From an uncultured Bacteroidia bacterium (GTDB lineage: Bacteria > Bacteroidota > Bacteroidia > Bacteroidales > UBA932), in assembly GCA_902762655.1 (NCBI GenBank), contig CACWOZ010000002.1, positions 1 to 64,000 of the forward strand: DNA of 64,000 bases, in the 5' to 3' direction. A program made the translations under genes and the position numbers. The notes under the pieces are model-generated. The model was not told the origin of the DNA. It worked only from the letters and a program-made list of their open reading frames with translations, and did not search any database. Below are positions 1 to 64,000 of this stretch, one piece after another; position 1 is the stretch's first letter; each line of letters begins with the position of its first letter.

Positions 1-93
1 GGACCCACCTCTATCCATTCCGAACAGAGAAGTTAAACGCACTTACGCCGATGGTACTGACCGACCAGTTGGGAGAGTAGGTAGCCGCCGTTT
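1..93 (+). rRNA. rrf: 5S ribosomal RNA, 3' part
   Basis: The first ~93 bases read as the 3' three quarters of a bacterial 5S rRNA: the CATTCCGAACAGAGAAGTTAA loop B/C region, then GATGGTACTG and GGGAGAGTAGGT. The 5' end lies outside the window, so an rRNA operon probably precedes it. The exact 3' end cannot be fixed because the pairing 5' strand is missing. Confidence 0.93.
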
Positions 94-97
94 TTCG

Positions 98-136
98 GAC
101 AGCCGGACGAAGCAATTCGCCCGGCTGTCTTTTTTT
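98..136 (+). terminator. Rho-independent terminator of the rRNA operon
   Basis: GACAGCCGG (98-106) pairs perfectly with CCGGCTGTC (121-129) and a run of T follows at once. It lies just after the 5S rRNA and before the next promoter, as expected for the end of an rrn operon. Confidence 0.9.
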
Positions 137-137
137 G

Positions 138-145
138 TATATTTG
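138..145 (+). promoter_or_regulatory. Bacteroidota -7 promoter element before the BadF-type kinase
   Basis: TATATTTG fits the TAnnTTTG -7 consensus known for Bacteroidota sigma factors. Only 4 nt separate it from the ATG at 150, so a start site at the usual distance would give a leaderless or almost leaderless mRNA. Confidence 0.65.
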
Positions 146-149
146 TAGT

Positions 150-1016
150 ATGAAATTGATTGTAGAATGCGGAGCAACCAAATCTGACTGGACTCTACTG
201 GATGGCAGCGAAATTCGCACTTATTTCAAAACAGAAGGGCTTAACTTCTCTTCGGGAGATGATGAATTCATAGCGAGGACTTTGGAAGAAGCTCTTCTTA
301 AGATTCAGGACGCCCTCGACTGCGAAGTGCTTGACGAAGTGTATTTTTATGCTGCCGGACTTTTCCCATCAGAAGATTCTGATTCGTCATTCCAACATTT
401 ATATCGGACAATCCGTTCTTATTTCAAAGAGCCCGATATCTATCTTGAAAGTGATCTGCTTGCTGCTGCCAGGGCGGTTTGTGGTCATGAATTCGGAATT
501 GCCTGTATCATTGGGACTGGCTCGAATGTCTGCGTTTATGATGGGAATCAGATTGTAAAGAAAATCTCTTCAGGTGGTTTCATCCTTGGAGATGAAGGCA
601 GCGCATCCGCACTGGGACGTGCTTTCATTTCAGATTATATTAAAGGTCTTGTTCCTGAATGTGTGGCTCTTGCATTCGCCGAAAAGTACGACCTGGCTTA
701 TCCTTCAATAGTACAGAATGTATATCATTCGGCTTCCCCTGCCGCATATCTTGGCCGCTTCGCACCGGATATTCTATCTTTTTATGAGATAAACCGCTAT
801 ATGCAGCATCTTGTGGACGAGAATTTCCGTCGTTTCATCGACAGATGCATCCGCCCATGCATGGGTAATGATAGTACGGTCCAGGTGGGGGTTGTAGGTT
901 CATTCGGCTATGCATGCAAAGAAATACTTGCCGCCTTGAGTTCTAGAGAAGGAGTACAGTTCAGCAAGTTCATCAAATCTCCATCAGAAGACCTGATCAG
1001 GTATCACGCGGGCTAG
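150..1016 (+). CDS. BadF/BadG-type ATPase, probable N-acetylglucosamine kinase-like sugar kinase
   Basis: A 288-residue cytoplasmic protein of the ASKHA (actin-like ATPase/sugar kinase) fold. Residues 4-13 (VECGATKSDW) form the first phosphate loop, IGTGSN at 121-126 the second, and GGFILGDEGS at 142-151 is the GlcNAc-kinase/BadF signature. Bacteroidota homologues are annotated as N-acetylglucosamine kinases or BadF-type ATPases, so ATP-dependent amino-sugar phosphorylation for cell-wall or chitin sugar recycling is likely; the substrate cannot be read from sequence. I chose the ATG at 150 over in-frame GTG/TTG codons upstream because those overlap the promoter and the protein then begins at the fold. 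Its stop shares the palindrome CTAG with the stop of the convergent glycosyltransferase. Confidence 0.85.
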   Translation: MKLIVECGATKSDWTLLDGSEIRTYFKTEGLNFSSGDDEFIARTLEEALLKIQDALDCEVLDEVYFYAAGLFPSEDSDSSFQHLYRTIRSYFKEPDIYLESDLLAAARAVCGHEFGIACIIGTGSNVCVYDGNQIVKKISSGGFILGDEGSASALGRAFISDYIKGLVPECVALAFAEKYDLAYPSIVQNVYHSASPAAYLGRFAPDILSFYEINRYMQHLVDENFRRFIDRCIRPCMGNDSTVQVGVVGSFGYACKEILAALSSREGVQFSKFIKSPSEDLIRYHAG

Positions 1017-1963
1017 AATCTGTCTTTGATGTTGTAGTTGTTCCGTTCAGAACCGGAGCGTGCTATCATCTCGCCTATGAAGCCTGCGAGGAATAATATT
1101 ACACCCAGGATAACGGCCACCAGTGCCAGATAGAACAATGGCTGGTCTGTAACGGCACGGTAACGGATGCCTTGCGCCTGATGCACTAGTTTTGCAACGA
1201 TAATCCAAACCGTCATTACGAAACCTACCAGGAACATGAAGATTCCGGAATAACCGAAGAAATGCATCGGCTTTTTGCCGAAGGTGCTGAGGAACCACAG
1301 GCTAAGGAGGTCAAGGAAACCGTTTACAAAACGATCCATCCCGAATTTACTTTTGCCGTACTTGCGCTTCTGGTGATGCACGGGTAGTTCGCCTATTCTG
1401 GCAAAACCGGCATTTTTTGCGAGATACGGTATGTACCTGTGCATTTCACCATATACTTCAATATTCTTTACGACATCGTTGCGATAGGCCTTCAGCCCGC
1501 AGTTCATATCATGAAGTTTTATTCCGGTAATACGGCGGGCTGTAGCATTGTACAGTTTGCTCGGGAGGTTCTTGGTCAGGACATTGTCTTTGCGGTGCTG
1601 TTTCCATCCGGAAACCACATCGTAACCATCTTCCTTGATCATCTTGTAGAGGGCAGGAATCTCATCCGGGCTGTCTTGCAGATCTGCATCCATGGTAATC
1701 ACCACATCTCCTTCGGCTCTGGCAAAACCGCAGTAGAGGGCGGCGGATTTGCCGTAGTTCCGGCGAAAACTGATTCCATGTATGTGCTCGTCGGAGGTCG
1801 ACATGCCTTTTACTACGTCCCATGAAGTGTCGTTGCTGCCATCGTCGATCAGCAGCACTTCATATGAGTAGTTGTTCTCCGCCATGACCTTGGCAATCCA
1901 CGCGGAAAGTTCAGGAAGCGATTCGGCTTCGTTGAACAGTGGGATGATTACTGAAATGTCCAT
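1013..1963 (-). CDS. GT2 glycosyltransferase, dolichyl-phosphate-mannose synthase / GtrB type
   Basis: A 316-residue family 2 glycosyltransferase. The GT-A nucleotide-sugar domain shows LIDDGSND (38-45) and the metal-binding MDADLQD (91-97); the last third has two hydrophobic segments (about 235-255 and 275-300). That architecture is typical of enzymes that transfer a sugar from a nucleotide donor onto a polyprenyl phosphate at the cytoplasmic face of the inner membrane. It is translated with the DUF4199 gene upstream: the TAA of that gene overlaps this ATG by one base. The end product (O-antigen, capsule or lipid modification) is not indicated by neighbours. Confidence 0.88.
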   Translation of the reverse strand: MDISVIIPLFNEAESLPELSAWIAKVMAENNYSYEVLLIDDGSNDTSWDVVKGMSTSDEHIHGISFRRNYGKSAALYCGFARAEGDVVITMDADLQDSPDEIPALYKMIKEDGYDVVSGWKQHRKDNVLTKNLPSKLYNATARRITGIKLHDMNCGLKAYRNDVVKNIEVYGEMHRYIPYLAKNAGFARIGELPVHHQKRKYGKSKFGMDRFVNGFLDLLSLWFLSTFGKKPMHFFGYSGIFMFLVGFVMTVWIIVAKLVHQAQGIRYRAVTDQPLFYLALVAVILGVILFLAGFIGEMIARSGSERNNYNIKDRF

Positions 1964-2505
1964 TATAGATTATCGTTGGCAAAAGGGTCGTCATTCCCGC
2001 AAATCCTGCTGGATGCAATTGCAGAAATTATTATGCCTACAAGAGTACACCAAATAAAATTTACGAAGAAACTGATGGTGGGCATGGAAGATTCCATGTT
2101 CATCAATCTGTCTATTTCCTCGGACGTGAGCATGCTGGAATAAATATTCGCAACCGAATCGAATACCCCTGAAAAGAAAGCGGGCTCGATAGCCGTTACA
2201 TAGAGCAGATAAAAACCGGCATAAACGAGAGAAGAGCAAAGAGCGACTACCATTCCGAAACGAAAAGTGCCCGGGCGGTCATAATCGTTCCTTGAGGCAA
2301 AGATGCGCAGGAAACGTGCCATCAGCCAGATGCATAGCGCGAATTTAGCTCCCCATAATACGATGCCGAGCAGGCTCATCAGAAAACCTCCGTTCTCGAT
2401 CTTGCCCATTAAAGTCGTCGCCAGAAAGTACAAGATGGCGACAGTGGCCAGGACAAGGCCGTATTTTCCTGCTTCATTGATGAATTTGTTCTTGTCTTCA
2501 GACAT
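1963..2505 (-). CDS. DUF4199 family membrane protein
   Basis: A 180-residue protein with four hydrophobic segments and short charged loops, matching the Bacteroidota-specific DUF4199 family, whose function is unknown. It overlaps the following GT2 gene by one base, and DUF4199/GT2 pairing is common in this phylum, so a role in assembling or moving the lipid-linked sugar is plausible but inferred. The ATG at 2505 (MSEDKNKF) is preferred over a TTG three codons upstream, which overlaps the -7 element. Confidence 0.8.
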
Positions 2506-2511
2506 AATGCA

Positions 2512-2519
2512 CAAAGGTA
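2512..2519 (-). promoter_or_regulatory. Bacteroidota -7 element for DUF4199-GT2
   Basis: TACCTTTG on the minus strand fits TAnnTTTG and ends 6 nt before the ATG at 2505, implying little or no 5' leader. It is divergent from the thrS promoter, 14 bp away. Confidence 0.6.
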
Positions 2520-2533
2520 GTAAATATTTTTCT

Positions 2534-2541
2534 TATCTTTG
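2534..2541 (+). promoter_or_regulatory. Bacteroidota -7 element for the thrS-infC-rpmI-rplT operon
   Basis: TATCTTTG fits TAnnTTTG. A start site about 6 nt downstream gives a ~17-nt leader before the thrS ATG at 2564. The leader contains a three-codon frame (ATG GCC GAA TGA, 2556-2567) that overlaps the thrS start. Confidence 0.65.
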
Positions 2542-2563
2542 TAGGCTAAATATAAATGGCCGA

Positions 2564-4495
2564 ATGATAAACATTACTTTTCCCGACGGCAGCGTAAAGC
2601 CCTTTGAAAGCGGCATTACTGCCTATGAAATTGCTCAGAGCATCTCTCCCCGTCTTGCTGCAGAAGTTCTTGCGGCAAGCGTGAATGGTGAAATCTACGA
2701 TCTGATGCGCCCCATTACGGCAGACGCTGAAATCAAACTCCACAAGTGGGAAGATGAAGAAGCCAAGCATGTGTTCTGGCATTCTTCATCCCACCTTATG
2801 GCTGAGGCTCTAGAAAGCCTCTATCCCGGAGTCAAGTTTGGTATAGGCCCTGCCATTGAGAACGGTTTCTACTATGATGTAGACCTTGCAGGTGCGACGC
2901 TCACCGAGGCCGATCTCCCCAAGATCGAGAAGAAGATGCTCGAACTCGCCCAGGGAAAGGAAGACTTCAAACGCATCGAGGTCAGCAAGGCAGATGCGAT
3001 GAAGCATTTCGAGGAGAAGGGAGACCAGTACAAGTGCGAACTGATCAGTGAACTCGAAGACGGAACCATTACCTATTATACCAACGGTTCTTTCACCGAT
3101 CTTTGCCGTGGACCTCACCTTCGCAATACTGAAGTCATCAAGGCCGTCAAACTTACGGCAATCGCAGGTGCCTATTGGCGCGGAGACGAAAAACGCCAGC
3201 AACTTACCCGTATCTATGGCATAACATTTCCCAAAAAGAGCATGCTCGACGAGTATCTTGTCCTCCTCGAAGAAGCCAAGAAGCGTGATCACCGCAAACT
3301 TGGCAAGGAGATGGGGCTTTTCACTTTCTCCAGCCGTGTCGGAATGGGCCTGCCTTTATGGCTCCCCAAAGGTGCAGTCCTGCGCTATCAGCTTGAGACC
3401 TTCCTCCGTGCAAAACTTCAGGAGTATGGTTATCTGCAGGTAGTTACGCCTCATATTGGCAGCAAGCAACTCTATGTGACATCCGGACACTGGGCAAAAT
3501 ACGGAAAGGATTCCTTCCAGCCCATCAAGACACCTCAGGAAGGAGAGGAGTATATGCTTAAGCCGATGAACTGCCCTCATCACTGCGAGATATATGCATC
3601 TTCTCCCCACTCATACAAGGAGCTTCCCATCCGCCTTGCGGAGTTCGGAACAGTGTACAGGTATGAGCAGAGCGGTGAGCTGCACGGACTTACCCGAGTC
3701 CGCAGTTTCACTCAGGACGACGCCCACATGTACGTGCGTCCGGACCAGCTCAAGGATGAGTTCAAGAAGGTTATCGATCTGATCCAGTATGTGTTCAAGG
3801 TGTTCAAGTTCGATAAGTTCAAGGCTCAGATATCGCTCCGCGACAAAGTGCACCGCGAGAAGTACATCGGTAGCGAAGAGAACTGGGAGAGGGCCGAAAG
3901 GGCTATCATCGAGTCCTGCGAAGAGAAAGGACTCCCGGCCAAGGTAGAGTATGGCGAAGCAGCATTCTACGGGCCCAAACTTGATTTCATGGTGAAGGAT
4001 GCCCTCGGTCGCGAGTGGCAGCTTGGTACCATCCAGGTGGACTACAATCTCCCCGAGCGCTTCGAGCTTGAGTATATCGACGCTGACGGCACCAAGAAAC
4101 GCCCTATTATGATCCACCGTGCTCCTTTTGGCAGCATCGAGCGCTTTACCGCCGTTCTTCTCGAACATACGGCCGGGCATCTCCCGGTCTGGCTCGCTCC
4201 TGAACAGGTTAAAGTACTGCCAATCAGTGAGAAATTTGAAAATTATGCAAAAAAAGTTTGCGAATTGCTAAATAATTCCGAAATTCGCGCTTCAATAGAC
4301 TCCCGCAACGAGACACTCGGAAAGAGAATCAGGGATATAGCCCAGTATAGAGTGCCTCTGCTTGTGGTGGTCGGTGAAAAGGAAGAAGCCGACGGCACCG
4401 TCTCTGTCCGCAGAGAAGGGGTAAACGTGGGCACACAGAGTTTGGAAGATTTTGTTAAATATGTTAAGTCAGCAGTTGCTGAAGAGTTATCCTAG
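2564..4495 (+). CDS. thrS: Threonyl-tRNA synthetase
   Basis: A 643-residue class II synthetase that charges tRNA-Thr in the cytoplasm; the length is normal. Order: N-terminal TGS domain (about 1-60), editing domain with [11 protein letters not shown] and CRGPHL, catalytic core with the zinc-binding Cys in MKPMNCPHH, motif 2 around [15 protein letters not shown], motif 3 at [11 protein letters not shown], and a C-terminal anticodon-binding domain. The ATG at 2564 is chosen because TGS begins there ([10 protein letters not shown]); the frame stays open further upstream only across the divergent gene. The infC ATG follows the stop with no gap. Confidence 0.98.
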
Positions 4496-5089
4496 ATGCC
4501 AGGACCTTACAGACCGAAACCTTCGGGTTTCAAGAAGACTCGCAAGCCCGATCAGCATTTTCAGGCGAAACGCGACGAGAACGAGTCCCCGATAAACGAG
4601 CAGATCACCGCTCCTCAGGTGCGCCTTGTCGGAGAGAATATCCCCGAGCAGGGTGTTTACCCAATTGCCAAGGCCTTGGCCATGGCGGATGAGATGGAAC
4701 TCGACCTGGTGCTTATCAGCGACAAGGCTGATCCGCCTGTGTGCAAGATACTCGACTACCAGAAGTTCCTTTACCAGCAGCGGAAGAAGGCAAAAGAGAT
4801 GAAGTCGAATTCCGCCAAGGTGGTTCTTAAGGAGATAAGGTTCGGCCCAAATACCGACGAGCATGACTTCCAGTTCAAGCTGAAGCATGCCCAGGAGTTC
4901 CTCCAGGAGGGCTCCAAGGTGAAGGCCACCATCTTCTTCCGCGGCCGCTCAATCATGTTCAAGGACCAGGGAGAGAAGCAGCTCCTGCGTTTCGCAGTGG
5001 AACTTGAGGAATTCGGCAGGGCCGAGAATATGCCTACCCTTGAGGGGAAGAGGATGCATATCATCATCGCCCCGGTTAAAAAGAAATAG
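4496..5089 (+). CDS. infC: Translation initiation factor IF-3
   Basis: A 197-residue IF-3 that binds the 30S subunit, prevents premature 50S joining and checks the initiator tRNA. The N-terminal domain is recognised by [24 protein letters not shown], the linker by [11 protein letters not shown], and the C-terminal domain by [25 protein letters not shown]. The basic N-terminal tail of about 30 residues before the fold is longer than in enterobacteria. The ATG directly follows the thrS stop (TAGATG), which points to coupled translation in the conserved thrS-infC-rpmI-rplT operon. Confidence 0.97.
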
Positions 5090-5138
5090 TCCGCAGTGTT
5101 TGCGGTAATTTATAATTATTAATAAAAACAAAAGAACA

Positions 5139-5333
5139 ATGGCAAAGCTTAAAACCAATTCCGGTGCCAAAAAGCGTTTCACGCTTACCGGGTCGGGAAA
5201 AATCAAGAGGAAACACGCTTACCACAGCCACATCCTCACCAAGAAGACCAAGAAACAGAAAAGAAATCTTGATCATTTCGCCATCCTCGACAAAGTCGAT
5301 GAGAAGCGAGTAAAAGAATTGTTGGTTCTCTAA
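5139..5333 (+). CDS. rpmI: 50S ribosomal protein bL35
   Basis: A 64-residue, strongly basic protein starting [14 protein letters not shown] with the typical [16 protein letters not shown] stretch, the expected length for bL35. It has an A-rich leader (AATAAAAACAAAAGAACA) instead of a Shine-Dalgarno sequence, the usual arrangement in this phylum. It lies between infC and rplT as in most bacteria. Confidence 0.97.
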
Positions 5334-5345
5334 AAAAGTTAAATT

Positions 5346-5690
5346 ATGCCTAGATCAGTCAACTCAGTCGCCTCCAGGGCGCGCCGCAAGAAGATTCTCA
5401 AGAGAACCCGCGGTAACTTCCTCTCCAGAAAGAATGTCTGGACCGTAGCAAAAAACACTTACGAGAAAGGTCTCACCTATGCATATCGCGACCGCCGTCG
5501 CAAGAAGGGAGCTTTCCGTGCTCTGTGGATTCAGCGTATCAATGCTGCTGCACGTCAGTACGGCCTCAGCTACTCTCAGTTCATGGGTAAGCTTGCAAAG
5601 CAGAACATCGGTCTTAACCGTAAGGTGCTTGCCGACCTTGCAATGAACAACCCCAAGGCGTTCGAAGCAATCATCAACTCCGTAAAGTAA
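5346..5690 (+). CDS. rplT: 50S ribosomal protein bL20
   Basis: A 114-residue basic protein starting [19 protein letters not shown], with the family motif [19 protein letters not shown]. bL20 binds 23S rRNA early in 50S assembly, and in other bacteria it also represses its own operon. It is 12 nt downstream of rpmI. No L20-binding pseudoknot could be recognised by eye. Confidence 0.97.
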
Positions 5691-5696
5691 AGTGAA

Positions 5697-6965
5697 GTGA
5701 GCTTGAAGGAAATTACCCGGAACAGATGGGTGAAGTTCTCATTTTGGGCTTTGCTTTACGTGTTATGGGTAATCTGGCTGGGGAACTATTGGTGGCTTTT
5801 CGGTCTCGCCGTATTATTCGACCTTTGCGTCAGCAAAAAAGTCAAATGGCGTTTCTGGAAAAAAGACGGATGGCTCGATGCGATAATCTTCGCGGTAGTA
5901 GTAGTCACATTCATCAATATCTTCTTCTTTCAGGCCTTCAAAATTCCTTCTTCCTCAATGGAGAGCAGCCTCTACACTGGAGACCATCTCTTCGTGAGCA
6001 AATTGACATATGGGCCGCGTGTGCCTCAGACTCCGCTGACCATCCCTTTTACGCACAACTCGATCTTCGGAAAGGAATCCTATTCCAAACTTATCCAGAA
6101 CGATTACAGGCGTCTCAAAGGGTTCAGGAATGTAAAGAGAGGTGACATCGTGGTTTTCAACTTCCCGAACGGGGATACCGTTCTGCGCCGGGATCCTGCA
6201 GCAGATTATTACATGCTCTCGCGCATATATGGAAGAAAACAGATCATTGAAAGACTAGGTCCTGTAACCGTCCGCCCTGCGGATAAGACAGACCACTATG
6301 TGAAGCGTTGCGTAGCGCTTCCCGGAGATACTCTCGAGGTCCGCGACGGACTTGTGTGGGTGAACGGGGAGAAGCAGACCGTATGGCCGGGAGTCCAACT
6401 CAGTTACCAGGTAATAACCAAGGGCGGAGCACTCAATCCCAGGACCATTGATAAACTCGGGCTTAACGTAAAGGAACTGTACTATAACAGCCAGTTGCCC
6501 GGTTATCCTGCGATGCCTCTTACCGCTGCGATGCTGGACGAGGTCCGGGCGCTTCCTTCGGTGGTTGATATCATCCCGAATATCGACAGCGAAGACACAT
6601 TCGTCTTCCCATACGATGGCGGTTTCGGTTGGACGCGTGATCAGTACGGCCCTCTTTGTATCCCTGCCAAGGGTGCAAGCGTGGAGATTACCGCAGCAAG
6701 CCTGCCCCTCTACGAACGCATCATAAGGGATTACGAGAAGGCGGATCTGCAAAAAGCAATTGAAGAAGGTTCATACACTTTCGAACAGGATTACTACTTT
6801 ATGATGGGAGACAACCGGCACAATTCCCTCGACTCAAGGTACTGGGGATTCGTCCCTGAAGACCATGTGGTAGGGACACCGGCAGTAATATGGCTCTCGA
6901 CCGATGCGGGACGCAAGTTCCCGTCGAACATAAGGTGGAACAGATTTGGAAAAGTAAAATTTTAA
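5697..6965 (+). CDS. lepB: Signal peptidase I
   Basis: A 422-residue inner-membrane protease that removes signal peptides from exported proteins. Two or three hydrophobic segments lie in the first ~100 residues. Box B carries the nucleophile in PSSSMESSL, the general-base Lys is in VKRCVALPGD, and box E is MMGDNRHNSLDSRYWGFVP near the C terminus. A large insert between the catalytic boxes makes it longer than the E. coli enzyme, which is common in Bacteroidota. The start appears to be GTG at 5697 (VSLKEI), or TTG at 5703; no ATG precedes the first membrane segment in frame. It follows rplT by 6 nt. Confidence 0.95.
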   Translation: MSLKEITRNRWVKFSFWALLYVLWVIWLGNYWWLFGLAVLFDLCVSKKVKWRFWKKDGWLDAIIFAVVVVTFINIFFFQAFKIPSSSMESSLYTGDHLFVSKLTYGPRVPQTPLTIPFTHNSIFGKESYSKLIQNDYRRLKGFRNVKRGDIVVFNFPNGDTVLRRDPAADYYMLSRIYGRKQIIERLGPVTVRPADKTDHYVKRCVALPGDTLEVRDGLVWVNGEKQTVWPGVQLSYQVITKGGALNPRTIDKLGLNVKELYYNSQLPGYPAMPLTAAMLDEVRALPSVVDIIPNIDSEDTFVFPYDGGFGWTRDQYGPLCIPAKGASVEITAASLPLYERIIRDYEKADLQKAIEEGSYTFEQDYYFMMGDNRHNSLDSRYWGFVPEDHVVGTPAVIWLSTDAGRKFPSNIRWNRFGKVKF

Positions 6966-6977
6966 AAGTATAAAACT

Positions 6978-7220
6978 ATGTCAAAGGTTTGTCAAGTAAC
7001 CGGAAGAAAGAGGATGAAAGGCAACAACGTTGCCCATTCCAAACTGCGCACCAAGCGCGACTTCTCCCTGAACCTCAAGAACAAGAAGTTCTGGAGCGAA
7101 GAGGAGCAGAGGTTTATTACCCTTAAAGTGTCCTGCAAGGGCATTCGCGAGATAGAGAAGAACGGCCTTGAGGCCACTCTCAAGAAAGCAAAGAAGGCAG
7201 GACTTGTTAACCTTGTTTAA
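6978..7220 (+). CDS. rpmB: 50S ribosomal protein bL28
   Basis: An 80-residue basic protein, [21 protein letters not shown], with the [14 protein letters not shown] segment typical of bL28. It opens a short block of small ribosomal genes (bL28, bL33, DUF4295) leading into ftsY, an arrangement conserved in Bacteroidota. Confidence 0.97.
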
Positions 7221-7231
7221 ATTATTGGATT

Positions 7232-7420
7232 ATGGCAAAGAAAGCTAAAGGTAACAGGGTGCAGGTCATCCTCGAATGCACAGAGCAGAAAGAGAGCGGC
7301 GTTCCCGGAATGAGCCGCTACATCACGACCAAGAACAAGAAGAACACTCCCGACCGTCTTGAGCGCAGGAAGTACAATCCTTTCCTCAAGAAAGTCACTG
7401 TTCATCGTGAAATCAAATAA
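7232..7420 (+). CDS. rpmG: 50S ribosomal protein bL33, zinc-free form
   Basis: A 62-residue protein, [19 protein letters not shown], ending [15 protein letters not shown]. Zinc-binding (C+) bL33 needs four cysteines; only one is present here, so this is the C- form, which does not depend on zinc. It is 11 nt downstream of rpmB. Confidence 0.96.
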
Positions 7421-7439
7421 TTGTTAAAGGAGATAAGTT

Positions 7440-7598
7440 ATGGCAAAGAAAGCCGTCGCAACATTCGCAGCAAAGGCCGGTGCTAAGAGCATGGTCAAGT
7501 GCATCCGTATGGAGAAATCTCCCAAGACTGGCGCTTACGTTTTCACTGAGCAGCTTGTCGAGGCTGAGAAAGCAAAGGACTTCTTCGCAAAGAAGTAA
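7440..7598 (+). CDS. DUF4295 small basic protein, probable Bacteroidota ribosomal protein bL38
   Basis: A 52-residue protein rich in Lys and Ala, reading MAKKAVATFAAKAGAKSM at the start and FFAKK at the end, preceded by an A-rich leader with AAAGGAGATAAGTT. It matches the DUF4295 family, found in Bacteroidota next to rpmB-rpmG. From memory, a cryo-EM study of the Flavobacterium johnsoniae ribosome described an additional large-subunit protein, bL38; I believe it is this family but cannot verify the assignment here. The gene is intact and sits between rpmG and ftsY. Confidence 0.85.
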   Translation: MAKKAVATFAAKAGAKSMVKCIRMEKSPKTGAYVFTEQLVEAEKAKDFFAKK

Positions 7599-7601
7599 GC
7601 C

Positions 7602-8492
7602 TTGGCACTCAGTTTTTTCCAGAAGATATCCCGGGCCATCACCGGTAAGTCGAGGGTGGATGATGATACCCTCGACGCTATCGAAGAGGCCCTGATTGAA
7701 TCTGATATGGGTGTCGATACCACGCTTAAAGTGGTCGACGCCCTTGAAGACAGAGTAAGCAGAGACAAGTACACCTCCTTCGACGAGTTGGTGTCTTATC
7801 TGCGAGATGAAATTTCCGCCCTTCTGCAAAAGGGCGGAAATTCTGTTGAATCGCTGGAGGCCCACAAGCCTTATGTGATACTTGTGGTGGGTGTGAACGG
7901 CGTGGGTAAGACCACGACGATTGGGAAACTGGCTCATCTCTACAAGAGTCGCGGCAAAAAGGTAATACTTGGTGCCGCAGACACTTTCCGTGCCGCTGCC
8001 GTAGATCAACTGGAGATATGGGCAGAGAGGGCAGGTGTGGATATAGTCCGCCAGGCCATGGGTTCAGATCCGGCATCCGTGGCTTACGATACGGTAAAGG
8101 CTGCTGTCGCCCGTGGTACCGATGTCGCTATTATCGACACTGCAGGCCGTCTGCACAACCGCATCGATCTTATGAATGAGCTGGGCAAGATAAGGAATGT
8201 CTGCCGAAAGGTCATTCCTGATGCCCCTCACGATGTGATGCTCATCCTGGATGCCTCTACTGGGCAGAATGCTTTCCAACAGGCAAAGGAATTCTCCCGT
8301 GCTACGGACATCACATCCATAACGGTCACCAAACTCGACGGCACCGCGAAGGGCGGCGTCGTAGTAGGTCTTACCGACCAGTTCGAAGTGCCGGTGCGCT
8401 TCATAGGAACGGGTGAGGGAATGGAAGATTTGAAATATTTTGACAGGGATGCTTTTGTGGCCTCACTGTTTGATCCGGAAGATTTGAAATAG
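7602..8492 (+). CDS. ftsY: Signal recognition particle receptor FtsY
   Basis: A 296-residue SRP receptor GTPase consisting of N and G domains only, without the acidic A domain of enterobacteria. G1 is VGVNGVGKTTT, then DTFRAAAVDQL, DTAGR (G3), TKLDGTAKGG (G4) and the closing FIGTGE. It receives SRP-ribosome complexes at the inner membrane. The apparent start is TTG at 7602, 3 nt after the DUF4295 stop. A perfect 13-bp hairpin (7811-7842) lies inside the coding region at the N/G junction (see separate entry). Confidence 0.96.
   Translation: MALSFFQKISRAITGKSRVDDDTLDAIEEALIESDMGVDTTLKVVDALEDRVSRDKYTSFDELVSYLRDEISALLQKGGNSVESLEAHKPYVILVVGVNGVGKTTTIGKLAHLYKSRGKKVILGAADTFRAAAVDQLEIWAERAGVDIVRQAMGSDPASVAYDTVKAAVARGTDVAIIDTAGRLHNRIDLMNELGKIRNVCRKVIPDAPHDVMLILDASTGQNAFQQAKEFSRATDITSITVTKLDGTAKGGVVVGLTDQFEVPVRFIGTGEGMEDLKYFDRDAFVASLFDPEDLK
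7811..7842 (+). repeat. Perfect hairpin inside ftsY
   Basis: AATTTCCGCCCTT (7811-7823) and its exact reverse complement (7830-7842) are separated by a 6-nt loop, within codons ~70-81 of ftsY. The encoded stretch (ISALLQKGGNS) falls in the variable linker between the N and G domains, so it may be a small in-frame insertion. Confidence 0.6.
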
Positions 8493-8494
8493 AT

Positions 8495-10942
8495 ATGAAA
8501 GTTTCTTATAATTGGCTCAAGGATTATCTTGAGATGGATCTTACCCCGGCGCAGGTTGCCGAGGCTATGACTTCGATTGGAATCGAGGTGGACAGCCTCG
8601 AGGAGCAGGAGGAGATCCCCGGCGGCCTCGCCGGTGTGGTTGTCGCGAAGGTTGTGGAATGCGAAGCGCATCCCGACTCCGACCATCTCCATATCACCAA
8701 GGTGGATGCAGGTACGGGAGAATTGCTGCAGGTGGTCTGCGGTGCTCCTAATGTGGCTGCAGGACAGAAAGTCCTCTTCGCCCAGATCGGCACCGTCCTC
8801 CCCGGAGATTTCAAGATCAAGAAATCCAAGATACGCGGGGTTGAGTCCCTCGGCATGATTTGCGCCGAGGACGAACTTGGCATCGGCAGCAGCCATGACG
8901 GGATCATGGTCCTGCCGGAAGAAGCCGTCGTCGGAACGCCTGCGAAGGAGTATCTGCACCTTAAGACCGAAGCTGTGATCGAGTATGAGATCACTGCAAA
9001 CCGCGTCGACGCAGCTTCGCATATCGGCGTGGCCCGTGACCTCTATGCATATCTGCGTTATCATAATCTTCCCGGCTCCCTTAAATACCCTGATGTTTCT
9101 GGTTTCGACAGCAGTATGGCGGACTCTTCCGCAGTTGCCGTTGAGGTCAAGGACCACGAAGGTGCTCCGCGTTATACTGGCCTTACAATCAAGGATGTCA
9201 AAGTAGGCCCTTCGCCTGAATGGCTCCAGAAGAAACTCCTCAGCATCGGACTTCGTCCCATCAATAATGTGGTGGATATCAGTAACTTCATCCTCTTCGA
9301 ACTCGGACAGCCACTCCATACCTTCGATGCCGGCAAGATCGGCGGACGCAGGGTCGTGGTGCGCCGGGCTGCGGAGGGGGAAATCATTCGAACCCTCGAC
9401 GGTGTCGACCATAAACTTTGCTCGAAGGATATGGTTATCGCCGATTCTACACGCCCCATGTGCATTGCCGGCGTGTTCGGTGGTGAAGACAGTGGTGTTA
9501 CCGAGGCTACTACGGAGGTTTTCCTCGAGAGTGCATACTTCGATCCAGGCTCCATCCGCAGGACGTCCAAGAGTCAGGGCCTCCAGACCGATGCATCTTT
9601 CCGTTATGAGAGAGGTGCCGATCCCGAGATTACCATTTACGCACTCAAGAGGGCCGCACTGCTGATCTGCGAACTTACCGGAGGCCATATCGCAAGCGAA
9701 ATCTTCGAGTCGTATCCCAATCCTGTCGAGCGCAAGCGTATCGAACTCGATTACGACCGCATCGAGGCCTTTATCGGCCAGAAGATAGGTCATGAGAATA
9801 TGACCAGGGTGCTCGAAGCCCTGCAGTACAGGTTCATCAGCAACGATGGAAACAAGGCTGTGGTGCTGGCTCCGAGTTATATGGTTGATGTTTATCGCGA
9901 ATGTGATGTGGTCGAAGAAATCCTCCGCATTCACGGTTACAACAATATCGATCTCCCCCATCACATGAAGATGAGTGTTTCGGCATCTCCGACTCCTCAG
10001 CCCGAGGCCATCCGCAACCAGATTTCAAATTTCCTGGCAGCGAACGGATTCGCCGAAACCATGAACAACTCCCTCACGAAAGCTGATTATTACAAGGATC
10101 TCAAGACCTTCCCTGCAGAGAGGCTTGTGCACATTGTAAATCCTTTGAGTTCAGACCTTAACGTGATGCGTCAGACCCTCTTGCTCAACGGCCTCGAGGT
10201 TATCGCATACAATGTTAACCGTCAGATCTCCCGCATCAAGACCTTCGAATATGGTTCTGTCTATCAGCGTCTGCCGGAGAAGAATGGAGAGACACTTGAA
10301 GGATATGAGGAGCATCCCTGCTACGCCATGTTCATCTGCGGCGCTCCCGAGAAGAACTGGAAGAATGCTGCCGTCAAGGGAGATTTCTATCAGTTGAAAG
10401 GATATCTCGAACTACTGCTCCGGCGCTATGGCGCGGACCTCTATCAAATGTGGGCGGAAGCGGCTCCTTCCGATATCTTCTCCGAAGGTACGGTGTATAG
10501 CCTGCCGGGAGGAAAACAGCAACTGGCTGTCATTGGAGTCATCAATCCTGCCCTTGCCCGCAAATTCGGTATCAAGCAGCAGGTGGTTGCAGCCGAAATA
10601 AACTGGGACGCGCTGTTCGCAATAGTGAAGCGCGACAAGGTGGCCTTCAAGGAACTACCCAAGTTCCCCGAAGTGCGCCGCGACCTTGCTCTCCTTCTTG
10701 ACGAGGGTGTGAATTATGCCGACCTTCGTGCTGCTGCATTCAAGAATGCAAAGAAACTGCTCAAGCAGGTGAGCCTCTTCGATGTGTACAGGGGCGATAA
10801 GATTCCTTCCGGCAAGAAGCAGTATGCGCTCAGTTTCACTTTGCAGGATGTCGAAAAGACACTTACGGACCAGGATGTCGAACGTGTCATGGCACGCCTG
10901 TTGGAGGTATTTACCAAAGAATTCGGAGGCGCTCTCCGTTAA
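8495..10942 (+). CDS. pheT: Phenylalanyl-tRNA synthetase beta subunit
   Basis: An 815-residue subunit of the heterotetrameric PheRS, which charges tRNA-Phe. Order: N-terminal B1, an OB-fold tRNA-binding domain (about 40-150, with HPDSDHLHITKVD and VCGAPNV), the B3/B4 editing domain (around GAPRYTG to FEL-GQPLHTFDA), B5, the catalytic-like domain, and the C-terminal FDX-ACB anticodon-binding domain (about 720-815, KFPEVRRDLALLLD). Length is normal for the family. It starts 2 nt after ftsY; pheS is not in the window. Confidence 0.97.
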   Translation: MKVSYNWLKDYLEMDLTPAQVAEAMTSIGIEVDSLEEQEEIPGGLAGVVVAKVVECEAHPDSDHLHITKVDAGTGELLQVVCGAPNVAAGQKVLFAQIGTVLPGDFKIKKSKIRGVESLGMICAEDELGIGSSHDGIMVLPEEAVVGTPAKEYLHLKTEAVIEYEITANRVDAASHIGVARDLYAYLRYHNLPGSLKYPDVSGFDSSMADSSAVAVEVKDHEGAPRYTGLTIKDVKVGPSPEWLQKKLLSIGLRPINNVVDISNFILFELGQPLHTFDAGKIGGRRVVVRRAAEGEIIRTLDGVDHKLCSKDMVIADSTRPMCIAGVFGGEDSGVTEATTEVFLESAYFDPGSIRRTSKSQGLQTDASFRYERGADPEITIYALKRAALLICELTGGHIASEIFESYPNPVERKRIELDYDRIEAFIGQKIGHENMTRVLEALQYRFISNDGNKAVVLAPSYMVDVYRECDVVEEILRIHGYNNIDLPHHMKMSVSASPTPQPEAIRNQISNFLAANGFAETMNNSLTKADYYKDLKTFPAERLVHIVNPLSSDLNVMRQTLLLNGLEVIAYNVNRQISRIKTFEYGSVYQRLPEKNGETLEGYEEHPCYAMFICGAPEKNWKNAAVKGDFYQLKGYLELLLRRYGADLYQMWAEAAPSDIFSEGTVYSLPGGKQQLAVIGVINPALARKFGIKQQVVAAEINWDALFAIVKRDKVAFKELPKFPEVRRDLALLLDEGVNYADLRAAAFKNAKKLLKQVSLFDVYRGDKIPSGKKQYALSFTLQDVEKTLTDQDVERVMARLLEVFTKEFGGALR

Positions 10943-10948
10943 TATGTA

Positions 10949-11551
10949 ATGCGGAAGATAACGGAATATGTTATGCTCGCGCTTTTGGTTTGCGCATGCC
11001 TTCTGCCCTCGTGCAGGCATGTAAAAATCATGAGCGAGCGGGATATGTCCGATATCTATGCGGAGATGTTCCTCGCAGACCAGTGGCTTAACGATAATCC
11101 CGGTCTTAAGCGGACCGCCGATACCACAAGATTCTATGAAACGATCTTCCGCAGGTTCGGATATGGTTTCGAGGATTATGACGCCAGTGTTAACTATTAT
11201 CTCAACCATCCGGAGAAGTATAAGAAGATTGTGGAAAGGGCGCAGAACAAGTTGCGCTCCACACAAAAAAGCCTTGAGAGTTTCGAGAAGGCCCTCGAGA
11301 GGCAGAATCAGATTCTTGCCGGACTGGGAGCCTTGCATCTGCCGGTGTTTGCAGTCGATTCCGTCAAGGTCGACACTTTGATGGTATGGGCTCCGTGGCG
11401 TGACACGCTCTCATATAGGGATAGTGTCCTTCGTGAGCGCTTGCGCCTGGACTCTTTGCGTCTGGATTCACTCCGCAGAGATTCTCTGCGCAGGGATTCT
11501 CTGCGTCTCGATTCTCCCAAACGACTAAATCTAAGGAGACGCAGGCTATGA
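10949..11551 (+). CDS. DUF4296 lipoprotein with C-terminal LRxDS repeats
   Basis: A 200-residue predicted lipoprotein: the signal sequence ends at LLPSC (Cys22). The middle part (SERDMSDIYAEMFLADQW to YYLNHPEKYKKIVERAQNKL) matches DUF4296, a Bacteroidota family of unknown function. The last ~35 residues are unusual: five tandem copies of a five-residue unit of the form L-R-x-D-S (15-bp DNA repeats near 11438-11516), then an Arg-rich end. The tail may be a coiled or surface-exposed segment. It lies 6 nt after pheT and overlaps the radical SAM gene by 4 nt. A start-stop pair ATGTAATG precedes the start. Confidence 0.82.
   Translation: MRKITEYVMLALLVCACLLPSCRHVKIMSERDMSDIYAEMFLADQWLNDNPGLKRTADTTRFYETIFRRFGYGFEDYDASVNYYLNHPEKYKKIVERAQNKLRSTQKSLESFEKALERQNQILAGLGALHLPVFAVDSVKVDTLMVWAPWRDTLSYRDSVLRERLRLDSLRLDSLRRDSLRRDSLRLDSPKRLNLRRRRL
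11438..11516 (+). repeat. 15-bp tandem repeats encoding LRxDS
   Basis: Degenerate 15-bp units of the form CTGCG(T/C)CTGGATTC/CGCAGAGATTCT repeat about five times at the end of the DUF4296 gene, encoding alternating LRLDS and LRRDS. Copy number would be expected to vary between strains. Confidence 0.8.
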
Positions 11552-12303
11552 TGCGCGAGGATACGGTATTCGGTCCTATCTTCAGCCGCAGGCTGGGTAG
11601 TTCCCTGGGCATCAACCTTCTGCCGAGGAACGGGAAACTATGCAATTTCGACTGCATATACTGCGAGTGCGGATGGAACAAAGACGGCACCGGAGACCGT
11701 GAACTGCCGACGGCAAACGATGTCCGGATTGCGCTGGAGAGCAAACTAAGAGAGTGCCTTCAGGCCGGGACTCCTATCGACTCCATCACTTTTTCTGGGG
11801 ATGGAGAACCAACACTGAACCCTGATTTCCCTCAGATAATCACAGATACTGTCGTCTTGCGGGATGAATTCTATCCAAAAGCGAAAGTCTCGGTCTTGAG
11901 TAATGCTACCAGACTCTCGCGTGATTCAGTGGTCGAAGCACTCCGAAAAGTGGATAATCCCATCCTGAAACTAGATGCTCCTACCGCTGAACTGGCATAT
12001 CTTATTAATCAGCCAGTAGGGGAGTATAATGTTGAAGACGTCGTCCGTGGGATGGAGAAGTTCGGCGGCGACTTTGTGATGCAGACCATGTTCCTGCGCA
12101 GTCCCGGTTTCGACACTTCATCTCCTGAAGTTCTTTTGCCCTGGATGGATATAGTCCGCAGGGTGCATCCGCGCGAAATCATGGTTTATACTATAGACAG
12201 ACCGACGCCTGCGGCCGGCCTGCAGAAATTTTCAGAGGCAGAAATGCGCGTACTTGTGCAGCCTCTCATAGATGAAGGATACAATATTCAAATCAAAGGT
12301 TAA
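11548..12303 (+). CDS. Radical SAM protein, COG0731 type
   Basis: A 251-residue radical SAM enzyme. The Cys32-x3-Cys36-x2-Cys39 cluster motif (CNFDCIYC) binds the 4Fe-4S cluster, and FSGDGEPTLNPDF is the SAM-contacting segment. The start GPIFSRRLGSSLGINLLP is characteristic of COG0731, annotated as Fe-S oxidoreductases related to wyosine base formation; the actual bacterial substrate is unknown. It starts at ATG 11548 or 11551, overlapping the end of the DUF4296 gene, and is followed 2 nt later by deoC. Confidence 0.87.
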   Translation: MMREDTVFGPIFSRRLGSSLGINLLPRNGKLCNFDCIYCECGWNKDGTGDRELPTANDVRIALESKLRECLQAGTPIDSITFSGDGEPTLNPDFPQIITDTVVLRDEFYPKAKVSVLSNATRLSRDSVVEALRKVDNPILKLDAPTAELAYLINQPVGEYNVEDVVRGMEKFGGDFVMQTMFLRSPGFDTSSPEVLLPWMDIVRRVHPREIMVYTIDRPTPAAGLQKFSEAEMRVLVQPLIDEGYNIQIKG

Positions 12304-12305
12304 TT

Positions 12306-13109
12306 ATGAACCAGACAGAAATTCTTAAGAAATGCTTTTCTTTCATGGACCTCACGACTCTTCACACCGAAGATACACCTGAGTCCGTAAAGAATCTAGT
12401 TGAAAAAGTGACTGTCCTTACAAAGGAATACCCCTCATATCCGCTGCCTGCATCGGTCTGCGTGTACCCGAATCTTGCAAATGTCGTACGTGAAAACAGG
12501 CCATGCGAGGCTCTCCATGTGACGGCTGTTTCAAGTTGCTTCCCTACTGCCCAGAGTTTCCTGGAAGTAAAGGTACGCGAATGCGAACTGGCAGTCGAGA
12601 ATGGTGCCGATGAAATCGATATCGTGCTTGCGCTCAACAAGTTCCTTGCCGGTGATGAGGCTGGTGCCAAGGAAGAGATTGTTGTGATGAAGAAAGCGAT
12701 TGATGCCGTGGGAGAACGTCTTGGCCGCAAGGTGGTTTTCAAGGTCATCCTTGAAACAGGCCTGCTCAAGACACCTGAACTTATACGCAAGGCTTCTATG
12801 CTTGCAATGGAGGCTGGAGCCGATTTTATCAAGACATCTACCGGCAAAGTCAGTGTTAATGCTACTCCTGAGGCGGCGCGTGTCATGTGCGAGGCTATCA
12901 GGGACTATTACAAAGTGAGTGGACGTAAGGTAGGCTTCAAGGCAGCCGGTGGCATCGCTACCGCAGAAGATGCATTGGTTTACTATAATATAGGTCTGGA
13001 GATACTTGGTGAGGAATGGCTTAACAAGGATTATTTCCGTTTTGGTGTCAGCCGTGTAGGAAATGCCCTTATGAGTGCAATAGAAGGCAAGGAAGTCAAA
13101 TTCTTCTAG
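12306..13109 (+). CDS. deoC: Deoxyribose-phosphate aldolase
   Basis: A 267-residue class I aldolase that splits 2-deoxyribose 5-phosphate into glyceraldehyde 3-phosphate and acetaldehyde in nucleoside catabolism. The Schiff-base lysine is in FIKTSTGK and the second lysine in VGFKAAGGI; EIDIVLALNKF is also typical. Its last 14 bases overlap the end of the convergent phosphatase gene. It is the last gene of the long + strand run from thrS. Confidence 0.96.
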   Translation: MNQTEILKKCFSFMDLTTLHTEDTPESVKNLVEKVTVLTKEYPSYPLPASVCVYPNLANVVRENRPCEALHVTAVSSCFPTAQSFLEVKVRECELAVENGADEIDIVLALNKFLAGDEAGAKEEIVVMKKAIDAVGERLGRKVVFKVILETGLLKTPELIRKASMLAMEAGADFIKTSTGKVSVNATPEAARVMCEAIRDYYKVSGRKVGFKAAGGIATAEDALVYYNIGLEILGEEWLNKDYFRFGVSRVGNALMSAIEGKEVKFF

Positions 13110-14361
13110 TGCTCCATCGCTTGAAATCTTCCCATTTGTAATATGGGCCATTGAATGGAGAGATCGCGGGAATCGCGGTCTCTCTTTCGTTTTCCAGTAT
13201 CTTGACCAGGATGTCGCCCTTCCTGTTCTTGTACAAGACAAGTGAAAGATTGCAGGCCATACTTACATGCTTATAGGCTGGCCAAGTCACCCAACTGTCT
13301 GCAAGGGATGCTTCAGGATTATCGTAACCTTCAATGTTCAGGAAACTGAAGGTGGGAGCCACTCCTGAATCATGCCCGAAGCGCAAATCTGCACAGATGC
13401 TGTTCCCATTAATTGCCTCTTCTGCACGGCAGACGATTTCGTTGATCAGTGGCGCGCCTGCGTTGGTGTCCCTGAAAAAACCGGTTTCTTTACTGTGGAT
13501 GAACCAGGATGCCGTGCGGGCATTCTGGACTATAGCGTAGTCGAGCAATTCTTCAGGACAGAATAGAGAAAATGTGTCGGCATCTGGGCTCAGGCATCTT
13601 CCAATGCTGAGAATGTGCATCATCTCGTATTGGGCTTCTCCCAGGCTTTTTCCTGCAAGAGCGCTTCTTAGCGATGCTCCGTCAGAGAAGAATCTCTTCG
13701 CGAATGCGACCGTGTCCAGAGTCGCGCGTATCATCGAATCCAGTACTCTCCGTTCGGTGGCATCGAGATCCGGATTCGGATCCCACTTGGTAAAATAGAA
13801 TCTCTGTCCTCCTTTGACGTCGAATTCAAGTCTCCTGCTATGCCTGCCCAGTTCCATTATAAAACTGGTCCCGGTCATGGCGCTGCGAAGCGCAGGCGAA
13901 GATCTCACGATTACATCTCTTCTCCTGCACTGATGGAATATCCTTCGGAATCTTTTATGGAGACGTCTGCTTATGGCTTCTTCCTCTTTGTATCCGATTT
14001 CAGTGAGATTGCCCGAATTCCCTTTGTGTTCTTCTTCCAGCCAACGCAGTTGCCCGAGCAGTTTCTTACCATCTTCTGTAAGGGCTCCTTGCGCATTCAG
14101 GATGCTCAACATCTGCACATAGCCACTGATAAAAGAGAGTTCTCCGGTGAGATATCTGCTGCCATGCCGTCCGTAGTATGAGAAATAAAAAGGCTTATAT
14201 CCCCGAGGAGCCTTGGTATCCTGTATTTTCCCTTCAGGTGCCAGATATGGCCTTAAATTGCCGGCCGCTGCGTACGGATCGTCCTGAATAGCCCTAAACA
14301 ATTCTGAATCATGTGGAAGGATAGTGGCAAACAGAAAGAATAAAGTATAAAGGATTTTCAT
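13096..14361 (-). CDS. Secreted histidine acid phosphatase, phytase/MINPP-like branch
   Basis: A 421-residue protein with an N-terminal signal-type hydrophobic stretch (MKILYTLFFLFATILP). The catalytic R-H-G is at about 65-67 (YYGRHGSRY), and the proton-donor motif H-D near residues 329-330 (FGHDSGVAP). This places it in branch 2 of the histidine phosphatase superfamily, which includes acid phosphatases and multiple inositol polyphosphate phosphatases; a periplasmic or surface phosphomonoesterase is likely and the substrate is open. It diverges from the metallopeptidase lipoprotein across a 142-bp region with an inverted repeat. Confidence 0.85.
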   Translation of the reverse strand: MKILYTLFFLFATILPHDSELFRAIQDDPYAAAGNLRPYLAPEGKIQDTKAPRGYKPFYFSYYGRHGSRYLTGELSFISGYVQMLSILNAQGALTEDGKKLLGQLRWLEEEHKGNSGNLTEIGYKEEEAISRRLHKRFRRIFHQCRRRDVIVRSSPALRSAMTGTSFIMELGRHSRRLEFDVKGGQRFYFTKWDPNPDLDATERRVLDSMIRATLDTVAFAKRFFSDGASLRSALAGKSLGEAQYEMMHILSIGRCLSPDADTFSLFCPEELLDYAIVQNARTASWFIHSKETGFFRDTNAGAPLINEIVCRAEEAINGNSICADLRFGHDSGVAPTFSFLNIEGYDNPEASLADSWVTWPAYKHVSMACNLSLVLYKNRKGDILVKILENERETAIPAISPFNGPYYKWEDFKRWSTRRI

Positions 14362-14384
14362 TTTGCATTCATATAACGTAAATG

Positions 14385-14392
14385 CAAATTTA
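14385..14392 (-). promoter_or_regulatory. -7 element of the histidine phosphatase gene
   Basis: TAAATTTG on the minus strand fits TAnnTTTG, 23 nt upstream of the ATG at 14361. Its upstream side runs into the left arm of the inverted repeat at 14393. Confidence 0.55.
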
Positions 14393-14467
14393 ATAAAAGC
14401 GTTTTGTAATACAATGCATAGCCATTTCCACCAAATAAACGATTACAAACTTTTAAAACGCTTTTAT
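14393..14467. repeat. Nested inverted repeat between divergent promoters
   Basis: ATAAAAGCGTTTT (14393-14405) is repeated exactly inverted at 14455-14467. Inside it a second pair, TGTAAT (14405-14410) and ATTACA (14442-14447), is also inverted. The structure fills the space between the two divergent -7 elements (14385-14392 minus, 14473-14480 plus), where a shared operator or a cruciform would act. Confidence 0.7.
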
Positions 14468-14472
14468 CCTCT

Positions 14473-14480
14473 TAGATTTG
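14473..14480 (+). promoter_or_regulatory. -7 element of the metallopeptidase lipoprotein gene
   Basis: TAGATTTG fits TAnnTTTG, 23 nt upstream of the ATG at 14504 and adjacent to the right arm of the inverted repeat. Confidence 0.55.
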
Positions 14481-14503
14481 CCGTCGACAAAAAACGATTA
14501 GGT

Positions 14504-16096
14504 ATGAAACGAATGGTGAAATTACTTATTGCTGCTGCGCTCTGCACCGTTATGGGTGCCTGCAACATTGATGCGCTATTCTCCGGAGATAGCGCAGACT
14601 CAGAACAAACTGCTGAATTGGATCATGGCATGATGGTCCTCGGCCGTCAATTGGAAGACCCTTATTCTGTGAAGAACATTACCAAGGCCCTACAAGCTCT
14701 CTATCCGACAAAGGCTGGAGAAATTGATGTCAGTGCTACCGATCTGTATGTGCGTTTCCTGCCTGAAAGCCAGGAGGAGTATGACCGGCTGGTGGAGATG
14801 GGAGTAGAAATGCTTGACCATCCTCTCGATTATGAAATTGTCCGTGAAGGGGATTATTACCACGATCCGGAAATACCGGAGGGTGATATAACCTGGCAGT
14901 ACGCAGTTGTTTCTCCTGATTTTAAATTCCCGCCCAGCATACCATTCGAGGTCCTCGACAGATGCCATATAACAGAACATGAGGTGTTTACGCGATCGGG
15001 TGAAGAGTATGTCGACTGGGAGGCCGTAGAGAGAGAGTCTTTCCGCCTGACAGGCAATGCCTCCATGCTAGAGGATGAGGCACTTACGAAAGCCGGTGCA
15101 GCAAAACCTTCCGGACGTATTACCCTGGTGGACGACAGAAAGGATTCTCCCGAAGGAGTAAAGGGTGTGAGGGTTGCATGTAATGTATTTGTAAAGATAG
15201 GTCAGGCGTATACCGACGAAAACGGTTATTATGAAATAGACAAGTCTTTTTCGACAAAGCCGCGCTACTGGCTGGTCTTCAAGAATAAACGAGGATTCGG
15301 TATCGGCCTGAACCTGATTCTTGTTGGAGGCTCGAGTTCTACCATGGGCAGGCATTCGCAGGAGGGCTGCAGTTTGGAAGTGCGAAAAGAAAGCGACCGC
15401 AGCCTGTTCTCCCGATGTGTCGTCAATAATACAGTGTGCGATTATTTCGAAAAATGCAAGACAGCGGAAGGTACTATAAAGGCTCCGCCGTCAAATCTGA
15501 GGATATGGATTTTTCAGAAACTGTCAGCCAGCAGCACTATCATGATGCAACACGGTGCAGCCATAGACAATGTGAAATTGATAAAGAAGTATCTGGGAGA
15601 CTGGGCCAAACTGGTAAAATGGTTTCTTCCTGATGTGACTCTGGGGCTTCGTGACGACAAGGATTATGCCGCGATATATGCTACCACGGTTCATGAACTG
15701 GCTCATACCAGTCATTTCCAGCAGGTCGGTGTGGAATGGTGGGATAAACTTGTGGAATATGTGCTCAGTTCTTATTTGACATCCGGGCTCATGACTTACG
15801 GAACCGGAGGGGAACAGAATGCTGGGTATTGCGAGGTTGCGGAGATGTGGGCGTATTATCTCAGCTCCAAAATGTTCAGGGAGAGGTATCCCGGCAATCC
15901 GGCAATGTTCGGCACATCTTTCTGGTTTTATCCCCAGGTCTTTTATTATCTCGACGACCGAGGTTTAGACTTCTACAGAATCTTCAAAGCATTAATCTCA
16001 ACCGTGACCGACAGAGAGAAGTTGCAGGACAAATTGCTGGCCCTTTACCCTGAGTTCAGAAATAATATAAATTTAGCATTTAATCGTTATTTATAG
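14504..16096 (+). CDS. Lipoprotein with carboxypeptidase-regulatory-like domain and HExxH metallopeptidase motif
   Basis: A 530-residue predicted lipoprotein (signal ending VMGAC, Cys20). After a spacer of ~190 residues with many acidic residues, RITLVDDRKDSPEGVKGVRVACN through AYTDENGYYEI looks like a carboxypeptidase-regulatory or transthyretin-type beta domain. The C-terminal part holds HELAH at 397-401, an HExxH zinc-protease motif, followed by an acidic stretch (GYCEVAEMWAYYLS) that could supply the third ligand. A surface or periplasmic metallopeptidase is therefore likely. I do not recognise a named family. The ATG at 14504 gives the lipoprotein signal; the frame upstream of it covers the promoter. 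The DUF3575 gene follows 2 nt later. Confidence 0.72.
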   Translation: MKRMVKLLIAAALCTVMGACNIDALFSGDSADSEQTAELDHGMMVLGRQLEDPYSVKNITKALQALYPTKAGEIDVSATDLYVRFLPESQEEYDRLVEMGVEMLDHPLDYEIVREGDYYHDPEIPEGDITWQYAVVSPDFKFPPSIPFEVLDRCHITEHEVFTRSGEEYVDWEAVERESFRLTGNASMLEDEALTKAGAAKPSGRITLVDDRKDSPEGVKGVRVACNVFVKIGQAYTDENGYYEIDKSFSTKPRYWLVFKNKRGFGIGLNLILVGGSSSTMGRHSQEGCSLEVRKESDRSLFSRCVVNNTVCDYFEKCKTAEGTIKAPPSNLRIWIFQKLSASSTIMMQHGAAIDNVKLIKKYLGDWAKLVKWFLPDVTLGLRDDKDYAAIYATTVHELAHTSHFQQVGVEWWDKLVEYVLSSYLTSGLMTYGTGGEQNAGYCEVAEMWAYYLSSKMFRERYPGNPAMFGTSFWFYPQVFYYLDDRGLDFYRIFKALISTVTDREKLQDKLLALYPEFRNNINLAFNRYL

Positions 16097-16098
16097 TC

Positions 16099-16644
16099 AT
16101 GAAACGCTTTTTCTTTACTTTTTTGTGTTTGGTGTTGCAGTCCGCCCTTGCGGGCTGCTTCACCTCCCTTTCCGCTCAGGAACTATCCTTCTCAACGAAT
16201 TTTATAGATTATGCGAGAACAGGCACTACAAATCTTGAGGCATCTTACGCCCTTGCGCGGCATTGGAGTGTCAGCGCGGGTATGAAATACGACAGCGGGG
16301 GAGAGAAACGCCAGCAACTATATTCACTGGGAGGGCGTTATTGGCCATGGCATATCTATTCAGGATGGTGGTTCAGCGGTAAGATGCAGTATCAAGAGTT
16401 CAACGAGGCGGAAGCGCCTACCTTGGAAACATCAGAGGGAGACAGATATGGCGCTGGCATTTCCGGCGGATATTCAAAGATGTTGGGACGTCATCTGAAC
16501 CTTGATCTTGGAATAGGACTGTGGACAGGATACACTCGCTATGTAACCTATGCCTGCCCCACCTGCGGCCGCATCATAGGCTCTGATGACAAACTCTTTG
16601 TATTGCCCAACGATATCATTTTGGCGTTGAGTTATATTTTTTGA
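16099..16644 (+). CDS. DUF3575-like outer-membrane beta-barrel protein
   Basis: A 181-residue protein with a signal peptide (MKRFFFTFLCLVLQSALAG; cleavage probably near SLSAQ). It is made of alternating aromatic/hydrophobic beta strands (NLEASYALARHWSVSAGMKY, YWPWHIYSGWWFSGKMQY, LNLDLGIGLWTGYTRY) and ends in an aromatic residue (ALSYIF), the usual signal of a small outer-membrane barrel. It resembles DUF3575, a Bacteroidota family often near surface-structure genes. A CxxC pair (CPTC) near residue 155 is notable. It is 2 nt after the metallopeptidase gene, so the two probably work together at the surface. Confidence 0.72.
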   Translation: MKRFFFTFLCLVLQSALAGCFTSLSAQELSFSTNFIDYARTGTTNLEASYALARHWSVSAGMKYDSGGEKRQQLYSLGGRYWPWHIYSGWWFSGKMQYQEFNEAEAPTLETSEGDRYGAGISGGYSKMLGRHLNLDLGIGLWTGYTRYVTYACPTCGRIIGSDDKLFVLPNDIILALSYIF

Positions 16645-16664
16645 AAAGAAAAGAAAAAAATTAC

Positions 16665-16672
16665 TATCTTTG
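16665..16672 (+). promoter_or_regulatory. -7 element of tRNA-Leu
   Basis: TATCTTTG fits TAnnTTTG, about 14 nt before the tRNA 5' end, with a TTG 21 bp upstream (16641-16643) at the usual -33 distance. Confidence 0.7.
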
Positions 16673-16686
16673 CATTCCCTAAGCGC

Positions 16687-16770
16687 GCGGGAGTGGCGAA
16701 ATGGTAGACGCGCTAGTTTCAGGAGCTAGTGTCTGGTGAAGACGTGTCAGTTCGACTCTGATCTCCCGCA
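16687..16770 (+). tRNA. tRNA-Leu (anticodon CAG)
   Basis: Acceptor stem GCGGGAG (16687-16693) pairs with CTCCCGC (16763-16769). The anticodon stem CTAGT/GCTAG encloses the loop TTCAGGA, giving anticodon CAG, and a long variable arm (TGTCTGGTGAAGACG) marks a class II tRNA. The T-loop is GTTCGACTC. The CCA end is not encoded. Confidence 0.95.
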
Positions 16771-16772
16771 CA

Positions 16773-16799
16773 AAAGACGGTCGTAAGGCCGTCTTTTTT
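16773..16799 (+). terminator. Terminator after tRNA-Leu
   Basis: AAAGACGG and CCGTCTTT form a hairpin around TCGTAAGG, followed by a T run. It closes the tRNA unit and, read the other way, also ends transcription from the minus strand. Confidence 0.85.
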
Positions 16800-16865
16800 C
16801 TACTCAGCGACGAATATACTCCTCCGGCCCGGTAGTGTACAAATTGCCGAAGTTGGAGGAGTTTA

Positions 16866-17942
16866 CTATATGTACGTGCGAACCCAGGGTGCGCTGGGCG
16901 CAGTAAAAGAAAGCTTCACCAGAGGAGCCGTGTAGGCCGATAATTCGCCGCTGCCAAGAACCAGACCGGTGATGGGAGCGGAGAAAATCATCATTACCAG
17001 CCATACGGCCAGCGACCAGGCCAGGGTGGCTGCCAGAAGAATCCGCAAAGTGGAGTGAACGCGCTCCGGCTGACCGGCGCCCAGGTTATAGCTGGTGATA
17101 GGCTGCGATCCGAAAGCCATGCCATAGACCGGGAAATAGAAAAAGTCGTTCAGCATCACGGCCAGGGCCATCGCCCCTATGGCCATATCGCCTCCAATCT
17201 GCAGCAGCACCCTGTTATAGACACCCAGCTGGAGAGTCTCGGCCAGCACCAGCAACATAGGCGTCGCCCCAAGAGCCAGGCAGGGGCTCAGATGCTTCCA
17301 CGACAGACGGAGGTTCCTGCGGCGCAGGCGCAGTCCACGGTTTTCGACAATGAAATACAATGCCAGCCCGGCGGAGGCGAGTTCCGATATGGTAGTGGCC
17401 CAGGCGGCGCCGGCAACCCCCCATTTGAAGCCGAAGATAAACAGCGGATCAAGCAGCAGGTTAAGGCCTATGCCCACGCCAAGTATTGTGGATGCCAAGC
17501 GCGAACGCCCCTCTGCAAGGAGGAAGGCGGTCAGGCCCGAGGCTATTATGCTCAGCGCATAGCCGGGTGTGGCGATGCGCAGATAGATTATAGCCAGCGG
17601 CGAGGTGGAGTCATCGCCGCCGAACAGGGAGACCAGCCCGTCGGTGAAAGTCTCGAAAACGATGCAGATGAGAAGGGCGATCAATATGTCCAGGAAGAAG
17701 AAGGATCCCAGCGTATGCTCGGCTTCGCCTTGTTTGTCACCGCCCAACAGCCAGCCTACCTGGGGCACGATGCCCCTGCTGACAAGTTCTGCCAGTGCGA
17801 AGGCGATGTAGATGATTGGAACACAGATGCCGGATGCAGTGAATGCCAGTTCTCCTATGTCGGGGATATGGGCGATCCATATGCGGTCAACGAGACTATT
17901 CAGCAGCAGGATGAACTGCTGCAGCACCACCGGAATCGTCAT
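16866..17942 (-). pseudogene. Truncated MATE-family efflux transporter
   Basis: A 358-residue open frame with about ten hydrophobic segments and MATE hallmarks (TIPVVLQQFILLLNSLVDRIWIAHI at the start, QPITSYNLGAGQPERV before the tenth helix). MATE proteins usually have twelve helices and ~440 residues. Here the frame stops abruptly after SFTAPSAPWVRTYI, removing the last two helices. At the 5' side the in-frame codons before the first ATG read GKEKITRLFVA, the normal N terminus, but hit a stop with no usable start. The gene therefore seems to have lost both ends. It lies directly downstream of an NRPS fragment on the same strand, beside tRNA-Leu. Confidence 0.7.
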
Positions 17943-17982
17943 GGCAACGAATAGCCTGGTAATTTTCTCCTTGCCTTATCTG

Positions 17983-18354
17983 TTATCGCTCACAACTGTT
18001 CATAATATCTCCGACTGTAGCGGCTGTATCTGTGGAGGCAAGCTTCAATGCATACTCGCCGATCAGTCTGGCAAAGGTATTCAACTGTTCTTCGGTGTTG
18101 GGCATCGCTCCGTCTTCGCATACCTGCGGTTCGCCATCGGCGGACATCAGCAGGTGGATGTGAAAGTAACGTTGATTGTCGAGCACATCCTGGCAAGCCT
18201 TGAGCATTCTTTCGGGGCTGCACTTGTCACAAGGGACGTCCACACAGACGGTTACGTTGAAACCGGTCATAGTGGGGCATTGGCACGCATCCTCATACAT
18301 ATCCCATTGCAGGGCATTCATCGGGTAGATGCGTTTCTTCTCATCCAAAGTCAT
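17983..18354 (-). pseudogene. Fragment of an NRPS condensation domain
   Basis: A 123-residue frame beginning MTLDEKKRIYPMNALQWDMY, resembling the N-terminal edge of condensation domains (Y-P-x-N/S-x-x-Q). It continues as in C domains through LKACQDVLDNQRYFHIHLL. Complete C domains have ~450 residues with an HHxxxDG motif, absent here, and no adenylation or carrier domain follows. A -7 promoter element is still present upstream (18390-18397). Most likely this is the remnant of a nonribosomal peptide gene whose export pump was the MATE gene 40 bp downstream. Confidence 0.6.
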
Positions 18355-18389
18355 TCTTCAGACTCTTTATTAAACACTTCAATCTTCCA

Positions 18390-18397
18390 CAAAGATA
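18390..18397 (-). promoter_or_regulatory. -7 element upstream of the NRPS fragment
   Basis: TATCTTTG on the minus strand fits TAnnTTTG, 35 nt upstream of the ATG at 18354. It suggests the remnant may still be transcribed. Confidence 0.55.
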
Positions 18398-18411
18398 GGA
18401 GTTTTTATATT

Positions 18412-18419
18412 TATTTTTG
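18412..18419 (+). promoter_or_regulatory. -7 element of the NigD-sigma operon
   Basis: TATTTTTG fits TAnnTTTG and is divergent from the element at 18390. The leader to the ATG at 18507 would be about 80 nt, A/T-rich and without obvious structure. Confidence 0.55.
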
Positions 18420-18506
18420 CCGAATTCGTGCATCTATATTAAAATGACTTTTTTATGCAAGAATCTCGGAATCCCGGATTATTATTACAAAACCAAACAA
18501 AAAGAT

Positions 18507-19190
18507 ATGAATCAGCAAATCAATAAAGTATTATCTCTTTTTACTATAATTCTGCTGGCAGGATGTTCTAAGGAGGTATTTTCCCCGGATGCCGGCTTAA
18601 TAGGCTCTGATTCCGCGTATGCTTCTTATTCTGCGATAGTGAGTGTAAAAAGGTCGCCGACAGATACCTTGTATTTTCAGGTTGATGATTCCACCCGCCT
18701 GTTCCCGCGGAATTTTACGGATGGAAAACTGGTCGGCGAGCGGATAGTCTGCGATATAACCGTATACAAGAAGGTTGTGCATAATTACGGGTATATGACA
18801 GATGTTCACTACTATGATTCGATAGATAAAGGCGTCTTTACTTCCGACTTGTCGGTCTCGGGAGATGACGGACTGGATATAATATTCGACTGGATGACGG
18901 GGGTGGAAGACGGATACCTTACCCTTCATTATTCTACATGGTGGGGCAATGCCGGTAAACAACATCGTTTTTATCTGATTTCAGGAACCAACCCGGCAGA
19001 CCCTTACGAATTGATTTTGATGCAGAATGCGGTTGGAGACAAACATGTGGAGAAAGGGGAGGCTCTTGTGTATTTCGACATCAATTCTCTCCCGGATACG
19101 GGGGGAGGATACAAGATACTTACGCTAAAATGGACGGACAGTGCCGGAAAGAAGGAATCTCATAAGTTCAAGTTCAAGAGCAGGGAATGA
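18507..19190 (+). CDS. NigD-like lipoprotein
   Basis: A 227-residue predicted lipoprotein (MNQQINKVLSLFTIILLAGC, Cys20). Residues ~35-110 (AIVSVKRSPTDTLYFQVDDST to RIVCDITVYKK) resemble the N-terminal OB domain and the rest the C-terminal beta-sandwich of NigD-like proteins, a Bacteroidota family first named from a bacteriocin-linked operon; the function is not established. Start at ATG 18507 gives the lipoprotein signal. The end overlaps the likely start of the ECF sigma gene, so the lipoprotein may be part of the same signalling unit. Confidence 0.75.
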   Translation: MNQQINKVLSLFTIILLAGCSKEVFSPDAGLIGSDSAYASYSAIVSVKRSPTDTLYFQVDDSTRLFPRNFTDGKLVGERIVCDITVYKKVVHNYGYMTDVHYYDSIDKGVFTSDLSVSGDDGLDIIFDWMTGVEDGYLTLHYSTWWGNAGKQHRFYLISGTNPADPYELILMQNAVGDKHVEKGEALVYFDINSLPDTGGGYKILTLKWTDSAGKKESHKFKFKSRE

Positions 19191-19740
19191 ACTGAGCGAA
19201 CTTGAACTGTTGAATCAGATCCGCAGTGGGGAAGCGTCCGGAATGCGATTATTGTATGAGCGCTATATCGGATATCTCACTGCGGTATGCTCCCGTTATG
19301 TGGTGGATTCTGCAGCTGTGAAGGATATACTGCAGGATTCATTCATAAAAGTGTTCAGCAAGCTGGACAGATTCGATTACCGGGGAGAGGGTAGCCTGAA
19401 GGCCTGGATGAGCCGCATTGTGGTGAATGATTCGCTCAAGAGCCTCCGTAATGCCGGGCGGCTTACTTACGTTGAGGAATTGCCCGATACGGAAGAGGAC
19501 GGAGAGATGGACTCAATGCCTAAGGTGCCGGTAAAGGAACTGGCGGAGATGATCAAGAGTCTGCCGGACGGCTACAGGACGGTATTCAATCTCTTTGTAT
19601 TCGAAAAGAAATCGCACAAGGAAATAGGAGGTTTGCTGGGTATAAAAGAGGATTCTTCGGCTTCGCAGTTTTTCCGTGCCCGCGCGATGCTGGCAAAAAA
19701 GATAAAAGAATATTGGAAGAAGCAAGGATATGAACAGTAA
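19141..19740 (+). CDS. ECF-type RNA polymerase sigma factor
   Basis: A sigma-70 family regulator with region 2 (LLYERYIGYLTAVCSRYV, DILQDSFIKVFSKLDRF) and region 4 (SLPDGYRTVFNLFVFEKKSHKEIGGLLG). It would direct RNA polymerase to a small regulon. The start is unusual: no ATG lies in frame near region 2. The candidates are GTG at 19141, which overlaps the NigD-like gene by 50 nt and gives 199 residues, or a TTG/CTG around 19192-19210, giving ~176. Its end overlaps the following membrane protein by 11 nt, the usual sigma/anti-sigma layout. Confidence 0.9.
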   Translation: MPERRNLISSSSRAGNELSELELLNQIRSGEASGMRLLYERYIGYLTAVCSRYVVDSAAVKDILQDSFIKVFSKLDRFDYRGEGSLKAWMSRIVVNDSLKSLRNAGRLTYVEELPDTEEDGEMDSMPKVPVKELAEMIKSLPDGYRTVFNLFVFEKKSHKEIGGLLGIKEDSSASQFFRARAMLAKKIKEYWKKQGYEQ

Positions 19741-20899
19741 CAAAGATTGGACAGATAAGCTTCCGGATCTCTTCGAGGGATATACGGAGGTTGAACCGGA
19801 GGGGCTGTGGGACGCAGTTAGCTCGGGTATCAGACCAAAGAAAAAAAGACCGCTTACTGCCCTGTGGTATGCGGGGAGCCTTCTTGCAGCTGCGGCTGTG
19901 ATTGCCGTCGCGCTTCTTCTCTGGCCGGTTTCGCCATCGGCCGAAAGTGGTGTTTCCCTCGTCCCGGGAGATGCTGTCGTGGCGGAAGTGTTTACGGAAG
20001 ATTCTTCAGAGCCTGCCGGGGAGGTGTCCCCTTCTGTAGCCATAGCCTCCCGTGGCTGTAACGGGAGGGGCCCATCGCCAGCGATGGGAGGGGTCTCGGA
20101 GAGACAGGCGGAAGAAGGGGACACCTCCCCGGCAGACCTCCCGGATATCGATGTGCAGAATCCCCCCGAAATGCACGTGAATAACGAAAGAACTGACATT
20201 GATGTGAAAAAAGCCAAGCCCCATGTCAAGATTCAGGCATGTATTTCCCGACAGGGACAGATGGGACAGAAATCAGTGCAGATGAACGGCAACGGCGGGA
20301 TGCCGTCAGCAGCAATAGCAACGAAAGGCTTTAGCAGTGGCACTTTCGATTTCGGGATAGTTTCCCGCAATAAACCTGCAACTACAGAAACCACCCATTC
20401 CCAGTCTGCCCGTATCACATTGGGCTTGAAATGCAGCATAGACAAAAAATGGGGAGTCGAATCGGGAATAACAATGTCCACTTTGAATACAACTGTCAGC
20501 ACCAGGTCCGGTAACATTACCAGGAAGACAGAACGCCAATTGGAGTACATGGGCATTCCATTATATTTATACTATAATGCAGTAGAATGGCGTCGCTTCA
20601 ACATCTATCTTACTGCCGGACCGATGTATGAATTCGTGACGGGCATACATCAGGAGAGTGTCGTTTATATAAATGGAAAAAGGATATCGTCATCAACTGA
20701 CGATACCTTTCAAAAAGACAGGATCTGGTCGCTCAATACCGGCGCAGGTCTCCAGTGGAATTTCTCGGGACACAGTGCCTTGTTCGTGCAGCCTGGATTC
20801 TCATATCACTTCGCGGGCGGTAACAACATAGAGAGTTACTACACCGCTCATCCGGCCGCCTTCAACCTCGCCATTGGCTACAGACTAACCCTGTTTTAG
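19730..20899 (+). CDS. Putative anti-sigma-like membrane protein with C-terminal beta-barrel domain
   Basis: A 389-residue protein. Residues 1-40 are cytoplasmic in character (DWTDKLPDLFEGYTEVEPEGLWDAV, seen in Bacteroidota sigma-partner proteins), 43-65 form one membrane helix, and ~66-210 is a low-complexity linker. Residues ~215-389 are amphipathic strands ending in a family-typical aromatic residue (YRLTLF), resembling the outer-membrane beta-barrel (PorT-like) domain. A helix in the inner membrane followed by a barrel is topologically puzzling, so either the barrel spans the envelope or the domain stays periplasmic. A 121-bp palindromic element (20014-20134) is inserted in frame in the linker at residues ~95-135. 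It shares its 3' end, head-on, with rpiB. Confidence 0.7.
   Translation: MNSNKDWTDKLPDLFEGYTEVEPEGLWDAVSSGIRPKKKRPLTALWYAGSLLAAAAVIAVALLLWPVSPSAESGVSLVPGDAVVAEVFTEDSSEPAGEVSPSVAIASRGCNGRGPSPAMGGVSERQAEEGDTSPADLPDIDVQNPPEMHVNNERTDIDVKKAKPHVKIQACISRQGQMGQKSVQMNGNGGMPSAAIATKGFSSGTFDFGIVSRNKPATTETTHSQSARITLGLKCSIDKKWGVESGITMSTLNTTVSTRSGNITRKTERQLEYMGIPLYLYYNAVEWRRFNIYLTAGPMYEFVTGIHQESVVYINGKRISSSTDDTFQKDRIWSLNTGAGLQWNFSGHSALFVQPGFSYHFAGGNNIESYYTAHPAAFNLAIGYRLTLF
20014..20134 (+). repeat. In-frame palindromic element, copy A
   Basis: The outer arms 20014-20035 and 20113-20134 are 22-bp perfect inverted repeats. Between them lie three smaller hairpins: CCTCCCGT/ACGGGAGG (20046-20053, 20061-20068), CCCATCGC/GCGATGGG (20071-20078, 20081-20088) and GTCTC/GAGAC (20093-20097, 20101-20105). 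The whole can fold as a multi-branched palindrome. It stays open in the host gene and also in a minus-strand frame. It is related in layout to copy B at 61300-61424. Confidence 0.85.
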
Positions 20900-21327
20900 C
20901 AGGCAGTAATCTTGTCGATGCGGCGCTGGTGGCGACCGCCTGCAAACTTGGTTGTCAGCCAGGTACGCACTATCGACACAGCCATCCTGTAAGAGATGAA
21001 ACGTGCAGGGAGCACCAGGACATTGGCATTGTTGTGCTCTTTTACCAATTCTCCTATAGCGGTATTCCAGGCAAGTCCGGCACGGATGCCCTTATGATGA
21101 TTTAGGGTGATTGCCATGCCGTTTCCTGTGCCGCAGATTGCAATTCCGAGGTCGCACTCACCTTTCTCAACTGCTGATGCGAGTGGATGTGCAAAGTCCG
21201 GATAGTCGCAACTGTCCGTGCTATCGGTCCCGAAATTAACTACTTCATATCCCTTGCCAAGCAGATAAGAAATCAACCTGGCCTTGTACTCCACGCCTGC
21301 GTGGTCGCTGCATAATCCTATTTTCAT
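20896..21327 (-). CDS. rpiB: Ribose 5-phosphate isomerase B
   Basis: A 143-residue enzyme interconverting ribose 5-phosphate and ribulose 5-phosphate in the pentose phosphate pathway. The catalytic Cys is at 65 (ICGTGNG), with DHAG at 8-11 and NHHKGIRAGLA as further family motifs. It is the last gene of the dcw-type cluster; its ATG overlaps the gltX stop by 4 nt. Its stop is shared (TTAG) with the convergent membrane-barrel gene. Confidence 0.96.
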   Translation of the reverse strand: MKIGLCSDHAGVEYKARLISYLLGKGYEVVNFGTDSTDSCDYPDFAHPLASAVEKGECDLGIAICGTGNGMAITLNHHKGIRAGLAWNTAIGELVKEHNNANVLVLPARFISYRMAVSIVRTWLTTKFAGGRHQRRIDKITAC

Positions 21328-22880
21328 TTTCCTAAAATATTTACTGCTTTTTCAATCCTGTTCCTGAATTCGTCCTTGCCGATCAGAATTACTACATCGG
21401 CGATTCCAAGTCCGCTGCCGGACCCCGTGATGGCTAGACGTATGCAGTTCATCACCTTGCCCATAGGCCACTCGTTGGAGCGGATGAAGCCCTCGAGGGC
21501 GGTCTCCAGGCTATCCTTGTTCCACACTCCTTCATAATCGCAGATAAAGTCGGCCACCTTTAGAGCCGGCTCCACATTCTCTGGCTTCCAGAACTTGGCG
21601 GCATCTTTCTCTGCAAAAGTCTCCGGTGCCTTGAACAGATACCATGCGATGTCCCAGAAGTCGGCCACGAAAGTGGCGCGCTCTTTTATCAGATGAACTA
21701 CCTTGACAAGATGTTCGAAATCGTCGCTCACGCCATGAGCCTCAAGTACAGGAACAAACAGAGTCGCCAGTTCCTCGTCGCTCTTCATGCGTAGATACTC
21801 CTTGTTGAACCACTTGGCTTTGTCCGGATTGAATTTTGCACCGGCCTTCTGCACCTTGTCCATGCTGAACGCCTTCACCAGTTCGTCCATCGAGAAGAGT
21901 TCCTGCTCGGTGCCGGGATTCCATCCCAGCAGGGCCAGCATGTTGACGAAAGCCTCGGGGAAGTATCCGTCCTCGCGATATCCGCGGGTGACTTCGCCCT
22001 CCTCGTTCACCCAGCGCAGGGGGAATACCGGGAAGCCGAGTTTGTCGCCGTCGCGCTTGCTGAGTTTTCCGTTGCCAACAGGCTTCAACAGCAGGGAAAG
22101 GTGCGCGAAACGGGGCTGGCTTTCTGTCCATCCAAAGGCGCGATAAAGCAGATAATGCAGAGGCAGTGACGGCAACCACTCCTCGCCTCGGATGACCTCG
22201 GTGATCTCCATGAGATGGTCGTCCACTATGTTCGCCAGATGATATGTGGGCAGTTCGTCGGCGCGCTTCCACAGCACCTTGTCGTCCAAAGTCCTGGTAT
22301 TCACTTCGATATGCCCTCTAATCAGGTCATCCATTTCCACCACTTCATCTTCCGGCATCTTGAAACGTACGGTCCAGTCCGTGGTTTCGGCAAGAAGACG
22401 CTCTGTCTCGGCAGCACTCAAGGTAAGTGAATTGCGCAGATGCATGCGGTTCTCGTGGTTGTAGATGAAGGTCTGTCCTGCGGCTTCGGCCTTCGCGCGT
22501 TCGGCGGCGAGCTCTTCCGCAGAGTCGAATGCATAGTAGGCATAACCTGCCTCCACCAGTTGTTCAGCATATTTGCGGTAGATGCCGCGCCTCTGACTCT
22601 GGCGGTAAGGGGCATGAGGATGCCTTTCAGAAGGCGTCTCTACGACCTTGCCTTCGGCATCAACTCCTTCGTCGGGAATTATGCCGCACCAACGCAGGGC
22701 CTCGATAATATACTGCTCGGCTCCGGGTACGAAGCGGTGGGAGTCGGTATCCTCTATACGGATTATGAAATCTCCTCCGTTCTGCTTGGCATACAAATAA
22801 TTATACAGCGCGGTACGGACGCCGCCCATATGCAGTGGCCCGGTGGGAGAGGGCGCAAATCTTACGCGAGTCTTTTTCAT
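21324..22880 (-). CDS. gltX: Glutamyl-tRNA synthetase
   Basis: A 518-residue class I synthetase charging tRNA-Glu. The HIGH-type motif is HMGG in APSPTGPLHMGGVRTAL, and the KMSKS-type motif is LSKRDGDK. The extra length over the ~470-residue E. coli enzyme is usual in Bacteroidota. It overlaps the ftsZ stop by 4 nt and is therefore co-transcribed with the cell-division cluster. Confidence 0.97.
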   Translation of the reverse strand: MKKTRVRFAPSPTGPLHMGGVRTALYNYLYAKQNGGDFIIRIEDTDSHRFVPGAEQYIIEALRWCGIIPDEGVDAEGKVVETPSERHPHAPYRQSQRRGIYRKYAEQLVEAGYAYYAFDSAEELAAERAKAEAAGQTFIYNHENRMHLRNSLTLSAAETERLLAETTDWTVRFKMPEDEVVEMDDLIRGHIEVNTRTLDDKVLWKRADELPTYHLANIVDDHLMEITEVIRGEEWLPSLPLHYLLYRAFGWTESQPRFAHLSLLLKPVGNGKLSKRDGDKLGFPVFPLRWVNEEGEVTRGYREDGYFPEAFVNMLALLGWNPGTEQELFSMDELVKAFSMDKVQKAGAKFNPDKAKWFNKEYLRMKSDEELATLFVPVLEAHGVSDDFEHLVKVVHLIKERATFVADFWDIAWYLFKAPETFAEKDAAKFWKPENVEPALKVADFICDYEGVWNKDSLETALEGFIRSNEWPMGKVMNCIRLAITGSGSGLGIADVVILIGKDEFRNRIEKAVNILGK

Positions 22881-24130
22881 TGTTCGTTCTTTATTGGTTT
22901 GCGGCGTATAGCCGGTTCGTTTTCAAGTGCACTGATGTCCTGACCTTCATGTACCAGAAGGACGGGAGGTACGTCAGGATCGAAACGGAAGGCCCGTTCG
23001 TTGTCTTTACTGTTGTATCCTATATGGGAACTGCTGTCTGCGGGCAGGCTTATGCCTTCTCCCTTGGCAAGTTCTTCCTTATCGAATACGTAGTTCTTGC
23101 TGATCATGATGTAATTGTCGGCATCGCTCAAGCCCGGGCCTATGACATCGGCAAAACGCAGGCCCACTACGATAGAGGTGATGTGGATGGTGTCGCCGAT
23201 TTCAGGATTATCGTCCCAAATGAGTCCGCGTTTGAAGTTGTTGTCGCCTCCCGTGTATTCGTCGATTAAGCGGTTTATCTCCTTCATGTCATCCATCTTA
23301 AGGCCTTTATCATTGCGACCGCCGGTGATGTTGACCAGCACATTCTTGGCCGTCTTGAGGTCGAAGTCGTTGAGCAAGGGGCTTTCGAAAGCCTCTTTCA
23401 CGGCTTTCTGGATACGGTCCGGCCCGGAGCCGGTGCCGCAGCCCATCAGGGCCATGCCGCTGTCCTTCATCATGGTCTTCACATCTTCGAAGTCCACATT
23501 TATGTAGCCCTTCTTCTTGATGATTTCGATGATGCCGCGCACAGCGGTGGCCAGGACCTCGTCGGCTTTTGGAAAAGCGTCGTGGATAAGTTGGTCGCCA
23601 TAGTAATCGTAGAGACGCTCATTGTTGATGATTATGAGACTGTCAACGTTCTTTTCAAGTTCGTGGATGCCGTCCAGCGCGCGGGACAGGGCTTTTCTTC
23701 CTTCATTCTGGAAGGGGATGGTTACCACCGCTACGGTGAGAATGCCGCGGTCCTTGGCCATTTTGGCAATCACCGGTGTCGCTCCGGTACCTGTGCCTCC
23801 GCCCATACCTGCTGTAATGAAAAGCATCTGGGTATTGGTGTCAAGAACCTTTGAGGCAATCTCTTCCTGACTGTCGATAGCTGCATTGCGCCCCTTTGTC
23901 GGGTTGGTGCCTGCTCCAAGGCCGCGTCCCAACTGGATCTTGGTAGGGACGGGACTTGCCATGAGGTGCATGGAATCTGTGTTGCATACTATGAAACTGC
24001 AACCTTCGATGCCTTGCTCATACATATAAGATACGGCATTACAGCCGCCTCCGCCGACACCGAGGACTTTGATGGTGGAATCGGATACTACCCAGTCGGC
24101 TGGGGTCAAAATGATATTGTCTTCTCCCAT
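22877..24130 (-). CDS. ftsZ: Cell division protein FtsZ
   Basis: A 417-residue tubulin-like GTPase that forms the division ring. GVGGGGCNAV opens the nucleotide-binding domain, the tubulin signature is GGGTGTGATP, and the T7 loop region includes NVDFEDVKTMM. The linker after ~320 is short, and the C-terminal tail (IRRKPIKNEQ) contains the conserved hydrophobic-basic binding peptide for FtsA. The ATG at 24130 follows ftsA by 12 nt. Confidence 0.97.
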   Translation of the reverse strand: MGEDNIILTPADWVVSDSTIKVLGVGGGGCNAVSYMYEQGIEGCSFIVCNTDSMHLMASPVPTKIQLGRGLGAGTNPTKGRNAAIDSQEEIASKVLDTNTQMLFITAGMGGGTGTGATPVIAKMAKDRGILTVAVVTIPFQNEGRKALSRALDGIHELEKNVDSLIIINNERLYDYYGDQLIHDAFPKADEVLATAVRGIIEIIKKKGYINVDFEDVKTMMKDSGMALMGCGTGSGPDRIQKAVKEAFESPLLNDFDLKTAKNVLVNITGGRNDKGLKMDDMKEINRLIDEYTGGDNNFKRGLIWDDNPEIGDTIHITSIVVGLRFADVIGPGLSDADNYIMISKNYVFDKEELAKGEGISLPADSSSHIGYNSKDNERAFRFDPDVPPVLLVHEGQDISALENEPAIRRKPIKNEQ

Positions 24131-24142
24131 AATGCTATATCT

Positions 24143-25603
24143 TTAGTTTTCTTCCATTTTGTCGTAGAGCCCGCCCACCAGTTCTTCCATAGGCTTGACG
24201 GTGACCTGCGAAATCTTCTTGGTCCATTTCAGGAATATGCTGTCCTTGGCCGGCTTGTCGTTTTTCTTCGGTCTTTCTTTCTTGCGGACTTCCCAGACAC
24301 TCTGGTCGAAGACAGAACCAGCCACTTCGTTTTCGGGTGTGGCGCTGGTTTCTTTGGCAGCATTTTCTTTGTTTTCAGGAACCACCTGGCCGGCTATGCT
24401 CCGTACGGGCACTTCCTCTATGCAGTTCAGATGGGAATCCTGGCGGGCGTAGAGAAGCATCCCGACAGTCGATACCGCTCCTGTCTCGCCGATGCCGGGG
24501 CATCCGCTGAAGGTGAACCTCTTTGCACGCGGGAATCCGATGCGGACGTTGTAACCGGATAGTTCCTTGATGAAATTGGCGCAGCCGGCAAGGTTCGCGC
24601 ATCCTCCGGTAAGCACAACGCCATTACGTAGCCTGTCGGCATAACCGCTTTCCTGAATCTGGAACAATATGGCCTCGACGATTTCCTTTATGCGTGCCGT
24701 AATGATTTCGGAAAGATATTTGACAGGGAGTTGCTGGTCGGAACCATTCTCCTCATCGATTATCTGCAGGATTTTATCGCCCATGGTGAGCAGTTTGTCC
24801 GGCATGCAGGCTCCGAAACCGAGTTTAATGTTTTCGGCGAGTTTCTCGGTGAAACCACATTCCAATTTGATGTCATTGGTAACGCTGCGCCCTCCAAAAG
24901 GAATTGCATAGTAATAGCGCAGGATTCCTCCCTGATATATGGTGACAGAAGTTACGCCGGCACCCATTTCCACAAGCGCAACTCCGTTCTCTTTCTCTTC
25001 GTCCGAAAGAACTGCTTCGGCCGTGAGAGAGGGAAGGAAATACTTCCTTGCTGGTGCGACATCTGCCTTGTTCAGCATGATGTCGATATTCCTGGAGGCT
25101 TTCTTAACGCCTATGAAGATCTTGAAATTGCCCTGAAGCACAGCGCTGGGCATTCCCACCACGTCTGTTTCTGTGCATCCTATCGAGTCGTCCGTGCTGA
25201 AAGATTGAGCAGACGCTCCGTATATTTCCTGCTTTTCTGGATCGTTCAGGGGATAGGAGTCGAGTGCCATGTCCTTGATGCAGTCTATTTCTTCCTGTGT
25301 AATGCAGGATTCTGCATCGCTGCGATCCAGGCTGGCGCTGGCTATTTCCTGCGTGACACCATAGCGGGGCACGCCTATCACCAGCTGAGTGATTTTGATA
25401 CCAAGTTCTTCTTCGGCCTCATGGACGGCTTCTTTCAACGGGACCGAAGCCCTGGTCGGGTTGTAGATGCATCCGTAGCGCACACCGTCTGACGGCTTCT
25501 CCCTGTAGTAGAGTATTTCGGCATTGTCGCCGGTTACTCTCGCTACGGAAAGGGCTATCTTCGAAGTGCCCAGGTCTACTGTTGCTATGTAACGGTCTTC
25601 CAT
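24143..25603 (-). CDS. ftsA: Cell division protein FtsA
   Basis: A 486-residue actin-like ATPase that tethers FtsZ to the membrane. MEDRYIATVDLGTSKI is the first phosphate loop, VEMGAGVTSVTIY the second and VLTGGCANLAG the adenosine-binding motif. The C-terminal end (VKPMEELVGGLYDKMEEN) has the character of the amphipathic membrane-binding helix. ATG 25603 is chosen because the fold begins there; the open frame upstream runs through ftsQ. A region of ~45 residues (about 395-440) rich in charged residues separates the core from the helix. Confidence 0.96.
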   Translation of the reverse strand: MEDRYIATVDLGTSKIALSVARVTGDNAEILYYREKPSDGVRYGCIYNPTRASVPLKEAVHEAEEELGIKITQLVIGVPRYGVTQEIASASLDRSDAESCITQEEIDCIKDMALDSYPLNDPEKQEIYGASAQSFSTDDSIGCTETDVVGMPSAVLQGNFKIFIGVKKASRNIDIMLNKADVAPARKYFLPSLTAEAVLSDEEKENGVALVEMGAGVTSVTIYQGGILRYYYAIPFGGRSVTNDIKLECGFTEKLAENIKLGFGACMPDKLLTMGDKILQIIDEENGSDQQLPVKYLSEIITARIKEIVEAILFQIQESGYADRLRNGVVLTGGCANLAGCANFIKELSGYNVRIGFPRAKRFTFSGCPGIGETGAVSTVGMLLYARQDSHLNCIEEVPVRSIAGQVVPENKENAAKETSATPENEVAGSVFDQSVWEVRKKERPKKNDKPAKDSIFLKWTKKISQVTVKPMEELVGGLYDKMEEN

Positions 25604-25614
25604 ATTATTATGAG

Positions 25615-26337
25615 TTATTTTCTGCAGATTATCTGTCCTTTGTATTGTACGTTGACGCTGGAATACCTGCCTTCTTCGACGGCTGGCTTGATCCGCCTGT
25701 AATACTCGTTCATCTTGTCGAATTTCTTCTCGATATTCTCCGGCCTTCCGAAAATGAAATGCTCCTTGCCTTCTTCCGGCACAAGTGTGAGCAGGCCGGA
25801 GGAATTCATGCTGATGCAGCCTATTTTGGCCTCCCACCTGTTCTTTCTCATGTATGTGAGAAGATCGAGTATCTTTTCGGGCTCGCGCAAAGGCAGTTCT
25901 CCCTTGATGACGGGGAAGCGTTTGCCGCAATCGCCCTGTACCGGGAAAATGAAACCACGTTCATCGATATAGAATGCGCTGGAACTTGTTTCCAGCCTTG
26001 CTACCGGTTCGCGTTGGACTATGCTGATGAAAAGGGTGCTGTCTGCAGTCCAGGCCTGAGCCGAGAGAACAGCACTGCGCTCATCCAGCACCTTCTCTAT
26101 CTCGTGAAGCCGGAGACTGTCGATGCGCTGTCCGATAAAAGTCGGGCATTCTTTCTTCAGATATCCTCTGATGTCATCTTCTGAAACGAAATTCAGCGTG
26201 TCCTTGAAAATGATTTCCACGTTTTTACAAGTCGTGAGATGCCTGTGGGCGCGCACCTGTACCCGGACCAATGCGGTAACGCAGAGGAACAGGCCTAGTG
26301 AAAGGGCGAACAGCAGATATTTCACGAATTTGTTCAT
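25615..26337 (-). CDS. ftsQ: Cell division protein FtsQ
   Basis: A 240-residue bitopic membrane protein: one N-terminal helix (about 7-25), then the POTRA domain (KNVEIIFKDTLNFVSEDDIRGYL) and the beta domain (AQAWTADSTLFISIVQREPVARL). It links early and late divisome proteins in the periplasm. It overlaps the murC stop by 4 nt and precedes ftsA, the usual order. Confidence 0.93.
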   Translation of the reverse strand: MNKFVKYLLFALSLGLFLCVTALVRVQVRAHRHLTTCKNVEIIFKDTLNFVSEDDIRGYLKKECPTFIGQRIDSLRLHEIEKVLDERSAVLSAQAWTADSTLFISIVQREPVARLETSSSAFYIDERGFIFPVQGDCGKRFPVIKGELPLREPEKILDLLTYMRKNRWEAKIGCISMNSSGLLTLVPEEGKEHFIFGRPENIEKKFDKMNEYYRRIKPAVEEGRYSSVNVQYKGQIICRK

Positions 26338-27689
26338 ATACGGGCGGAAAGCATTTCTTTAATGGGTCCTATAAAACGGTCGATATTGCCGGCACCGAAT
26401 GTGACCAGCACGTCGAGTTTCTCCTTCGCGAGCAGGTCCATAAGTTCTTCTTTGCGTATGAGAACTTTCTCCGGAGCGGTGATATCCTTGAAAATGATAT
26501 CGGATGTCACTCCTGGAATAGGCTCTTCACGGGCCGGATAAATGTCCAGCAGGATTACTTTGTCCAGACGGCTGAGCGCCTTTGCGAATTCGTGAGCGAA
26601 GTCCCTCGTACGGGTGTAGAGGTGTGGCTGGAAAACTCCCGTGACCTTTCTCCCGGGGAATATCTCCCGGATTGAGGAAATGGCTGTGGTGAGTTCTGTC
26701 GGATGGTGTGCGTAGTCGTCTATATAGGTCAGTCCTGGTACGTTGATGTGCTCGTCCAGGCGCCTTTGTGCTCCTTTGAATGTGCCGATTGCCTTCTTGA
26801 CCGCATCCGGATTCACTCCATGACAGAGACATACGGCTGCTGCGGCAATGCTGTTCTCGACATTCACCCATCCAAGGGTGCCCACCCTGATAGCAGGGAT
26901 TACGCCTCCGGGATAATGCAGGTCGTAACTGAAATGTCCGTAGGAATCCGCTTTCATGTCAGATGCATAATAGTCTGCAGCGCTATCGTTCAGATGGTAG
27001 CGCAGAATCCTGGCACAGGTATCTTCGCTGCTGAGCGGAAGGCCGAGTTTTGCAATCAGAATCTTCTTGGTCTGGGATGCAAACTGGCGGAAGGCCTCCT
27101 GGACGTGGGCGAGGTCACCGTATATGTCGAGATGGTCGGCATCCATTGCGGTGATAACTGAGATGTCCGGGTGAAGCTGTAGGAAACTCCTGTCGTATTC
27201 GTCAGCTTCTGCAACGACTACTTCGTTCTCGCTCATGAGCAGGTTGGTCCCATAGTTCTTCGATATGCCTCCCAGGAAGGCGGAACATCCTTCACCGCTT
27301 TCTGTGAGTATATGTGCTATGAGTGTAGAAGTCGTGGTCTTCCCGTGTGTGCCTGCAACGGCGAGGCATTTCTGCCCGATGGTGATCTCTCCCAGCATAC
27401 GGCTCCGCTTGATTACGCGGTAGCCGTTCTCCCTGACGTACTGGAGTTCTTTCAAGCTGTCTGGAACGGCTGGAGTGTACACTACGAGAGTGTCCTCCAC
27501 CCTGGTAGGGATGTAGTTGATGTCGTCTTCGTAGTGGACCGCTATGCCTTCCTTCTCCAACTGGCGGGTAAGGTCCGATGGCGTACGGTCATATCCGCCC
27601 ACACTGAAGCCCTTGAACTTGTAATAGCGGGCGATGGCGCTCATACCTATGCCGCCAATGCCGATGAAGTATATGTTCGAGTATGCCAT
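26334..27689 (-). CDS. murC: UDP-N-acetylmuramate--L-alanine ligase
   Basis: A 451-residue Mur ligase that adds L-Ala to UDP-MurNAc. GIGGIGMSAIARYY is the N-terminal nucleotide motif, AGTHGKTTTSTL the ATP P-loop and DDYAHHPTE the conserved C-terminal motif. ATG 27689 (MAYSNIYF) starts the fold. It follows murG by one base. Confidence 0.97.
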   Translation of the reverse strand: MAYSNIYFIGIGGIGMSAIARYYKFKGFSVGGYDRTPSDLTRQLEKEGIAVHYEDDINYIPTRVEDTLVVYTPAVPDSLKELQYVRENGYRVIKRSRMLGEITIGQKCLAVAGTHGKTTTSTLIAHILTESGEGCSAFLGGISKNYGTNLLMSENEVVVAEADEYDRSFLQLHPDISVITAMDADHLDIYGDLAHVQEAFRQFASQTKKILIAKLGLPLSSEDTCARILRYHLNDSAADYYASDMKADSYGHFSYDLHYPGGVIPAIRVGTLGWVNVENSIAAAAVCLCHGVNPDAVKKAIGTFKGAQRRLDEHINVPGLTYIDDYAHHPTELTTAISSIREIFPGRKVTGVFQPHLYTRTRDFAHEFAKALSRLDKVILLDIYPAREEPIPGVTSDIIFKDITAPEKVLIRKEELMDLLAKEKLDVLVTFGAGNIDRFIGPIKEMLSARI

Positions 27690-27690
27690 C

Positions 27691-28827
27691 TTATACGAGT
27701 TTGTAAATCTCTTCTGCGATTGTGCCGGCAGCATCGAGCCGGGCGAGAGGGGCGACGTTCTTTTCTATTTCGGCTATCTTTTCCTTGTCACCTGCAAGCG
27801 CGATAGCCGTGCCTAGCAGTTTCTCTTCTGCTTCGGCGTCCTTCACAATCAACGCAGCACCCTTGTTCACGAGGGCCATCGCATTGTGGGTCTGATGGTC
27901 TTCCGCGACATTGGGAGAAGGCACGAAGACGGCGGCGCGCTGAACTGCGCATATCTCGGAGATAGATGATGCCCCGCTGCGGGAGATGACTACATCGGCC
28001 GCTGCATAGGCGAGGTCCATCCTTGCGATAAAGTCGGAGTATTGTACTCCCGGGACGTCGCGTCCTGCCATAAAGTCATCTATCCCCTTCTTGTAATACT
28101 TCCCGCACTGCCAGATAACTTCCACGCCTTCTCCGTCCGGGCAGCCGTCGGAAATCCATTTCTTCATCGCCTTGTTGAGGGTGCCGCTGCCCAGACTGCC
28201 TCCTACGATGAGAAGATGCTTCTTGCCGGGGGTGAGACCGTAGAATTTGAGGGCTTCGGCTTTGTCAGCTTCGGTGAAGGGGTGGAATTCCTTGCGTATG
28301 GGGTTGCCGCTGAATACTATCTTCTCCGCAGGAAAGAAACGCTCCATTCCGTCATAAGCCACGCAGATACACTGCACTTTCTTCGCAAGCATTTTGTTGG
28401 TAAGGCCGGCGAATCCGTTCTGCTCCTGGATGAGAGACGGAACGCCTTTGGCAGTGGCCTTCTTCAGCAGGGGAGCGCTGGCGAATCCTCCGACTCCTAT
28501 CGCGATGTCCGGCTTGAACTCGTCGATCAGACGCGCGGCCATCCTCTCACTCTTGAGCATGAGGAATGGGACCTTTATATCATTAACTATGTTCTTCAAG
28601 TTCAACTGGCGCTGCAGACCGCGTATGGGCAGGCCCGCGATCTTGTATCCGGCCGCCGGAACCTTCTCCATCTCCATCTTTCCCTCCGCTCCCACGAAGA
28701 GGATCTCGGTTTCGGGATTGAGCTCCTTCAACTTGTCTGCAATGCTGATGGCAGGGAAGATGTGCCCTCCCGTGCCTCCACCGCTGATAATGGCGCGAAT
28801 CTTCTTATATTCCATATTGTTCGTCAT
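27691..28827 (-). CDS. murG: UDP-GlcNAc--undecaprenyl-pyrophosphoryl-MurNAc-pentapeptide transferase
   Basis: A 378-residue GT28 enzyme that makes lipid II from lipid I at the inner face of the membrane. ISGGGTGGHIFPA is the N-terminal glycine-rich loop; GGSLGSGTLN and SRSGASSISE bind the nucleotide sugar. Two in-frame ATGs are possible: 28827, which overlaps ftsW by 23 nt, and 28815, by 11 nt. The second leaves only five residues before the fold. Confidence 0.96.
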   Translation of the reverse strand: MTNNMEYKKIRAIISGGGTGGHIFPAISIADKLKELNPETEILFVGAEGKMEMEKVPAAGYKIAGLPIRGLQRQLNLKNIVNDIKVPFLMLKSERMAARLIDEFKPDIAIGVGGFASAPLLKKATAKGVPSLIQEQNGFAGLTNKMLAKKVQCICVAYDGMERFFPAEKIVFSGNPIRKEFHPFTEADKAEALKFYGLTPGKKHLLIVGGSLGSGTLNKAMKKWISDGCPDGEGVEVIWQCGKYYKKGIDDFMAGRDVPGVQYSDFIARMDLAYAAADVVISRSGASSISEICAVQRAAVFVPSPNVAEDHQTHNAMALVNKGAALIVKDAEAEEKLLGTAIALAGDKEKIAEIEKNVAPLARLDAAGTIAEEIYKLV

Positions 28828-30181
28828 TCATTTCTTCGTTTATTCCATGTCCGCTCTCGAAGTCATCAAGGTCGGTAAGATCGTTCTCTATCGCGACAGG
28901 CTCCTGACTGAGATCGACAAGGGGGTCGGCATTTTTCTGCTCGCGCTCAATGCGCTTGGAGGCTATCCTGCTGATTGACAGAATCACTCCGAAAGCGATG
29001 CAGAAGCATAGGAAAGCCGAAGCTCCGTGGCTTACGAGTGGAAGGGTCTGTCCGGTCATGGGACCTATATCTACATTGACGCAGATATGCAGGAATGCCT
29101 GTCCGGAAATCAGCAGGGTAAGTCCGGCGACCGCCAGTTTGGCATACAGGTCTTTTCCGCAATTGCGCACAATGATGGCACTCCTCGCAAGCAGGGACAG
29201 GTAGAGTATTATTATCACCAATCCGCCGAGTATTCCGTATTCTTCGATTATGAAACTGTACATATAGTCTTCGGAGATATCCGGGACTACGTATCGCTGT
29301 GTACTTTGGCCAGGACCTTTGCCGAAAAGCCCTCCCTGATGCACCGCGATTTTGGCACTGTATGGCTGGCGTATCTCGTCCAGGGCCTGGTAATAATCAA
29401 TGCTTCCAACCTTGGAATTCATAACCTGCGCCTCGTAATCTTCCTTGTCGAAGACGCGGGAAAGACCGGTGCCGATGCGCCCCATCATCTTTCCGTCGGA
29501 TACTTTGTAGATTCCTACACAGAGGGCAAGCGCTGCCACTCCCGCCAGCATTAGGAAGAACATGTCTTTGCCCGAGCCTCCTCCGAGCAGAATGACGAGG
29601 AACATGATTCCTCCGGTGAACAGGGCGGCCGAGTTGCTCCCGGGGAGGAGCATGAGCGTGGTAAGCAGGAAGGGCGTGTATATATAGAATACCTTCTGAT
29701 AGAGTTCGTTATCGTTGAAGAGTTTAAGCTCTTTCCTCTTGAAGGCATCGATCGCCCATGCCAGATAAAGCACCATGGCGACTTTCACGACTTCGTTGAC
29801 ATGCAACTGCAGGGGCCCGACCTGGATGATGCGGCGCGCTCCGTTGATTTCTATTGAGCGTACGAAGCCGAGGTCGATTCCGGAAATCAGCAGTAAAAGC
29901 AGCCCTGCGGAGAAGATGAAGCCCAGGCTGGATGCCTTGCGGAAGAAATCGAGACTGCGTATCAGGTAGCAGGCAAGGATCAGTCCAAGTCCGAGAAGCA
30001 CTATCTTCAGATGGTCCCACACAAGGTCCAGACGGCTCTGGCCGGGGCCGAGCAGCCTGGATGTGGACGAGAAGATGCAAAGGATAGAGAACATGATGAG
30101 GATCAGGACGATGATCCAAACCACCTTGTCTCCCTCGGTGTTCTCGAAAATATTCCAGAATGTCCTCTTTTTGCCTGTCAT
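28805..30181 (-). CDS. ftsW: Lipid II polymerase FtsW
   Basis: A 458-residue SEDS-family integral membrane protein with about ten helices, acting as the septal peptidoglycan glycosyltransferase with its PBP partner. Typical segments are SVLCIFSSTSRL-like in TM1, NGARRIIQVGPLQLHVNEVVK, and TGQTLPLVSHGASAFLCF near the C terminus. The charged cytoplasmic tail of ~50 residues is longer than in E. coli. It sits one base after murD. Confidence 0.95.
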   Translation of the reverse strand: MTGKKRTFWNIFENTEGDKVVWIIVLILIMFSILCIFSSTSRLLGPGQSRLDLVWDHLKIVLLGLGLILACYLIRSLDFFRKASSLGFIFSAGLLLLLISGIDLGFVRSIEINGARRIIQVGPLQLHVNEVVKVAMVLYLAWAIDAFKRKELKLFNDNELYQKVFYIYTPFLLTTLMLLPGSNSAALFTGGIMFLVILLGGGSGKDMFFLMLAGVAALALCVGIYKVSDGKMMGRIGTGLSRVFDKEDYEAQVMNSKVGSIDYYQALDEIRQPYSAKIAVHQGGLFGKGPGQSTQRYVVPDISEDYMYSFIIEEYGILGGLVIIILYLSLLARSAIIVRNCGKDLYAKLAVAGLTLLISGQAFLHICVNVDIGPMTGQTLPLVSHGASAFLCFCIAFGVILSISRIASKRIEREQKNADPLVDLSQEPVAIENDLTDLDDFESGHGINEEMNDEQYGI

Positions 30182-30182
30182 T

Positions 30183-31523
30183 TTACAGCCTCCTTACAGC
30201 CTCCTTGAATTTCTCTCCGCGGTCTTCGTAGTTCTTGAAAAGGTCGAAACTTGCGCAGCAGGGGCTGAGAAGTACGACATCCCCTGCTTCTGCGTATTCG
30301 GCTGCAGCCTTCACCGCTTCTTCTGCGCTGAGTGTATCCTTGATGTTCGCGCTGCCCACGATATCTTCGAATGCTGCGTGTATCTTGCTGTTGTCAACAC
30401 CCATGCAGATTATTGACTTTACCTTGTCTTTTACAAGGTCGTTAAGTACGCTGTAGTCGTTGCCTTTGTCTTTTCCTCCGACTATCCACACTACCGGCTT
30501 TGTCTGGCACTCGAGCGCATACCATGCCGCATCTACGTTGGTGGCCTTGGAATCGTTGATATAGAGAACTCCGCCGACGCTTAGCACAGATTCAAGCCTG
30601 TGCTCCACCGCCTTGAAGGTCTTGAGACTATTGCGGATGACCTCGTTGTCTATGCCCGCAGCCTTGGCTGCCAGTGCGGCTGCCATGGAGTTGTATATGT
30701 TGTGACGGCCTCCGAGTGCGAGCTCCTTCAGATAGATTTCACTTTCACTCTGTTCATAGCGCACCACTATCTTGTCATCGCGCAGGAAAGCACCCTGCGA
30801 CACCTCCGTCTTCTGAGTGAATGGAAGCATCTTTGCCTGGAGCACAATCTTGTCAAGGTGCTCGATGGTTATAGCATCGTCTGAGTCGAAGATGAAGCAG
30901 TCTTCGGGACGCAGGTTCTGCGTAATGCGGAATTTGGCCCGGATGTAATTCTCAAAGTTGTAGTCGTAGCGGTCAAGATGGTCTGGAGTGATGTTGGTGA
31001 TGATTGCAATATCCGGGCGGAAATCATAGCAGTTGTCCAGTTGGAAACTGCTGATTTCAAGCACATAATAATCGTGCTGCTCGGTTGCCACCTGCATAGC
31101 GTAACTTTTGCCGATGTTCCCTCCGAGGCCGACATTCAGTCCGGCGTTCTGCAGCAGATAGTAGATTATGCTTGTGGTGGTTGTCTTGCCGTTCGAACCG
31201 GTAATGCACACCTTCTTGGCGTTATCGTAACGCGCTGCAAATTCTATCTCCGAAATGATGTGGGTGCCCTGTTCCGTGAGTTTGCGTACCATGGGTGCGG
31301 TTGAAGGAATGCCGGGGCTCTTGACAACCTCGTCGGCATTCAGTATCAGGGACTCAGTGTGCCCTCCCTGCTCGAAGGGGATGTCCCATTCGCGCAAGGT
31401 CTTGATATATTCTTCTTTTATGTTGCCGTTGTCGGAAAGGAAAACGTCGAAACCCTTTACCTTTGCGAGCACCGCAGCTCCTACTCCGCTTTCGGCTCCG
31501 CCGAGAATGACCATTCTGTTCAT
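30183..31523 (-). CDS. murD: UDP-N-acetylmuramoyl-L-alanine--D-glutamate ligase
   Basis: A 446-residue Mur ligase adding D-Glu. The P-loop is ITGSNGKTTTTSIIYY, NITPDHLDRY follows in the central domain, and NDSKATNVDAAW and LSPCCASFDLFKNYEDRGEKF are the C-terminal signatures. It lies between mraY and ftsW in the same operon. Confidence 0.97.
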   Translation of the reverse strand: MNRMVILGGAESGVGAAVLAKVKGFDVFLSDNGNIKEEYIKTLREWDIPFEQGGHTESLILNADEVVKSPGIPSTAPMVRKLTEQGTHIISEIEFAARYDNAKKVCITGSNGKTTTTSIIYYLLQNAGLNVGLGGNIGKSYAMQVATEQHDYYVLEISSFQLDNCYDFRPDIAIITNITPDHLDRYDYNFENYIRAKFRITQNLRPEDCFIFDSDDAITIEHLDKIVLQAKMLPFTQKTEVSQGAFLRDDKIVVRYEQSESEIYLKELALGGRHNIYNSMAAALAAKAAGIDNEVIRNSLKTFKAVEHRLESVLSVGGVLYINDSKATNVDAAWYALECQTKPVVWIVGGKDKGNDYSVLNDLVKDKVKSIICMGVDNSKIHAAFEDIVGSANIKDTLSAEEAVKAAAEYAEAGDVVLLSPCCASFDLFKNYEDRGEKFKEAVRRL

Positions 31524-31533
31524 ATTGTATATA

Positions 31534-32685
31534 TTATCTAATCTTCAATAATGCGAGTGTCCCTACTGCGAGGATGATTCCGATTATCCAGAAACGGATG
31601 ACGATGCGAGGCTCCGGCATATCCTTTTTCTGGTAATGATGGTGGAGGGGAGCCATGCGGAATACGCGGCGCCCTTCTCCATATTTGTGCTTGGTATATT
31701 TAAACCAGTATTTCTGTATAAGTACGCTGACGCTTTCCATGAGGAAAATGCCGCAGAGCAGGGGCAGGAGGAGTTCCTTACGGATGAGCACGGCGCTTAC
31801 TCCTATGATTCCCCCGATGGTGAGGCTTCCGGTGTCGCCCATGAATACCTGGGCCGGAAAGGTGTTGTACCAAAGAAAACCTATCAAGGCACCCACCAGA
31901 GCCGCCATAAATATGGCGATCTCCCCTGTGCCAGGAATGTACATTATGTTGAGGTATTCCGAATTCAGGACGTTGCCGGAGAGGTAGGCGAGAAGACCGA
32001 TGACCACCGCTACCAGAGAGGATGTGCCTGCCGAGAGGCCGTCCAGACCATCCGTGAGGTTCACGCCGTTGGAGCAGGCGAGAATGACGATGATGATCAT
32101 TATCATGTAAATGCCCCAGGAGCAATAAACGCCCAGTTGCCCGTGGAAGGGTGAGAGCCAGGAATAGTCGAACTCATGCGCCTTGACGAAGGGGATGGTG
32201 GTGATCAGTTTGTCGGTAGGGATGTCCGGACTGATGCAGACAGTGAGCGCTACGATAAGGCCCAGGCCGAACTGCAGCACAAGTTTGCCCCTCTCGGAAA
32301 GGCCTTCCTTATTGTGTTTGAATACTTTTATATAATCGTCGGCGAAGCCTATGCTGCCGCACCATACCGTAGTGAGGATAAGGAGTTGGATGTAGATATT
32401 GCTGAGGTCGCAGATAAGCAGGACAGAGACCAGCAGAGAAATCAAGATGATGATTCCTCCCATGGTAGGTGTCCCTTTTTTCTCCATCTGGCCGGCGAGA
32501 CCGAGGTCGCGGATGCTTTCACCTATCTGCTTGCGCTGCAGCCAGCGGATGATGCGGCCGCCGGCGAAGAAAGCAATCAGCATGCTCAGCACGATGGCTG
32601 CCATCGCCCTGAAGGAGAGGTAGGTCATCAGACGGATTCCGGGGAATCCTGTGTCCTGCAAATAATCGAATAAATGGTACAGCAT
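31534..32685 (-). CDS. mraY: Phospho-N-acetylmuramoyl-pentapeptide transferase
   Basis: A 383-residue polytopic membrane enzyme that makes lipid I. The signatures GTPTMGGIIIL, FADDYIKVFKHNKEGL and NLTDGLDGLSAG include the catalytic Asp residues, and FRMAPLHHHYQ is the conserved HHH loop. Its ATG overlaps the murE TAA by one base. Confidence 0.97.
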   Translation of the reverse strand: MLYHLFDYLQDTGFPGIRLMTYLSFRAMAAIVLSMLIAFFAGGRIIRWLQRKQIGESIRDLGLAGQMEKKGTPTMGGIIILISLLVSVLLICDLSNIYIQLLILTTVWCGSIGFADDYIKVFKHNKEGLSERGKLVLQFGLGLIVALTVCISPDIPTDKLITTIPFVKAHEFDYSWLSPFHGQLGVYCSWGIYMIMIIIVILACSNGVNLTDGLDGLSAGTSSLVAVVIGLLAYLSGNVLNSEYLNIMYIPGTGEIAIFMAALVGALIGFLWYNTFPAQVFMGDTGSLTIGGIIGVSAVLIRKELLLPLLCGIFLMESVSVLIQKYWFKYTKHKYGEGRRVFRMAPLHHHYQKKDMPEPRIVIRFWIIGIILAVGTLALLKIR

Positions 32686-34088
32686 TACTTCAACAGTTCA
32701 AATATCTCGTTAACTATCTCACGTTCATCGAAATGATGTTTGGTCGTTCCGATAATCTGGTATGTTTCGTGACCTTTTCCGGCAATTAGGATCGTCGAGG
32801 AAGGCTTCGCAAGGGTGATGGCGGCCTTGATGGCCTCCCTGCGGTCGGTGATGCAAACCGTTTTCAGGAGCCCTGCCTTTGTAAAGCCGGTTTTGATTTC
32901 TTCTATGATTGCATCCGGATCCTCGGTGCGGCAGTTGTCGGAGGTGACAAATACTCTGTCGGCCATTTTCTCCGCGATGGCGGCCATTTCCGGACGCTTG
33001 CTGCGGTCGCGGTCGCCGCCGCATCCGAACAGGCAGACCAGTTCGCGTTCCGGAGAAATGTCGCGGAGAGTCTCCAGCACATTTTCCAGAGCATCCGGGG
33101 TATGGGCATAATCTATAACTACCGCGAGGTCGCGGGGGCCGCGCAGGGTTTCCAACCTGCCGGGAGCGGGCTCAAGTTTGCTTATTGCAAGCAGGGCTTC
33201 TTCTGCCGGTGTGCCCAGAGAAAGTGCCGTGCAATAGATAGCCAGGATGTTGTATGCATTGTGCCGGCCGGTGAGTTTTGTCCACGCCTCTGTGCCGTCA
33301 ATGCGAAGCAGCATTCCTTCGAAACTCTCTTCCAGAATCTTGCAGCGATGGTCTGCGGCTCCTCTACATGAGTAGGTTACGACTCTGGCATCGCAGTTCT
33401 GTACCATCACGGCCCCGTTCTTGTCGTCGGCGTTGATAATTGCCGTTGCATCCTTGCCAAGGCCGTCGAAGAACAGTTTCTTGCAGCGGAGATACTCTGC
33501 GAAAGTCTTGTGGTAGTCCAGATGGTCGTGTGTAAGGTTCGAAAAAATCCCTACTTCGAACTGCAGCCCAGCGGTGCGCTCCTGCTCAATGCCTATCGAA
33601 CTGACTTCCATGAAGCAGTACTGGCAGCCGGCCTCCACCATCTCTGCGAGGAGCGAGTTGATGGTGATGGGGTCTGCAGTAGTGTTCGCGGTCTCGCTGC
33701 AGCGTGTGCCTACATAGTTTGCTATCGTCGAAAGCAGTCCACATTCATATCCCAGATTGCGGAACATATGGTAGAGCAGGGTGACGGTAGTTGTCTTTCC
33801 GTTCGTGCCGGTGATGCCCACGAGCTGGAGTTTGCGGGAAGGATGTCCGAAGAAATTGTCGGCGCAGAGAGCCAGTCCCTTGCGGTCGGCGTCCACTACT
33901 GCTGCGGCACCTTTAGCAATTGCGTCTTCGATGTATGCATGACCGTCAGCATTGCATCCCTTTACCGCGATGAACAATGCGCCTGGACATGCCTTGCGGG
34001 AATCGCTGGTTATACTTGCGATCTCCAACTCTGCGCTACCGTGGAGTATACTTGCTCCTGTATTCTTTATGATGCTTTCAAGTCTCAT
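32685..34088 (-). CDS. murE: UDP-MurNAc-L-Ala-D-Glu:meso-diaminopimelate ligase
   Basis: A 467-residue Mur ligase adding the third residue of the stem peptide. The P-loop is GTNGKTTTVTLLYH, with NLTHDHLDYH and DYAHTPDAL. The substrate loop reads DNCRTEDP: DAP-specific enzymes have DNPR here, so the DNxR pattern fits meso-DAP although Pro is replaced by Cys. A DAP decarboxylase gene (lysA) in the window agrees with DAP being made. It overlaps ftsI by 4 nt. Confidence 0.95.
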   Translation of the reverse strand: MRLESIIKNTGASILHGSAELEIASITSDSRKACPGALFIAVKGCNADGHAYIEDAIAKGAAAVVDADRKGLALCADNFFGHPSRKLQLVGITGTNGKTTTVTLLYHMFRNLGYECGLLSTIANYVGTRCSETANTTADPITINSLLAEMVEAGCQYCFMEVSSIGIEQERTAGLQFEVGIFSNLTHDHLDYHKTFAEYLRCKKLFFDGLGKDATAIINADDKNGAVMVQNCDARVVTYSCRGAADHRCKILEESFEGMLLRIDGTEAWTKLTGRHNAYNILAIYCTALSLGTPAEEALLAISKLEPAPGRLETLRGPRDLAVVIDYAHTPDALENVLETLRDISPERELVCLFGCGGDRDRSKRPEMAAIAEKMADRVFVTSDNCRTEDPDAIIEEIKTGFTKAGLLKTVCITDRREAIKAAITLAKPSSTILIAGKGHETYQIIGTTKHHFDEREIVNEIFELLK

Positions 34089-35995
34089 TTCTTAGGCAGT
34101 TTTTCCCTGAATCTGGGGTCATTCACATATACATAATCTACCAGTGTCTTTATCACTGCGGCCGGAATTCCGCCACCCTGGTAACTGGTGCGTGTAGGTT
34201 TCGAATATACGGCGCAGATTACGCTGTACTGGGGGTCTTCGGCAGGGAAGTATCCTACGAAGGTGCCCTGGTACTGCCTGCGTCCGGCAGCGTCGCTGTA
34301 CTGGCCGTTCTCGAAAGTGGCGAAGGATGTGCCCGTCTTTCCTGCAACCTTGCACTTTGCACTTTTCAGCCTTCTGGCGGTGCCTTCTTCGGTAACGGAG
34401 AGCAGGGCCCTGGTCATGGTGTCGGCGATTGCACGGGAGCAGATGGAGGCGTTCAGAACGCTCGGACCTCTCCGGTCGATAATCGTGCCGGCTTTTTCGA
34501 TGTCTTCCACCAGATACGGCTTCACCATCCTGCCTTTGTTCGCAATTGCATTGTAGAAGGTAAGGATGTGCAGGGGAGTTTCCTCGGTTGCATATCCGAA
34601 GCCCATGGTGCCGAGGGTTGTGTTGGACCAGGTCTTCGATTTGGGATCCGGAATCAGAGGGGTTAGAAGTCCTTCCAGATCGAAATCGAAGGAATCACCA
34701 AGCCCGTAGGAATAGACTTTTTCGACATATTGGCGAGGATTTGCGGCATAGTTCTGCACTGCAAGTGTGCCGAAGACATAGTTGGAAGAGATCTTGAATC
34801 CGTCCAGAATGCTGATTTCCTTTGTCTTGTGCTCACGTTCCCAATCAAGTATGTGGACATCCTGCTTCATCCTGGTATTTTTTACGATACCGTGGTTGGT
34901 GGGGATGGTTTCGTCCAAGCTCTTGTATATTCCGTCGCTCATCACGCTGAGAAGCGTCACGGTCTTGAACACAGAGCCGGGCTCGCAACGGCGACCTATG
35001 GCAAAGTTCGTAATCTCTTCGAAGGCGTTTCCACGATTAGGATCTCTGGAGAGATTGACCATGGCGCGGATAGCTCCTGTCTTCACCTCCATCAGCACGA
35101 GGCAGGCTCCACTGAGGTCGTCGAGGGAGTCGATGCGCTCGCGCAGAGCCCTGTCGGCCACATCCTGATAGTCGATGTTGAGGGTGGTGCGGAGGTCCTT
35201 TCCATCCACGGCGCGTACATAACTGCTGTCGTAGTTGCGCACTCGGCCGCGGTCGGTCTGTTTCAGGTATTCGCGACCGTCTTTTCCATGCAGGATGGCA
35301 TCGTAGCGGCCTTCAAGTCCGGGATTGCCTTTGATCTCCTCTTCGGGAAGCCCTTTGTTGTCGCGGACAAAACCTATGGTGCGGCGTGCGAGTTTCCCGT
35401 AGGGATATTTGCGGACGTTGCGTGTCTCCACTATCATTCCGCCCTTGTTCGCTCCTTCTTTGTAAAGGGGCATGGCCTTGATTTTAAGCATCGTGCTGCG
35501 GTCAACCCCCTTTGCTACCATAAGATATTTCCTGCCCCTTGCACGGCCATCCTTGATCTGACTGAAAATCTTATCGGCATTGGTGCCTGGCACGAGTTCC
35601 GCAAGCCCCTGGGACAGCAGGCGAGCCTTGTCAAGCCATTCCTGCTCTTTCATCTGCCCCTTCTCACGGTTCTTCATCTTGCCATATTCGGCCTTCATGA
35701 CGGTGCAGTCCATATGGATGTCGTATATGGGATAGGACATTGCCAGCAATCTTCCGTTGCAGTCGATGATATTGCCGCGGACAGGTTCCACAGTGCGCTT
35801 TACTATGCTGGGAGTCAGCGCTCCGGCAATCTTGGGCTCAGGCTTCCAGATAATCTGGAAGTAAACGAGTTTGAAGAATACGAGAACGGCGACAATCAAC
35901 AGCAGGACATAGAAAATGTAGAGGACCATTCCTATCCTGTCCCTCTTCTTCTTTGTGCTCTGCTGAGGCAACTGTCTGATTTCGTTCTCTTCCAT
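34085..35995 (-). CDS. ftsI: Septal penicillin-binding protein (FtsI/PBP3 type)
   Basis: A 636-residue class B PBP: one N-terminal helix (about 22-45), a dimerisation domain (TVEPVRGNIIDCNGRLLAMS), and the transpeptidase domain with SxxK in GSVFKTVTLL, SxN in SSNYVFG and KTG in AGKTGTSFATF. It cross-links septal peptidoglycan together with FtsW. The protein ends soon after the transpeptidase domain (DPRFREKLPKK), without the C-terminal PASTA domain that many Bacteroidota homologues carry. Confidence 0.95.
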   Translation of the reverse strand: MEENEIRQLPQQSTKKKRDRIGMVLYIFYVLLLIVAVLVFFKLVYFQIIWKPEPKIAGALTPSIVKRTVEPVRGNIIDCNGRLLAMSYPIYDIHMDCTVMKAEYGKMKNREKGQMKEQEWLDKARLLSQGLAELVPGTNADKIFSQIKDGRARGRKYLMVAKGVDRSTMLKIKAMPLYKEGANKGGMIVETRNVRKYPYGKLARRTIGFVRDNKGLPEEEIKGNPGLEGRYDAILHGKDGREYLKQTDRGRVRNYDSSYVRAVDGKDLRTTLNIDYQDVADRALRERIDSLDDLSGACLVLMEVKTGAIRAMVNLSRDPNRGNAFEEITNFAIGRRCEPGSVFKTVTLLSVMSDGIYKSLDETIPTNHGIVKNTRMKQDVHILDWEREHKTKEISILDGFKISSNYVFGTLAVQNYAANPRQYVEKVYSYGLGDSFDFDLEGLLTPLIPDPKSKTWSNTTLGTMGFGYATEETPLHILTFYNAIANKGRMVKPYLVEDIEKAGTIIDRRGPSVLNASICSRAIADTMTRALLSVTEEGTARRLKSAKCKVAGKTGTSFATFENGQYSDAAGRRQYQGTFVGYFPAEDPQYSVICAVYSKPTRTSYQGGGIPAAVIKTLVDYVYVNDPRFREKLPKK

Positions 35996-35996
35996 T

Positions 35997-36350
35997 TTAA
36001 TCTATCTCGATTGCCTGTTTTTCGGGCTCCTTTACCTTGGACCCCATTGCTTCCAGCCTTTTCTCGACTTCGCTGCGGCGGCTCATGGAGGCCACTTCGA
36101 AAGTCTTGTCGGCATATACTATTTCCATCTCCTTGATCCTTGCCTTGTTCTTTTCAACTTTGCTAAGTGCATTTTCTGCCATCAGGCTTTCGAATATCAG
36201 TATCCAGAATAGCAGGAAGGTATAGGCGATGTGGATGAAGTACTTGCCCGCATTGAGACGCAGGAGCAGATTCCCCGTGACAATCGCGGAGATGCCGTTT
36301 TTGAGAAGTTCCCAAAAATCTGAAATCTTCCATTTACGTTTCTGTTCCAT
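35997..36350 (-). CDS. ftsL: FtsL-like cell division protein
   Basis: A 117-residue protein with ~35 cytoplasmic residues, one membrane helix (about 40-58, IAYTFLLFWILIFESL) and a periplasmic coiled-coil-like stretch (ALSKVEKNKARIKEMEIVYADK). Size, topology and place between rsmH and ftsI identify the FtsL-type component of the FtsQLB complex, which has little sequence conservation. No ftsB gene is apparent in the cluster. Confidence 0.85.
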   Translation of the reverse strand: MEQKRKWKISDFWELLKNGISAIVTGNLLLRLNAGKYFIHIAYTFLLFWILIFESLMAENALSKVEKNKARIKEMEIVYADKTFEVASMSRRSEVEKRLEAMGSKVKEPEKQAIEID

Positions 36351-36353
36351 ACC

Positions 36354-37256
36354 TCAGAGTTTTTCGGCCACGCGCATTTTGGCGCTGCGGGCCCGGGTGT
36401 TACTTGCAATTTCTTCTTCGGAAGGCAGCACCGGCTTGCTGCCGATGGGCTTCAAGGGTGCACTGCTTCGTCCGTAGATGTCTTTTTTTACCTCTCCTTC
36501 AATGTTTCCGGCACGGAAGAAATTTTTCACCATGCGGTCTTCGAGGGAGTGGTAGGTGATGATGACCAGCCGGCCTCCTTTCTTAAGGGATGCCGCCGCG
36601 CCTGCGAGGAACTTCTCGAGGGCACGCATTTCCTGGTTCACTTCGATACGGAGTGCCTGGTAGACCTTCGCAAGGAATTTATGCTCGGCGAAAGACGGCA
36701 GGGCTGCTGCAAGGGCTTTGTCTAGGTCGTCCGTGGTGAGGATGGACTTCTGCTGCCTGGCAGCAGTGATGAGTCCGGCGACTTTGTGCGCATTATCAAT
36801 CTCACCATAGACTTTGAGGATCTTTTCCAACTCGTTTTGCGTATACGAATTGACAATGTCCGCTGCAGTCTTGTCGCCCTGCACGTTCATTCGCATATCG
36901 AGCGGGGCGCTATAGCGGAACGAGAATCCGCGCTCCGCCGTATCGAACTGATGTGACGACACTCCCAAGTCTGCCAGGATGCCGTCGAGGCCCTCGCTGC
37001 AGTGCAGGAGGGTGTAGTTGTGTATAAATCTGAAATTGTTGTGTATCAACGAGAACCGCTTGTCGGATGGGGCATTTGCCGCCGCGTCGGCGTCGCGGTC
37101 GAAAGCCATCAGGCGGCCTTTTGCGCTGATGGCCGCAAGTATGCCTGCACTGTGCCCGCCTCCGCCGAAGGTGGCGTCTGCATAGTATCCGTCCGGATTG
37201 GTAACAAGTGCGGAAATGCTCTCGCGGAGCAGGACTGGGTTGTGGTACGCGCTCAT
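36354..37256 (-). CDS. rsmH: 16S rRNA (cytosine-1402-N4)-methyltransferase
   Basis: A 300-residue SAM-dependent methyltransferase acting on 16S rRNA C1402. NPVLLRESISAL opens the protein, DATFGGGGHSAGIL is the SAM-binding motif, ILADLGVSSHQFD the next, and VITYHSLEDRMVKNFFR the catalytic-region signature. It follows mraZ by 12 nt as in nearly all dcw clusters. Confidence 0.97.
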   Translation of the reverse strand: MSAYHNPVLLRESISALVTNPDGYYADATFGGGGHSAGILAAISAKGRLMAFDRDADAAANAPSDKRFSLIHNNFRFIHNYTLLHCSEGLDGILADLGVSSHQFDTAERGFSFRYSAPLDMRMNVQGDKTAADIVNSYTQNELEKILKVYGEIDNAHKVAGLITAARQQKSILTTDDLDKALAAALPSFAEHKFLAKVYQALRIEVNQEMRALEKFLAGAAASLKKGGRLVIITYHSLEDRMVKNFFRAGNIEGEVKKDIYGRSSAPLKPIGSKPVLPSEEEIASNTRARSAKMRVAEKL

Positions 37257-37268
37257 TGCAGACTTCTC

Positions 37269-37718
37269 CTATTTGTCGGAGAGGCTTTCTGCAATGGCAA
37301 TGTATTCGTCGTTCGGGATTCGTTCTTTCTCAAATTCTTCCTTCGCCCAGATCTCGATCTTGAAGTCATTGCCGTAGAAAACCACTTCTTTGGTTACACC
37401 TATGGCATCGAGAAGTTTGCGCGACACGGTGATGCGCCCGAGTTTGGCGTCGGGCTCCACAACGTCGCGGTCGCGCATATATTCTCTCCAGAATATTGCG
37501 TGCTGTCTGTTGAAGAAATTGAGTCTGCTCTTTACCTCTGCACTGGTGTGTTCCCACTCTTCGAGGGTGTACATCTGAAGGCAGGGTTCGAAAAGATCTT
37601 TCTTGATGACAAACCTCATGTCACTTCCCGGAGGCAGCATCCCCTTGAGCGGCGCAGGGAAGACCATTCTACCCTTGTCGTCAATCTTGGAAGTATATTC
37701 TCCGATAAAAGTGACCAT
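37269..37718 (-). CDS. mraZ: Transcriptional regulator / cell division protein MraZ
   Basis: A 149-residue AbrB-fold DNA-binding protein with the two MraZ half-domains (GEYTSKIDDKGRMVFPAPLK and the second VVEPDAKLGRITVSRKLLD). MraZ represses its own dcw operon in other bacteria by binding direct repeats upstream. ATG 37718 (MVTFIGEY) is chosen; an upstream in-frame GTG overlaps the promoter. Four 10-bp repeats stand upstream at 37751-37790. Confidence 0.95.
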   Translation of the reverse strand: MVTFIGEYTSKIDDKGRMVFPAPLKGMLPPGSDMRFVIKKDLFEPCLQMYTLEEWEHTSAEVKSRLNFFNRQHAIFWREYMRDRDVVEPDAKLGRITVSRKLLDAIGVTKEVVFYGNDFKIEIWAKEEFEKERIPNDEYIAIAESLSDK

Positions 37719-37738
37719 AATTCGTATACGCAATGGCA

Positions 37739-37746
37739 CAAAGGTA
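37739..37746 (-). promoter_or_regulatory. -7 element of the mraZ (dcw) operon
   Basis: TACCTTTG on the minus strand fits TAnnTTTG. A start ~6 nt downstream leaves a ~15-20 nt leader to the mraZ ATG. A second match, TAACTTTG at 37791-37798, lies beyond the MraZ boxes and could be an alternative promoter. Confidence 0.65.
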
Positions 37747-37750
37747 GTAA

Positions 37751-37790
37751 AATTTTTCCATTTTCTTCCAATGTTTTACATTTTTTTCCA
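37751..37790 (-). promoter_or_regulatory. Four 10-bp direct repeats, predicted MraZ boxes
   Basis: Read on the minus strand, the 40 bp immediately upstream of the -7 element are TGGAAAAAAA, TGTAAAACAT, TGGAAGAAAA and TGGAAAAATT: four units with exact 10-bp period and a TGGAA core (one TGTAA). Known MraZ operators are TGGG-type repeats with the same 10-bp period in front of mraZ. Position over the -33 region fits repression. Confidence 0.7.
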
Positions 37791-37968
37791 CAAAGTTATA
37801 AACAGCTTATGCCTTTCGTCACTTAAACGTTTCAATCGTTTATTGCCCCGGCATGTAAATACGTGAGTATCCGCAGTTTGCCATGCGCGAAAAAAAAGCT
37901 GATCTGTTTTATGTCACTATTATATGTTTTTGATTGATTCCAGCCGCAGAAATGTTTTTCTTGCAGCC

Positions 37969-38655
37969 ATGAAGATAAAGGAACTGTGCGAGAGCGAGCG
38001 TCCTCGGGAGAAGATGCTGGCGAAGGGGGCCGCCGCCCTGAGCGAGGCGGAATTGCTGGCGGTGTTGCTGCGTAGCGGCACCAGAGAAGAGGGTGCACTG
38101 GATTTGGCGAACAGGCTGCTGAGTCTTGCCGAAGGCAGTCTTACGTATTTGTTTTCGATGTCTATGCCTGCTATGCGTAAACTCTCCGGCATAGGTCCGG
38201 AAAAAGCCTGTTCGGTAATGGCTGCATTTGAACTTGGGCGGCGTTTTCTGGAAGACGAGTCAAGGCGTGAGAATGTTGCCCTGAATGCTCCCAGGCGTAT
38301 CTACGAACTGATGATTCCCAGCATGAAGGGATTGATGCACGAGGAATTGTGGGTGCTTTTCCTGAATAAGAACAATAGGCTTATAGGTAAGCAGAAACTC
38401 ACTTCCGGAGGCCTGGACTCGACGGTGATAGACAACCGCATGGTGATGCATGCCTGCATCGAGCGTTGCGCCACGTCAATAGTGTTGGTGCACAATCATC
38501 CGTCCGGAGATCCACGCCCGTCCCATGACGACATAGTGTGCACTGCCGGACTTCGGAAAGCCTGCTCGTCATTCAATATCATCCTGCTCGACCATATAAT
38601 CGTCTGTGACACGACTTTCTGGTCGTTTGCTGACGAACGACTGTATGGAGCATAA
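37969..38655 (+). CDS. radC: RadC family JAB/MPN-domain protein
   Basis: A 228-residue protein: N-terminal helix-hairpin-helix part (SEAELLAVLLRSGTREEGA, LSGIGPEKA) and a C-terminal JAB1/MPN domain with the metal motif HNHPSGDPRPSHDD. Despite the name, its role in DNA repair is unproven; it is more likely a metal-dependent hydrolase. I chose ATG 37969 (MKIKELCESERPREK), which matches the family start; an upstream ATG at 37924 would add 15 residues and overlaps a weak promoter-like TATGTTTTT. Confidence 0.92.
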   Translation: MKIKELCESERPREKMLAKGAAALSEAELLAVLLRSGTREEGALDLANRLLSLAEGSLTYLFSMSMPAMRKLSGIGPEKACSVMAAFELGRRFLEDESRRENVALNAPRRIYELMIPSMKGLMHEELWVLFLNKNNRLIGKQKLTSGGLDSTVIDNRMVMHACIERCATSIVLVHNHPSGDPRPSHDDIVCTAGLRKACSSFNIILLDHIIVCDTTFWSFADERLYGA

Positions 38656-38689
38656 AAAAAAGGCTTGTGTAGACGCACAAGCCTTTTTT
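38655..38689. terminator. Bidirectional terminator between radC and fba
   Basis: AGGCTTGTG (38661-38669) pairs with CACAAGCCT (38676-38684), with A tracts on the left and T tracts on the right. It can end transcription of the convergent radC and fba genes from both sides. Confidence 0.9.
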
Positions 38690-38704
38690 ACATGGGAAGG
38701 AGAC

Positions 38705-39706
38705 TTACTCTGCCTTGCCGTTGCTGCCAAGAACGTTGACGATCTTGTGCATATAGAGTTTCTTCATCTCGTCGCGTGCAGGACCGAGGTACTTGCGGGG
38801 ATCGAATTCGCCCGGTTTCTCGTCGAATACCTTGCGGATTGCTGCGGTCATTGCAAGACGGCTGTCGGAGTCGATGTTGATCTTGCAGACAGCACTCTTG
38901 GAAGCCTCGCGGAGCTGCTCTTCGGGGATACCTACTGCATCGGGAAGTTTGCCGCCATGAGCGTTGATGATGTCGACATATTCCTGAGGAACGGAGCTGG
39001 ATCCGTGGAGTACGATGGGGAAGCCGGGGAGCTTCTTCTCGATTTCGTGGAGAACGTTGAATGCGAGGGGCGGAGGTACCAGACGGCCGGTCTTGGGATC
39101 GCGGGTGCACTGCTCGGGTTTGAACTTGTATGCGCCGTGGCTGGTGCCGATGGAGATTGCGAGGGAATCGCAGCCGGTGCGGGTTGCGAAGTCGATAACC
39201 TCTTCGGGACGGGTGTAGTGGGATTCCTCTGCGGAAACCTCATCCTCTACGCCTGCGAGGACGCCGAGTTCGGCCTCGACTGTCACATCGTACTTGTGTG
39301 CATATTCAACAACCTTCTTGGTGAGGGCGATGTTCTCTTCGTAAGGAAGGGAAGATGCATCGATCATCACGGAACTGAAGCCCATATCGACGCAACTCTT
39401 GCAGAGCTCGAAACTGTCGCCATGATCGAGATGGAGAACGATCTGGGGATGCTCCCAGCCGAGTTCCTTTGCATATTCTACCGCGCCTTCTGCCATGTAG
39501 CGGAGGAGGGTCTGGTTGGCATAGTTGCGCGCACCCTTGGAAACCTGGAGGATAACCGGGCTCTTGGTCTCAGCAGAGGCCTGGATAATGGCCTGGAGTT
39601 GCTCCATGTTGTTGAAGTTGAATGCGGGGATGGCGTAACCGCCTTTGACAGCCTTTGCGAACATCTCGCGGGTGTTCACAAGGCCAAGATCTTTGTAATT
39701 TACCAT
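38705..39706 (-). CDS. fba: Class II fructose-bisphosphate aldolase
   Basis: A 333-residue zinc-dependent aldolase of glycolysis and gluconeogenesis. Zinc and active-site motifs are visible: LHLDHGDSFE, EAELGVLAGVEDE, GTSHGAYKFK and LHGSSSVP; PAFNFNNMEQLQA lies near the N terminus. Length and motifs fit the class IIB group. It is a monocistronic unit with its own -7 element (39747-39754) and a strong terminator. Confidence 0.97.
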   Translation of the reverse strand: MVNYKDLGLVNTREMFAKAVKGGYAIPAFNFNNMEQLQAIIQASAETKSPVILQVSKGARNYANQTLLRYMAEGAVEYAKELGWEHPQIVLHLDHGDSFELCKSCVDMGFSSVMIDASSLPYEENIALTKKVVEYAHKYDVTVEAELGVLAGVEDEVSAEESHYTRPEEVIDFATRTGCDSLAISIGTSHGAYKFKPEQCTRDPKTGRLVPPPLAFNVLHEIEKKLPGFPIVLHGSSSVPQEYVDIINAHGGKLPDAVGIPEEQLREASKSAVCKINIDSDSRLAMTAAIRKVFDEKPGEFDPRKYLGPARDEMKKLYMHKIVNVLGSNGKAE

Positions 39707-39746
39707 AGTTATAAAGTAATTGATAGATTTCTAACCAAAAGCAGCG

Positions 39747-39754
39747 CAAATTTA
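39747..39754 (-). promoter_or_regulatory. -7 element of fba
   Basis: TAAATTTG on the minus strand fits TAnnTTTG. It stands back to back with the plus-strand element at 39757, only 2 bp away, so each promoter's -33 region runs through the other's -7 element. Confidence 0.65.
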
Positions 39755-39756
39755 GT

Positions 39757-39764
39757 TATTTTTG
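39757..39764 (+). promoter_or_regulatory. -7 element of the esterase-lplA unit
   Basis: TATTTTTG fits TAnnTTTG, with a ~25-nt leader to the ATG at 39794. It overlaps the fba promoter region, so the two directions probably compete for polymerase. Confidence 0.6.
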
Positions 39765-39793
39765 CGGATACTTTATATTATTTACTGCAAGAA

Positions 39794-40378
39794 ATGAGCC
39801 ATCGTATTCTCTTTATTCACGGGCTTGCCTCCTCTGGCCGCTACAAAATGGCGGACCAGTTGCGTATACTTGTGAAAGGGGCCGAAGTGCTTGCTCCGGA
39901 TGTGCCTCCGGAGCCTGACAAGGCACTGACATTTTTGCAGTCGCTATGTCTGGAATACCGGCCGGACCTCATAGTCGGTCACTCGCTTGGAGGCTTCTGG
40001 GCGCAAAAACTGCGCGGATGGCGGAAGGCGTTGGTCAATCCCACCTTCCATATAGCGGAATTCCTGCGGGAGCTGCCTTCCGAAATGAAGTACCTCAGCC
40101 CGCGCGAAGATGGTGCCGTGTCTTTCTTTATTACGGAAGAAATGTGCCGCGGATACGAGATGTTGGAAGAAACTGAATATGACGGACTTGACCAAAAAGA
40201 GAAGGATCTTACGATTGCATTCTTTGCAGATTCAGACGAGACAGTCCGTCAAGGGCCGGAATTCGCCCTGCGCTATGGTAAACCGGGCATTTCCTATCCT
40301 GGGAAGCACCAGCCGGTGTTTCCGGAGATGAAACAGTATATAGTACCTGCGATCAAGGAATTCTGCGGCTGGCAATGA
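39794..40378 (+). CDS. YqiA-like alpha/beta hydrolase (esterase)
   Basis: A 194-residue compact alpha/beta hydrolase. ILFIHGLASSG provides the oxyanion region, GHSLGG the nucleophile Ser, and the terminal GKHQPVF the catalytic His; an Asp in FFADSDETV probably completes the triad. The small size fits the UPF0227/YqiA esterase group. The natural substrate is unknown. It overlaps lplA by 4 nt (ATGA), so the two proteins are made together. Confidence 0.82.
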   Translation: MSHRILFIHGLASSGRYKMADQLRILVKGAEVLAPDVPPEPDKALTFLQSLCLEYRPDLIVGHSLGGFWAQKLRGWRKALVNPTFHIAEFLRELPSEMKYLSPREDGAVSFFITEEMCRGYEMLEETEYDGLDQKEKDLTIAFFADSDETVRQGPEFALRYGKPGISYPGKHQPVFPEMKQYIVPAIKEFCGWQ

Positions 40379-41349
40379 GGTATCTGATCAATAACTGTAC
40401 TGACGCCTGCCGTAACATGGCTTTTGACGAGTATGCCCTTGAAAGCCTGCCTCTCGACGAGCCGGTGTTCTACCTCTGGAGGAACGCCCCATCGGTAATT
40501 ATCGGCCTAAACCAGAGCGCTTATGCAGAGGTTAATCTACCTTATTTGAAGGAGCACGGGATTGCCCTCGCCAGGCGGGTGACAGGCGGAGGTGCAGTCT
40601 ATCACGACCTCCAGAATCTAAATTATACTATAGTAGGAAAGTCGCGCGACCTTAATGCGGATTATCCCGACTATCTGCATTTCATGGTGAATGCCCTGCG
40701 TTCTCTCGGTGTGCGTGCCGAACTCAGCGGGCGCAACGACATAATGGTGGACGGTCGCAAATGCTCCGGCTATGCAAAGCGCGTCTGGAAGGATCGCCTG
40801 ATGGTGCACGGCACGCTGATGTTCGATGTGGATCTGGAAACCCTGCAGGAAGTCCTGTCGGTGCCCGGAAGCAAGATGGCCGCATCCGGCATCGCCTCAG
40901 TACGGAGCAAAGTCGCGAACCTGCGGGAGTATCTGCCGCAGTTCAGTGATGTGCTGGCATTGAAGGAGACCCTGCGCGGTATCCTGGCCGGCGCTGATAC
41001 CGAGGTGTTGCTGGACTCCGGGCAGCAGGAAGCTATAGACAGAATGGCTGACGAAAAGTTCCGGACCTGGGACTGGATTTACGGGAAGTCTCCTGAAGCC
41101 CAGTTCCGCACATCCCGCAAGTTTGCCTGCGGCACTGTCGAACTGTCGTGGTCGGTCCGTCATGGCCTTCTGGAGGATGTCCGCTTTGGAGGAGACTTTC
41201 TGGGTAACCTCTCCGCCGAAGGTCTGGCAGGCGGCCTTAACGGCCTGCGTTTTGATGGGCAGGTCATCCTCGCCGCTCTCCGGACAGAGAATGTTTCAGA
41301 TTATTTCGACGGACTTGTCGCAGAAGATATCCTGGGGCTGATGATGTAA
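40375..41349 (+). CDS. lplA: Lipoate--protein ligase
   Basis: A 324-residue enzyme that attaches free lipoate to lipoyl domains using ATP. RRVTGGGAVYHDLQNLNYT is the lipoyl-AMP-binding motif, RNDIMVDGRKCSGYAKR the second, and the C-terminal accessory domain follows from ~245. The E2 protein encoded at 60304-61698 has a lipoylation-site DKA motif and is the obvious acceptor. Confidence 0.95.
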   Translation: MRYLINNCTDACRNMAFDEYALESLPLDEPVFYLWRNAPSVIIGLNQSAYAEVNLPYLKEHGIALARRVTGGGAVYHDLQNLNYTIVGKSRDLNADYPDYLHFMVNALRSLGVRAELSGRNDIMVDGRKCSGYAKRVWKDRLMVHGTLMFDVDLETLQEVLSVPGSKMAASGIASVRSKVANLREYLPQFSDVLALKETLRGILAGADTEVLLDSGQQEAIDRMADEKFRTWDWIYGKSPEAQFRTSRKFACGTVELSWSVRHGLLEDVRFGGDFLGNLSAEGLAGGLNGLRFDGQVILAALRTENVSDYFDGLVAEDILGLMM

Positions 41350-41399
41350 TTCCGGCCATTTTTCTTATCTTGCGTCCTTGTTGGTTAATTAGTGTTATT

Positions 41400-42554
41400 A
41401 TGCTGAAATTCAAGAACCCTGAAAGGATTGCCACTTTGGAGACCCCGTTCTGGTACTACGACATGGATCTTTTCCGCCGGACTGTCGATGCAATGGTAGA
41501 AGCTTCGCGTAAATACGGCATTACGGTTCACTATTCCATCAAGGCCAATACGGAAAAACGGCTTGTGGAGATAATCAAGGACCGTGGCATAGGCATCGAC
41601 TGTGTGAGCGGCAACGAGGTGAAGTGGAGTATAGTCAATGGCGTGGAACCCGCTGGGATAGTGTTTGCAGGAGTGGGTAAGAGTGATGCCGAGATTGTGT
41701 ATGCCATGAAAGTAGGCATAGGCTCTTTCAACTGTGAGTCGCTGGAAGAACTGGAGATCATTGAGTCGTTGGCTGCAAAAGAGGGGATGCGGGCCAATGT
41801 TTCGTTGCGCATCAACCCGGAAGTGGACGCAAAGACGCATAAATTTATAACCACGGGGCTGGAAATGGATAAATTCGGCATTCCCCGGCGTTTCATCCAA
41901 AAGGCAATAGACATCCTGCGCAAGTGCCCCCACCTGACTTTCAAGGGACTGCATTTCCATATAGGGTCCCAGATTACGGATGTGGAAAATGTGTTTGCAA
42001 ATGAATGTAGGAGCGCCAAAGCAATTATCGATATTTTTGAACAGGAAGGGATAATGGTGGAGAATGTCGATCTTGGAGGAGGTCTCGGAATAGATTATCA
42101 TAATCCTGACAGCCATGCCATACCGGAATTCGATTTATGGTTCCGTACCCTCAGGGAGAATCTTCCGTTGAGGCTGGGACAGCACCTGCATGTTGAGCCA
42201 GGGCGTTCAGTAGTAGGACAGTGCGTATCACTCATCTCGCGCGTGATCCTGGTTAAGGAGGGAGAGAAAAAGAACTTCGTGATACTGGATACGGGTATGA
42301 ACGATCTTCTTCGGCCGGCTTTGTATGGGGCCTATCATAAGATCGAGAATCTGGATGGCAAGGGTCGAGAACTACGTCTTTACGATATAGCCGGCCCGAT
42401 ATGCGAGAGTGCCGATGTGCTGGCCGAAGACCGTGTGCTTCCGGAAACGAGGCGTGGGGATTTGATTGCTATCCGCAGCACAGGTGCGTATGGAAGCGTG
42501 ATGAGCTCATCATACAATATGAGGACCCCGGCCTATTCGGTTTTTTCGGATTAA
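41400..42554 (+). CDS. lysA: Diaminopimelate decarboxylase
   Basis: A 384-residue fold III PLP enzyme converting meso-DAP to L-lysine. The PLP lysine is in HYSIKANT, followed by HFHIGSQI, VDLGGGLGIDY, VEPGRSVVG and the substrate Cys in GPICESADVLAEDR. The C terminus (SSYNMRTPAYSVFSD) ends a few residues earlier than most homologues, but no catalytic part is lost. It starts 50 nt after lplA; a weak TATCTTGC element precedes it. Confidence 0.95.
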   Translation: MLKFKNPERIATLETPFWYYDMDLFRRTVDAMVEASRKYGITVHYSIKANTEKRLVEIIKDRGIGIDCVSGNEVKWSIVNGVEPAGIVFAGVGKSDAEIVYAMKVGIGSFNCESLEELEIIESLAAKEGMRANVSLRINPEVDAKTHKFITTGLEMDKFGIPRRFIQKAIDILRKCPHLTFKGLHFHIGSQITDVENVFANECRSAKAIIDIFEQEGIMVENVDLGGGLGIDYHNPDSHAIPEFDLWFRTLRENLPLRLGQHLHVEPGRSVVGQCVSLISRVILVKEGEKKNFVILDTGMNDLLRPALYGAYHKIENLDGKGRELRLYDIAGPICESADVLAEDRVLPETRRGDLIAIRSTGAYGSVMSSSYNMRTPAYSVFSD

Positions 42555-42591
42555 ACTGTAAAAAAAACTTGCGGCATTTCCGGAATTGAAT

Positions 42592-42599
42592 TATATTTG
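42592..42599 (+). promoter_or_regulatory. -7 element of the phosphoribosyltransferase-permease operon
   Basis: TATATTTG fits TAnnTTTG. The expected start site (about 42604-42606) falls inside the left arm of the terminator hairpin that begins at 42601. Confidence 0.65.
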
Positions 42600-42600
42600 T

Positions 42601-42629
42601 ATCCCGATTGGCTCTAATCGGGATTTTTT
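42601..42629 (+). terminator. Terminator hairpin fused to the next gene's start
   Basis: ATCCCGATT (42601-42609) pairs with AATCGGGAT (42616-42624); six T follow and run directly into the ATG at 42630. It can end read-through from lysA. Transcripts started at the local promoter would lack part of the left arm and so escape folding. Confidence 0.8.
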
Positions 42630-43718
42630 ATGTCCACAACGCTACGTAATGCAAGCCTTCAATTTGTCGGCCTGCAAGAAGACACAAGCATATACGAACT
42701 GCACGCTCCGCAGTTCACAAACAGGTATTTTATAATCAGCGGGGCAGGGACCCGTCGCCTCATGGCCTTCCCTGAAGTCGTAGGCTTCGATTCCTACTCA
42801 GCAATGCTCCCCGAAACTGTCGCCGCCCTCCGTTACCTTTTCCCTTCTGGTTCGGAGGGCGACGTCGATATACTCACCATCCTCCGCGGGGGGCTGAACT
42901 ATCCTGTAGAAGAGGCCTGCCATAAAGTAGGCATAAGGGTGAGGGATATCCACTTCCTTTCTTGTGAGCGTATTATAGAGGAACATGTGATTACGGGGCT
43001 CGATATAAAGTATGAAAAACTCCGCATTACCCGCGACCGAACCCTTGTAATTGGCGATATCATAGCCACAGGCGATACCCTTCGTATGTGCCTCGACCAG
43101 GTGGTGGACCGCTTCCGTCGAAAGGGAGGCAGCATCAGGAAGATTATCTTCTTTACTATCGGAGGCACGCGTGCCATCCCACTCATGGAGAGGATGGCCG
43201 AAAGGATTTCGGCTTATTTCCCAGAGTTCGAGGGCTTCGAATGTTTCTTCTATGAGGGCATCTTTTCGGTGTACAAAGACAAGGGAGTGAGCGGAATCAA
43301 CGTGCCGGACATCGATTTCGGCTGGAACGACGGGGTAGTATCGCCGGAATTCAGGCATTATGTGATGGAACACCCAGATGCTCTCTTCGAAAAGTGCATA
43401 ATCTACGATGGTGGAGCACGCCGCTATGAGATTCCGGTCCATTTCGAGGAAGTTCTTGATTATTGGCACGGTATCCTTGAGCGTGAAGGCCAGATAGACA
43501 TTAAGGCCCTGGTGGCTGAGAAACTCGGATATGAGGGGCCGGTTGACTTTGCGGTATGGCTGCTGGTCACCGGACTTGGCACGCTTCCGCAGGAAGGGCT
43601 TCGCGAATTGTGGGAGAAGGAGCAGGATCTTTGCCGGATGGCGGCGGGTATTTCGCTTAAGGAGATCGCTGAACGAAGAATAAAAGAAATCACCTTTATA
43701 TCAAAGAATTATGAGTAA
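42630..43718 (+). CDS. Type I phosphoribosyltransferase-domain protein
   Basis: A 362-residue protein. The PRPP-binding motif VIGDIIATGDTL lies at about 140-151, and LTILRGGLNYPVEEA (about 80-95) fits the loop that contacts pyrophosphate. The C-terminal ~150 residues (PDIDFGWNDGVVSPEFRHYVMEH to the end) are not part of the standard domain and are not recognised. It probably transfers phosphoribosyl from PRPP to a base. The following gene is a cytosine-type permease that starts 8 nt before this stop, so uptake and salvage of a pyrimidine or purine base is the likely job; the base cannot be named. Confidence 0.75.
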   Translation: MSTTLRNASLQFVGLQEDTSIYELHAPQFTNRYFIISGAGTRRLMAFPEVVGFDSYSAMLPETVAALRYLFPSGSEGDVDILTILRGGLNYPVEEACHKVGIRVRDIHFLSCERIIEEHVITGLDIKYEKLRITRDRTLVIGDIIATGDTLRMCLDQVVDRFRRKGGSIRKIIFFTIGGTRAIPLMERMAERISAYFPEFEGFECFFYEGIFSVYKDKGVSGINVPDIDFGWNDGVVSPEFRHYVMEHPDALFEKCIIYDGGARRYEIPVHFEEVLDYWHGILEREGQIDIKALVAEKLGYEGPVDFAVWLLVTGLGTLPQEGLRELWEKEQDLCRMAAGISLKEIAERRIKEITFISKNYE

Positions 43719-44964
43719 ACAAAAGTTCGATGTGGACTACACATCCAAAGCGGTAGACCGCGCAGGGCGCAAGAGCACCCTCAGTATGTTCATGGTAATG
43801 CTTGGCTTTACTTTCTTCAGCGCAAGTATGTGGGTGGGTCAGAATCTTGCCGCAGGCTTGAATTTCAGCGGTTTTATCTGGGCTCTCCTGCTCGGCGGTC
43901 TCATCCTGGCAGCCTATACCGGAGCACTCGGTTGGATTGGTGCTGAGAGCGGTCTTTCTTTGGATATGCTTGCACGACGCAGTTTCGGCCAGAAGGGAAG
44001 TTGGCTCCCCAGCGCAATGATCAGTTTCACTCAGATCGGTTGGTTCGGCGTGGGTCTTGCCATGTTTGCCATCCCTGTGGCGAAAGAGTTGCTCGGACTT
44101 GAAGTTACTCCCGATTATATGCCCTGGCAGGGATATCTGCTGGTGCTTATTGCCGGTATCCTTATGACCGGTAGTGCATATTACGGAATCAAGAGCCTTA
44201 CCATCATCAGTTACATCGCTGTTCCTGCAGTGGCAATCCTCGGCACCGTGGCAATGATCATGGCGGTCAACAAGGGTGACCTTGGACTCGTTGAACAGTT
44301 CAATCAGGGCACCAAGAGTCTCGGAATCATTGCCGGCGCAGGCCTTGTGGTTGGAAGTTTCGTATCCGGCGGTACCGCAACTCCCAACTTCACCCGCTTC
44401 GCAAAGAGCGGTAAGGTCGGTCTCTGGACAACCGTGGTAGCTTTCTTTATCGGCAATAGCCTGATGTTCTGCTTCGGAGCCGTCTCCAGCATCTATGTGG
44501 GCGGAAACGACATCTTCGAGGTTATGCTCAATCTCAATCTCTTCTATCTCGCAGTACTTGTGCTCGGCCTTAACATCTGGACTACGAACGACAACGCCCT
44601 TTACACTGGCGGTCTTGGCCTCAGTAACATTTTCGGCCTCAGTAAGAAAGCCATGGTCCTTATCTCTGGTCTTATCGGCACCGTTGCTGCAGTGTGGCTC
44701 TATTGGAACTTCTGCGGCTGGCTGAACGTGCTCAACTGCACCCTGCCACCCGTCGGTATCATTCTAATCCTGAGTTACTTCCTTAACCGCAAGGCTTATC
44801 TTGAGGACTCTGTTCCCGAGAAGACCGTCAACTGGTTCGCAGTTGCCGGAGTGGTGCTCGGCGCCGTGGTTGCCAACCTCGTTAAATGGGGCTTCCCTGC
44901 AATCAACGGTATGGCAGTCGCCGCCATCTGCTACTGCTGCGGCCGCCTTGTCTGCAAAAAGTAA
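43711..44964 (+). CDS. NCS1-family cytosine/purine permease (CodB-like)
   Basis: A 417-residue inner-membrane protein with about twelve helices. FFSASMWVGQNLAAGL near the N terminus, WFGVGLAMFAIP, and ATPNFTRFAKSG in the middle are NCS1 features; TNDNALYTGGLGLSN matches the CodB subgroup. It should import a nucleobase with a cation. It overlaps the phosphoribosyltransferase gene by 8 nt, so the two form one salvage unit. Confidence 0.88.
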   Translation: MSKQKFDVDYTSKAVDRAGRKSTLSMFMVMLGFTFFSASMWVGQNLAAGLNFSGFIWALLLGGLILAAYTGALGWIGAESGLSLDMLARRSFGQKGSWLPSAMISFTQIGWFGVGLAMFAIPVAKELLGLEVTPDYMPWQGYLLVLIAGILMTGSAYYGIKSLTIISYIAVPAVAILGTVAMIMAVNKGDLGLVEQFNQGTKSLGIIAGAGLVVGSFVSGGTATPNFTRFAKSGKVGLWTTVVAFFIGNSLMFCFGAVSSIYVGGNDIFEVMLNLNLFYLAVLVLGLNIWTTNDNALYTGGLGLSNIFGLSKKAMVLISGLIGTVAAVWLYWNFCGWLNVLNCTLPPVGIILILSYFLNRKAYLEDSVPEKTVNWFAVAGVVLGAVVANLVKWGFPAINGMAVAAICYCCGRLVCKK

Positions 44965-44998
44965 TCGGGCACCTAAGTTGATGATATTTAGAGAGTTG

Positions 44999-45037
44999 CT
45001 TAAAACAAATCGGCAGAATACGCCGATTTGTTTTAAG
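44999..45037 (+). terminator. Long hairpin after the permease gene
   Basis: CTTAAAACAAATCGGC (44999-45014) is perfectly complementary to 45022-45037, a 16-bp stem with a 7-nt loop. The A-rich left base and T-rich right base let it act as a terminator although no free T tract follows. Confidence 0.7.
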
Positions 45038-45078
45038 TAAGTAATTGAGTATTAGATAGATGATTGCCCGATTATAAC

Positions 45079-45086
45079 TATATTTG
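45079..45086 (+). promoter_or_regulatory. -7 element of the GNAT gene
   Basis: TATATTTG fits TAnnTTTG and ends 5 nt before the ATG at 45092, again implying a leaderless or nearly leaderless mRNA. Confidence 0.62.
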
Positions 45087-45091
45087 GAGCA

Positions 45092-45679
45092 ATGAACAGT
45101 ATCCGGCTAGCCAATGAAACTGATATCCCGCGAGTAATGACCGTCATGGAGGCGGCCAAGGGGATAATGCGTGCATCGGGGAATATGAACCAGTGGGTGA
45201 ACGGCTATCCTTCTGAGGAGGTGATCAAAAATGACATCGCCAATGGATGGGGGTTTGTAGTCGAGGAGGGCGGACGGATTGTAGGCTACTTCGCCTTCAT
45301 CCCTTCGCCGGAACCGACATACGCAAGAATCTACGAGGGTGAGTGGCTGGACGATGAACGGCCCTACCACGTGGTGCACCGCATAGGCAGCACTCCGGAC
45401 TCGCACGGCATCTTCGCCGCCATCATGGATTTCTGTTTCTCGCACGATCCGAATATAAGGATAGATACGCATCGCGACAATCTGATAATGCGGCACAGTA
45501 TCCTCAAGGCAGGGTTCGGCTATTGCGGCATCATCTATCTTGAATCCGGCGACGAGCGCCTGGCTTATCAGCGTTGTATCCACGGATCCGGGCCATCTGG
45601 TGTCTGCGGCGAGGAAAACGGCCGTGCAGACACGGAAACGGCCGCCGTGGTGTCTGCGACGGCAAAAATGGGTGAGTAG
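45092..45679 (+). CDS. GNAT-like acetyltransferase with repeat-derived tail
   Basis: A 195-residue protein. Residues 1-165 look like a GNAT domain: IRLANETDIPRVMTVMEAAK at the start, GFVVEEGGRIVGYFAFIP, a central HRIGSTPDSHGIFAAIMDF acetyl-CoA-type region and RHSILKAGFGYCGIIYL. The acceptor is unknown. The last ~30 residues (from GPSGVCGEENGRADTE) are unlike the family and are encoded by two GC-rich hairpins (45600-45682), which probably extended the reading frame. Confidence 0.8.
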   Translation: MNSIRLANETDIPRVMTVMEAAKGIMRASGNMNQWVNGYPSEEVIKNDIANGWGFVVEEGGRIVGYFAFIPSPEPTYARIYEGEWLDDERPYHVVHRIGSTPDSHGIFAAIMDFCFSHDPNIRIDTHRDNLIMRHSILKAGFGYCGIIYLESGDERLAYQRCIHGSGPSGVCGEENGRADTETAAVVSATAKMGE

Positions 45680-45682
45680 ACA
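45600..45682 (+). repeat. Pair of similar hairpins at the end of the GNAT gene
   Basis: GTGTCTGC (45600-45607) pairs with GCAGACAC (45626-45633). A second GTGTCTGC (45650-45657) pairs, with one mismatch, with GTAGACAC (45675-45682). Both units repeat GACGGC/GGCCG-type interiors. They encode the atypical C-terminal tail and its stop. Confidence 0.65.
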
Positions 45683-45722
45683 CGGATTGGGCCTTTATGG
45701 TGGAAACTAATTGGATAATATT

Positions 45723-46433
45723 ATGAAAAAGATTTTTTTATTGGCATTGCTGGTGATTGCGACATCCTGCGGCACAGCAAGGCAAGGTGCCAAGTATTTC
45801 ACTATGGAAGAAATGCCGGATCTGGTAAAGTGCCTTCCTGCTCCTCCTGCATTCGGCTCTCCCGAGTTCGCCTACGACTCTCTCCGCTATTTCTGGGGGA
45901 AGGAGCAGCGCAAAGACCCGGTCAGGGCAAGGATTGCGGCACGCGATGCGGCCTGGCAGCTGGATACCGTCTTTACGACCTTCAACGAGGCCATCGGGCT
46001 GGAACTTTCCCCCGAGCGCACTCCGCAGATATGGAAGCTGCTCTATGACGGAATCAAGACCATAGAACAGATCCGGGTGCATCCCAAGAAGTATTATCAC
46101 CGCCTGCGTCCTTTCGTTTATTTCGGGGAGCAGACCCTCTGCCCTTGGGAGGATGATGAACTCCGCGGAGAGGGCTCCTATCCTTCCGGACACACCATCA
46201 GGGGATGGAGCTGCGCCTTGATGCTTGCGGAAGTCGCACCCGAAAGGGCGGAAGAACTTTATGCCCGCGGCTGGATGTACGGCGAGAGCCGCGTGATTGC
46301 CGGAGCCCATTGGCAGAGCGACGTGGACGCCAGCCGCGCCGCAGCGAGCATAGCCTATGCGAAAGTAAATACAAGCAAAGAATTCCGAAGACAGATAAAA
46401 AGGGCGAAAAAGGAATACGAAAGGATGAGATAA
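45723..46433 (+). CDS. PAP2-family phosphatase lipoprotein (PhoN-like)
   Basis: A 236-residue predicted lipoprotein (signal ending IATSC, Cys16). The three PAP2/class A acid phosphatase motifs are in order: KKYYHRLRPF, GSYPSGHT and SRVIAGAHWQSDVD, with the nucleophile His in the last. A periplasmic or surface phosphomonoesterase is likely, like class A nonspecific acid phosphatases. It is 58 nt upstream of a sphingolipid-type synthase gene, so a lipid phosphate substrate is conceivable but not shown. Confidence 0.87.
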   Translation: MKKIFLLALLVIATSCGTARQGAKYFTMEEMPDLVKCLPAPPAFGSPEFAYDSLRYFWGKEQRKDPVRARIAARDAAWQLDTVFTTFNEAIGLELSPERTPQIWKLLYDGIKTIEQIRVHPKKYYHRLRPFVYFGEQTLCPWEDDELRGEGSYPSGHTIRGWSCALMLAEVAPERAEELYARGWMYGESRVIAGAHWQSDVDASRAAASIAYAKVNTSKEFRRQIKRAKKEYERMR

Positions 46434-46443
46434 TGCATTGTTT

Positions 46444-46486
46444 GTCAGATTTTTATTACATTTACGCGGTGTATTATAAATCTGAC
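46444..46486. repeat. Inverted repeat in front of the palmitoyltransferase gene
   Basis: GTCAGATTT (46444-46452) and AAATCTGAC (46478-46486) are exact inverted repeats flanking a weak -7-like TACATTTA, and end 4 nt before the ATG at 46491. This suggests an operator or a leader hairpin. Confidence 0.5.
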
Positions 46487-46490
46487 CGTT

Positions 46491-47681
46491 ATGAACAAAG
46501 CCATTGCATCGGCCTGTGCAGGATACACTTTGGCAGATGAAGTAAAGACTAAAGGCATATACCCTTATTACAAGCCTATATCATCAGGGCAGAATCCGGT
46601 TGTCAAGATGCAAGGAAGGGATGTGATGATGTTTGGATCCAATTCCTATCTCGGGTTGTCTGATGATCCCCGGCTCAAAGAAGCCGCTATTGAAGCTATA
46701 AGAAAATACGGCACGAGTTGCTCGGGCTCCCGCTTCTTGAATGGAACGCTGGATATTCACCTTGCACTCGAAGAAAAACTTGCCCGTCTCGTGGGAAAAG
46801 AAGAGGCTGTTACATACAGCACAGGCTTTCAAGTTAATTTGGGAGTTGTATCGGCACTTGGTTTCCGTGGGGGTTATATCTTTCTCGATGCACTCGACCA
46901 CGCCTGCATAATAGATGGCAGCCGCCTTTCTTTCAGCAAGGTTCTAAAGTTTGCGCACAATGACATGGCTGCCCTTGAACGCAAACTCAAGACCGTTCCC
47001 GACAACGCGCCCAAACTGATCGTGGTGGACGGTGTTTATTCAATGGAAGGAGATATCGCTCCCGTGCCCGAGTTGGTGCGTCTGTGTGAACAATACGATG
47101 CAATGCTGATGATAGATGATGCCCACGGCCTTGGTGTCATTGGAGAAGGGGGGCGCGGAACAGCCAGCCACTTCGGACTTGCCGACAAGGTGGACCTGAT
47201 CATGGGAACTTTCTCAAAGTCTTTCGGCTCTCTTGGAGGATTCATCGCCGGAGACCATACTGTAATCAATTATCTGAAACATAATTCAAGGTCTCTGATT
47301 TTCAGTGCGAGCATGCCTCCTGCAAATGTTGCCGCCGTGAGCAAGGCAATAGATATCATGGAAGAAGAACCGGAACGCATCCGGCATCTTTGGAATCTGA
47401 CCAATCAAGCTCATGCGGTTTTCCGTGAGCGCGGTTTCGATATAGGACATACGCAGTCACCGATAATCCCATTGTTCGTCCGAGATATGGAAAAGTGCCT
47501 CACGGCAGTCAAAATGGCCTTGGATGAAGGCGTGTTCGTCACTCCGGTAATTCCTCCGGCAGTTCCAGAGAATTCGGTAATTATCCGCTTTGCCCTTATG
47601 GCTACACATACGCAGGACCAATTGGACAAGGCTATAGACATTCTTACGGGAATATTCAGAAAACTGGAGATTATAAAATGA
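46491..47681 (+). CDS. Serine palmitoyltransferase-type alpha-oxoamine synthase
   Basis: A 396-residue PLP enzyme of the alpha-oxoamine synthase family (serine palmitoyltransferase, 2-amino-3-ketobutyrate CoA ligase, KAS). GSNSYLGL, GTSCSGSRFLNGT, DDAHGLGVIGEGGRG and the PLP lysine in GTFSKSFGSLGG are visible. The N terminus KGIYPYYKPISSGQNP resembles bacterial serine palmitoyltransferases of Bacteroides more than Kbl, which normally is paired with threonine dehydrogenase. The next gene is an SDR overlapping by 4 nt, fitting condensation of serine with an acyl-CoA followed by 3-keto reduction in sphingolipid synthesis. Confidence 0.82.
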   Translation: MNKAIASACAGYTLADEVKTKGIYPYYKPISSGQNPVVKMQGRDVMMFGSNSYLGLSDDPRLKEAAIEAIRKYGTSCSGSRFLNGTLDIHLALEEKLARLVGKEEAVTYSTGFQVNLGVVSALGFRGGYIFLDALDHACIIDGSRLSFSKVLKFAHNDMAALERKLKTVPDNAPKLIVVDGVYSMEGDIAPVPELVRLCEQYDAMLMIDDAHGLGVIGEGGRGTASHFGLADKVDLIMGTFSKSFGSLGGFIAGDHTVINYLKHNSRSLIFSASMPPANVAAVSKAIDIMEEEPERIRHLWNLTNQAHAVFRERGFDIGHTQSPIIPLFVRDMEKCLTAVKMALDEGVFVTPVIPPAVPENSVIIRFALMATHTQDQLDKAIDILTGIFRKLEIIK

Positions 47682-48475
47682 TAGTTTTGATTACAGGCAT
47701 CAGTTCCGGTTTCGGACGGGCTATGGCAGCGCAACTTTCAGCCGAGGGAAACAAGGTGTATGGAACTTATAGGCATTGCGAGGATTTTCTGCCGGAGGTT
47801 GAGTATATCAAGGCTGATGTTACATCGGATAAGGATGTTGAATCTGTCGTGAAGAAAGTGATTGACACAGAAGGCTGCATCGATGTGTTTATAAACAATG
47901 CCGGGATGGGATACGGAGGACCTCTGGAATTCGCTTCAATCGAAGAAGCCAGGAATCAGATGGATGTCAACTGGCTGGGAATGGTTCGTTTCCTCCATTA
48001 TATTTTGCCTGAAATGCGGGAGCGGCATTCCGGCAAGATAATATGTTTCAGCTCTATCGGGGGGCTGATGGGCCTGCCGTTCCAGGGCTTGTATTCTGCA
48101 AGTAAATTTGCCATGGAAGGATACTGCGAGGCCCTGCGTCTGGAACTGAAGGACACGGGAATAAAAGTCGTCATCATCGAACCGGGAGATTTCTGCACGT
48201 CCTTTACCGCGAGACGTCAAAGCTCTGATTGTCCGGGGGTACATGCCGCTTATCCTAAATATGCAGCATCGCTTGCCGGTATAGAGCATGATGAGCAGAC
48301 AGGCCTAAAGCCGGAGTATCTTGCGAAAAAAATAGCCCGGATCGTGAAATCCGGGCATCCGGCATATCATTATGTCATAGCGTCTCCGATTCAGAAACTC
48401 TCTGTTTTTGCAAAAAGGTTGCTGCCTTCCAGATGGTTTGCTGCCATCCTTGCAATGTATTACAAATTGAATTAG
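47678..48475 (+). CDS. SDR oxidoreductase, candidate 3-ketosphinganine reductase
   Basis: A 265-residue classical short-chain dehydrogenase: TGISSGFGRAM binds the cofactor, NNAGMGYGG follows, Ser in CFSSIGG and YSASK form the active site. The C-terminal hydrophobic region (about 235-260) could touch the membrane. The 4-nt overlap with the palmitoyltransferase gene suggests it reduces that enzyme's 3-keto product; this is inferred from context. Its stop is shared (TTAG) with the convergent aldolase. Confidence 0.75.
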   Translation: MIVLITGISSGFGRAMAAQLSAEGNKVYGTYRHCEDFLPEVEYIKADVTSDKDVESVVKKVIDTEGCIDVFINNAGMGYGGPLEFASIEEARNQMDVNWLGMVRFLHYILPEMRERHSGKIICFSSIGGLMGLPFQGLYSASKFAMEGYCEALRLELKDTGIKVVIIEPGDFCTSFTARRQSSDCPGVHAAYPKYAASLAGIEHDEQTGLKPEYLAKKIARIVKSGHPAYHYVIASPIQKLSVFAKRLLPSRWFAAILAMYYKLN

Positions 48476-49779
48476 GCTTCCCCTACGTGGAACGCAACCC
48501 TAAGGTCCTCGATCTCATCATCTGTGATCGGGGACAATTTGCCTATAGGCGCTGCCATTATCAGTGAACGCGCACTGAAGTCGGCTACCTCCAGACGGTC
48601 GAAGGTGTTGATCAGCTTGTCTCCAGTCACTACGACAGAATCGTTCTCGAGCATCACACAGGGGCGGCTCTTGAACTCTTCAGCAAGTTCGTTCAGATTG
48701 TCGTACTGGCTCCCGAACGGGAACTTTGGAACATCCTGAAGGAATATCCAGCTCTCGGGGATGGTGCGCACGTCGAATTTCTCGTCGGTGCAGCAGTACC
48801 CCATCAATGAAGGAGTTTGAGTGAGGATGATGGAATTAATCTTCGGATTGCGCTTGTATATTTCGTAGTGCAATGCTACGCTGCGGCTGGCGGTTTTGCC
48901 GGCCTCGATCATTCCATCCTTCACCTGAACGATTTCACTTGGCTCCATGTCCCAGCGCTGTACGTTCGCGGGCGTAATCAGAAAGTCATCCCCTCGCCAT
49001 CGTATCGAAGCGGTGCCGTAGGAAGAACTCATCAGACCCTGGGTGCAGGCGCGGCGCACTACTTTGCAGATTTCAGTACGGATTGCACGCTCGTCGGAAG
49101 GATGCTCTACATTCATAAAGTGGGGGAAACTGTTGTGGACAGCCTGTGTGTGATGCTTTATCTGGTCAGGAGTAAGATATCTCGTGGTGCCCAGGGTATC
49201 TGCATTCAGTATGGTGCGCGCGCAGAGCTCAAGAGTCTCGAGACGCTGGTATGCATCGGCGATATCATCGCCCATCAGCACAACACCGTGATTCTCCATG
49301 ATTACCGCTTTGTAGTCCGGATTTTTGGCGAACTCTCCGGCTATTTTCTCTCCAAGCAGTTCGCTGCCTGGCAGTGCGTAGGGGGCAAATCCGACTGGCC
49401 CGCACACGCCGAGAGCCTGAGGCAGTATGGTGGTGTCGGGAATCTTCTTGGTGATACTGAAGGTCACCAGTCCCGGAGGGTGTGCATGAATCACGCTGTG
49501 AAGATTGGGGCGGATTTTGTACAGCGCCCTGTGAAAAGGATACTCGGAAGATGGTTTGTGTGGCCCTACGATGGTGCCGTCCGCCTTCACGCACATAATG
49601 TCTGCGGGAGTGAGGGAACCTTTATCTATCCCGGCGGGGGTAATCCACATATCCCCGTTTTCATCCATAATGGAAAGATTTCCACCGGATGTGGTGGTCA
49701 TCCCGCTACGGTAGATGCGCCCGATAATGATAGCAATCTGCTCTGCGGGATGCATGAGTTTGACGTCTAGTTGTTTCAT
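48472..49779 (-). CDS. Tandem class II aldolase/adducin-family protein
   Basis: A 435-residue protein made of two class II aldolase domains. The first (about 8-215) keeps the zinc site, HAHPPG, and the following ENHGVV; TTTSGGNLS binds the phosphate-type substrate end. The second (about 230-430) has the same fold markers (SYGTASIRWRGDDFLITPA, LENDSVVVTGD), but the expected HxHP reads ILTQTPSL, so the metal ligands are gone. Class II aldolases cleave fuculose- or rhamnulose-phosphate-type sugars. It is the last gene of the operon with the receptor and dehydrogenases; its substrate is not evident. Confidence 0.8.
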   Translation of the reverse strand: MKQLDVKLMHPAEQIAIIIGRIYRSGMTTTSGGNLSIMDENGDMWITPAGIDKGSLTPADIMCVKADGTIVGPHKPSSEYPFHRALYKIRPNLHSVIHAHPPGLVTFSITKKIPDTTILPQALGVCGPVGFAPYALPGSELLGEKIAGEFAKNPDYKAVIMENHGVVLMGDDIADAYQRLETLELCARTILNADTLGTTRYLTPDQIKHHTQAVHNSFPHFMNVEHPSDERAIRTEICKVVRRACTQGLMSSSYGTASIRWRGDDFLITPANVQRWDMEPSEIVQVKDGMIEAGKTASRSVALHYEIYKRNPKINSIILTQTPSLMGYCCTDEKFDVRTIPESWIFLQDVPKFPFGSQYDNLNELAEEFKSRPCVMLENDSVVVTGDKLINTFDRLEVADFSARSLIMAAPIGKLSPITDDEIEDLRVAFHVGEA

Positions 49780-49842
49780 AATATCTACTAACTTCTAATT
49801 TATATTTGCTGCAAATTCTGTTCCATGCCTGCCATCGGCCTA

Positions 49843-51810
49843 TCATAGTTTTACTATCGTTCCGACTTTCAGCCATAGTCCAGGCTGAGGAATGTTTCCA
49901 TGGTCGAAATATCTTGCGTCCAAAAGGTTCTCGGCTTGAAGGAAAAAGGTCCATGTTGTCAGTTGGCAGGAAATCTTCGCATCCAGCAGGCTGTAAGGTT
50001 TGTAGGAAACCGCCTCCCCACTTCCTTTGCCGTCCAGAAATTCTTCGTAGTTACCAACCCTGTCCATCCATCTGTACGAAAGGTTTATGCTGAAGTGCTT
50101 CATGAAATTCAAGTCTGCCTGCAGTACGAATTTGTTCCGCAGATACTCCAGTGCATAGAATGACTGTATGCCGTCTTTGCTATCTTTCTTTTGATTGATA
50201 TGTGCGAAACTTGCAGAAATGTTCTTCAATGGAAAGCCTGGCTTTCCGATCATGATGGTAGGATCGAGGCGTAGGGTGATTTCTTCGCCGAACGATTTGA
50301 TGCGGGCGTGGTTTACTGACTGCCAGGGCGCATCTTCCACGCCCGTCACCCTTATCCAGTCGATCAGGTCGCGTCCGTCCAGAGCATAGATGCTTCCGAC
50401 TAGTCTGATTCCCCGAGCAAGATACTTGAATCCACCTTCCAGAGACTGCATCTTTTCAGCCTTGAGGTTCTTGTCTGCCTTGTATCCTCCGACCGAATAA
50501 TAAAGTTCGGTGAAGGATGGCATGCGCAGAGAACTGTTGTAGGAAGCATAGAGTTTCAGTTTCGGTGAGATGCGTAAACTGGCGTCGGCGCCAGGGTAAA
50601 TCCTGAAGCCTTCATTGTTGCCGGTGTTGCGTGAGATGCTTGCCCCTCCCGAGAAACTGAACCAGGATATGCTGATGTCGTGCTCCAGGAAAAGGCTTAT
50701 GTCGGAACGGTTAAGGCCGACCTTATAGCTCGCATCGTGGCCGCGCACCTTGCGCTCTTTCTCCAGCGGCTCACCCAGATTCGTGCTGATTATGTCTTCG
50801 TTGCGCACTTCAGCCCCAAATGCTGTCTTTCCGAGCGCGGAACTGAACCATCCGTCCAGGTTGAATCCGAGGACGTTGGTCCTGTGGTAGTTGAAAGGAT
50901 AGAGGTCCGGTCGCGAACGGAACAGTTCGAAGCGGTCTTCGCCGTGATTCCAGTATATTCTGGGGCGGAGATGCAGCTTGCCTGAAGACTCTCCCTGCAA
51001 CGCCAGGAAGGTCTTGGCTGTATGCTCGAACTGGTCGTCGAAGCGGGGAGAGTAAAAGGTCCCCGATCCGAAATCCTTTACTGATATGCCTGAGTGCCAT
51101 CCCAACTTGAATCCTTTGATGGTGGCGTCGCCGTGATAGAAGGCCTTGGCCGTCTTGAAATCCATATTGAGGCCACCGGCGGAATTGCGGGTGTATCCGT
51201 CACTGCGGGAGTATCCTGCCGACAGATTGTGACTTGCATTCCTCCCGGCCATTCCTGCTGCGACCGAGCCTGACGCCAGCCCGTGGGAGCCGCCTTCAAG
51301 TCTGGCTTCCACGCTGTTGCTGGTAGATTTCTTCGTTACTATGTTGATTGCTCCGAGGAGGGAAGATGTACCATAGGTGCGTGCGGCCGGGCCTTCCAGG
51401 ATTTCGATCCGTTCTATTTGTGAGATGGGTACTGGAAAATCTGCGGAGTTGTGCCCTGTCTGCGGGTCGGAGATGCTAATCCCGTCCAGCAGGACGGCGA
51501 TCTGTTCGCAGGTGCCTCCACGCAGGCTGATGTCGGTCTGTATACCTTGAGGGCCTCTCTGCCTCACGTCTACTCCGACGGCGGCTTTCAAGAGGTCGTT
51601 TACCGTAGTGGCGGGTATCGACGCGATGGCCACGCTGTCCATAACCGTCACCATCCTTGCGCTCTGTCCGAGGAAGGACGGGAGACGGCTGGCTGTCACC
51701 ACCACGCCTTCAAGTTTTTCAAAGTTGTCCAGGCTCTGGGCTCTGAGACCAATATTCGCAGCCATGACTATGGCTGCGAATACCGGAAATAATAACTGTT
51801 TGATAGGCAA
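49843..51810 (-). CDS. TonB-dependent outer-membrane receptor (BtuB-like)
   Basis: A 655-residue receptor: signal peptide, TonB-box region (LEGVVVTASRLP), plug domain with DISLRGGTCEQIAVLLDGISI and RIEILEGPAARTYGT, and a ~500-residue beta-barrel ending VGTIVKL. The short plug without an N-terminal carboxypeptidase-like domain resembles BtuB rather than SusC. The only start in place is TTG at 51810, 4 nt after the dehydrogenase stop, which indicates coupled expression. A vitamin or small-ligand substrate is suggested by similarity, a sugar acid by the operon; the sequence does not settle it. Confidence 0.87.
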   Translation of the reverse strand: MPIKQLLFPVFAAIVMAANIGLRAQSLDNFEKLEGVVVTASRLPSFLGQSARMVTVMDSVAIASIPATTVNDLLKAAVGVDVRQRGPQGIQTDISLRGGTCEQIAVLLDGISISDPQTGHNSADFPVPISQIERIEILEGPAARTYGTSSLLGAINIVTKKSTSNSVEARLEGGSHGLASGSVAAGMAGRNASHNLSAGYSRSDGYTRNSAGGLNMDFKTAKAFYHGDATIKGFKLGWHSGISVKDFGSGTFYSPRFDDQFEHTAKTFLALQGESSGKLHLRPRIYWNHGEDRFELFRSRPDLYPFNYHRTNVLGFNLDGWFSSALGKTAFGAEVRNEDIISTNLGEPLEKERKVRGHDASYKVGLNRSDISLFLEHDISISWFSFSGGASISRNTGNNEGFRIYPGADASLRISPKLKLYASYNSSLRMPSFTELYYSVGGYKADKNLKAEKMQSLEGGFKYLARGIRLVGSIYALDGRDLIDWIRVTGVEDAPWQSVNHARIKSFGEEITLRLDPTIMIGKPGFPLKNISASFAHINQKKDSKDGIQSFYALEYLRNKFVLQADLNFMKHFSINLSYRWMDRVGNYEEFLDGKGSGEAVSYKPYSLLDAKISCQLTTWTFFLQAENLLDARYFDHGNIPQPGLWLKVGTIVKL

Positions 51811-51814
51811 TTCT

Positions 51815-53083
51815 TTAGTTTAATTGATCGGCGTGCGAAAGGAGATACTTTTCTGCTTCTGCGTTCCAAAGACCGTTATGGGCCTTGCATATGCGGTCGA
51901 GTTCGTCGTAAACGGGCTTGCCCATCTTTCCGAAGTCGGCGATTGCTGTGAGAGGCATCGTCAGCTGTGTGTAAACCATCTTCTTTCCCCCGGGAATATT
52001 CGGGAGATTGAGGGTAGTATCCACCACGGTGTTGAGGCCGCCGATATGGGTGATGAGCCCGGCTGGATCCATACCCTTGCCCATCAGGTCGATGGCTTCG
52101 CGCATATCGTCGGTGTTGCCGCCGCTGGTGCCCACGATGTGGTGGGCTTCGTAGTGCACATTGTAGAAGTTGAACTTGGCGCTGAAGTCCGGGCTCTTTG
52201 GGCCGGAGAAGAAGTCCAGGCACCCGTCGAAGCCGAGGATGGCATCGGCCTGCTCGACAACCGCCGGCACGGGGGCCATTACCACGACATCGTCGTAGCC
52301 TGTTCCGCCGGAGAGTTCCTTGAGGGTGGCTACCGGATCTCCGCTGCCGGTGTTTACATAATGTATGTCGATTCCACGCTTTGCAAACATCTCTTTAGTG
52401 TAAAGGGACTCTGCACGGTCGAGGCGGCTCTGGTCGATATCCGTAACGACAAACAGGGAAGGAACCGGTCCCTCGCGGTGCAGCACGTAGTTGATCATTG
52501 CCAGTCCCATAGGGCCGACACCTGCGAGCAGGGCAAGTTTGCCTCCTTCCTTGATTTCCATCTTGTGTTCATACGATCCGGGAGTCGTGTGATAGTGAGC
52601 GTGGAGAGCGCCAATCACGCAGCTGATTGGTTCGCTGAGAGATGCAGGGTAGAAGGCGTCGCCGAAATAGCGGAAGAGGCACTTCTGCTCCATCACCTCG
52701 TTGGGGATGATGACGTAGGTGGCGTCGCCGCCGCAATACTTGTATGAGTAACCAGGGGCCGAGAGGATGCCTACGGGGCCGCCGGGATAATTGATTGCGG
52801 GCTGGATGCTGAATCTGTCGCCAGGTTTGAACTCATCCTGCCATTTCTTGCCCACTTCCACGATGACACCGGCGAATTCGTGGCCGATGATGGTCGGATT
52901 CTCCGCCACATCGTCGGGAACGCGCTTGTGGTCTGCTCCCTGGTGGGAGGATTTGTAGGACGACATACAGATGTCATCGCTGATCACTTTTGCGAGGATC
53001 TCGTCTTCTTTGATTGCAGGAAGTTCAAATTCTTCCAACCTCAAATCGTCTTTTCCGTAAAGACGTACTGCTTTTGTTTTCAT
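51815..53083 (-). CDS. Zinc-binding dehydrogenase, L-sorbose-1-phosphate reductase-like
   Basis: A 422-residue medium-chain dehydrogenase/reductase. GHEFAGVIVEVGKKW is the zinc-dependent catalytic motif region, LLAGVGPMGLAMINYVLH the NAD(P)-binding loop, and the long insert before it fits the SorE group, which reduces sorbose 1-phosphate to glucitol 6-phosphate. The ATG at 53083 (MKTKAVRLYG) begins the fold. Together with the aldolase/SDR upstream it suggests redox conversion of a ketose or deoxyketose derivative. Confidence 0.82.
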   Translation of the reverse strand: MKTKAVRLYGKDDLRLEEFELPAIKEDEILAKVISDDICMSSYKSSHQGADHKRVPDDVAENPTIIGHEFAGVIVEVGKKWQDEFKPGDRFSIQPAINYPGGPVGILSAPGYSYKYCGGDATYVIIPNEVMEQKCLFRYFGDAFYPASLSEPISCVIGALHAHYHTTPGSYEHKMEIKEGGKLALLAGVGPMGLAMINYVLHREGPVPSLFVVTDIDQSRLDRAESLYTKEMFAKRGIDIHYVNTGSGDPVATLKELSGGTGYDDVVVMAPVPAVVEQADAILGFDGCLDFFSGPKSPDFSAKFNFYNVHYEAHHIVGTSGGNTDDMREAIDLMGKGMDPAGLITHIGGLNTVVDTTLNLPNIPGGKKMVYTQLTMPLTAIADFGKMGKPVYDELDRICKAHNGLWNAEAEKYLLSHADQLN

Positions 53084-53110
53084 ATTTCTGTTCGTTTTCT
53101 TCTTCTGAAC

Positions 53111-53176
53111 TTTTTGCCGGAGCATTTGTCCGGCGAAGCATTTTTTCGGCGAGCCGGAAAATGACTCCGGCAAAAA
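53111..53176 (-). repeat. Conserved-loop hairpin, copy 1 (intergenic)
   Basis: Outer stem TTTTTGCCGGAG/CTCCGGCAAAAA (53111-53122, 53165-53176) and inner stem TCCGGC/GCCGGA (53129-53134, 53153-53158). The plus-strand loop is GAAGCATTTTTTCGGCGA, matching the loops at 54506, 55187 and 55812. It fills the gap between the aldolase/SDR and SorE-like genes. Confidence 0.75.
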
Positions 53177-53179
53177 AGC

Positions 53180-55150
53180 CTAGGCAAGCATTACCTGGCC
53201 GCCCGTCACCGGAATTGCCTGGCCGGTCTCGCCGGTCTGCTCGATTGCATAGAGGATCGCACGTGTCACATCCAGGGGATTGCATCCCTTGTGCATGGGC
53301 ACTTTGCTAAGGTAGTACTCCTTCACGTCCTCCACAGTCTTTGCGCCGGGCACCTTGCCTGCATTGAGATACTGCACATAGAGCCCCTTCACCGGGTCGC
53401 TCCACAGCGGACCGTCCAGGAAGTTTCCGGGGCAGATGCTGTTCACCTTGATGCGGTAGGGGGCGAGTTCGAGGGCGAAGGACTGGGTGAGCCCGATGCC
53501 GCCGAACTTGCTTCCGGCGTAGGCGAAATTGGCCTTGCTGCCGACCAGTCCGCTCTTGCTGTTCACCTGGATGATGTCGGCGAAGTATTCGGGATCCACT
53601 GCAGTCTGCAGTTTCATCACGTGCTGGGCAACCTTGGCGCAGTAGAAGTATGCGCTGTAGTTGATTTTGGTCACGAATTCCATATTCTCGGGAGTCATGG
53701 CCTCGAGGTCGCCTGCTCGAACGACGCCGGCGTTGCTTACGAATGCGTCAAGCGCACCGAAGTTGCAGATGGTCACAGCCATAAGATTGTTCAGGCTCTC
53801 CATATCGGCGACATTGGTCTTGACGAAGATGGCCTTGTTGTTCTTGGCAATCTCATTGAAGGATGCTGCCGTTGCCTCTCCGGTTACCTCATTGAGGTCG
53901 GCGACAACGATATTGGCACCCTCTTTCATAAGTTCGCGGGCGATTCCCTCGCCGAAGCCTTGTGCCGCGCCGGTTACGATTATTGTCTTGCCTTCTGCGC
54001 GTCCTGCGGATGCTCCTGCGGATACCTTGCGGCGGTAGTTCTCAACTTCCCAATTATCGATGAAATCGATCCACCTGGGCTCCATCGGATGTTCTCCACC
54101 GAATGCCTGGGCACCGGCGGCGACCTTCATCGCATCCAGGAATACCTCTGTGATGATGCCGGCATTCTTTGCGTTGTCGCCCACGGCTACCAGCCCTATG
54201 CCCTTGATGAGCAGCACCTTGGGAGTGTGGCCGTATTTGGAGACATAATCTTCGATGGCCTTTTCGGCATCAGCGGTGTCTTCAAGCCAGATGTAGTGAC
54301 TCTTGCAATACACTATGATGTCGGGCGTGAAGGGAGCGGACACCTTCTTGAATCCGGCTTTGCTTTCGGTGAACTGGTCGGTCAGTTCATTCTTTGTGAC
54401 ATTCAGCGTCTTAAGCCCGCGTCCACTGCGACTCAGTATCTGGCGGATTGCAGGGATGGACTCCACAACAGATGAAGCACTGTCGGAGACGGCGCTTTCC
54501 TCTTCGAGGCATTTTTCTGCCGAGAAGAGGAATGACGCCGTCGCAGACCCCAGTGTTGCAATGATCTCGCTATATATCTTGTCTATTTCCGCGACAGAAT
54601 CGGCTCCGACAAAGATTCCATGATTCTGCAGGAAGATGACCTGAGGTTCAGTTCCGCGGGCCGCCTTGTAGGCCTGGATCTCGTCGAAAACCTTTTTGAA
54701 AAGGGTATAGCCGGGATCGCAGTAGGGGATATAGAGAGCATCGGGGAACAACTCCTTGCACTTGGCTTCTGCCTGCACCGAGCACATCAGAGCATTGACT
54801 GCCGTAGGATGCAGATGGACGACGAATGCATAGTTGATGGCATTGTGCATCGAAGTCTCCACCGAAGGACGGCGGTCCTTGGTGATGCAAGCCGCAGCGA
54901 GGTCGTCTTTCACCTGGGCTTCACGCTCGGCAGTGTCGGCACTGTAGGCCTTGGTGCCCATTGGATTCAACTTGGCACGGTCCAGAACCGCGAAACCATC
55001 TTCTCCGATTGTTGCGAGTGCGTGGCCGCTGGCTTTCACCCACAGGCGGTCTGCGGTCTTGAAAGACGTATTGCCACCCCCGGCAATCACGAAACGCGAA
55101 TCAGCCCCGTACCTGCGGGACACCTCTATCAATTGTTCAATCTCTTTCAT
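53180..55150 (-). CDS. Bifunctional class II aldolase / short-chain dehydrogenase (RhaD-type fusion)
   Basis: A 656-residue fusion. Residues 1-~235 are a class II aldolase with zinc motifs HLHPTAVNAL and QNHGIF. Residues ~375-656 are a short-chain dehydrogenase with VTGAAQGFGEGIA, SNAGVVRAG, Ser in NSKSGLVG and YAGSK. Such fusions cleave rhamnulose 1-phosphate-type substrates and oxidise the released lactaldehyde; the exact sugar here is unknown because no kinase or isomerase is in the window. A conserved-loop hairpin (54491-54539) is inserted in frame at about residues 204-220, in the region after the aldolase zinc motifs. Confidence 0.88.
   Translation of the reverse strand: MKEIEQLIEVSRRYGADSRFVIAGGGNTSFKTADRLWVKASGHALATIGEDGFAVLDRAKLNPMGTKAYSADTAEREAQVKDDLAAACITKDRRPSVETSMHNAINYAFVVHLHPTAVNALMCSVQAEAKCKELFPDALYIPYCDPGYTLFKKVFDEIQAYKAARGTEPQVIFLQNHGIFVGADSVAEIDKIYSEIIATLGSATASFLFSAEKCLEEESAVSDSASSVVESIPAIRQILSRSGRGLKTLNVTKNELTDQFTESKAGFKKVSAPFTPDIIVYCKSHYIWLEDTADAEKAIEDYVSKYGHTPKVLLIKGIGLVAVGDNAKNAGIITEVFLDAMKVAAGAQAFGGEHPMEPRWIDFIDNWEVENYRRKVSAGASAGRAEGKTIIVTGAAQGFGEGIARELMKEGANIVVADLNEVTGEATAASFNEIAKNNKAIFVKTNVADMESLNNLMAVTICNFGALDAFVSNAGVVRAGDLEAMTPENMEFVTKINYSAYFYCAKVAQHVMKLQTAVDPEYFADIIQVNSKSGLVGSKANFAYAGSKFGGIGLTQSFALELAPYRIKVNSICPGNFLDGPLWSDPVKGLYVQYLNAGKVPGAKTVEDVKEYYLSKVPMHKGCNPLDVTRAILYAIEQTGETGQAIPVTGGQVMLA
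54491..54539 (-). repeat. Conserved-loop hairpin, copy 2 (inside the aldolase/SDR gene)
   Basis: TTCCTCTTC (54497-54505) pairs with GAAGAGGAA (54524-54532), and GGCG/CGCC close the base. The loop is GAGGCATTTTTCTGCCGA. The host protein reads through it as SFLFSAEKCLEEES. Confidence 0.75.
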
Positions 55151-55166
55151 AGTTATTATTATTTGA

Positions 55167-55225
55167 GTCGGTTCCTATTGCTTTTCGGAGCATTTTTTCT
55201 GCGGAGAAAAGCAATAGGAACCGAC
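55167..55225 (-). repeat. Conserved-loop hairpin, copy 3 (intergenic)
   Basis: A perfect 20-bp stem (55167-55186 with 55206-55225) and the loop GGAGCATTTTTTCTGCGGA. It fills the gap between the PHP and aldolase/SDR genes. Confidence 0.8.
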
Positions 55226-55232
55226 GTCCAGA

Positions 55233-56366
55233 TCATGAAATTTTTTTTAGGATCAGATCCTCGCCAGCCGCAATGGAGTCAAGCCCTGCTTGATGCGCTG
55301 CAATCGCGCAGGCGCCACGGAAGTTGATGGCCTTCAGCTTGTCGGAAAGGTCAGCGGCATCGCGAGTGCGAAGCTTGATGGGCTCCATAGCCGGCGTATT
55401 GTGCTCCGAACCGAAACTCACGATGAACCCTTCGTCTTCCAGATATCCGGCATACTGCTCCAGAACGGCGGTGGTGTTACGGGTGGTAATGAACTCCACA
55501 GAACGGAAACCGCGCTTTTTCAGGGTATCCGCAGCTTTCTGAAGATCGCCCTCAAAATCAGTGAAATTTCCCTTGGCGTCATCTGCCAGGAAAGGATAGG
55601 TGGGTATGCCTCCGGCAGCCTCGATGATGCGCTGAACGGTAGTCATCGGAAGGAAAGCCTTGGGATCTTCCGGCACGAAAGCAGCACCTCCAGCCTTCAG
55701 CAAACGGCTGCGAATCTCGTTCTCTATGGCCGCGACGTTGCTCACATCCGACTTCGCCGCCTGCCCAAAGATCTTCGCGTAGTGATCAGCGATTGCCTGG
55801 AGTTCCGACGCGGACGCTTTTTTTGCTTGAGCGTCGGAGACTCCAGCAAGCGCTATACGTTCTACTGCAAGTCGCAACGCCTTGGCAAGGTGCCTCTCGC
55901 GGATAGAACCGCGGGTAAGATCGGCGGCAATCTTTGCAAAGTCCAGCGTGAACTCCTCGCCAACAGTTTTCAGATGCTCGTTCAGTTTGACGCACATGCG
56001 CTCCACCTGGGCATTGCTCTCGGCCTTCACGTCCGCAAGTTGGCGGGCTTCTTCTCCGGAGAGAATGACGGGATATGCCAGACCCTTGCCGCTGATATAG
56101 GTACGGCCGGGATTGTTGGGGTCGTTCACGCGCAGGCCTGCAGCCTGATCTTCGGCATTGAGGGAGATGAACTCGATACCAAAAAGAGGGAAGAGGGCGC
56201 GCTCGGCGCAGCCCTCCTTCCAGTCCTTGTATCCGTCCATCGAATAGAAATCGTTGATTCCCACAACCTTGACTCCTTCGGAAGCGGCCATGTCAAGGGC
56301 CTGCTTCACATCGCTGAAAGCGCTGAAGGAGTATGGGGTGTGCAGATGGGCATTTACATCTATCAT
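55233..56366 (-). CDS. PHP-domain protein
   Basis: A 377-residue protein with a PHP metal site: HLHTPYSFSAF at about 7-17, INDFYSMDGY near 40, and a C-terminal FGSEHNTP. PHP domains are trinuclear-metal phosphoesterases (histidinol phosphatase, nucleoside phosphatases). A helical insert (about 120-235) interrupts the fold, and one conserved-loop hairpin lies in it. The place between the E1 gene and the aldolase/SDR gene suggests a sugar-phosphate or related phosphoester as substrate; this is inference. I do not know a named family with this layout. Confidence 0.7.
   Translation of the reverse strand: MIDVNAHLHTPYSFSAFSDVKQALDMAASEGVKVVGINDFYSMDGYKDWKEGCAERALFPLFGIEFISLNAEDQAAGLRVNDPNNPGRTYISGKGLAYPVILSGEEARQLADVKAESNAQVERMCVKLNEHLKTVGEEFTLDFAKIAADLTRGSIRERHLAKALRLAVERIALAGVSDAQAKKASASELQAIADHYAKIFGQAAKSDVSNVAAIENEIRSRLLKAGGAAFVPEDPKAFLPMTTVQRIIEAAGGIPTYPFLADDAKGNFTDFEGDLQKAADTLKKRGFRSVEFITTRNTTAVLEQYAGYLEDEGFIVSFGSEHNTPAMEPIKLRTRDAADLSDKLKAINFRGACAIAAHQAGLDSIAAGEDLILKKIS
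55797..55846 (-). repeat. Conserved-loop hairpin, copy 4 (inside the PHP gene)
   Basis: TCCGACGC (55804-55811) pairs with GCGTCGGA (55831-55838), extended by CTGGAG/CTCCAG (55797-55802, 55841-55846) across a small bulge. The loop is GGACGCTTTTTTTGCTTGA, the most divergent of the four. The host protein reads VSDAQAKKASASELQ through it. Confidence 0.7.
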
Positions 56367-56369
56367 AAC

Positions 56370-58853
56370 TTATACACCTTTCTTAGCACGGAGAATCTGC
56401 TGTGCAGATGTAAAGTTTCCGGTAGGAACATATCCGGGCAGCGGGACCATCTTCTCGTTGATCACGTCCAGGAACCAACTGGGCTGAGGGAAGAATGCTT
56501 CCTCGAGTTCATGGCAAGGGGTGATCCAGTTGCGCGAACCGAGCACCACAGGAGCTGCGTCGAGGTAGTCGAAGCAGAGGTCGGCGATGTTGGCTGCGAG
56601 GTCGTTGAGGAAGGACCCGCGGGCGGAAGCGTCGCCGGCGATGATGATGCGGCCGGTCTTCTTCACGCTCTCAATAACCTTCTCGTAGTTGAACGGCACC
56701 AGGGTGCGGGCGTCGATGACTTCCGCCTCCATGCCATATTTCTCCTTGAGTTCGTCGGCTGCCTTGAGGGCGCGGTAGAGGGTTGCGCCGATGGTGAGGA
56801 AGGTGACATCCTTGCCTTCGCGTTTGACATCCGGCTCGCCGAAGGGGATTTCGTAGTATCCTTCCGGCACTCCACCCTCGTGGAACTGCTCGCCTATGCC
56901 GTAGAGACGCTGGCTCTCGAAGAAGATGACCGGATCAGTACCCTGCAGGGCGCTGTTCATGAGACCTTTGGCATCGTAAGGAGTGACGGGGAAGACCACC
57001 TTCAGGCCGGGGATGTGGGTGCAGAGGGAGGTCCAGTCCTGAGAGTGTTGTGCGCCGTACTTGGATCCGACGGACACGCGTACGACCACAGGCATCTTGA
57101 GGATGTTGCCGGACATTGCCTGCCACTTGGGAAGTTGGTTGAAGATTTCGTCGCCGCAGCATCCGAGGAAGTCGCAGTACATTATCTCCGGAATCACGCG
57201 ACCGCCGCACATGGCATAACCGATGGCGGTGCCGATGATGGCCGCCTCGGCGATGGGGCTGTTGAAGAGGCGGTGATAGGGGAGAGCCTCGGTGAGTCCG
57301 CGGTAAACGGCGAATGCGCCGCCCCACTCACGGTTCTCCTCGCCGTATGCCACGAGGGAAGAATCCTTGTAGAAACGGTCTACGACAGCCTCGAACACAC
57401 CGTCGCGGAAGTTGTACATCTTCATGCTGCTGACGGGTTTGCCGTCCTTGTCAAGATAGAAGCGGCTCTTGCCTGCGATCTGCTTGACGCGGGGATTCTC
57501 CTCGAGAGGCATCAGCACGTCGGGCTTGGCGTCGCCGAAAGAATCGACGCTGCCGTTCGAGAACATCATGTCGCCGAGAAGTTCGTTCTCCTTGACGAGG
57601 TCCATGCGGGGAGACAGCTCGGGATCGATGGCGAGTTTGTACATCTCGAAGATGATCTCCTTCATCTTGGCCTGGATGGCGTCGAGGTCTTTCTGGGTGG
57701 CTACGCCGGCTTCGATAAGCTTCTTTCCGAAGGCTACGATGCAGTCTTCTGCTTCCCAGGCCGCGATTTCTTCCTTGGTGCGGTATGAGCTCTGGTCCGA
57801 AGGGGAGTGTCCGCTGTAGCGGTAGGTCACGACGTCTAGCAGGGCCGGTCCTTCCTTCTTCTCGAGGAGGGCCTTCTTGCGGCGGAATGCGTCGATTACT
57901 GCGAGAGGATCATATCCGTTCACGCGCTCAGCGTGCCATGCTTCGGGGTTGAAACCTGCGCCGAGGCGTGCGGGGAAGGTGTATCCCATGGTCTCGCCCT
58001 TGGTCTGGCCGCCCATTGCATACTGGTTGTCCATCACGTTGATGAGCACCGGCAGGCCGCCCTTCATGTCGCCCTCCCAGAGGGTGTGGAACTGGTCCAT
58101 CGATGCGAAGGTCATGCCTTCGAGCACGGGGCCGCGGGCCATTGCGCCGTCGCCGAGGTTGGCGACCACGATGCCCTTCTTGCGGTTGACTTTCTTGTAG
58201 AGAGCGGCACCCACCGCGATGGAACCGCTGCCGCCCACGATGGCGTTGTTGGGATAGATTCCGAAGGGAGTGAAGAAGGTGTGCATGCTTCCGCCCAGAC
58301 CCTTGTTGAAGCCGGTGGTGCGGGCGAAAATCTCGGCGATTGCGCCGTAGATGAGGAAGCGGATGCCGAGTTCCTTGGTGTCCTTGCCCTTATATCCCTT
58401 CTTGGCTACTTCCAGGGTTGCTCCGCCCCAGAACTCTTCCATGATCTTCTTGAGTTCCTTTTCGGGGAGGATCTGGATGCTGCGCAGACCCTTGGCGAGG
58501 ATTTCGCCGTGGCTGCGGTGGCTGCCGAAGATGAAGTCGTCGGTGTCGAGGTTGTAAGCCATACCTACGGCTGCGGCTTCCTGGCCTGCGGAAAGGTGTG
58601 CAGGACCCGGGTTATTGTATTCTACTCCGTTGTAGCCGCCCGTGGTCTTGACCAGGTTGAGCATGGTCTCGAACTCGCGGATGGTGAACATGTCGCGGTA
58701 GATGTGCAGCAGGTCTTCCTTGCTGAAATTGCCCTCTTTTAGTTCTTCCTTTACAGTCTTCTTGTACTGCATTACGGGAATCTTGGGGAATTTGATCTCG
58801 TGCTCCTGGGGGCGGAGGGTGACTTCGGGATCGATATAAAGTGATTTAGGCAT
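56370..58853 (-). CDS. Fused E1 (alpha-beta) of a 2-oxoacid dehydrogenase complex
   Basis: An 827-residue fusion of the two E1 subunits. The alpha part (about 30-440) has the thiamine-diphosphate motif GDGAMARGPVLEGM ending in MDNQYA, and the phosphorylation-loop-like YRYSGHSPSDQSSYR. The beta part (about 490-827) has RVIPEIMYCDFLGCCGDEIFNQ and SKYGAQHSQDWTS. It decarboxylates a 2-oxo acid and passes the acyl group to E2 lipoate. With E3 and E2 genes just upstream the complex is complete. The alpha/beta fusion resembles branched-chain or acetoin-type enzymes in Bacteroidota more than the E. coli AceE type; the substrate is open. Confidence 0.9.
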   Translation of the reverse strand: MPKSLYIDPEVTLRPQEHEIKFPKIPVMQYKKTVKEELKEGNFSKEDLLHIYRDMFTIREFETMLNLVKTTGGYNGVEYNNPGPAHLSAGQEAAAVGMAYNLDTDDFIFGSHRSHGEILAKGLRSIQILPEKELKKIMEEFWGGATLEVAKKGYKGKDTKELGIRFLIYGAIAEIFARTTGFNKGLGGSMHTFFTPFGIYPNNAIVGGSGSIAVGAALYKKVNRKKGIVVANLGDGAMARGPVLEGMTFASMDQFHTLWEGDMKGGLPVLINVMDNQYAMGGQTKGETMGYTFPARLGAGFNPEAWHAERVNGYDPLAVIDAFRRKKALLEKKEGPALLDVVTYRYSGHSPSDQSSYRTKEEIAAWEAEDCIVAFGKKLIEAGVATQKDLDAIQAKMKEIIFEMYKLAIDPELSPRMDLVKENELLGDMMFSNGSVDSFGDAKPDVLMPLEENPRVKQIAGKSRFYLDKDGKPVSSMKMYNFRDGVFEAVVDRFYKDSSLVAYGEENREWGGAFAVYRGLTEALPYHRLFNSPIAEAAIIGTAIGYAMCGGRVIPEIMYCDFLGCCGDEIFNQLPKWQAMSGNILKMPVVVRVSVGSKYGAQHSQDWTSLCTHIPGLKVVFPVTPYDAKGLMNSALQGTDPVIFFESQRLYGIGEQFHEGGVPEGYYEIPFGEPDVKREGKDVTFLTIGATLYRALKAADELKEKYGMEAEVIDARTLVPFNYEKVIESVKKTGRIIIAGDASARGSFLNDLAANIADLCFDYLDAAPVVLGSRNWITPCHELEEAFFPQPSWFLDVINEKMVPLPGYVPTGNFTSAQQILRAKKGV

Positions 58854-58856
58854 GGC

Positions 58857-60245
58857 TTATTTGATTGTGAATGCTGTTTCTTTGATGATTTCAGATACTG
58901 TGGGGTGAGGGAATACGACCTCTTTGAGCTGCTCGAGCGTCATTTCCTGCTCGATTGCGATGCAGGCAGCGTTGATGATCTCGGAGCAGGGATTACCCAT
59001 CATGTGTACGCCGAGTACCTCGTGGTATTTGGCGCCGACGATAATCTTGCAGATGCCATCTCCGCGCTCGTTTTCTGCTACGAAGCGCCCGGAATAAGCC
59101 ATAGGGAGCTTGACTACTTTGTAATCGATGCCCTTCTTCTTGGCCTCTTCTTCGGTGATTCCTGTGCCGGCCACTTCCGGATTGGTGTAGACCACACCTG
59201 GGATTGCGTTGTATCGCATATGGTCCTTCTTGCCGAGAATATTGTTAACTGCGACTTCTCCTTCGCGGGATGCGGTGTGGGCAAGCATGGAGAATCCAGT
59301 CACGTCACCTGCCGCGTATACGCCGGGGATGTTGGTACGCATATGCTCGTCCACCTTGATGCCGTAAGGACGGCCGGCAGGGTTGAGGGCGAGTTCAACG
59401 CCGAGATTTTCGAGGCCGAAGCCCTGCAGGTTCGCACGGCGGCCGACGCTGACGAGTATCTTGTCGCCGGAGACTCGCTGTACCTTTCCTTCGGGGTCTT
59501 CATAGACTACAGTATTGCCTTCGATTCCAGTGACCTTGCACTTGAGGCAGAAGTTGATTCCGCGCTTCTCGTAGGTCTTCTGGAGCATAGAGCTGATTTC
59601 GTCATCGAGGGGGCCGAGGATCTTGGGAAGCATCTCCACTACTGTCACCTTCGTTCCGAGGGTGCTGTAAAATGCTGCGAATTCCATTCCGATAACACCT
59701 CCGCCGATGACCACAAGTTCCTTGGGCTGTTCTTCAAGGGCGAGGATTTCACGGTTTGTAACGATAACGTCGCCTGCTTCTTTAAGGCCGGGGAAAGGAG
59801 GAACGGCTGCTTCTGAACCTGTGCAGATGAGAAGGTTCTTCGCGGTGTAGGTTTCTCCTGCAGACTTGATGGTGATGCCTTCCGCTCCGCGGCCTTCGAT
59901 TACGGCCTCTTCGGCAACTACGTTGACCTTGTTAGCTTTCATCGCGGCCTTGACGCCGGCGACGAGTTTCTTGACTACCTTGTTCTTGCGGGCTACGATC
60001 TCTTCGTACTTGAATGAAGGGTTCTCGGTGTACACGCCGTAGTGGTCGCCTTCCTTTGCATAATTGTAGACCTTGGCGCTGTAGAGCAGGGTCTTGGTGG
60101 GGATGCAACCTTCGTTGAGGCAGACACCGCCCAGGTTCTTGCGTTCGAACAGCACTGTGCTGAGACCCTCGGCTCCGGCCCTCTCTGCAGCCACATAGCC
60201 GCCCGGGCCTCCGCCGATGATCGCTAAATCAAAAATCTGTTCCAT
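58857..60245 (-). CDS. lpdA: Dihydrolipoyl dehydrogenase (E3)
   Basis: A 462-residue flavoprotein that reoxidises the E2 dihydrolipoyl group with NAD. GGGPGGYVAAERA binds FAD, GGVCLNEGCIPTKT holds the redox disulfide, GGGVIGMEFAAFY binds NAD, and the C-terminal HPTVSEIIKE has the catalytic His. It lies between E2 and E1 in the same operon. Confidence 0.96.
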   Translation of the reverse strand: MEQIFDLAIIGGGPGGYVAAERAGAEGLSTVLFERKNLGGVCLNEGCIPTKTLLYSAKVYNYAKEGDHYGVYTENPSFKYEEIVARKNKVVKKLVAGVKAAMKANKVNVVAEEAVIEGRGAEGITIKSAGETYTAKNLLICTGSEAAVPPFPGLKEAGDVIVTNREILALEEQPKELVVIGGGVIGMEFAAFYSTLGTKVTVVEMLPKILGPLDDEISSMLQKTYEKRGINFCLKCKVTGIEGNTVVYEDPEGKVQRVSGDKILVSVGRRANLQGFGLENLGVELALNPAGRPYGIKVDEHMRTNIPGVYAAGDVTGFSMLAHTASREGEVAVNNILGKKDHMRYNAIPGVVYTNPEVAGTGITEEEAKKKGIDYKVVKLPMAYSGRFVAENERGDGICKIIVGAKYHEVLGVHMMGNPCSEIINAACIAIEQEMTLEQLKEVVFPHPTVSEIIKETAFTIK

Positions 60246-60259
60246 ATATTTGTTACTAA

Positions 60260-60299
60260 GTTTTATTGCTATTCCGGTAGTTTTATTGTCATTCCGGAG
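60260..60299. repeat. 20-bp tandem duplication between E2 and E3 genes
   Basis: Two adjacent 20-bp units (60260-60279, 60280-60299) agree at 17 of 20 positions (GTTTTATTGYYATTCCGGWR). They occupy most of the 58-nt gap, and the second ends in the palindrome ATTCCGGAGGAAT. Confidence 0.6.
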
Positions 60300-60303
60300 G
60301 AAT

Positions 60304-61698
60304 CTAGAACTCTACCTCAAGTGTCTCGATCTCCGTAGCAACCTGTTTCAAGAAACGGGTTGCTTCGCCGCCATCGATTGCACGGTGGTCGTAAGTAAGG
60401 CTGAGGCCGAGATAAGGCACGAATGCATAGACTCCTGCGCCGAGGTCCTTTGGCCTTGCGACGATTGTTCCGACCCCGAGGATGGCGCTCTGGGGAACGT
60501 TGATGATGGGGGTGAACCACTCGACTCCGTATCCGCCGAGGTTGGAAACAGTGAAGCTTCCGGCTTCGCTGGCAAGAAGATCAGGGTTGAAAGAACCCTT
60601 CTTGCAGGCATCGGCTGCTTTCTTCAGTTCCTTGCTGAGGCCTATGATATTGAGTTCGTCGGCATTCTTGATTACGGGAACCATCAGGCCACGCTCCGTA
60701 TCGACAGCGCAACCGAGGTTGACGGTCTTGAAGATGCGCATGGCATCGCCGAGGCAGTGCGAGTTGATGTTCGGGAATTTCTGCAGGGCTTTGATTACTG
60801 CGAAGCATACAAAGTCGTTGATGGTGATGTTCGCATCGATCCTGCCTTCTTCGAGGGCCTTCTTCGCCTTCTTGCGTAGAGCCTGTATCCTGCGGGCGTC
60901 GGCTCCGAGCATGTGGGTGAGCTGTGCAGAATTCTGCAGTGAATTGTACATACTCTTTGCAATGAGTTTGCGCATGTTGCTCATCTTCACTACTTCGAAT
61001 TCTTCGCCTTCTCCGGCGATATCGGTGTGATTTGCCTTCCAGGTCTTGAGGTCGCCGCCCTTGACGGTGCCTGCAAGTCCGCTGCCTTCTCCGGCCACCA
61101 GTCCGCCTTCGGCCATCTTCGCCTTTGCGAGGCCGCTGAGTTTGCCCTGTGCAGCGGCTGCAGCCTCGACGTCACGTGCGATGATGCGTCCGTGAGGGCC
61201 GCTGCCGGCGACTGCGTCCAGGTTGACGCTCTTCTCTTCGGCAAGTTTACGTGCACGCGGAGATGCGGGTGCCCCGGGAACGGCGTTGACTGGAGCGGAA
61301 GGAGAGGAGGTTTCCTCTGAAGCCGCTGCCACCCTCGGCACGCTAAGAGGGGGGACCGCTCCGCTTTGCGGAGTGGTGGGGTCGAGCGGATGCGAGACGG
61401 CTGAAGAGGAATCACTCCTCTCCTGAACGCCTGCCGGCGCAAATTCGGCGAAAGACTCGCCGGGCTGACCGATCACCATAACGTTCTGCAGAACGGGAAT
61501 CTCATCGCCGTCTTTATAGAAAATGGCGAGAACGGTACCCTCTACCTGGGATTCTTCTTCAAAGGTGGCCTTGTCTGTTTCGTATCCGAAAAGGATATCG
61601 CCTACTTTGACGCTGTCACCAACTTTCTTCTTGAATTCGGAGACTATGCAGCTCTCCACTGACTGGCCCTGTTTGGGCATGATTACGACTTGTGCCAT
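60304..61698 (-). CDS. Dihydrolipoamide acyltransferase (E2)
   Basis: A 464-residue E2. The lipoyl domain (1-~78) carries the lipoylated Lys in YETDKATFEEE; a linker follows; the E3-binding domain is at ~140-175 (ASPRARKLAEEKSVN, GSGPHGRIIARDV); the catalytic domain (about 225-464) ends with SLTYDHRAIDGGEATRF, the HxxxDG active site. It accepts the acyl group from the fused E1 and transfers it to CoA. A 125-bp palindromic element (61300-61424) is inserted in frame in the first linker, residues ~92-133, where insertions are tolerated. First gene of the operon, with a -7 element at 61737. Confidence 0.93.
   Translation of the reverse strand: MAQVVIMPKQGQSVESCIVSEFKKKVGDSVKVGDILFGYETDKATFEEESQVEGTVLAIFYKDGDEIPVLQNVMVIGQPGESFAEFAPAGVQERSDSSSAVSHPLDPTTPQSGAVPPLSVPRVAAASEETSSPSAPVNAVPGAPASPRARKLAEEKSVNLDAVAGSGPHGRIIARDVEAAAAAQGKLSGLAKAKMAEGGLVAGEGSGLAGTVKGGDLKTWKANHTDIAGEGEEFEVVKMSNMRKLIAKSMYNSLQNSAQLTHMLGADARRIQALRKKAKKALEEGRIDANITINDFVCFAVIKALQKFPNINSHCLGDAMRIFKTVNLGCAVDTERGLMVPVIKNADELNIIGLSKELKKAADACKKGSFNPDLLASEAGSFTVSNLGGYGVEWFTPIINVPQSAILGVGTIVARPKDLGAGVYAFVPYLGLSLTYDHRAIDGGEATRFLKQVATEIETLEVEF
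61300..61424 (+). repeat. In-frame palindromic element, copy B
   Basis: Arms 61300-61325 and 61398-61424 are near-perfect inverted repeats (AGGAGAGGAG core and CTGAAGAGGA side). Inside is a 10-bp hairpin ACCGCTCCGC/GCGGAGTGGT (61355-61364, 61368-61377) flanked by G runs. As in copy A (plus strand) the order is arm, hairpin, GGGGTC, GAGAC, GAAGA(R)G, arm. Both strands are open in at least one frame. Confidence 0.8.
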
Positions 61699-61736
61699 TA
61701 TTATGTTTTGAATATTACACTTCTATTTCAAGTCAA

Positions 61737-61744
61737 CAAAATTA
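61737..61744 (-). promoter_or_regulatory. -7 element of the E2-E3-E1-sugar operon
   Basis: TAATTTTG on the minus strand fits TAnnTTTG, 38 nt before the E2 ATG at 61698. No other -7 match was found in the operon's internal gaps, so all eight genes may depend on it. Confidence 0.55.
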
Positions 61745-61828
61745 CTGAGAATCTGGCTGAACTGCAAATTTTGACCTCTGTCTGATATTTGATTTTTGGC
61801 AATTGGATTGTGATTTTTGAGATTTTGC

Positions 61829-61836
61829 TAACTTTG
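61829..61836 (+). promoter_or_regulatory. -7 element of gmk-nadD
   Basis: TAACTTTG fits TAnnTTTG, 17 nt before the gmk ATG at 61854, giving a leader of about 10 nt. Confidence 0.6.
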
Positions 61837-61853
61837 TGGAAACATTTCTTGTA

Positions 61854-62420
61854 ATGAGCAACAAAGTAGTCATCTTTTCGGCCCCCTCCGGTTCGGGGAA
61901 AAGCACCGTCGTGAATCATATTTTAGGGCTGCATCCGGAGATGGAATTCTCGGTCTCTGCTACATCCAGGCCCCCTCGCGGAACGGAGCAGGACGGGGTC
62001 GAGTATTATTTTCTCTCTGTTGAGGAATTCCGCCGCCGCATCGAGGAAGACGCTTTTGTCGAGTACGAACAGGTTTATGCCGGCCGTTATTATGGAACTT
62101 TGAAAAGTGAGGTGGAACGCATCTGGGCGAAGGGTCATGTAATCATCTTCGACGTGGATGTGAAAGGAGGAGTCAATCTCAAGAAATACTTCGGCGATGC
62201 CGCTCTCTCCGTGTTCATCAAGGCTCCGTCCGTAGAGGTTCTCAGGCAGCGCCTTATCGGTCGCGGAACCGATACCATGGAGGCAATCGAAGAGCGCGTC
62301 GCAAAGGCTTCTGAGGAACTTACATACGAAGATAAATTTGATTATGTGCTTGTAAATGACGATCTTTCAACTGCTTTTGCGGATGCAGAAAAGGTTGTCG
62401 ATGATTTCCTGTCGAAATGA
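61854..62420 (+). CDS. gmk: Guanylate kinase
   Basis: A 188-residue kinase making GDP from GMP. The P-loop is SAPSGSGKSTVVNH, SATSRPPRGTEQDGVEYYFL binds GMP, and EERVAKASEEL is the lid-adjacent helix. ATG 61854 (MSNKVVIF) starts the fold. It overlaps nadD by 4 nt. Confidence 0.96.
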   Translation: MSNKVVIFSAPSGSGKSTVVNHILGLHPEMEFSVSATSRPPRGTEQDGVEYYFLSVEEFRRRIEEDAFVEYEQVYAGRYYGTLKSEVERIWAKGHVIIFDVDVKGGVNLKKYFGDAALSVFIKAPSVEVLRQRLIGRGTDTMEAIEERVAKASEELTYEDKFDYVLVNDDLSTAFADAEKVVDDFLSK

Positions 62421-62986
62421 GAATCGCGGTCTATCCCGGATCCTTCGATCCTCTGCATATAGGGCATAAGGCCATCCTCGAATATTTGACCGGGGATGGC
62501 GGGTTCGACTGCACCTATCTGATAGTATCTCCCCAGAATCCATTCAAGGACCCGTCCAAGGCGATGAACGCCCGCAGGCGTTACGAGGCGGCATGTGCGG
62601 CAGTGGCAAGATACCCTTCTCTCAAAGTTCGCGTAGATGACATAGAGCTTGGGATGGATCCCCCGAATTATACCATAAGGACCCTGGACGCCCTGAAGGC
62701 GCGCGAGCCGGACAATACTTTCACACTTGTCATGGGTGCGGACAATCTTGAGGGACTACCCAGGTGGCGCTGTTCAAGGCGTATACTGTCTGAATATGAA
62801 ATCGCGGTTTATCCGCGTCCAGGCTATGATTCCGAGGCTCTGCTGGATGTACTTCGCGAGCACTGCCGCAAACGCCATATTGGATGCCACGTAACTTTGA
62901 TTAATGCTCCGCTGGTAAACCTCTCCTCCACCCGCATCCGCAAGGAACTCTCCCGCGGCCGCGACGTGTCGGCCCTGCTGATGTAG
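62417..62986 (+). CDS. nadD: Nicotinate-nucleotide adenylyltransferase
   Basis: A 189-residue nucleotidylyltransferase of NAD synthesis. GSFDPLHIGHKAI is the HxGH motif, MGADNLEGLPRWR binds the nucleotide and NLSSTRIRKELSRG is the C-terminal ISSTxxR signature. It is cotranscribed with gmk and ends 3 nt before the convergent corA stop. Confidence 0.95.
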   Translation: MRIAVYPGSFDPLHIGHKAILEYLTGDGGFDCTYLIVSPQNPFKDPSKAMNARRRYEAACAAVARYPSLKVRVDDIELGMDPPNYTIRTLDALKAREPDNTFTLVMGADNLEGLPRWRCSRRILSEYEIAVYPRPGYDSEALLDVLREHCRKRHIGCHVTLINAPLVNLSSTRIRKELSRGRDVSALLM

Positions 62987-62989
62987 GGA

Positions 62990-63937
62990 CTACAGCATCT
63001 TCTTCCGGTGGAATATCCACCATGCGGTAAAGACGATTGCAGCCATAACGGCGAGCAGGATAACCCAAGCCCAGCGCAAGCCATCCAGAGGCAGTTTCAC
63101 ATTCATTCCGTAGAAACTGGCCACCAGTGTTGCAGGCATCAGGAGCAACGAAATGAAAGTGAAGATTTTCATTATGCTGTTCTGGTCGAGATTGATGATT
63201 CCCAACACTGTATCCTGCAGGTATTCAAGCCTTTCGAACGTGAAATTCGTATGGTTGATGAGCGAACCGATATCCTGCAGCAGCACATTCAGTTTCGCAT
63301 CGTACACATCAGGTGTGCGCCCGCTCTTCAAAAGATTGGTAATCAAACGCTGTTTATCCACGATATTCTCGCGGACGAACATTGCATTCTCCTGTAACTG
63401 ATTGATGTCCAGGAGGAAGTCCTCGTTGATATCTTCTTTCTGGTTGATGCGTTTGCTGAACTGCGAGGTTTCCTTGGACATCAACTCGATGATATCGGCA
63501 TCAAGGTCGACACGCTGGTCCATGATGAACAGGAATACTGTCCATCCGCTTTTGAATTGGGCAGGACGTGCCTGGATGCGGCGCTGCAGCGATGTAAAGG
63601 ATCGCAGCGGAATTTCGCGCAAGGTAGTAAGCACATCTCCTGCCAGAGTGAAAGAAACAGGGTCGATTGCCATCTCGTCATCGGCTGGCGAGAGAAAGTT
63701 TGTATTGGCGAAAATCGCCACGTCGTTTTCAGAGAAACGGGATGAACTCTCAATCTCTTCGGCCGTCGCGCGGCTTTGGATCTCGGTGCCGAGAAATGCT
63801 TCAGTAGCACGCTTTTCATCTCCCGTTGGAGACAGGAGATCTATCCATAACACGTTCTCTTTGCCCAGCTTGGCAAAATCCGTTTCGTGCTGGCTTACGT
63901 TAATGTCAGCTCCTTGCCTGTAGAAAATGCTGATCAT
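62990..63937 (-). CDS. corA: CorA-type magnesium/cobalt transporter
   Basis: A 315-residue protein with a long cytoplasmic N-terminal domain and two C-terminal membrane helices (about 253-272 and 285-305). Between them YGMNVKLPL contains the GMN signature of the pore entrance. It forms pentameric Mg2+ channels in the inner membrane. No clear -7 element was found in the 63 bp to the window edge. Confidence 0.93.
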   Translation of the reverse strand: MISIFYRQGADINVSQHETDFAKLGKENVLWIDLLSPTGDEKRATEAFLGTEIQSRATAEEIESSSRFSENDVAIFANTNFLSPADDEMAIDPVSFTLAGDVLTTLREIPLRSFTSLQRRIQARPAQFKSGWTVFLFIMDQRVDLDADIIELMSKETSQFSKRINQKEDINEDFLLDINQLQENAMFVRENIVDKQRLITNLLKSGRTPDVYDAKLNVLLQDIGSLINHTNFTFERLEYLQDTVLGIINLDQNSIMKIFTFISLLLMPATLVASFYGMNVKLPLDGLRWAWVILLAVMAAIVFTAWWIFHRKKML

Positions 63938-64000
63938 TCCACTTCCAATTATGTTCCCGGCGCCCCTTAGGCGCTGGAAGGGTTAATATTTACGGGTTAG

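Follow-up and report, generated by a model that had tools for sequence, protein, structure and literature searches.

The window, a 64,000-nt stretch of a contig from an uncultured Bacteroidia bacterium, contains four palindromic elements in and beside the minus-strand genes for a PHP-domain protein and a class II aldolase/short-chain dehydrogenase (SDR) fusion, with a zinc-binding dehydrogenase gene as neighbor (Table 1; the start of the latter gene was placed at an ATG within a longer listed ORF). The four hairpins described in a previous sequence-only reading of this DNA were recovered with perfect loop-adjacent pairing of 6 bp (core at 53135), 9 bp (54506), 20 bp (55187), and 8 bp (55812), and the stems reach about 20-24 bp when bulges are allowed. 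Since the operon runs on the minus strand, its mRNA bears the A-rich complement of the T-run loops. A covariance model, R1, was built from seven copies including those at 55187 and 55812, which scored 66.1 and 53.5 bits, respectively. The two other window copies lie outside the training set: the one at 54506 reached 28.2 bits (E = 3.2e-5 in the window search, 0.001 in the whole-genome search), and the one at 53135 reached 19.9 bits (E = 0.0069 and 0.235, respectively) and is weak when taken alone. Of the next-best matches in the window, one (14.4 bits) overlaps the 53135 copy in antisense and the other reached only 13.6 bits, in agreement with the earlier statement that no convincing copy lies elsewhere in it.

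Table 1. Palindromic elements of the window and the genes at their locus
Feature	Position	Strand	Basis	Location
Palindromic element 1	53111..53176	+	Core 53135-53152 (+ strand); inverted repeat I1, 24-nt arms, 83%	Spacer, aldolase/SDR gene to zinc dehydrogenase gene
Palindromic element 2	54482..54548	+	Core 54506-54523; extent from fold	In frame within the aldolase-II/SDR gene, peptide ATASFLFSAEKCLEEESAVS; ORF with Pfam matches covers the element
Palindromic element 3	55167..55225	+	Core 55187-55205; inverted repeat I2, 100%; perfect 20-bp arms	Spacer, PHP gene to aldolase/SDR gene
Palindromic element 4	55788..55854	+	Core 55812-55830; extent from fold	In frame within the PHP-domain gene, peptide LAGVSDAQAKKASASELQA
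Class II aldolase/short-chain dehydrogenase fusion (host gene)	53180..55150	-	ORF; PF00596 + PF00106	
PHP-domain protein (host gene)	55233..56366	-	ORF; PF02811	
Zinc-binding dehydrogenase (neighbor gene)	51815..53083	-	ORF; PF08240, PF00107	

A lack of further copies, named in the earlier reading as a refutation, is contradicted by the 26 matches of R1 to the 2.18 Mb genome at E ≤ 1 (23 at E ≤ 0.03). A search with the 19-nt core pattern (up to three mismatches) yielded three forward and three reverse matches, and its reversed control none in either direction. Each copy has a conserved tip, composed of the T-run loop, a short stem, and an internal loop of the tandem G·A type, and two long complementary arms; the stems mostly comprise about 20 bp including bulges. 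Fourteen copies lie in frame inside 12 ORFs with Pfam matches, among them IspH, RluA, shikimate kinase, RnpA, and IF-2, ten were judged to be intergenic, and two were placed in neither class. The core was found in many unrelated genes and spacers and in both orientations relative to genes; thus, the role specific to this operon that had been suggested is unsupported.

Of the sites with an exact match to the core pattern, the 17 on Bacteroidales contigs each have paired arms (arm scores of 20-40), whereas the 12 found elsewhere (10 on other genomes, two viral) have none (no score above 8 among the 10 controls scored). An origin from phages was rejected, as both viral matches lack arms. Chance palindromes or codon bias, the latter also named in the earlier reading as a possible source of the loop consensus, would fit the two window copies that lie in coding sequence. 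Codon bias cannot account for the intergenic copies, and with the genome-wide E-values, the reversed-pattern control, and the difference in arm pairing, we regard the probability of either as negligible. Across the genus, R1 matched 11 of 101 genomes, own included, a number that is too high because ordinary terminators, namely the three matches in G019, are counted in it. A second model, R2, matched 18 of 400 genomes at E ≤ 0.001, own included, and an order-wide search of 295 genomes gave, apart from the own genome, a single hit. As far as tested, the family is confined to one Bacteroidales clade. Literature searches, including searches by sequence, did not find a description of these repeats.

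Orthologous sites in related genomes differ in the presence of the elements. Element 1 is found in the congener G120 with few changes and unchanged stem pairs, and is missing from G084 and others; element 2 has decayed or differs in G120, G098, and G084; element 3 is absent from the corresponding spacer of G120; and element 4 is missing from G120. Between lysS and asnA, only the own genome (G000) carries an element, which is absent in all six informative relatives; by eye, no target-site duplication was seen at this site, nor could one be defined for the elements. Between nrdD and nrdG, three of 11 aligned genomes, G000 included, have an element. In gcvPB, it is present in G000 and G170, a remnant is found in G173, and none in G171, G098, and G166; orthologs without insert exist for gcvPB, ispH, and the MBL-fold gene. 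The rnpA-yidD site was uninformative in G120, whose contig consists of a stretch of N there. The ispH copies of G120 and G173 match that of G000 without a difference over 65 nt but are inverted relative to it, and the frame stays open with the element in either orientation; an independent insertion could alternatively explain the opposite orientation.

In other species, two convergent gene pairs carry ordinary A-tract/T-tract terminators, or hairpins of another kind, in place of the element of G000, as expected if the copies were transcription terminators and hairpin types replaced each other at gene ends. This explanation is very unlikely, since 14 of the 26 copies lie inside ORFs, further copies separate genes of a single operon, and none of the four window copies is followed by a T-tract 3′ of its arms. 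The pattern scan for terminators flagged the 53135 and 54506 regions alone, each in part and on the noncoding strand.

The earlier reading had also considered that the hairpins belong to a mobile element copying its flank. Mobility is borne out by the 26 matches, their presence or absence at orthologous sites, and the 14 in-frame copies, whereas flank copying is not. If a fixed loop inserted and the arms were the target's own sequence, the arms of different copies should look unrelated, as they do at first sight, and G084 indeed has the right half only at the 55812 site. However, the empty nrdD-nrdG and lysS-asnA sites of relatives comprise a few bases in which neither arm is traceable, the identity of the inverted ispH copies in three species extends through the arms, and arms within one core family resemble each other more than shuffled arms do. 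Flank copying is therefore highly improbable. The same similarity within families makes the former claim that the stems "differ completely" too strong; nevertheless, the stems change in concert between orthologs.

Among 125 orthologous stem pairs, 14 double Watson-Crick swaps (11 of them by transversion) and a base pair newly formed by both arms were counted, versus two single changes and a double change that left a mismatch. The count omits element 4 (55812) in G098, element 1 (53135) in G120, and the nrdD-nrdG element in G120, for which there is no base-by-base register. In G098, both strands of element 4 have changed at one pair (T-A to C-G), and a further change produced a mismatch. The nrdD-nrdG stems of G120 are wholly new, whereas G098, a more distant genome, still shares its stems with G000; such wholesale replacement is not neatly explained by stepwise re-matching. 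The tips of orthologous copies, judged by eye, seem to change more slowly than the arms, which pure neutrality does not predict.

In a gapped census of 52 elements with an arm score of at least 16, the arms contained 1062 Watson-Crick, 14 G·T, and 23 A·C pairs; G·T on the T-run strand thus did not exceed A·C, and the reverse excess is small. The ungapped census gave 4 G·T and 7 A·C mismatches; the gapped census is preferred. Mismatched pairs and indels were not rare in the arms, and three own-genome copies that pair poorly (L026, score 12; L108, 14; L028, 6) are among those omitted by the threshold.

These data bear on the earlier proposal of a selected RNA, in which a conserved mRNA hairpin would function in processing, stability, or the binding of a protein, and selection on pairing would account for the compensatory changes. 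The conserved tip with variable arms, the compensated changes in orthologs, and the tandem G·A internal loop on the T-run strand would agree with this proposal, as would the site upstream of tmRNA, where the arms are little changed across four species although the nearby flanks differ. Against it stand the lack of a G·U excess, the 11 transversion swaps, which have no G·U intermediate, both core orientations relative to genes, with a T-run strand in the window that is not the mRNA strand, and the relatives without copies at the same site. Rfam gave no match over an element of the window at gathering score; at E ≤ 1, four element-bearing loci gave only subthreshold matches over elements, two of them to microRNA precursors (E = 0.11 and 0.72). 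A selected RNA is consequently not favored and considered unlikely; DNA-level re-matching fits the missing G·U excess and the transversion double swaps better than selected mRNA structure. The core CTGATGAG...CGAA resembles that of a hammerhead, but a hammerhead was rejected as the arms pair mutually without a third strand and no Rfam hammerhead match was obtained.

No mobilizing enzyme was found. Matches to the Y1 transposase family (PF01797) occur in 18 of 20 genomes, own included, whether element-bearing or not; three of the 18, G016, G096, and G080, are absent from the sets of genomes matched by R1 or R2 above. The palindromes flanking 30 Y1_Tnp loci (L179-L208, of 41 matches listed) are others, and none has this core. 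A Y1/RAYT transposase was accordingly rejected as the mobilizer, as it matches regardless of the element and the scanned loci are flanked by other palindromes. In G084, one Y1-type ORF ends about 490 bp from an element that itself lies inside the next gene, and a Y1 enzyme may act on the elements in trans.

Compared by description, the elements resemble the Rickettsia palindromic elements (RPE, PMC3733652) in being short, dispersed, multicopy palindromes, many of which lie in frame in unrelated protein genes; they differ by their conserved tip with varying arms and their Bacteroidales hosts. The CGTC-tagged REPs (PMC3733652) are likewise small palindromes, with reports from Bacteroidetes as well and no dedicated transposase known, but have a stem of 8-9 bp and a loop of 4-5 nt, compared with about 20 bp and longer loops here. 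One subfamily of the present elements carries GTCATT at the hairpin foot (seven of 26 copies; shuffled mean 0.4), including element 1, with the motif on the minus strand. The CGTC/TGTC tag that marks one foot of such REPs appears to be missing from most copies; on the A-run strand, [CT]GTC is present in 16 of 26, compared with a mean of 13.6 after shuffling. GTAG REPs with RAYT transposases are dispersed palindromes that can also fold as hairpins; the present copies show no excess of GTAG/GTGG (16 of 26 versus a shuffled mean of 20.9), and no scanned Y1-type locus has their core in its flanks. Miniature inverted-repeat elements (MITEs) have the terminal repeats of a parent transposon and a target duplication; for the present elements, the search for a parent transposon covered PF01797. 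Intrinsic terminators consist of a hairpin and a T-tract at gene ends, whereas the present family does not show this arrangement and includes intragenic copies. Homogenized arms, an inverted spacer, and multibase concerted changes are shared with template-switch (quasipalindrome) hotspots. According to two reports (PMC8604942; PMC8794818), template switching homogenizes inverted-repeat arms and inverts spacers; the hotspots are described (PMC8604942) as a mutation process rather than as a force maintaining a mobile family.

The elements are best read as a new, lineage-specific palindromic family of the general REP/RPE kind. We consider it probable that they are dispersed mobile palindromic repeats of about 60-90 bp with arms re-matched by replication template switching; most likely, both stem strands change together through DNA copying errors. 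A mobilizing activity would recognize the tip, probably in the form of a single-stranded DNA hairpin; of the arms, only pairing would be required. Between moves, template switching during replication may copy one arm onto the other, which would keep drifting arms matched and could flip the element in place. Copies would serve no operon-specific function and presumably persist where the host tolerates them, in spacers and protein linkers. More tentatively, and with considerable doubt on our part, the tip may be the only heritable information, the free arms being constantly rewritten and re-matched by template switching, so that the element would repair its own palindrome, flip in place, and seed essential enzymes with in-frame peptides that can be read in either orientation.

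If the tip is the only heritable part, template switching would have dozens of natural recorders in each such genome. RNA selection and DNA template switching are usually confounded causes of compensatory change, which orthologous copies help to separate; covarying stems, which usually count as proof of RNA function, occur here in mobile DNA without a G·U signal, a caution for covariation-based RNA discovery. The copies in RnpA, IspH, and IF-2 represent natural tests of insertion tolerance in conserved proteins, and in-frame palindromes of the RPE type would extend to a species-rich clade of the Bacteroidales.

A covariance-model search, which the sequence-only reading had proposed on the basis of four hairpins in one operon, showed that the element belongs to a dispersed family. 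The model R1, trained on seven copies (two from the window and five from the rest of the genome), matched 26 places in the 2.18 Mb genome at E ≤ 1. Of these, 23 reached E ≤ 0.03 and 19 were outside the training set; the three weak matches (E 0.2-0.4) included the window copy at 53135. All four original hairpins were found where they had been reported, and R1 recovered them and nothing further convincing in the window, in agreement with the earlier count. The genes of the host operon are on the minus strand, so the loops as first quoted are antisense to the mRNA. Inverted repeats with perfectly matching arms and spacers of 4-7 nt were also seen in the window and are probably ordinary terminators (Table).

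Positions of elements and other features (G000, own genome; G084, a related genome; C, contig; L, locus)
Feature	Location	Setting
Element	window 53135	spacer between genes
Element	window 55187	spacer between genes
Element	window 54506	in frame (aldolase/SDR gene)
Element	window 55812	in frame (PHP gene)
Inverted repeat	window 7811-7842	
Inverted repeat	window 38656-38689	
Inverted repeat	window 44999-45037	
Inverted repeat	window 51753-51782	
Element	C6:89017	convergent gene pair
Element	C1:243967	convergent gene pair
Element	C4:89112	counted intergenic; overlaps an ORF's end
Element	C3:37792	counted intergenic; just ahead of likely TyrS start
Element	C6:44224	counted intergenic; just ahead of likely start of pyruvate oxidoreductase gene
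Element	C20:229	in neither count
Element	C7:76331	in neither count
RnpA gene	L106:7844-8521 (G000 C28)	two elements and a third, partial copy
Y1-type transposase ORF	L054:132-1010 (G084 C12)	
Element	L054:1501-1552	within next gene, TruA-like by eye
Palindromes flanking Y1-transposase-like gene	L198: 833, 2609	
Palindromes flanking Y1-transposase-like gene	L201: 873, 1955	
Palindromes flanking Y1-transposase-like gene	L206: 772, 1852	
Palindromes flanking Y1-transposase-like gene	L207: 709, 2467	

Most copies have a common fold plan of long arms, an internal loop of the tandem G.A type (GGA/GGA or TGATGA/GAAGAA), a short stem, and the T-run loop; a few (L027, L028) fold poorly. Several core families were distinguished, among them GGAGCATTTTTTCTGCGGA, CTGATGAGCATTTTTCTGCGAAGAAG, CGAAGC..GGCGAG, and TGAGCCTTTTTTTGGCGAAG, the arms of which are partly fixed, with GTCATT on the opposite strand. 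Core forms with a longer loop also occur in congeners; three loci of G021 (L035, L047, L053) have inner arms and longer loop in common and differ in their outer arms, each well paired. A compact second repeat, TGTCATTCCGAGCGAAGCGAAGGAATCT (L224, L221, L223, L226, L028), was seen between lysS and asnA in G084, apparently within asnA of two congeners, and adjoining an element in G000.

Genome and viral contigs were scanned for the second core with a 20-base pattern that allowed a variable gap. Paired arms accompanied 17/17 matches on 15 Bacteroidales contigs versus 0/12 elsewhere (10 genome contigs and 2 viral ones), with arm scores of 20-40 for the former and ≤8 for the 10 scored controls (L163, too close to a contig end, and L178, a duplicate of L177, were left out of scoring). 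For four of the 15 Bacteroidales contigs (L161, L172, L175, L176) a ruminant forestomach sample is named, and RUG names likewise denote rumen. Within the genus, R1 had matches at E ≤ 0.01 in 11 of 101 genomes, some of these matches being ordinary terminators, and a further model, R2, matched 18 of 400 at E ≤ 0.001 with stricter filters that lost weak matches (own genome counted in both); an order-level search of 295 genomes gave the own genome and one single match. From these counts the family looks patchily distributed inside one genus, probably GTDB Cryptobacteroides.

At orthologous sites the element is present in some species and absent from others. Between lysS and asnA it occurs in G000 alone; a few bases stand between the genes in G171, G167, G329, G166, and G327, G084 has another, short hairpin, and G120 is uninformative (contig without the gene ends). 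Among 11 aligned genomes, G000, G098, and G120 carry it between nrdD and nrdG, which almost adjoin in G171, G166, and G327. Of the two convergent pairs, the C6 site has it in G000 and G170 and the C1 site in G000, G173, and G171, the remaining species read having ordinary terminators or different hairpins by eye. The rnpA-yidD junction has it in G000 and G170 and also, oriented the other way, in G084; G171, G329, G098, G226, and G166 have no element there, and G120 has a stretch of N. In the rnpA linker, G000 has a further copy, with a counterpart in G084 and none in G120. The gcvPB, MBL-fold, and ispH genes contain it in some species and a remnant or nothing in others. Opposite orientations occur at one site: the ispH element of G000 is identical over 65 nt to those of G120 and G173 but inversely oriented to the gene, and the frame is open either way. 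Upstream of the tmRNA gene (~35-85 bp), four species carry an element with almost constant arms (L113, L157, L161, L167).

Insertions are often in frame. By manual reading of ORFs and start sites, 14 of the 26 copies lie in frame within 12 ORFs with Pfam support, and 10 were judged intergenic. The MBL-fold protein and RnpA have two copies each; RluA, IspH, shikimate kinase, aldolase/SDR, PHP, an RNase Z type protein, GcvPB, AtpB, an OstA-like protein, and IF-2 have one. In AtpB, OstA, and IF-2 the copy is beyond the bounds of the matched domain, so the AtpB N-terminus was possibly read too long. The RnpA copies encode repeated peptides such as EGPCPSSQKNAHQG in the linker and C-terminal tail.

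The arms of orthologous copies change in concert. In 125 aligned pairs (seven comparisons, four sites), 14 double Watson-Crick swaps, one base-pair gain involving both arms, two single changes, and one double change giving a mismatch were counted; the counts are not independent because sequences recur among the comparisons, the alignment at one site was manual, and three comparisons were left out (55812 in G098, 53135 and nrdD-nrdG in G120). The double swaps are not mainly transitions of the kind a G.U step permits: 11/14 arose by transversion, about the expectation if the three swaps are equally likely. Selection at the RNA level is expected to favour G.U on the functional strand. The arm pairs of 52 elements comprised 1062 Watson-Crick, 14 G.T, and 23 A.C pairs on the T-run strand, with a clear G.U-type excess on neither strand. 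The stems, earlier called wholly unrelated, are not so: within core families left arms agreed at 0.32-0.57 versus 0.26-0.27 for shuffled arms, whichever of the three distances from the core was taken (p from <0.001 to 0.021; 9 first-family and 14 second-family copies).

No mobilising enzyme was found among the Y1-transposase matches and loci examined, and no target duplication was found. In L054 (G084) a Y1-type transposase ORF lies ~490 bp from an element, but that element is within the neighbouring gene. Palindromes flanking Y1-transposase-like genes of the genus are perfect or near-perfect, with arms differing from gene to gene, in the manner of the TIR-flanked genes of PMC3733652. The closest known kinds are RPE and CGTC-tagged REPs (PMC3733652), the latter described there as lacking a dedicated transposase and as found inside genes; most copies appear to fall outside the CGTC REPs.

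We suggest that a putative mobilising activity would recognise the tip, and that template switching would keep the arms matched and may flip the element. PMC8604942 reports that template switching homogenises arms and inverts spacers, and mentions bacterial data with transversions favoured; PMC8794818 argues that hairpins are created and maintained in this way. Against this interpretation stand the mismatches and indels of the arms, which are not rare, and the replacement of the whole stem at nrdD-nrdG in G120. Apparently slower change in the tips than in the arms would allow for a host function of the element.
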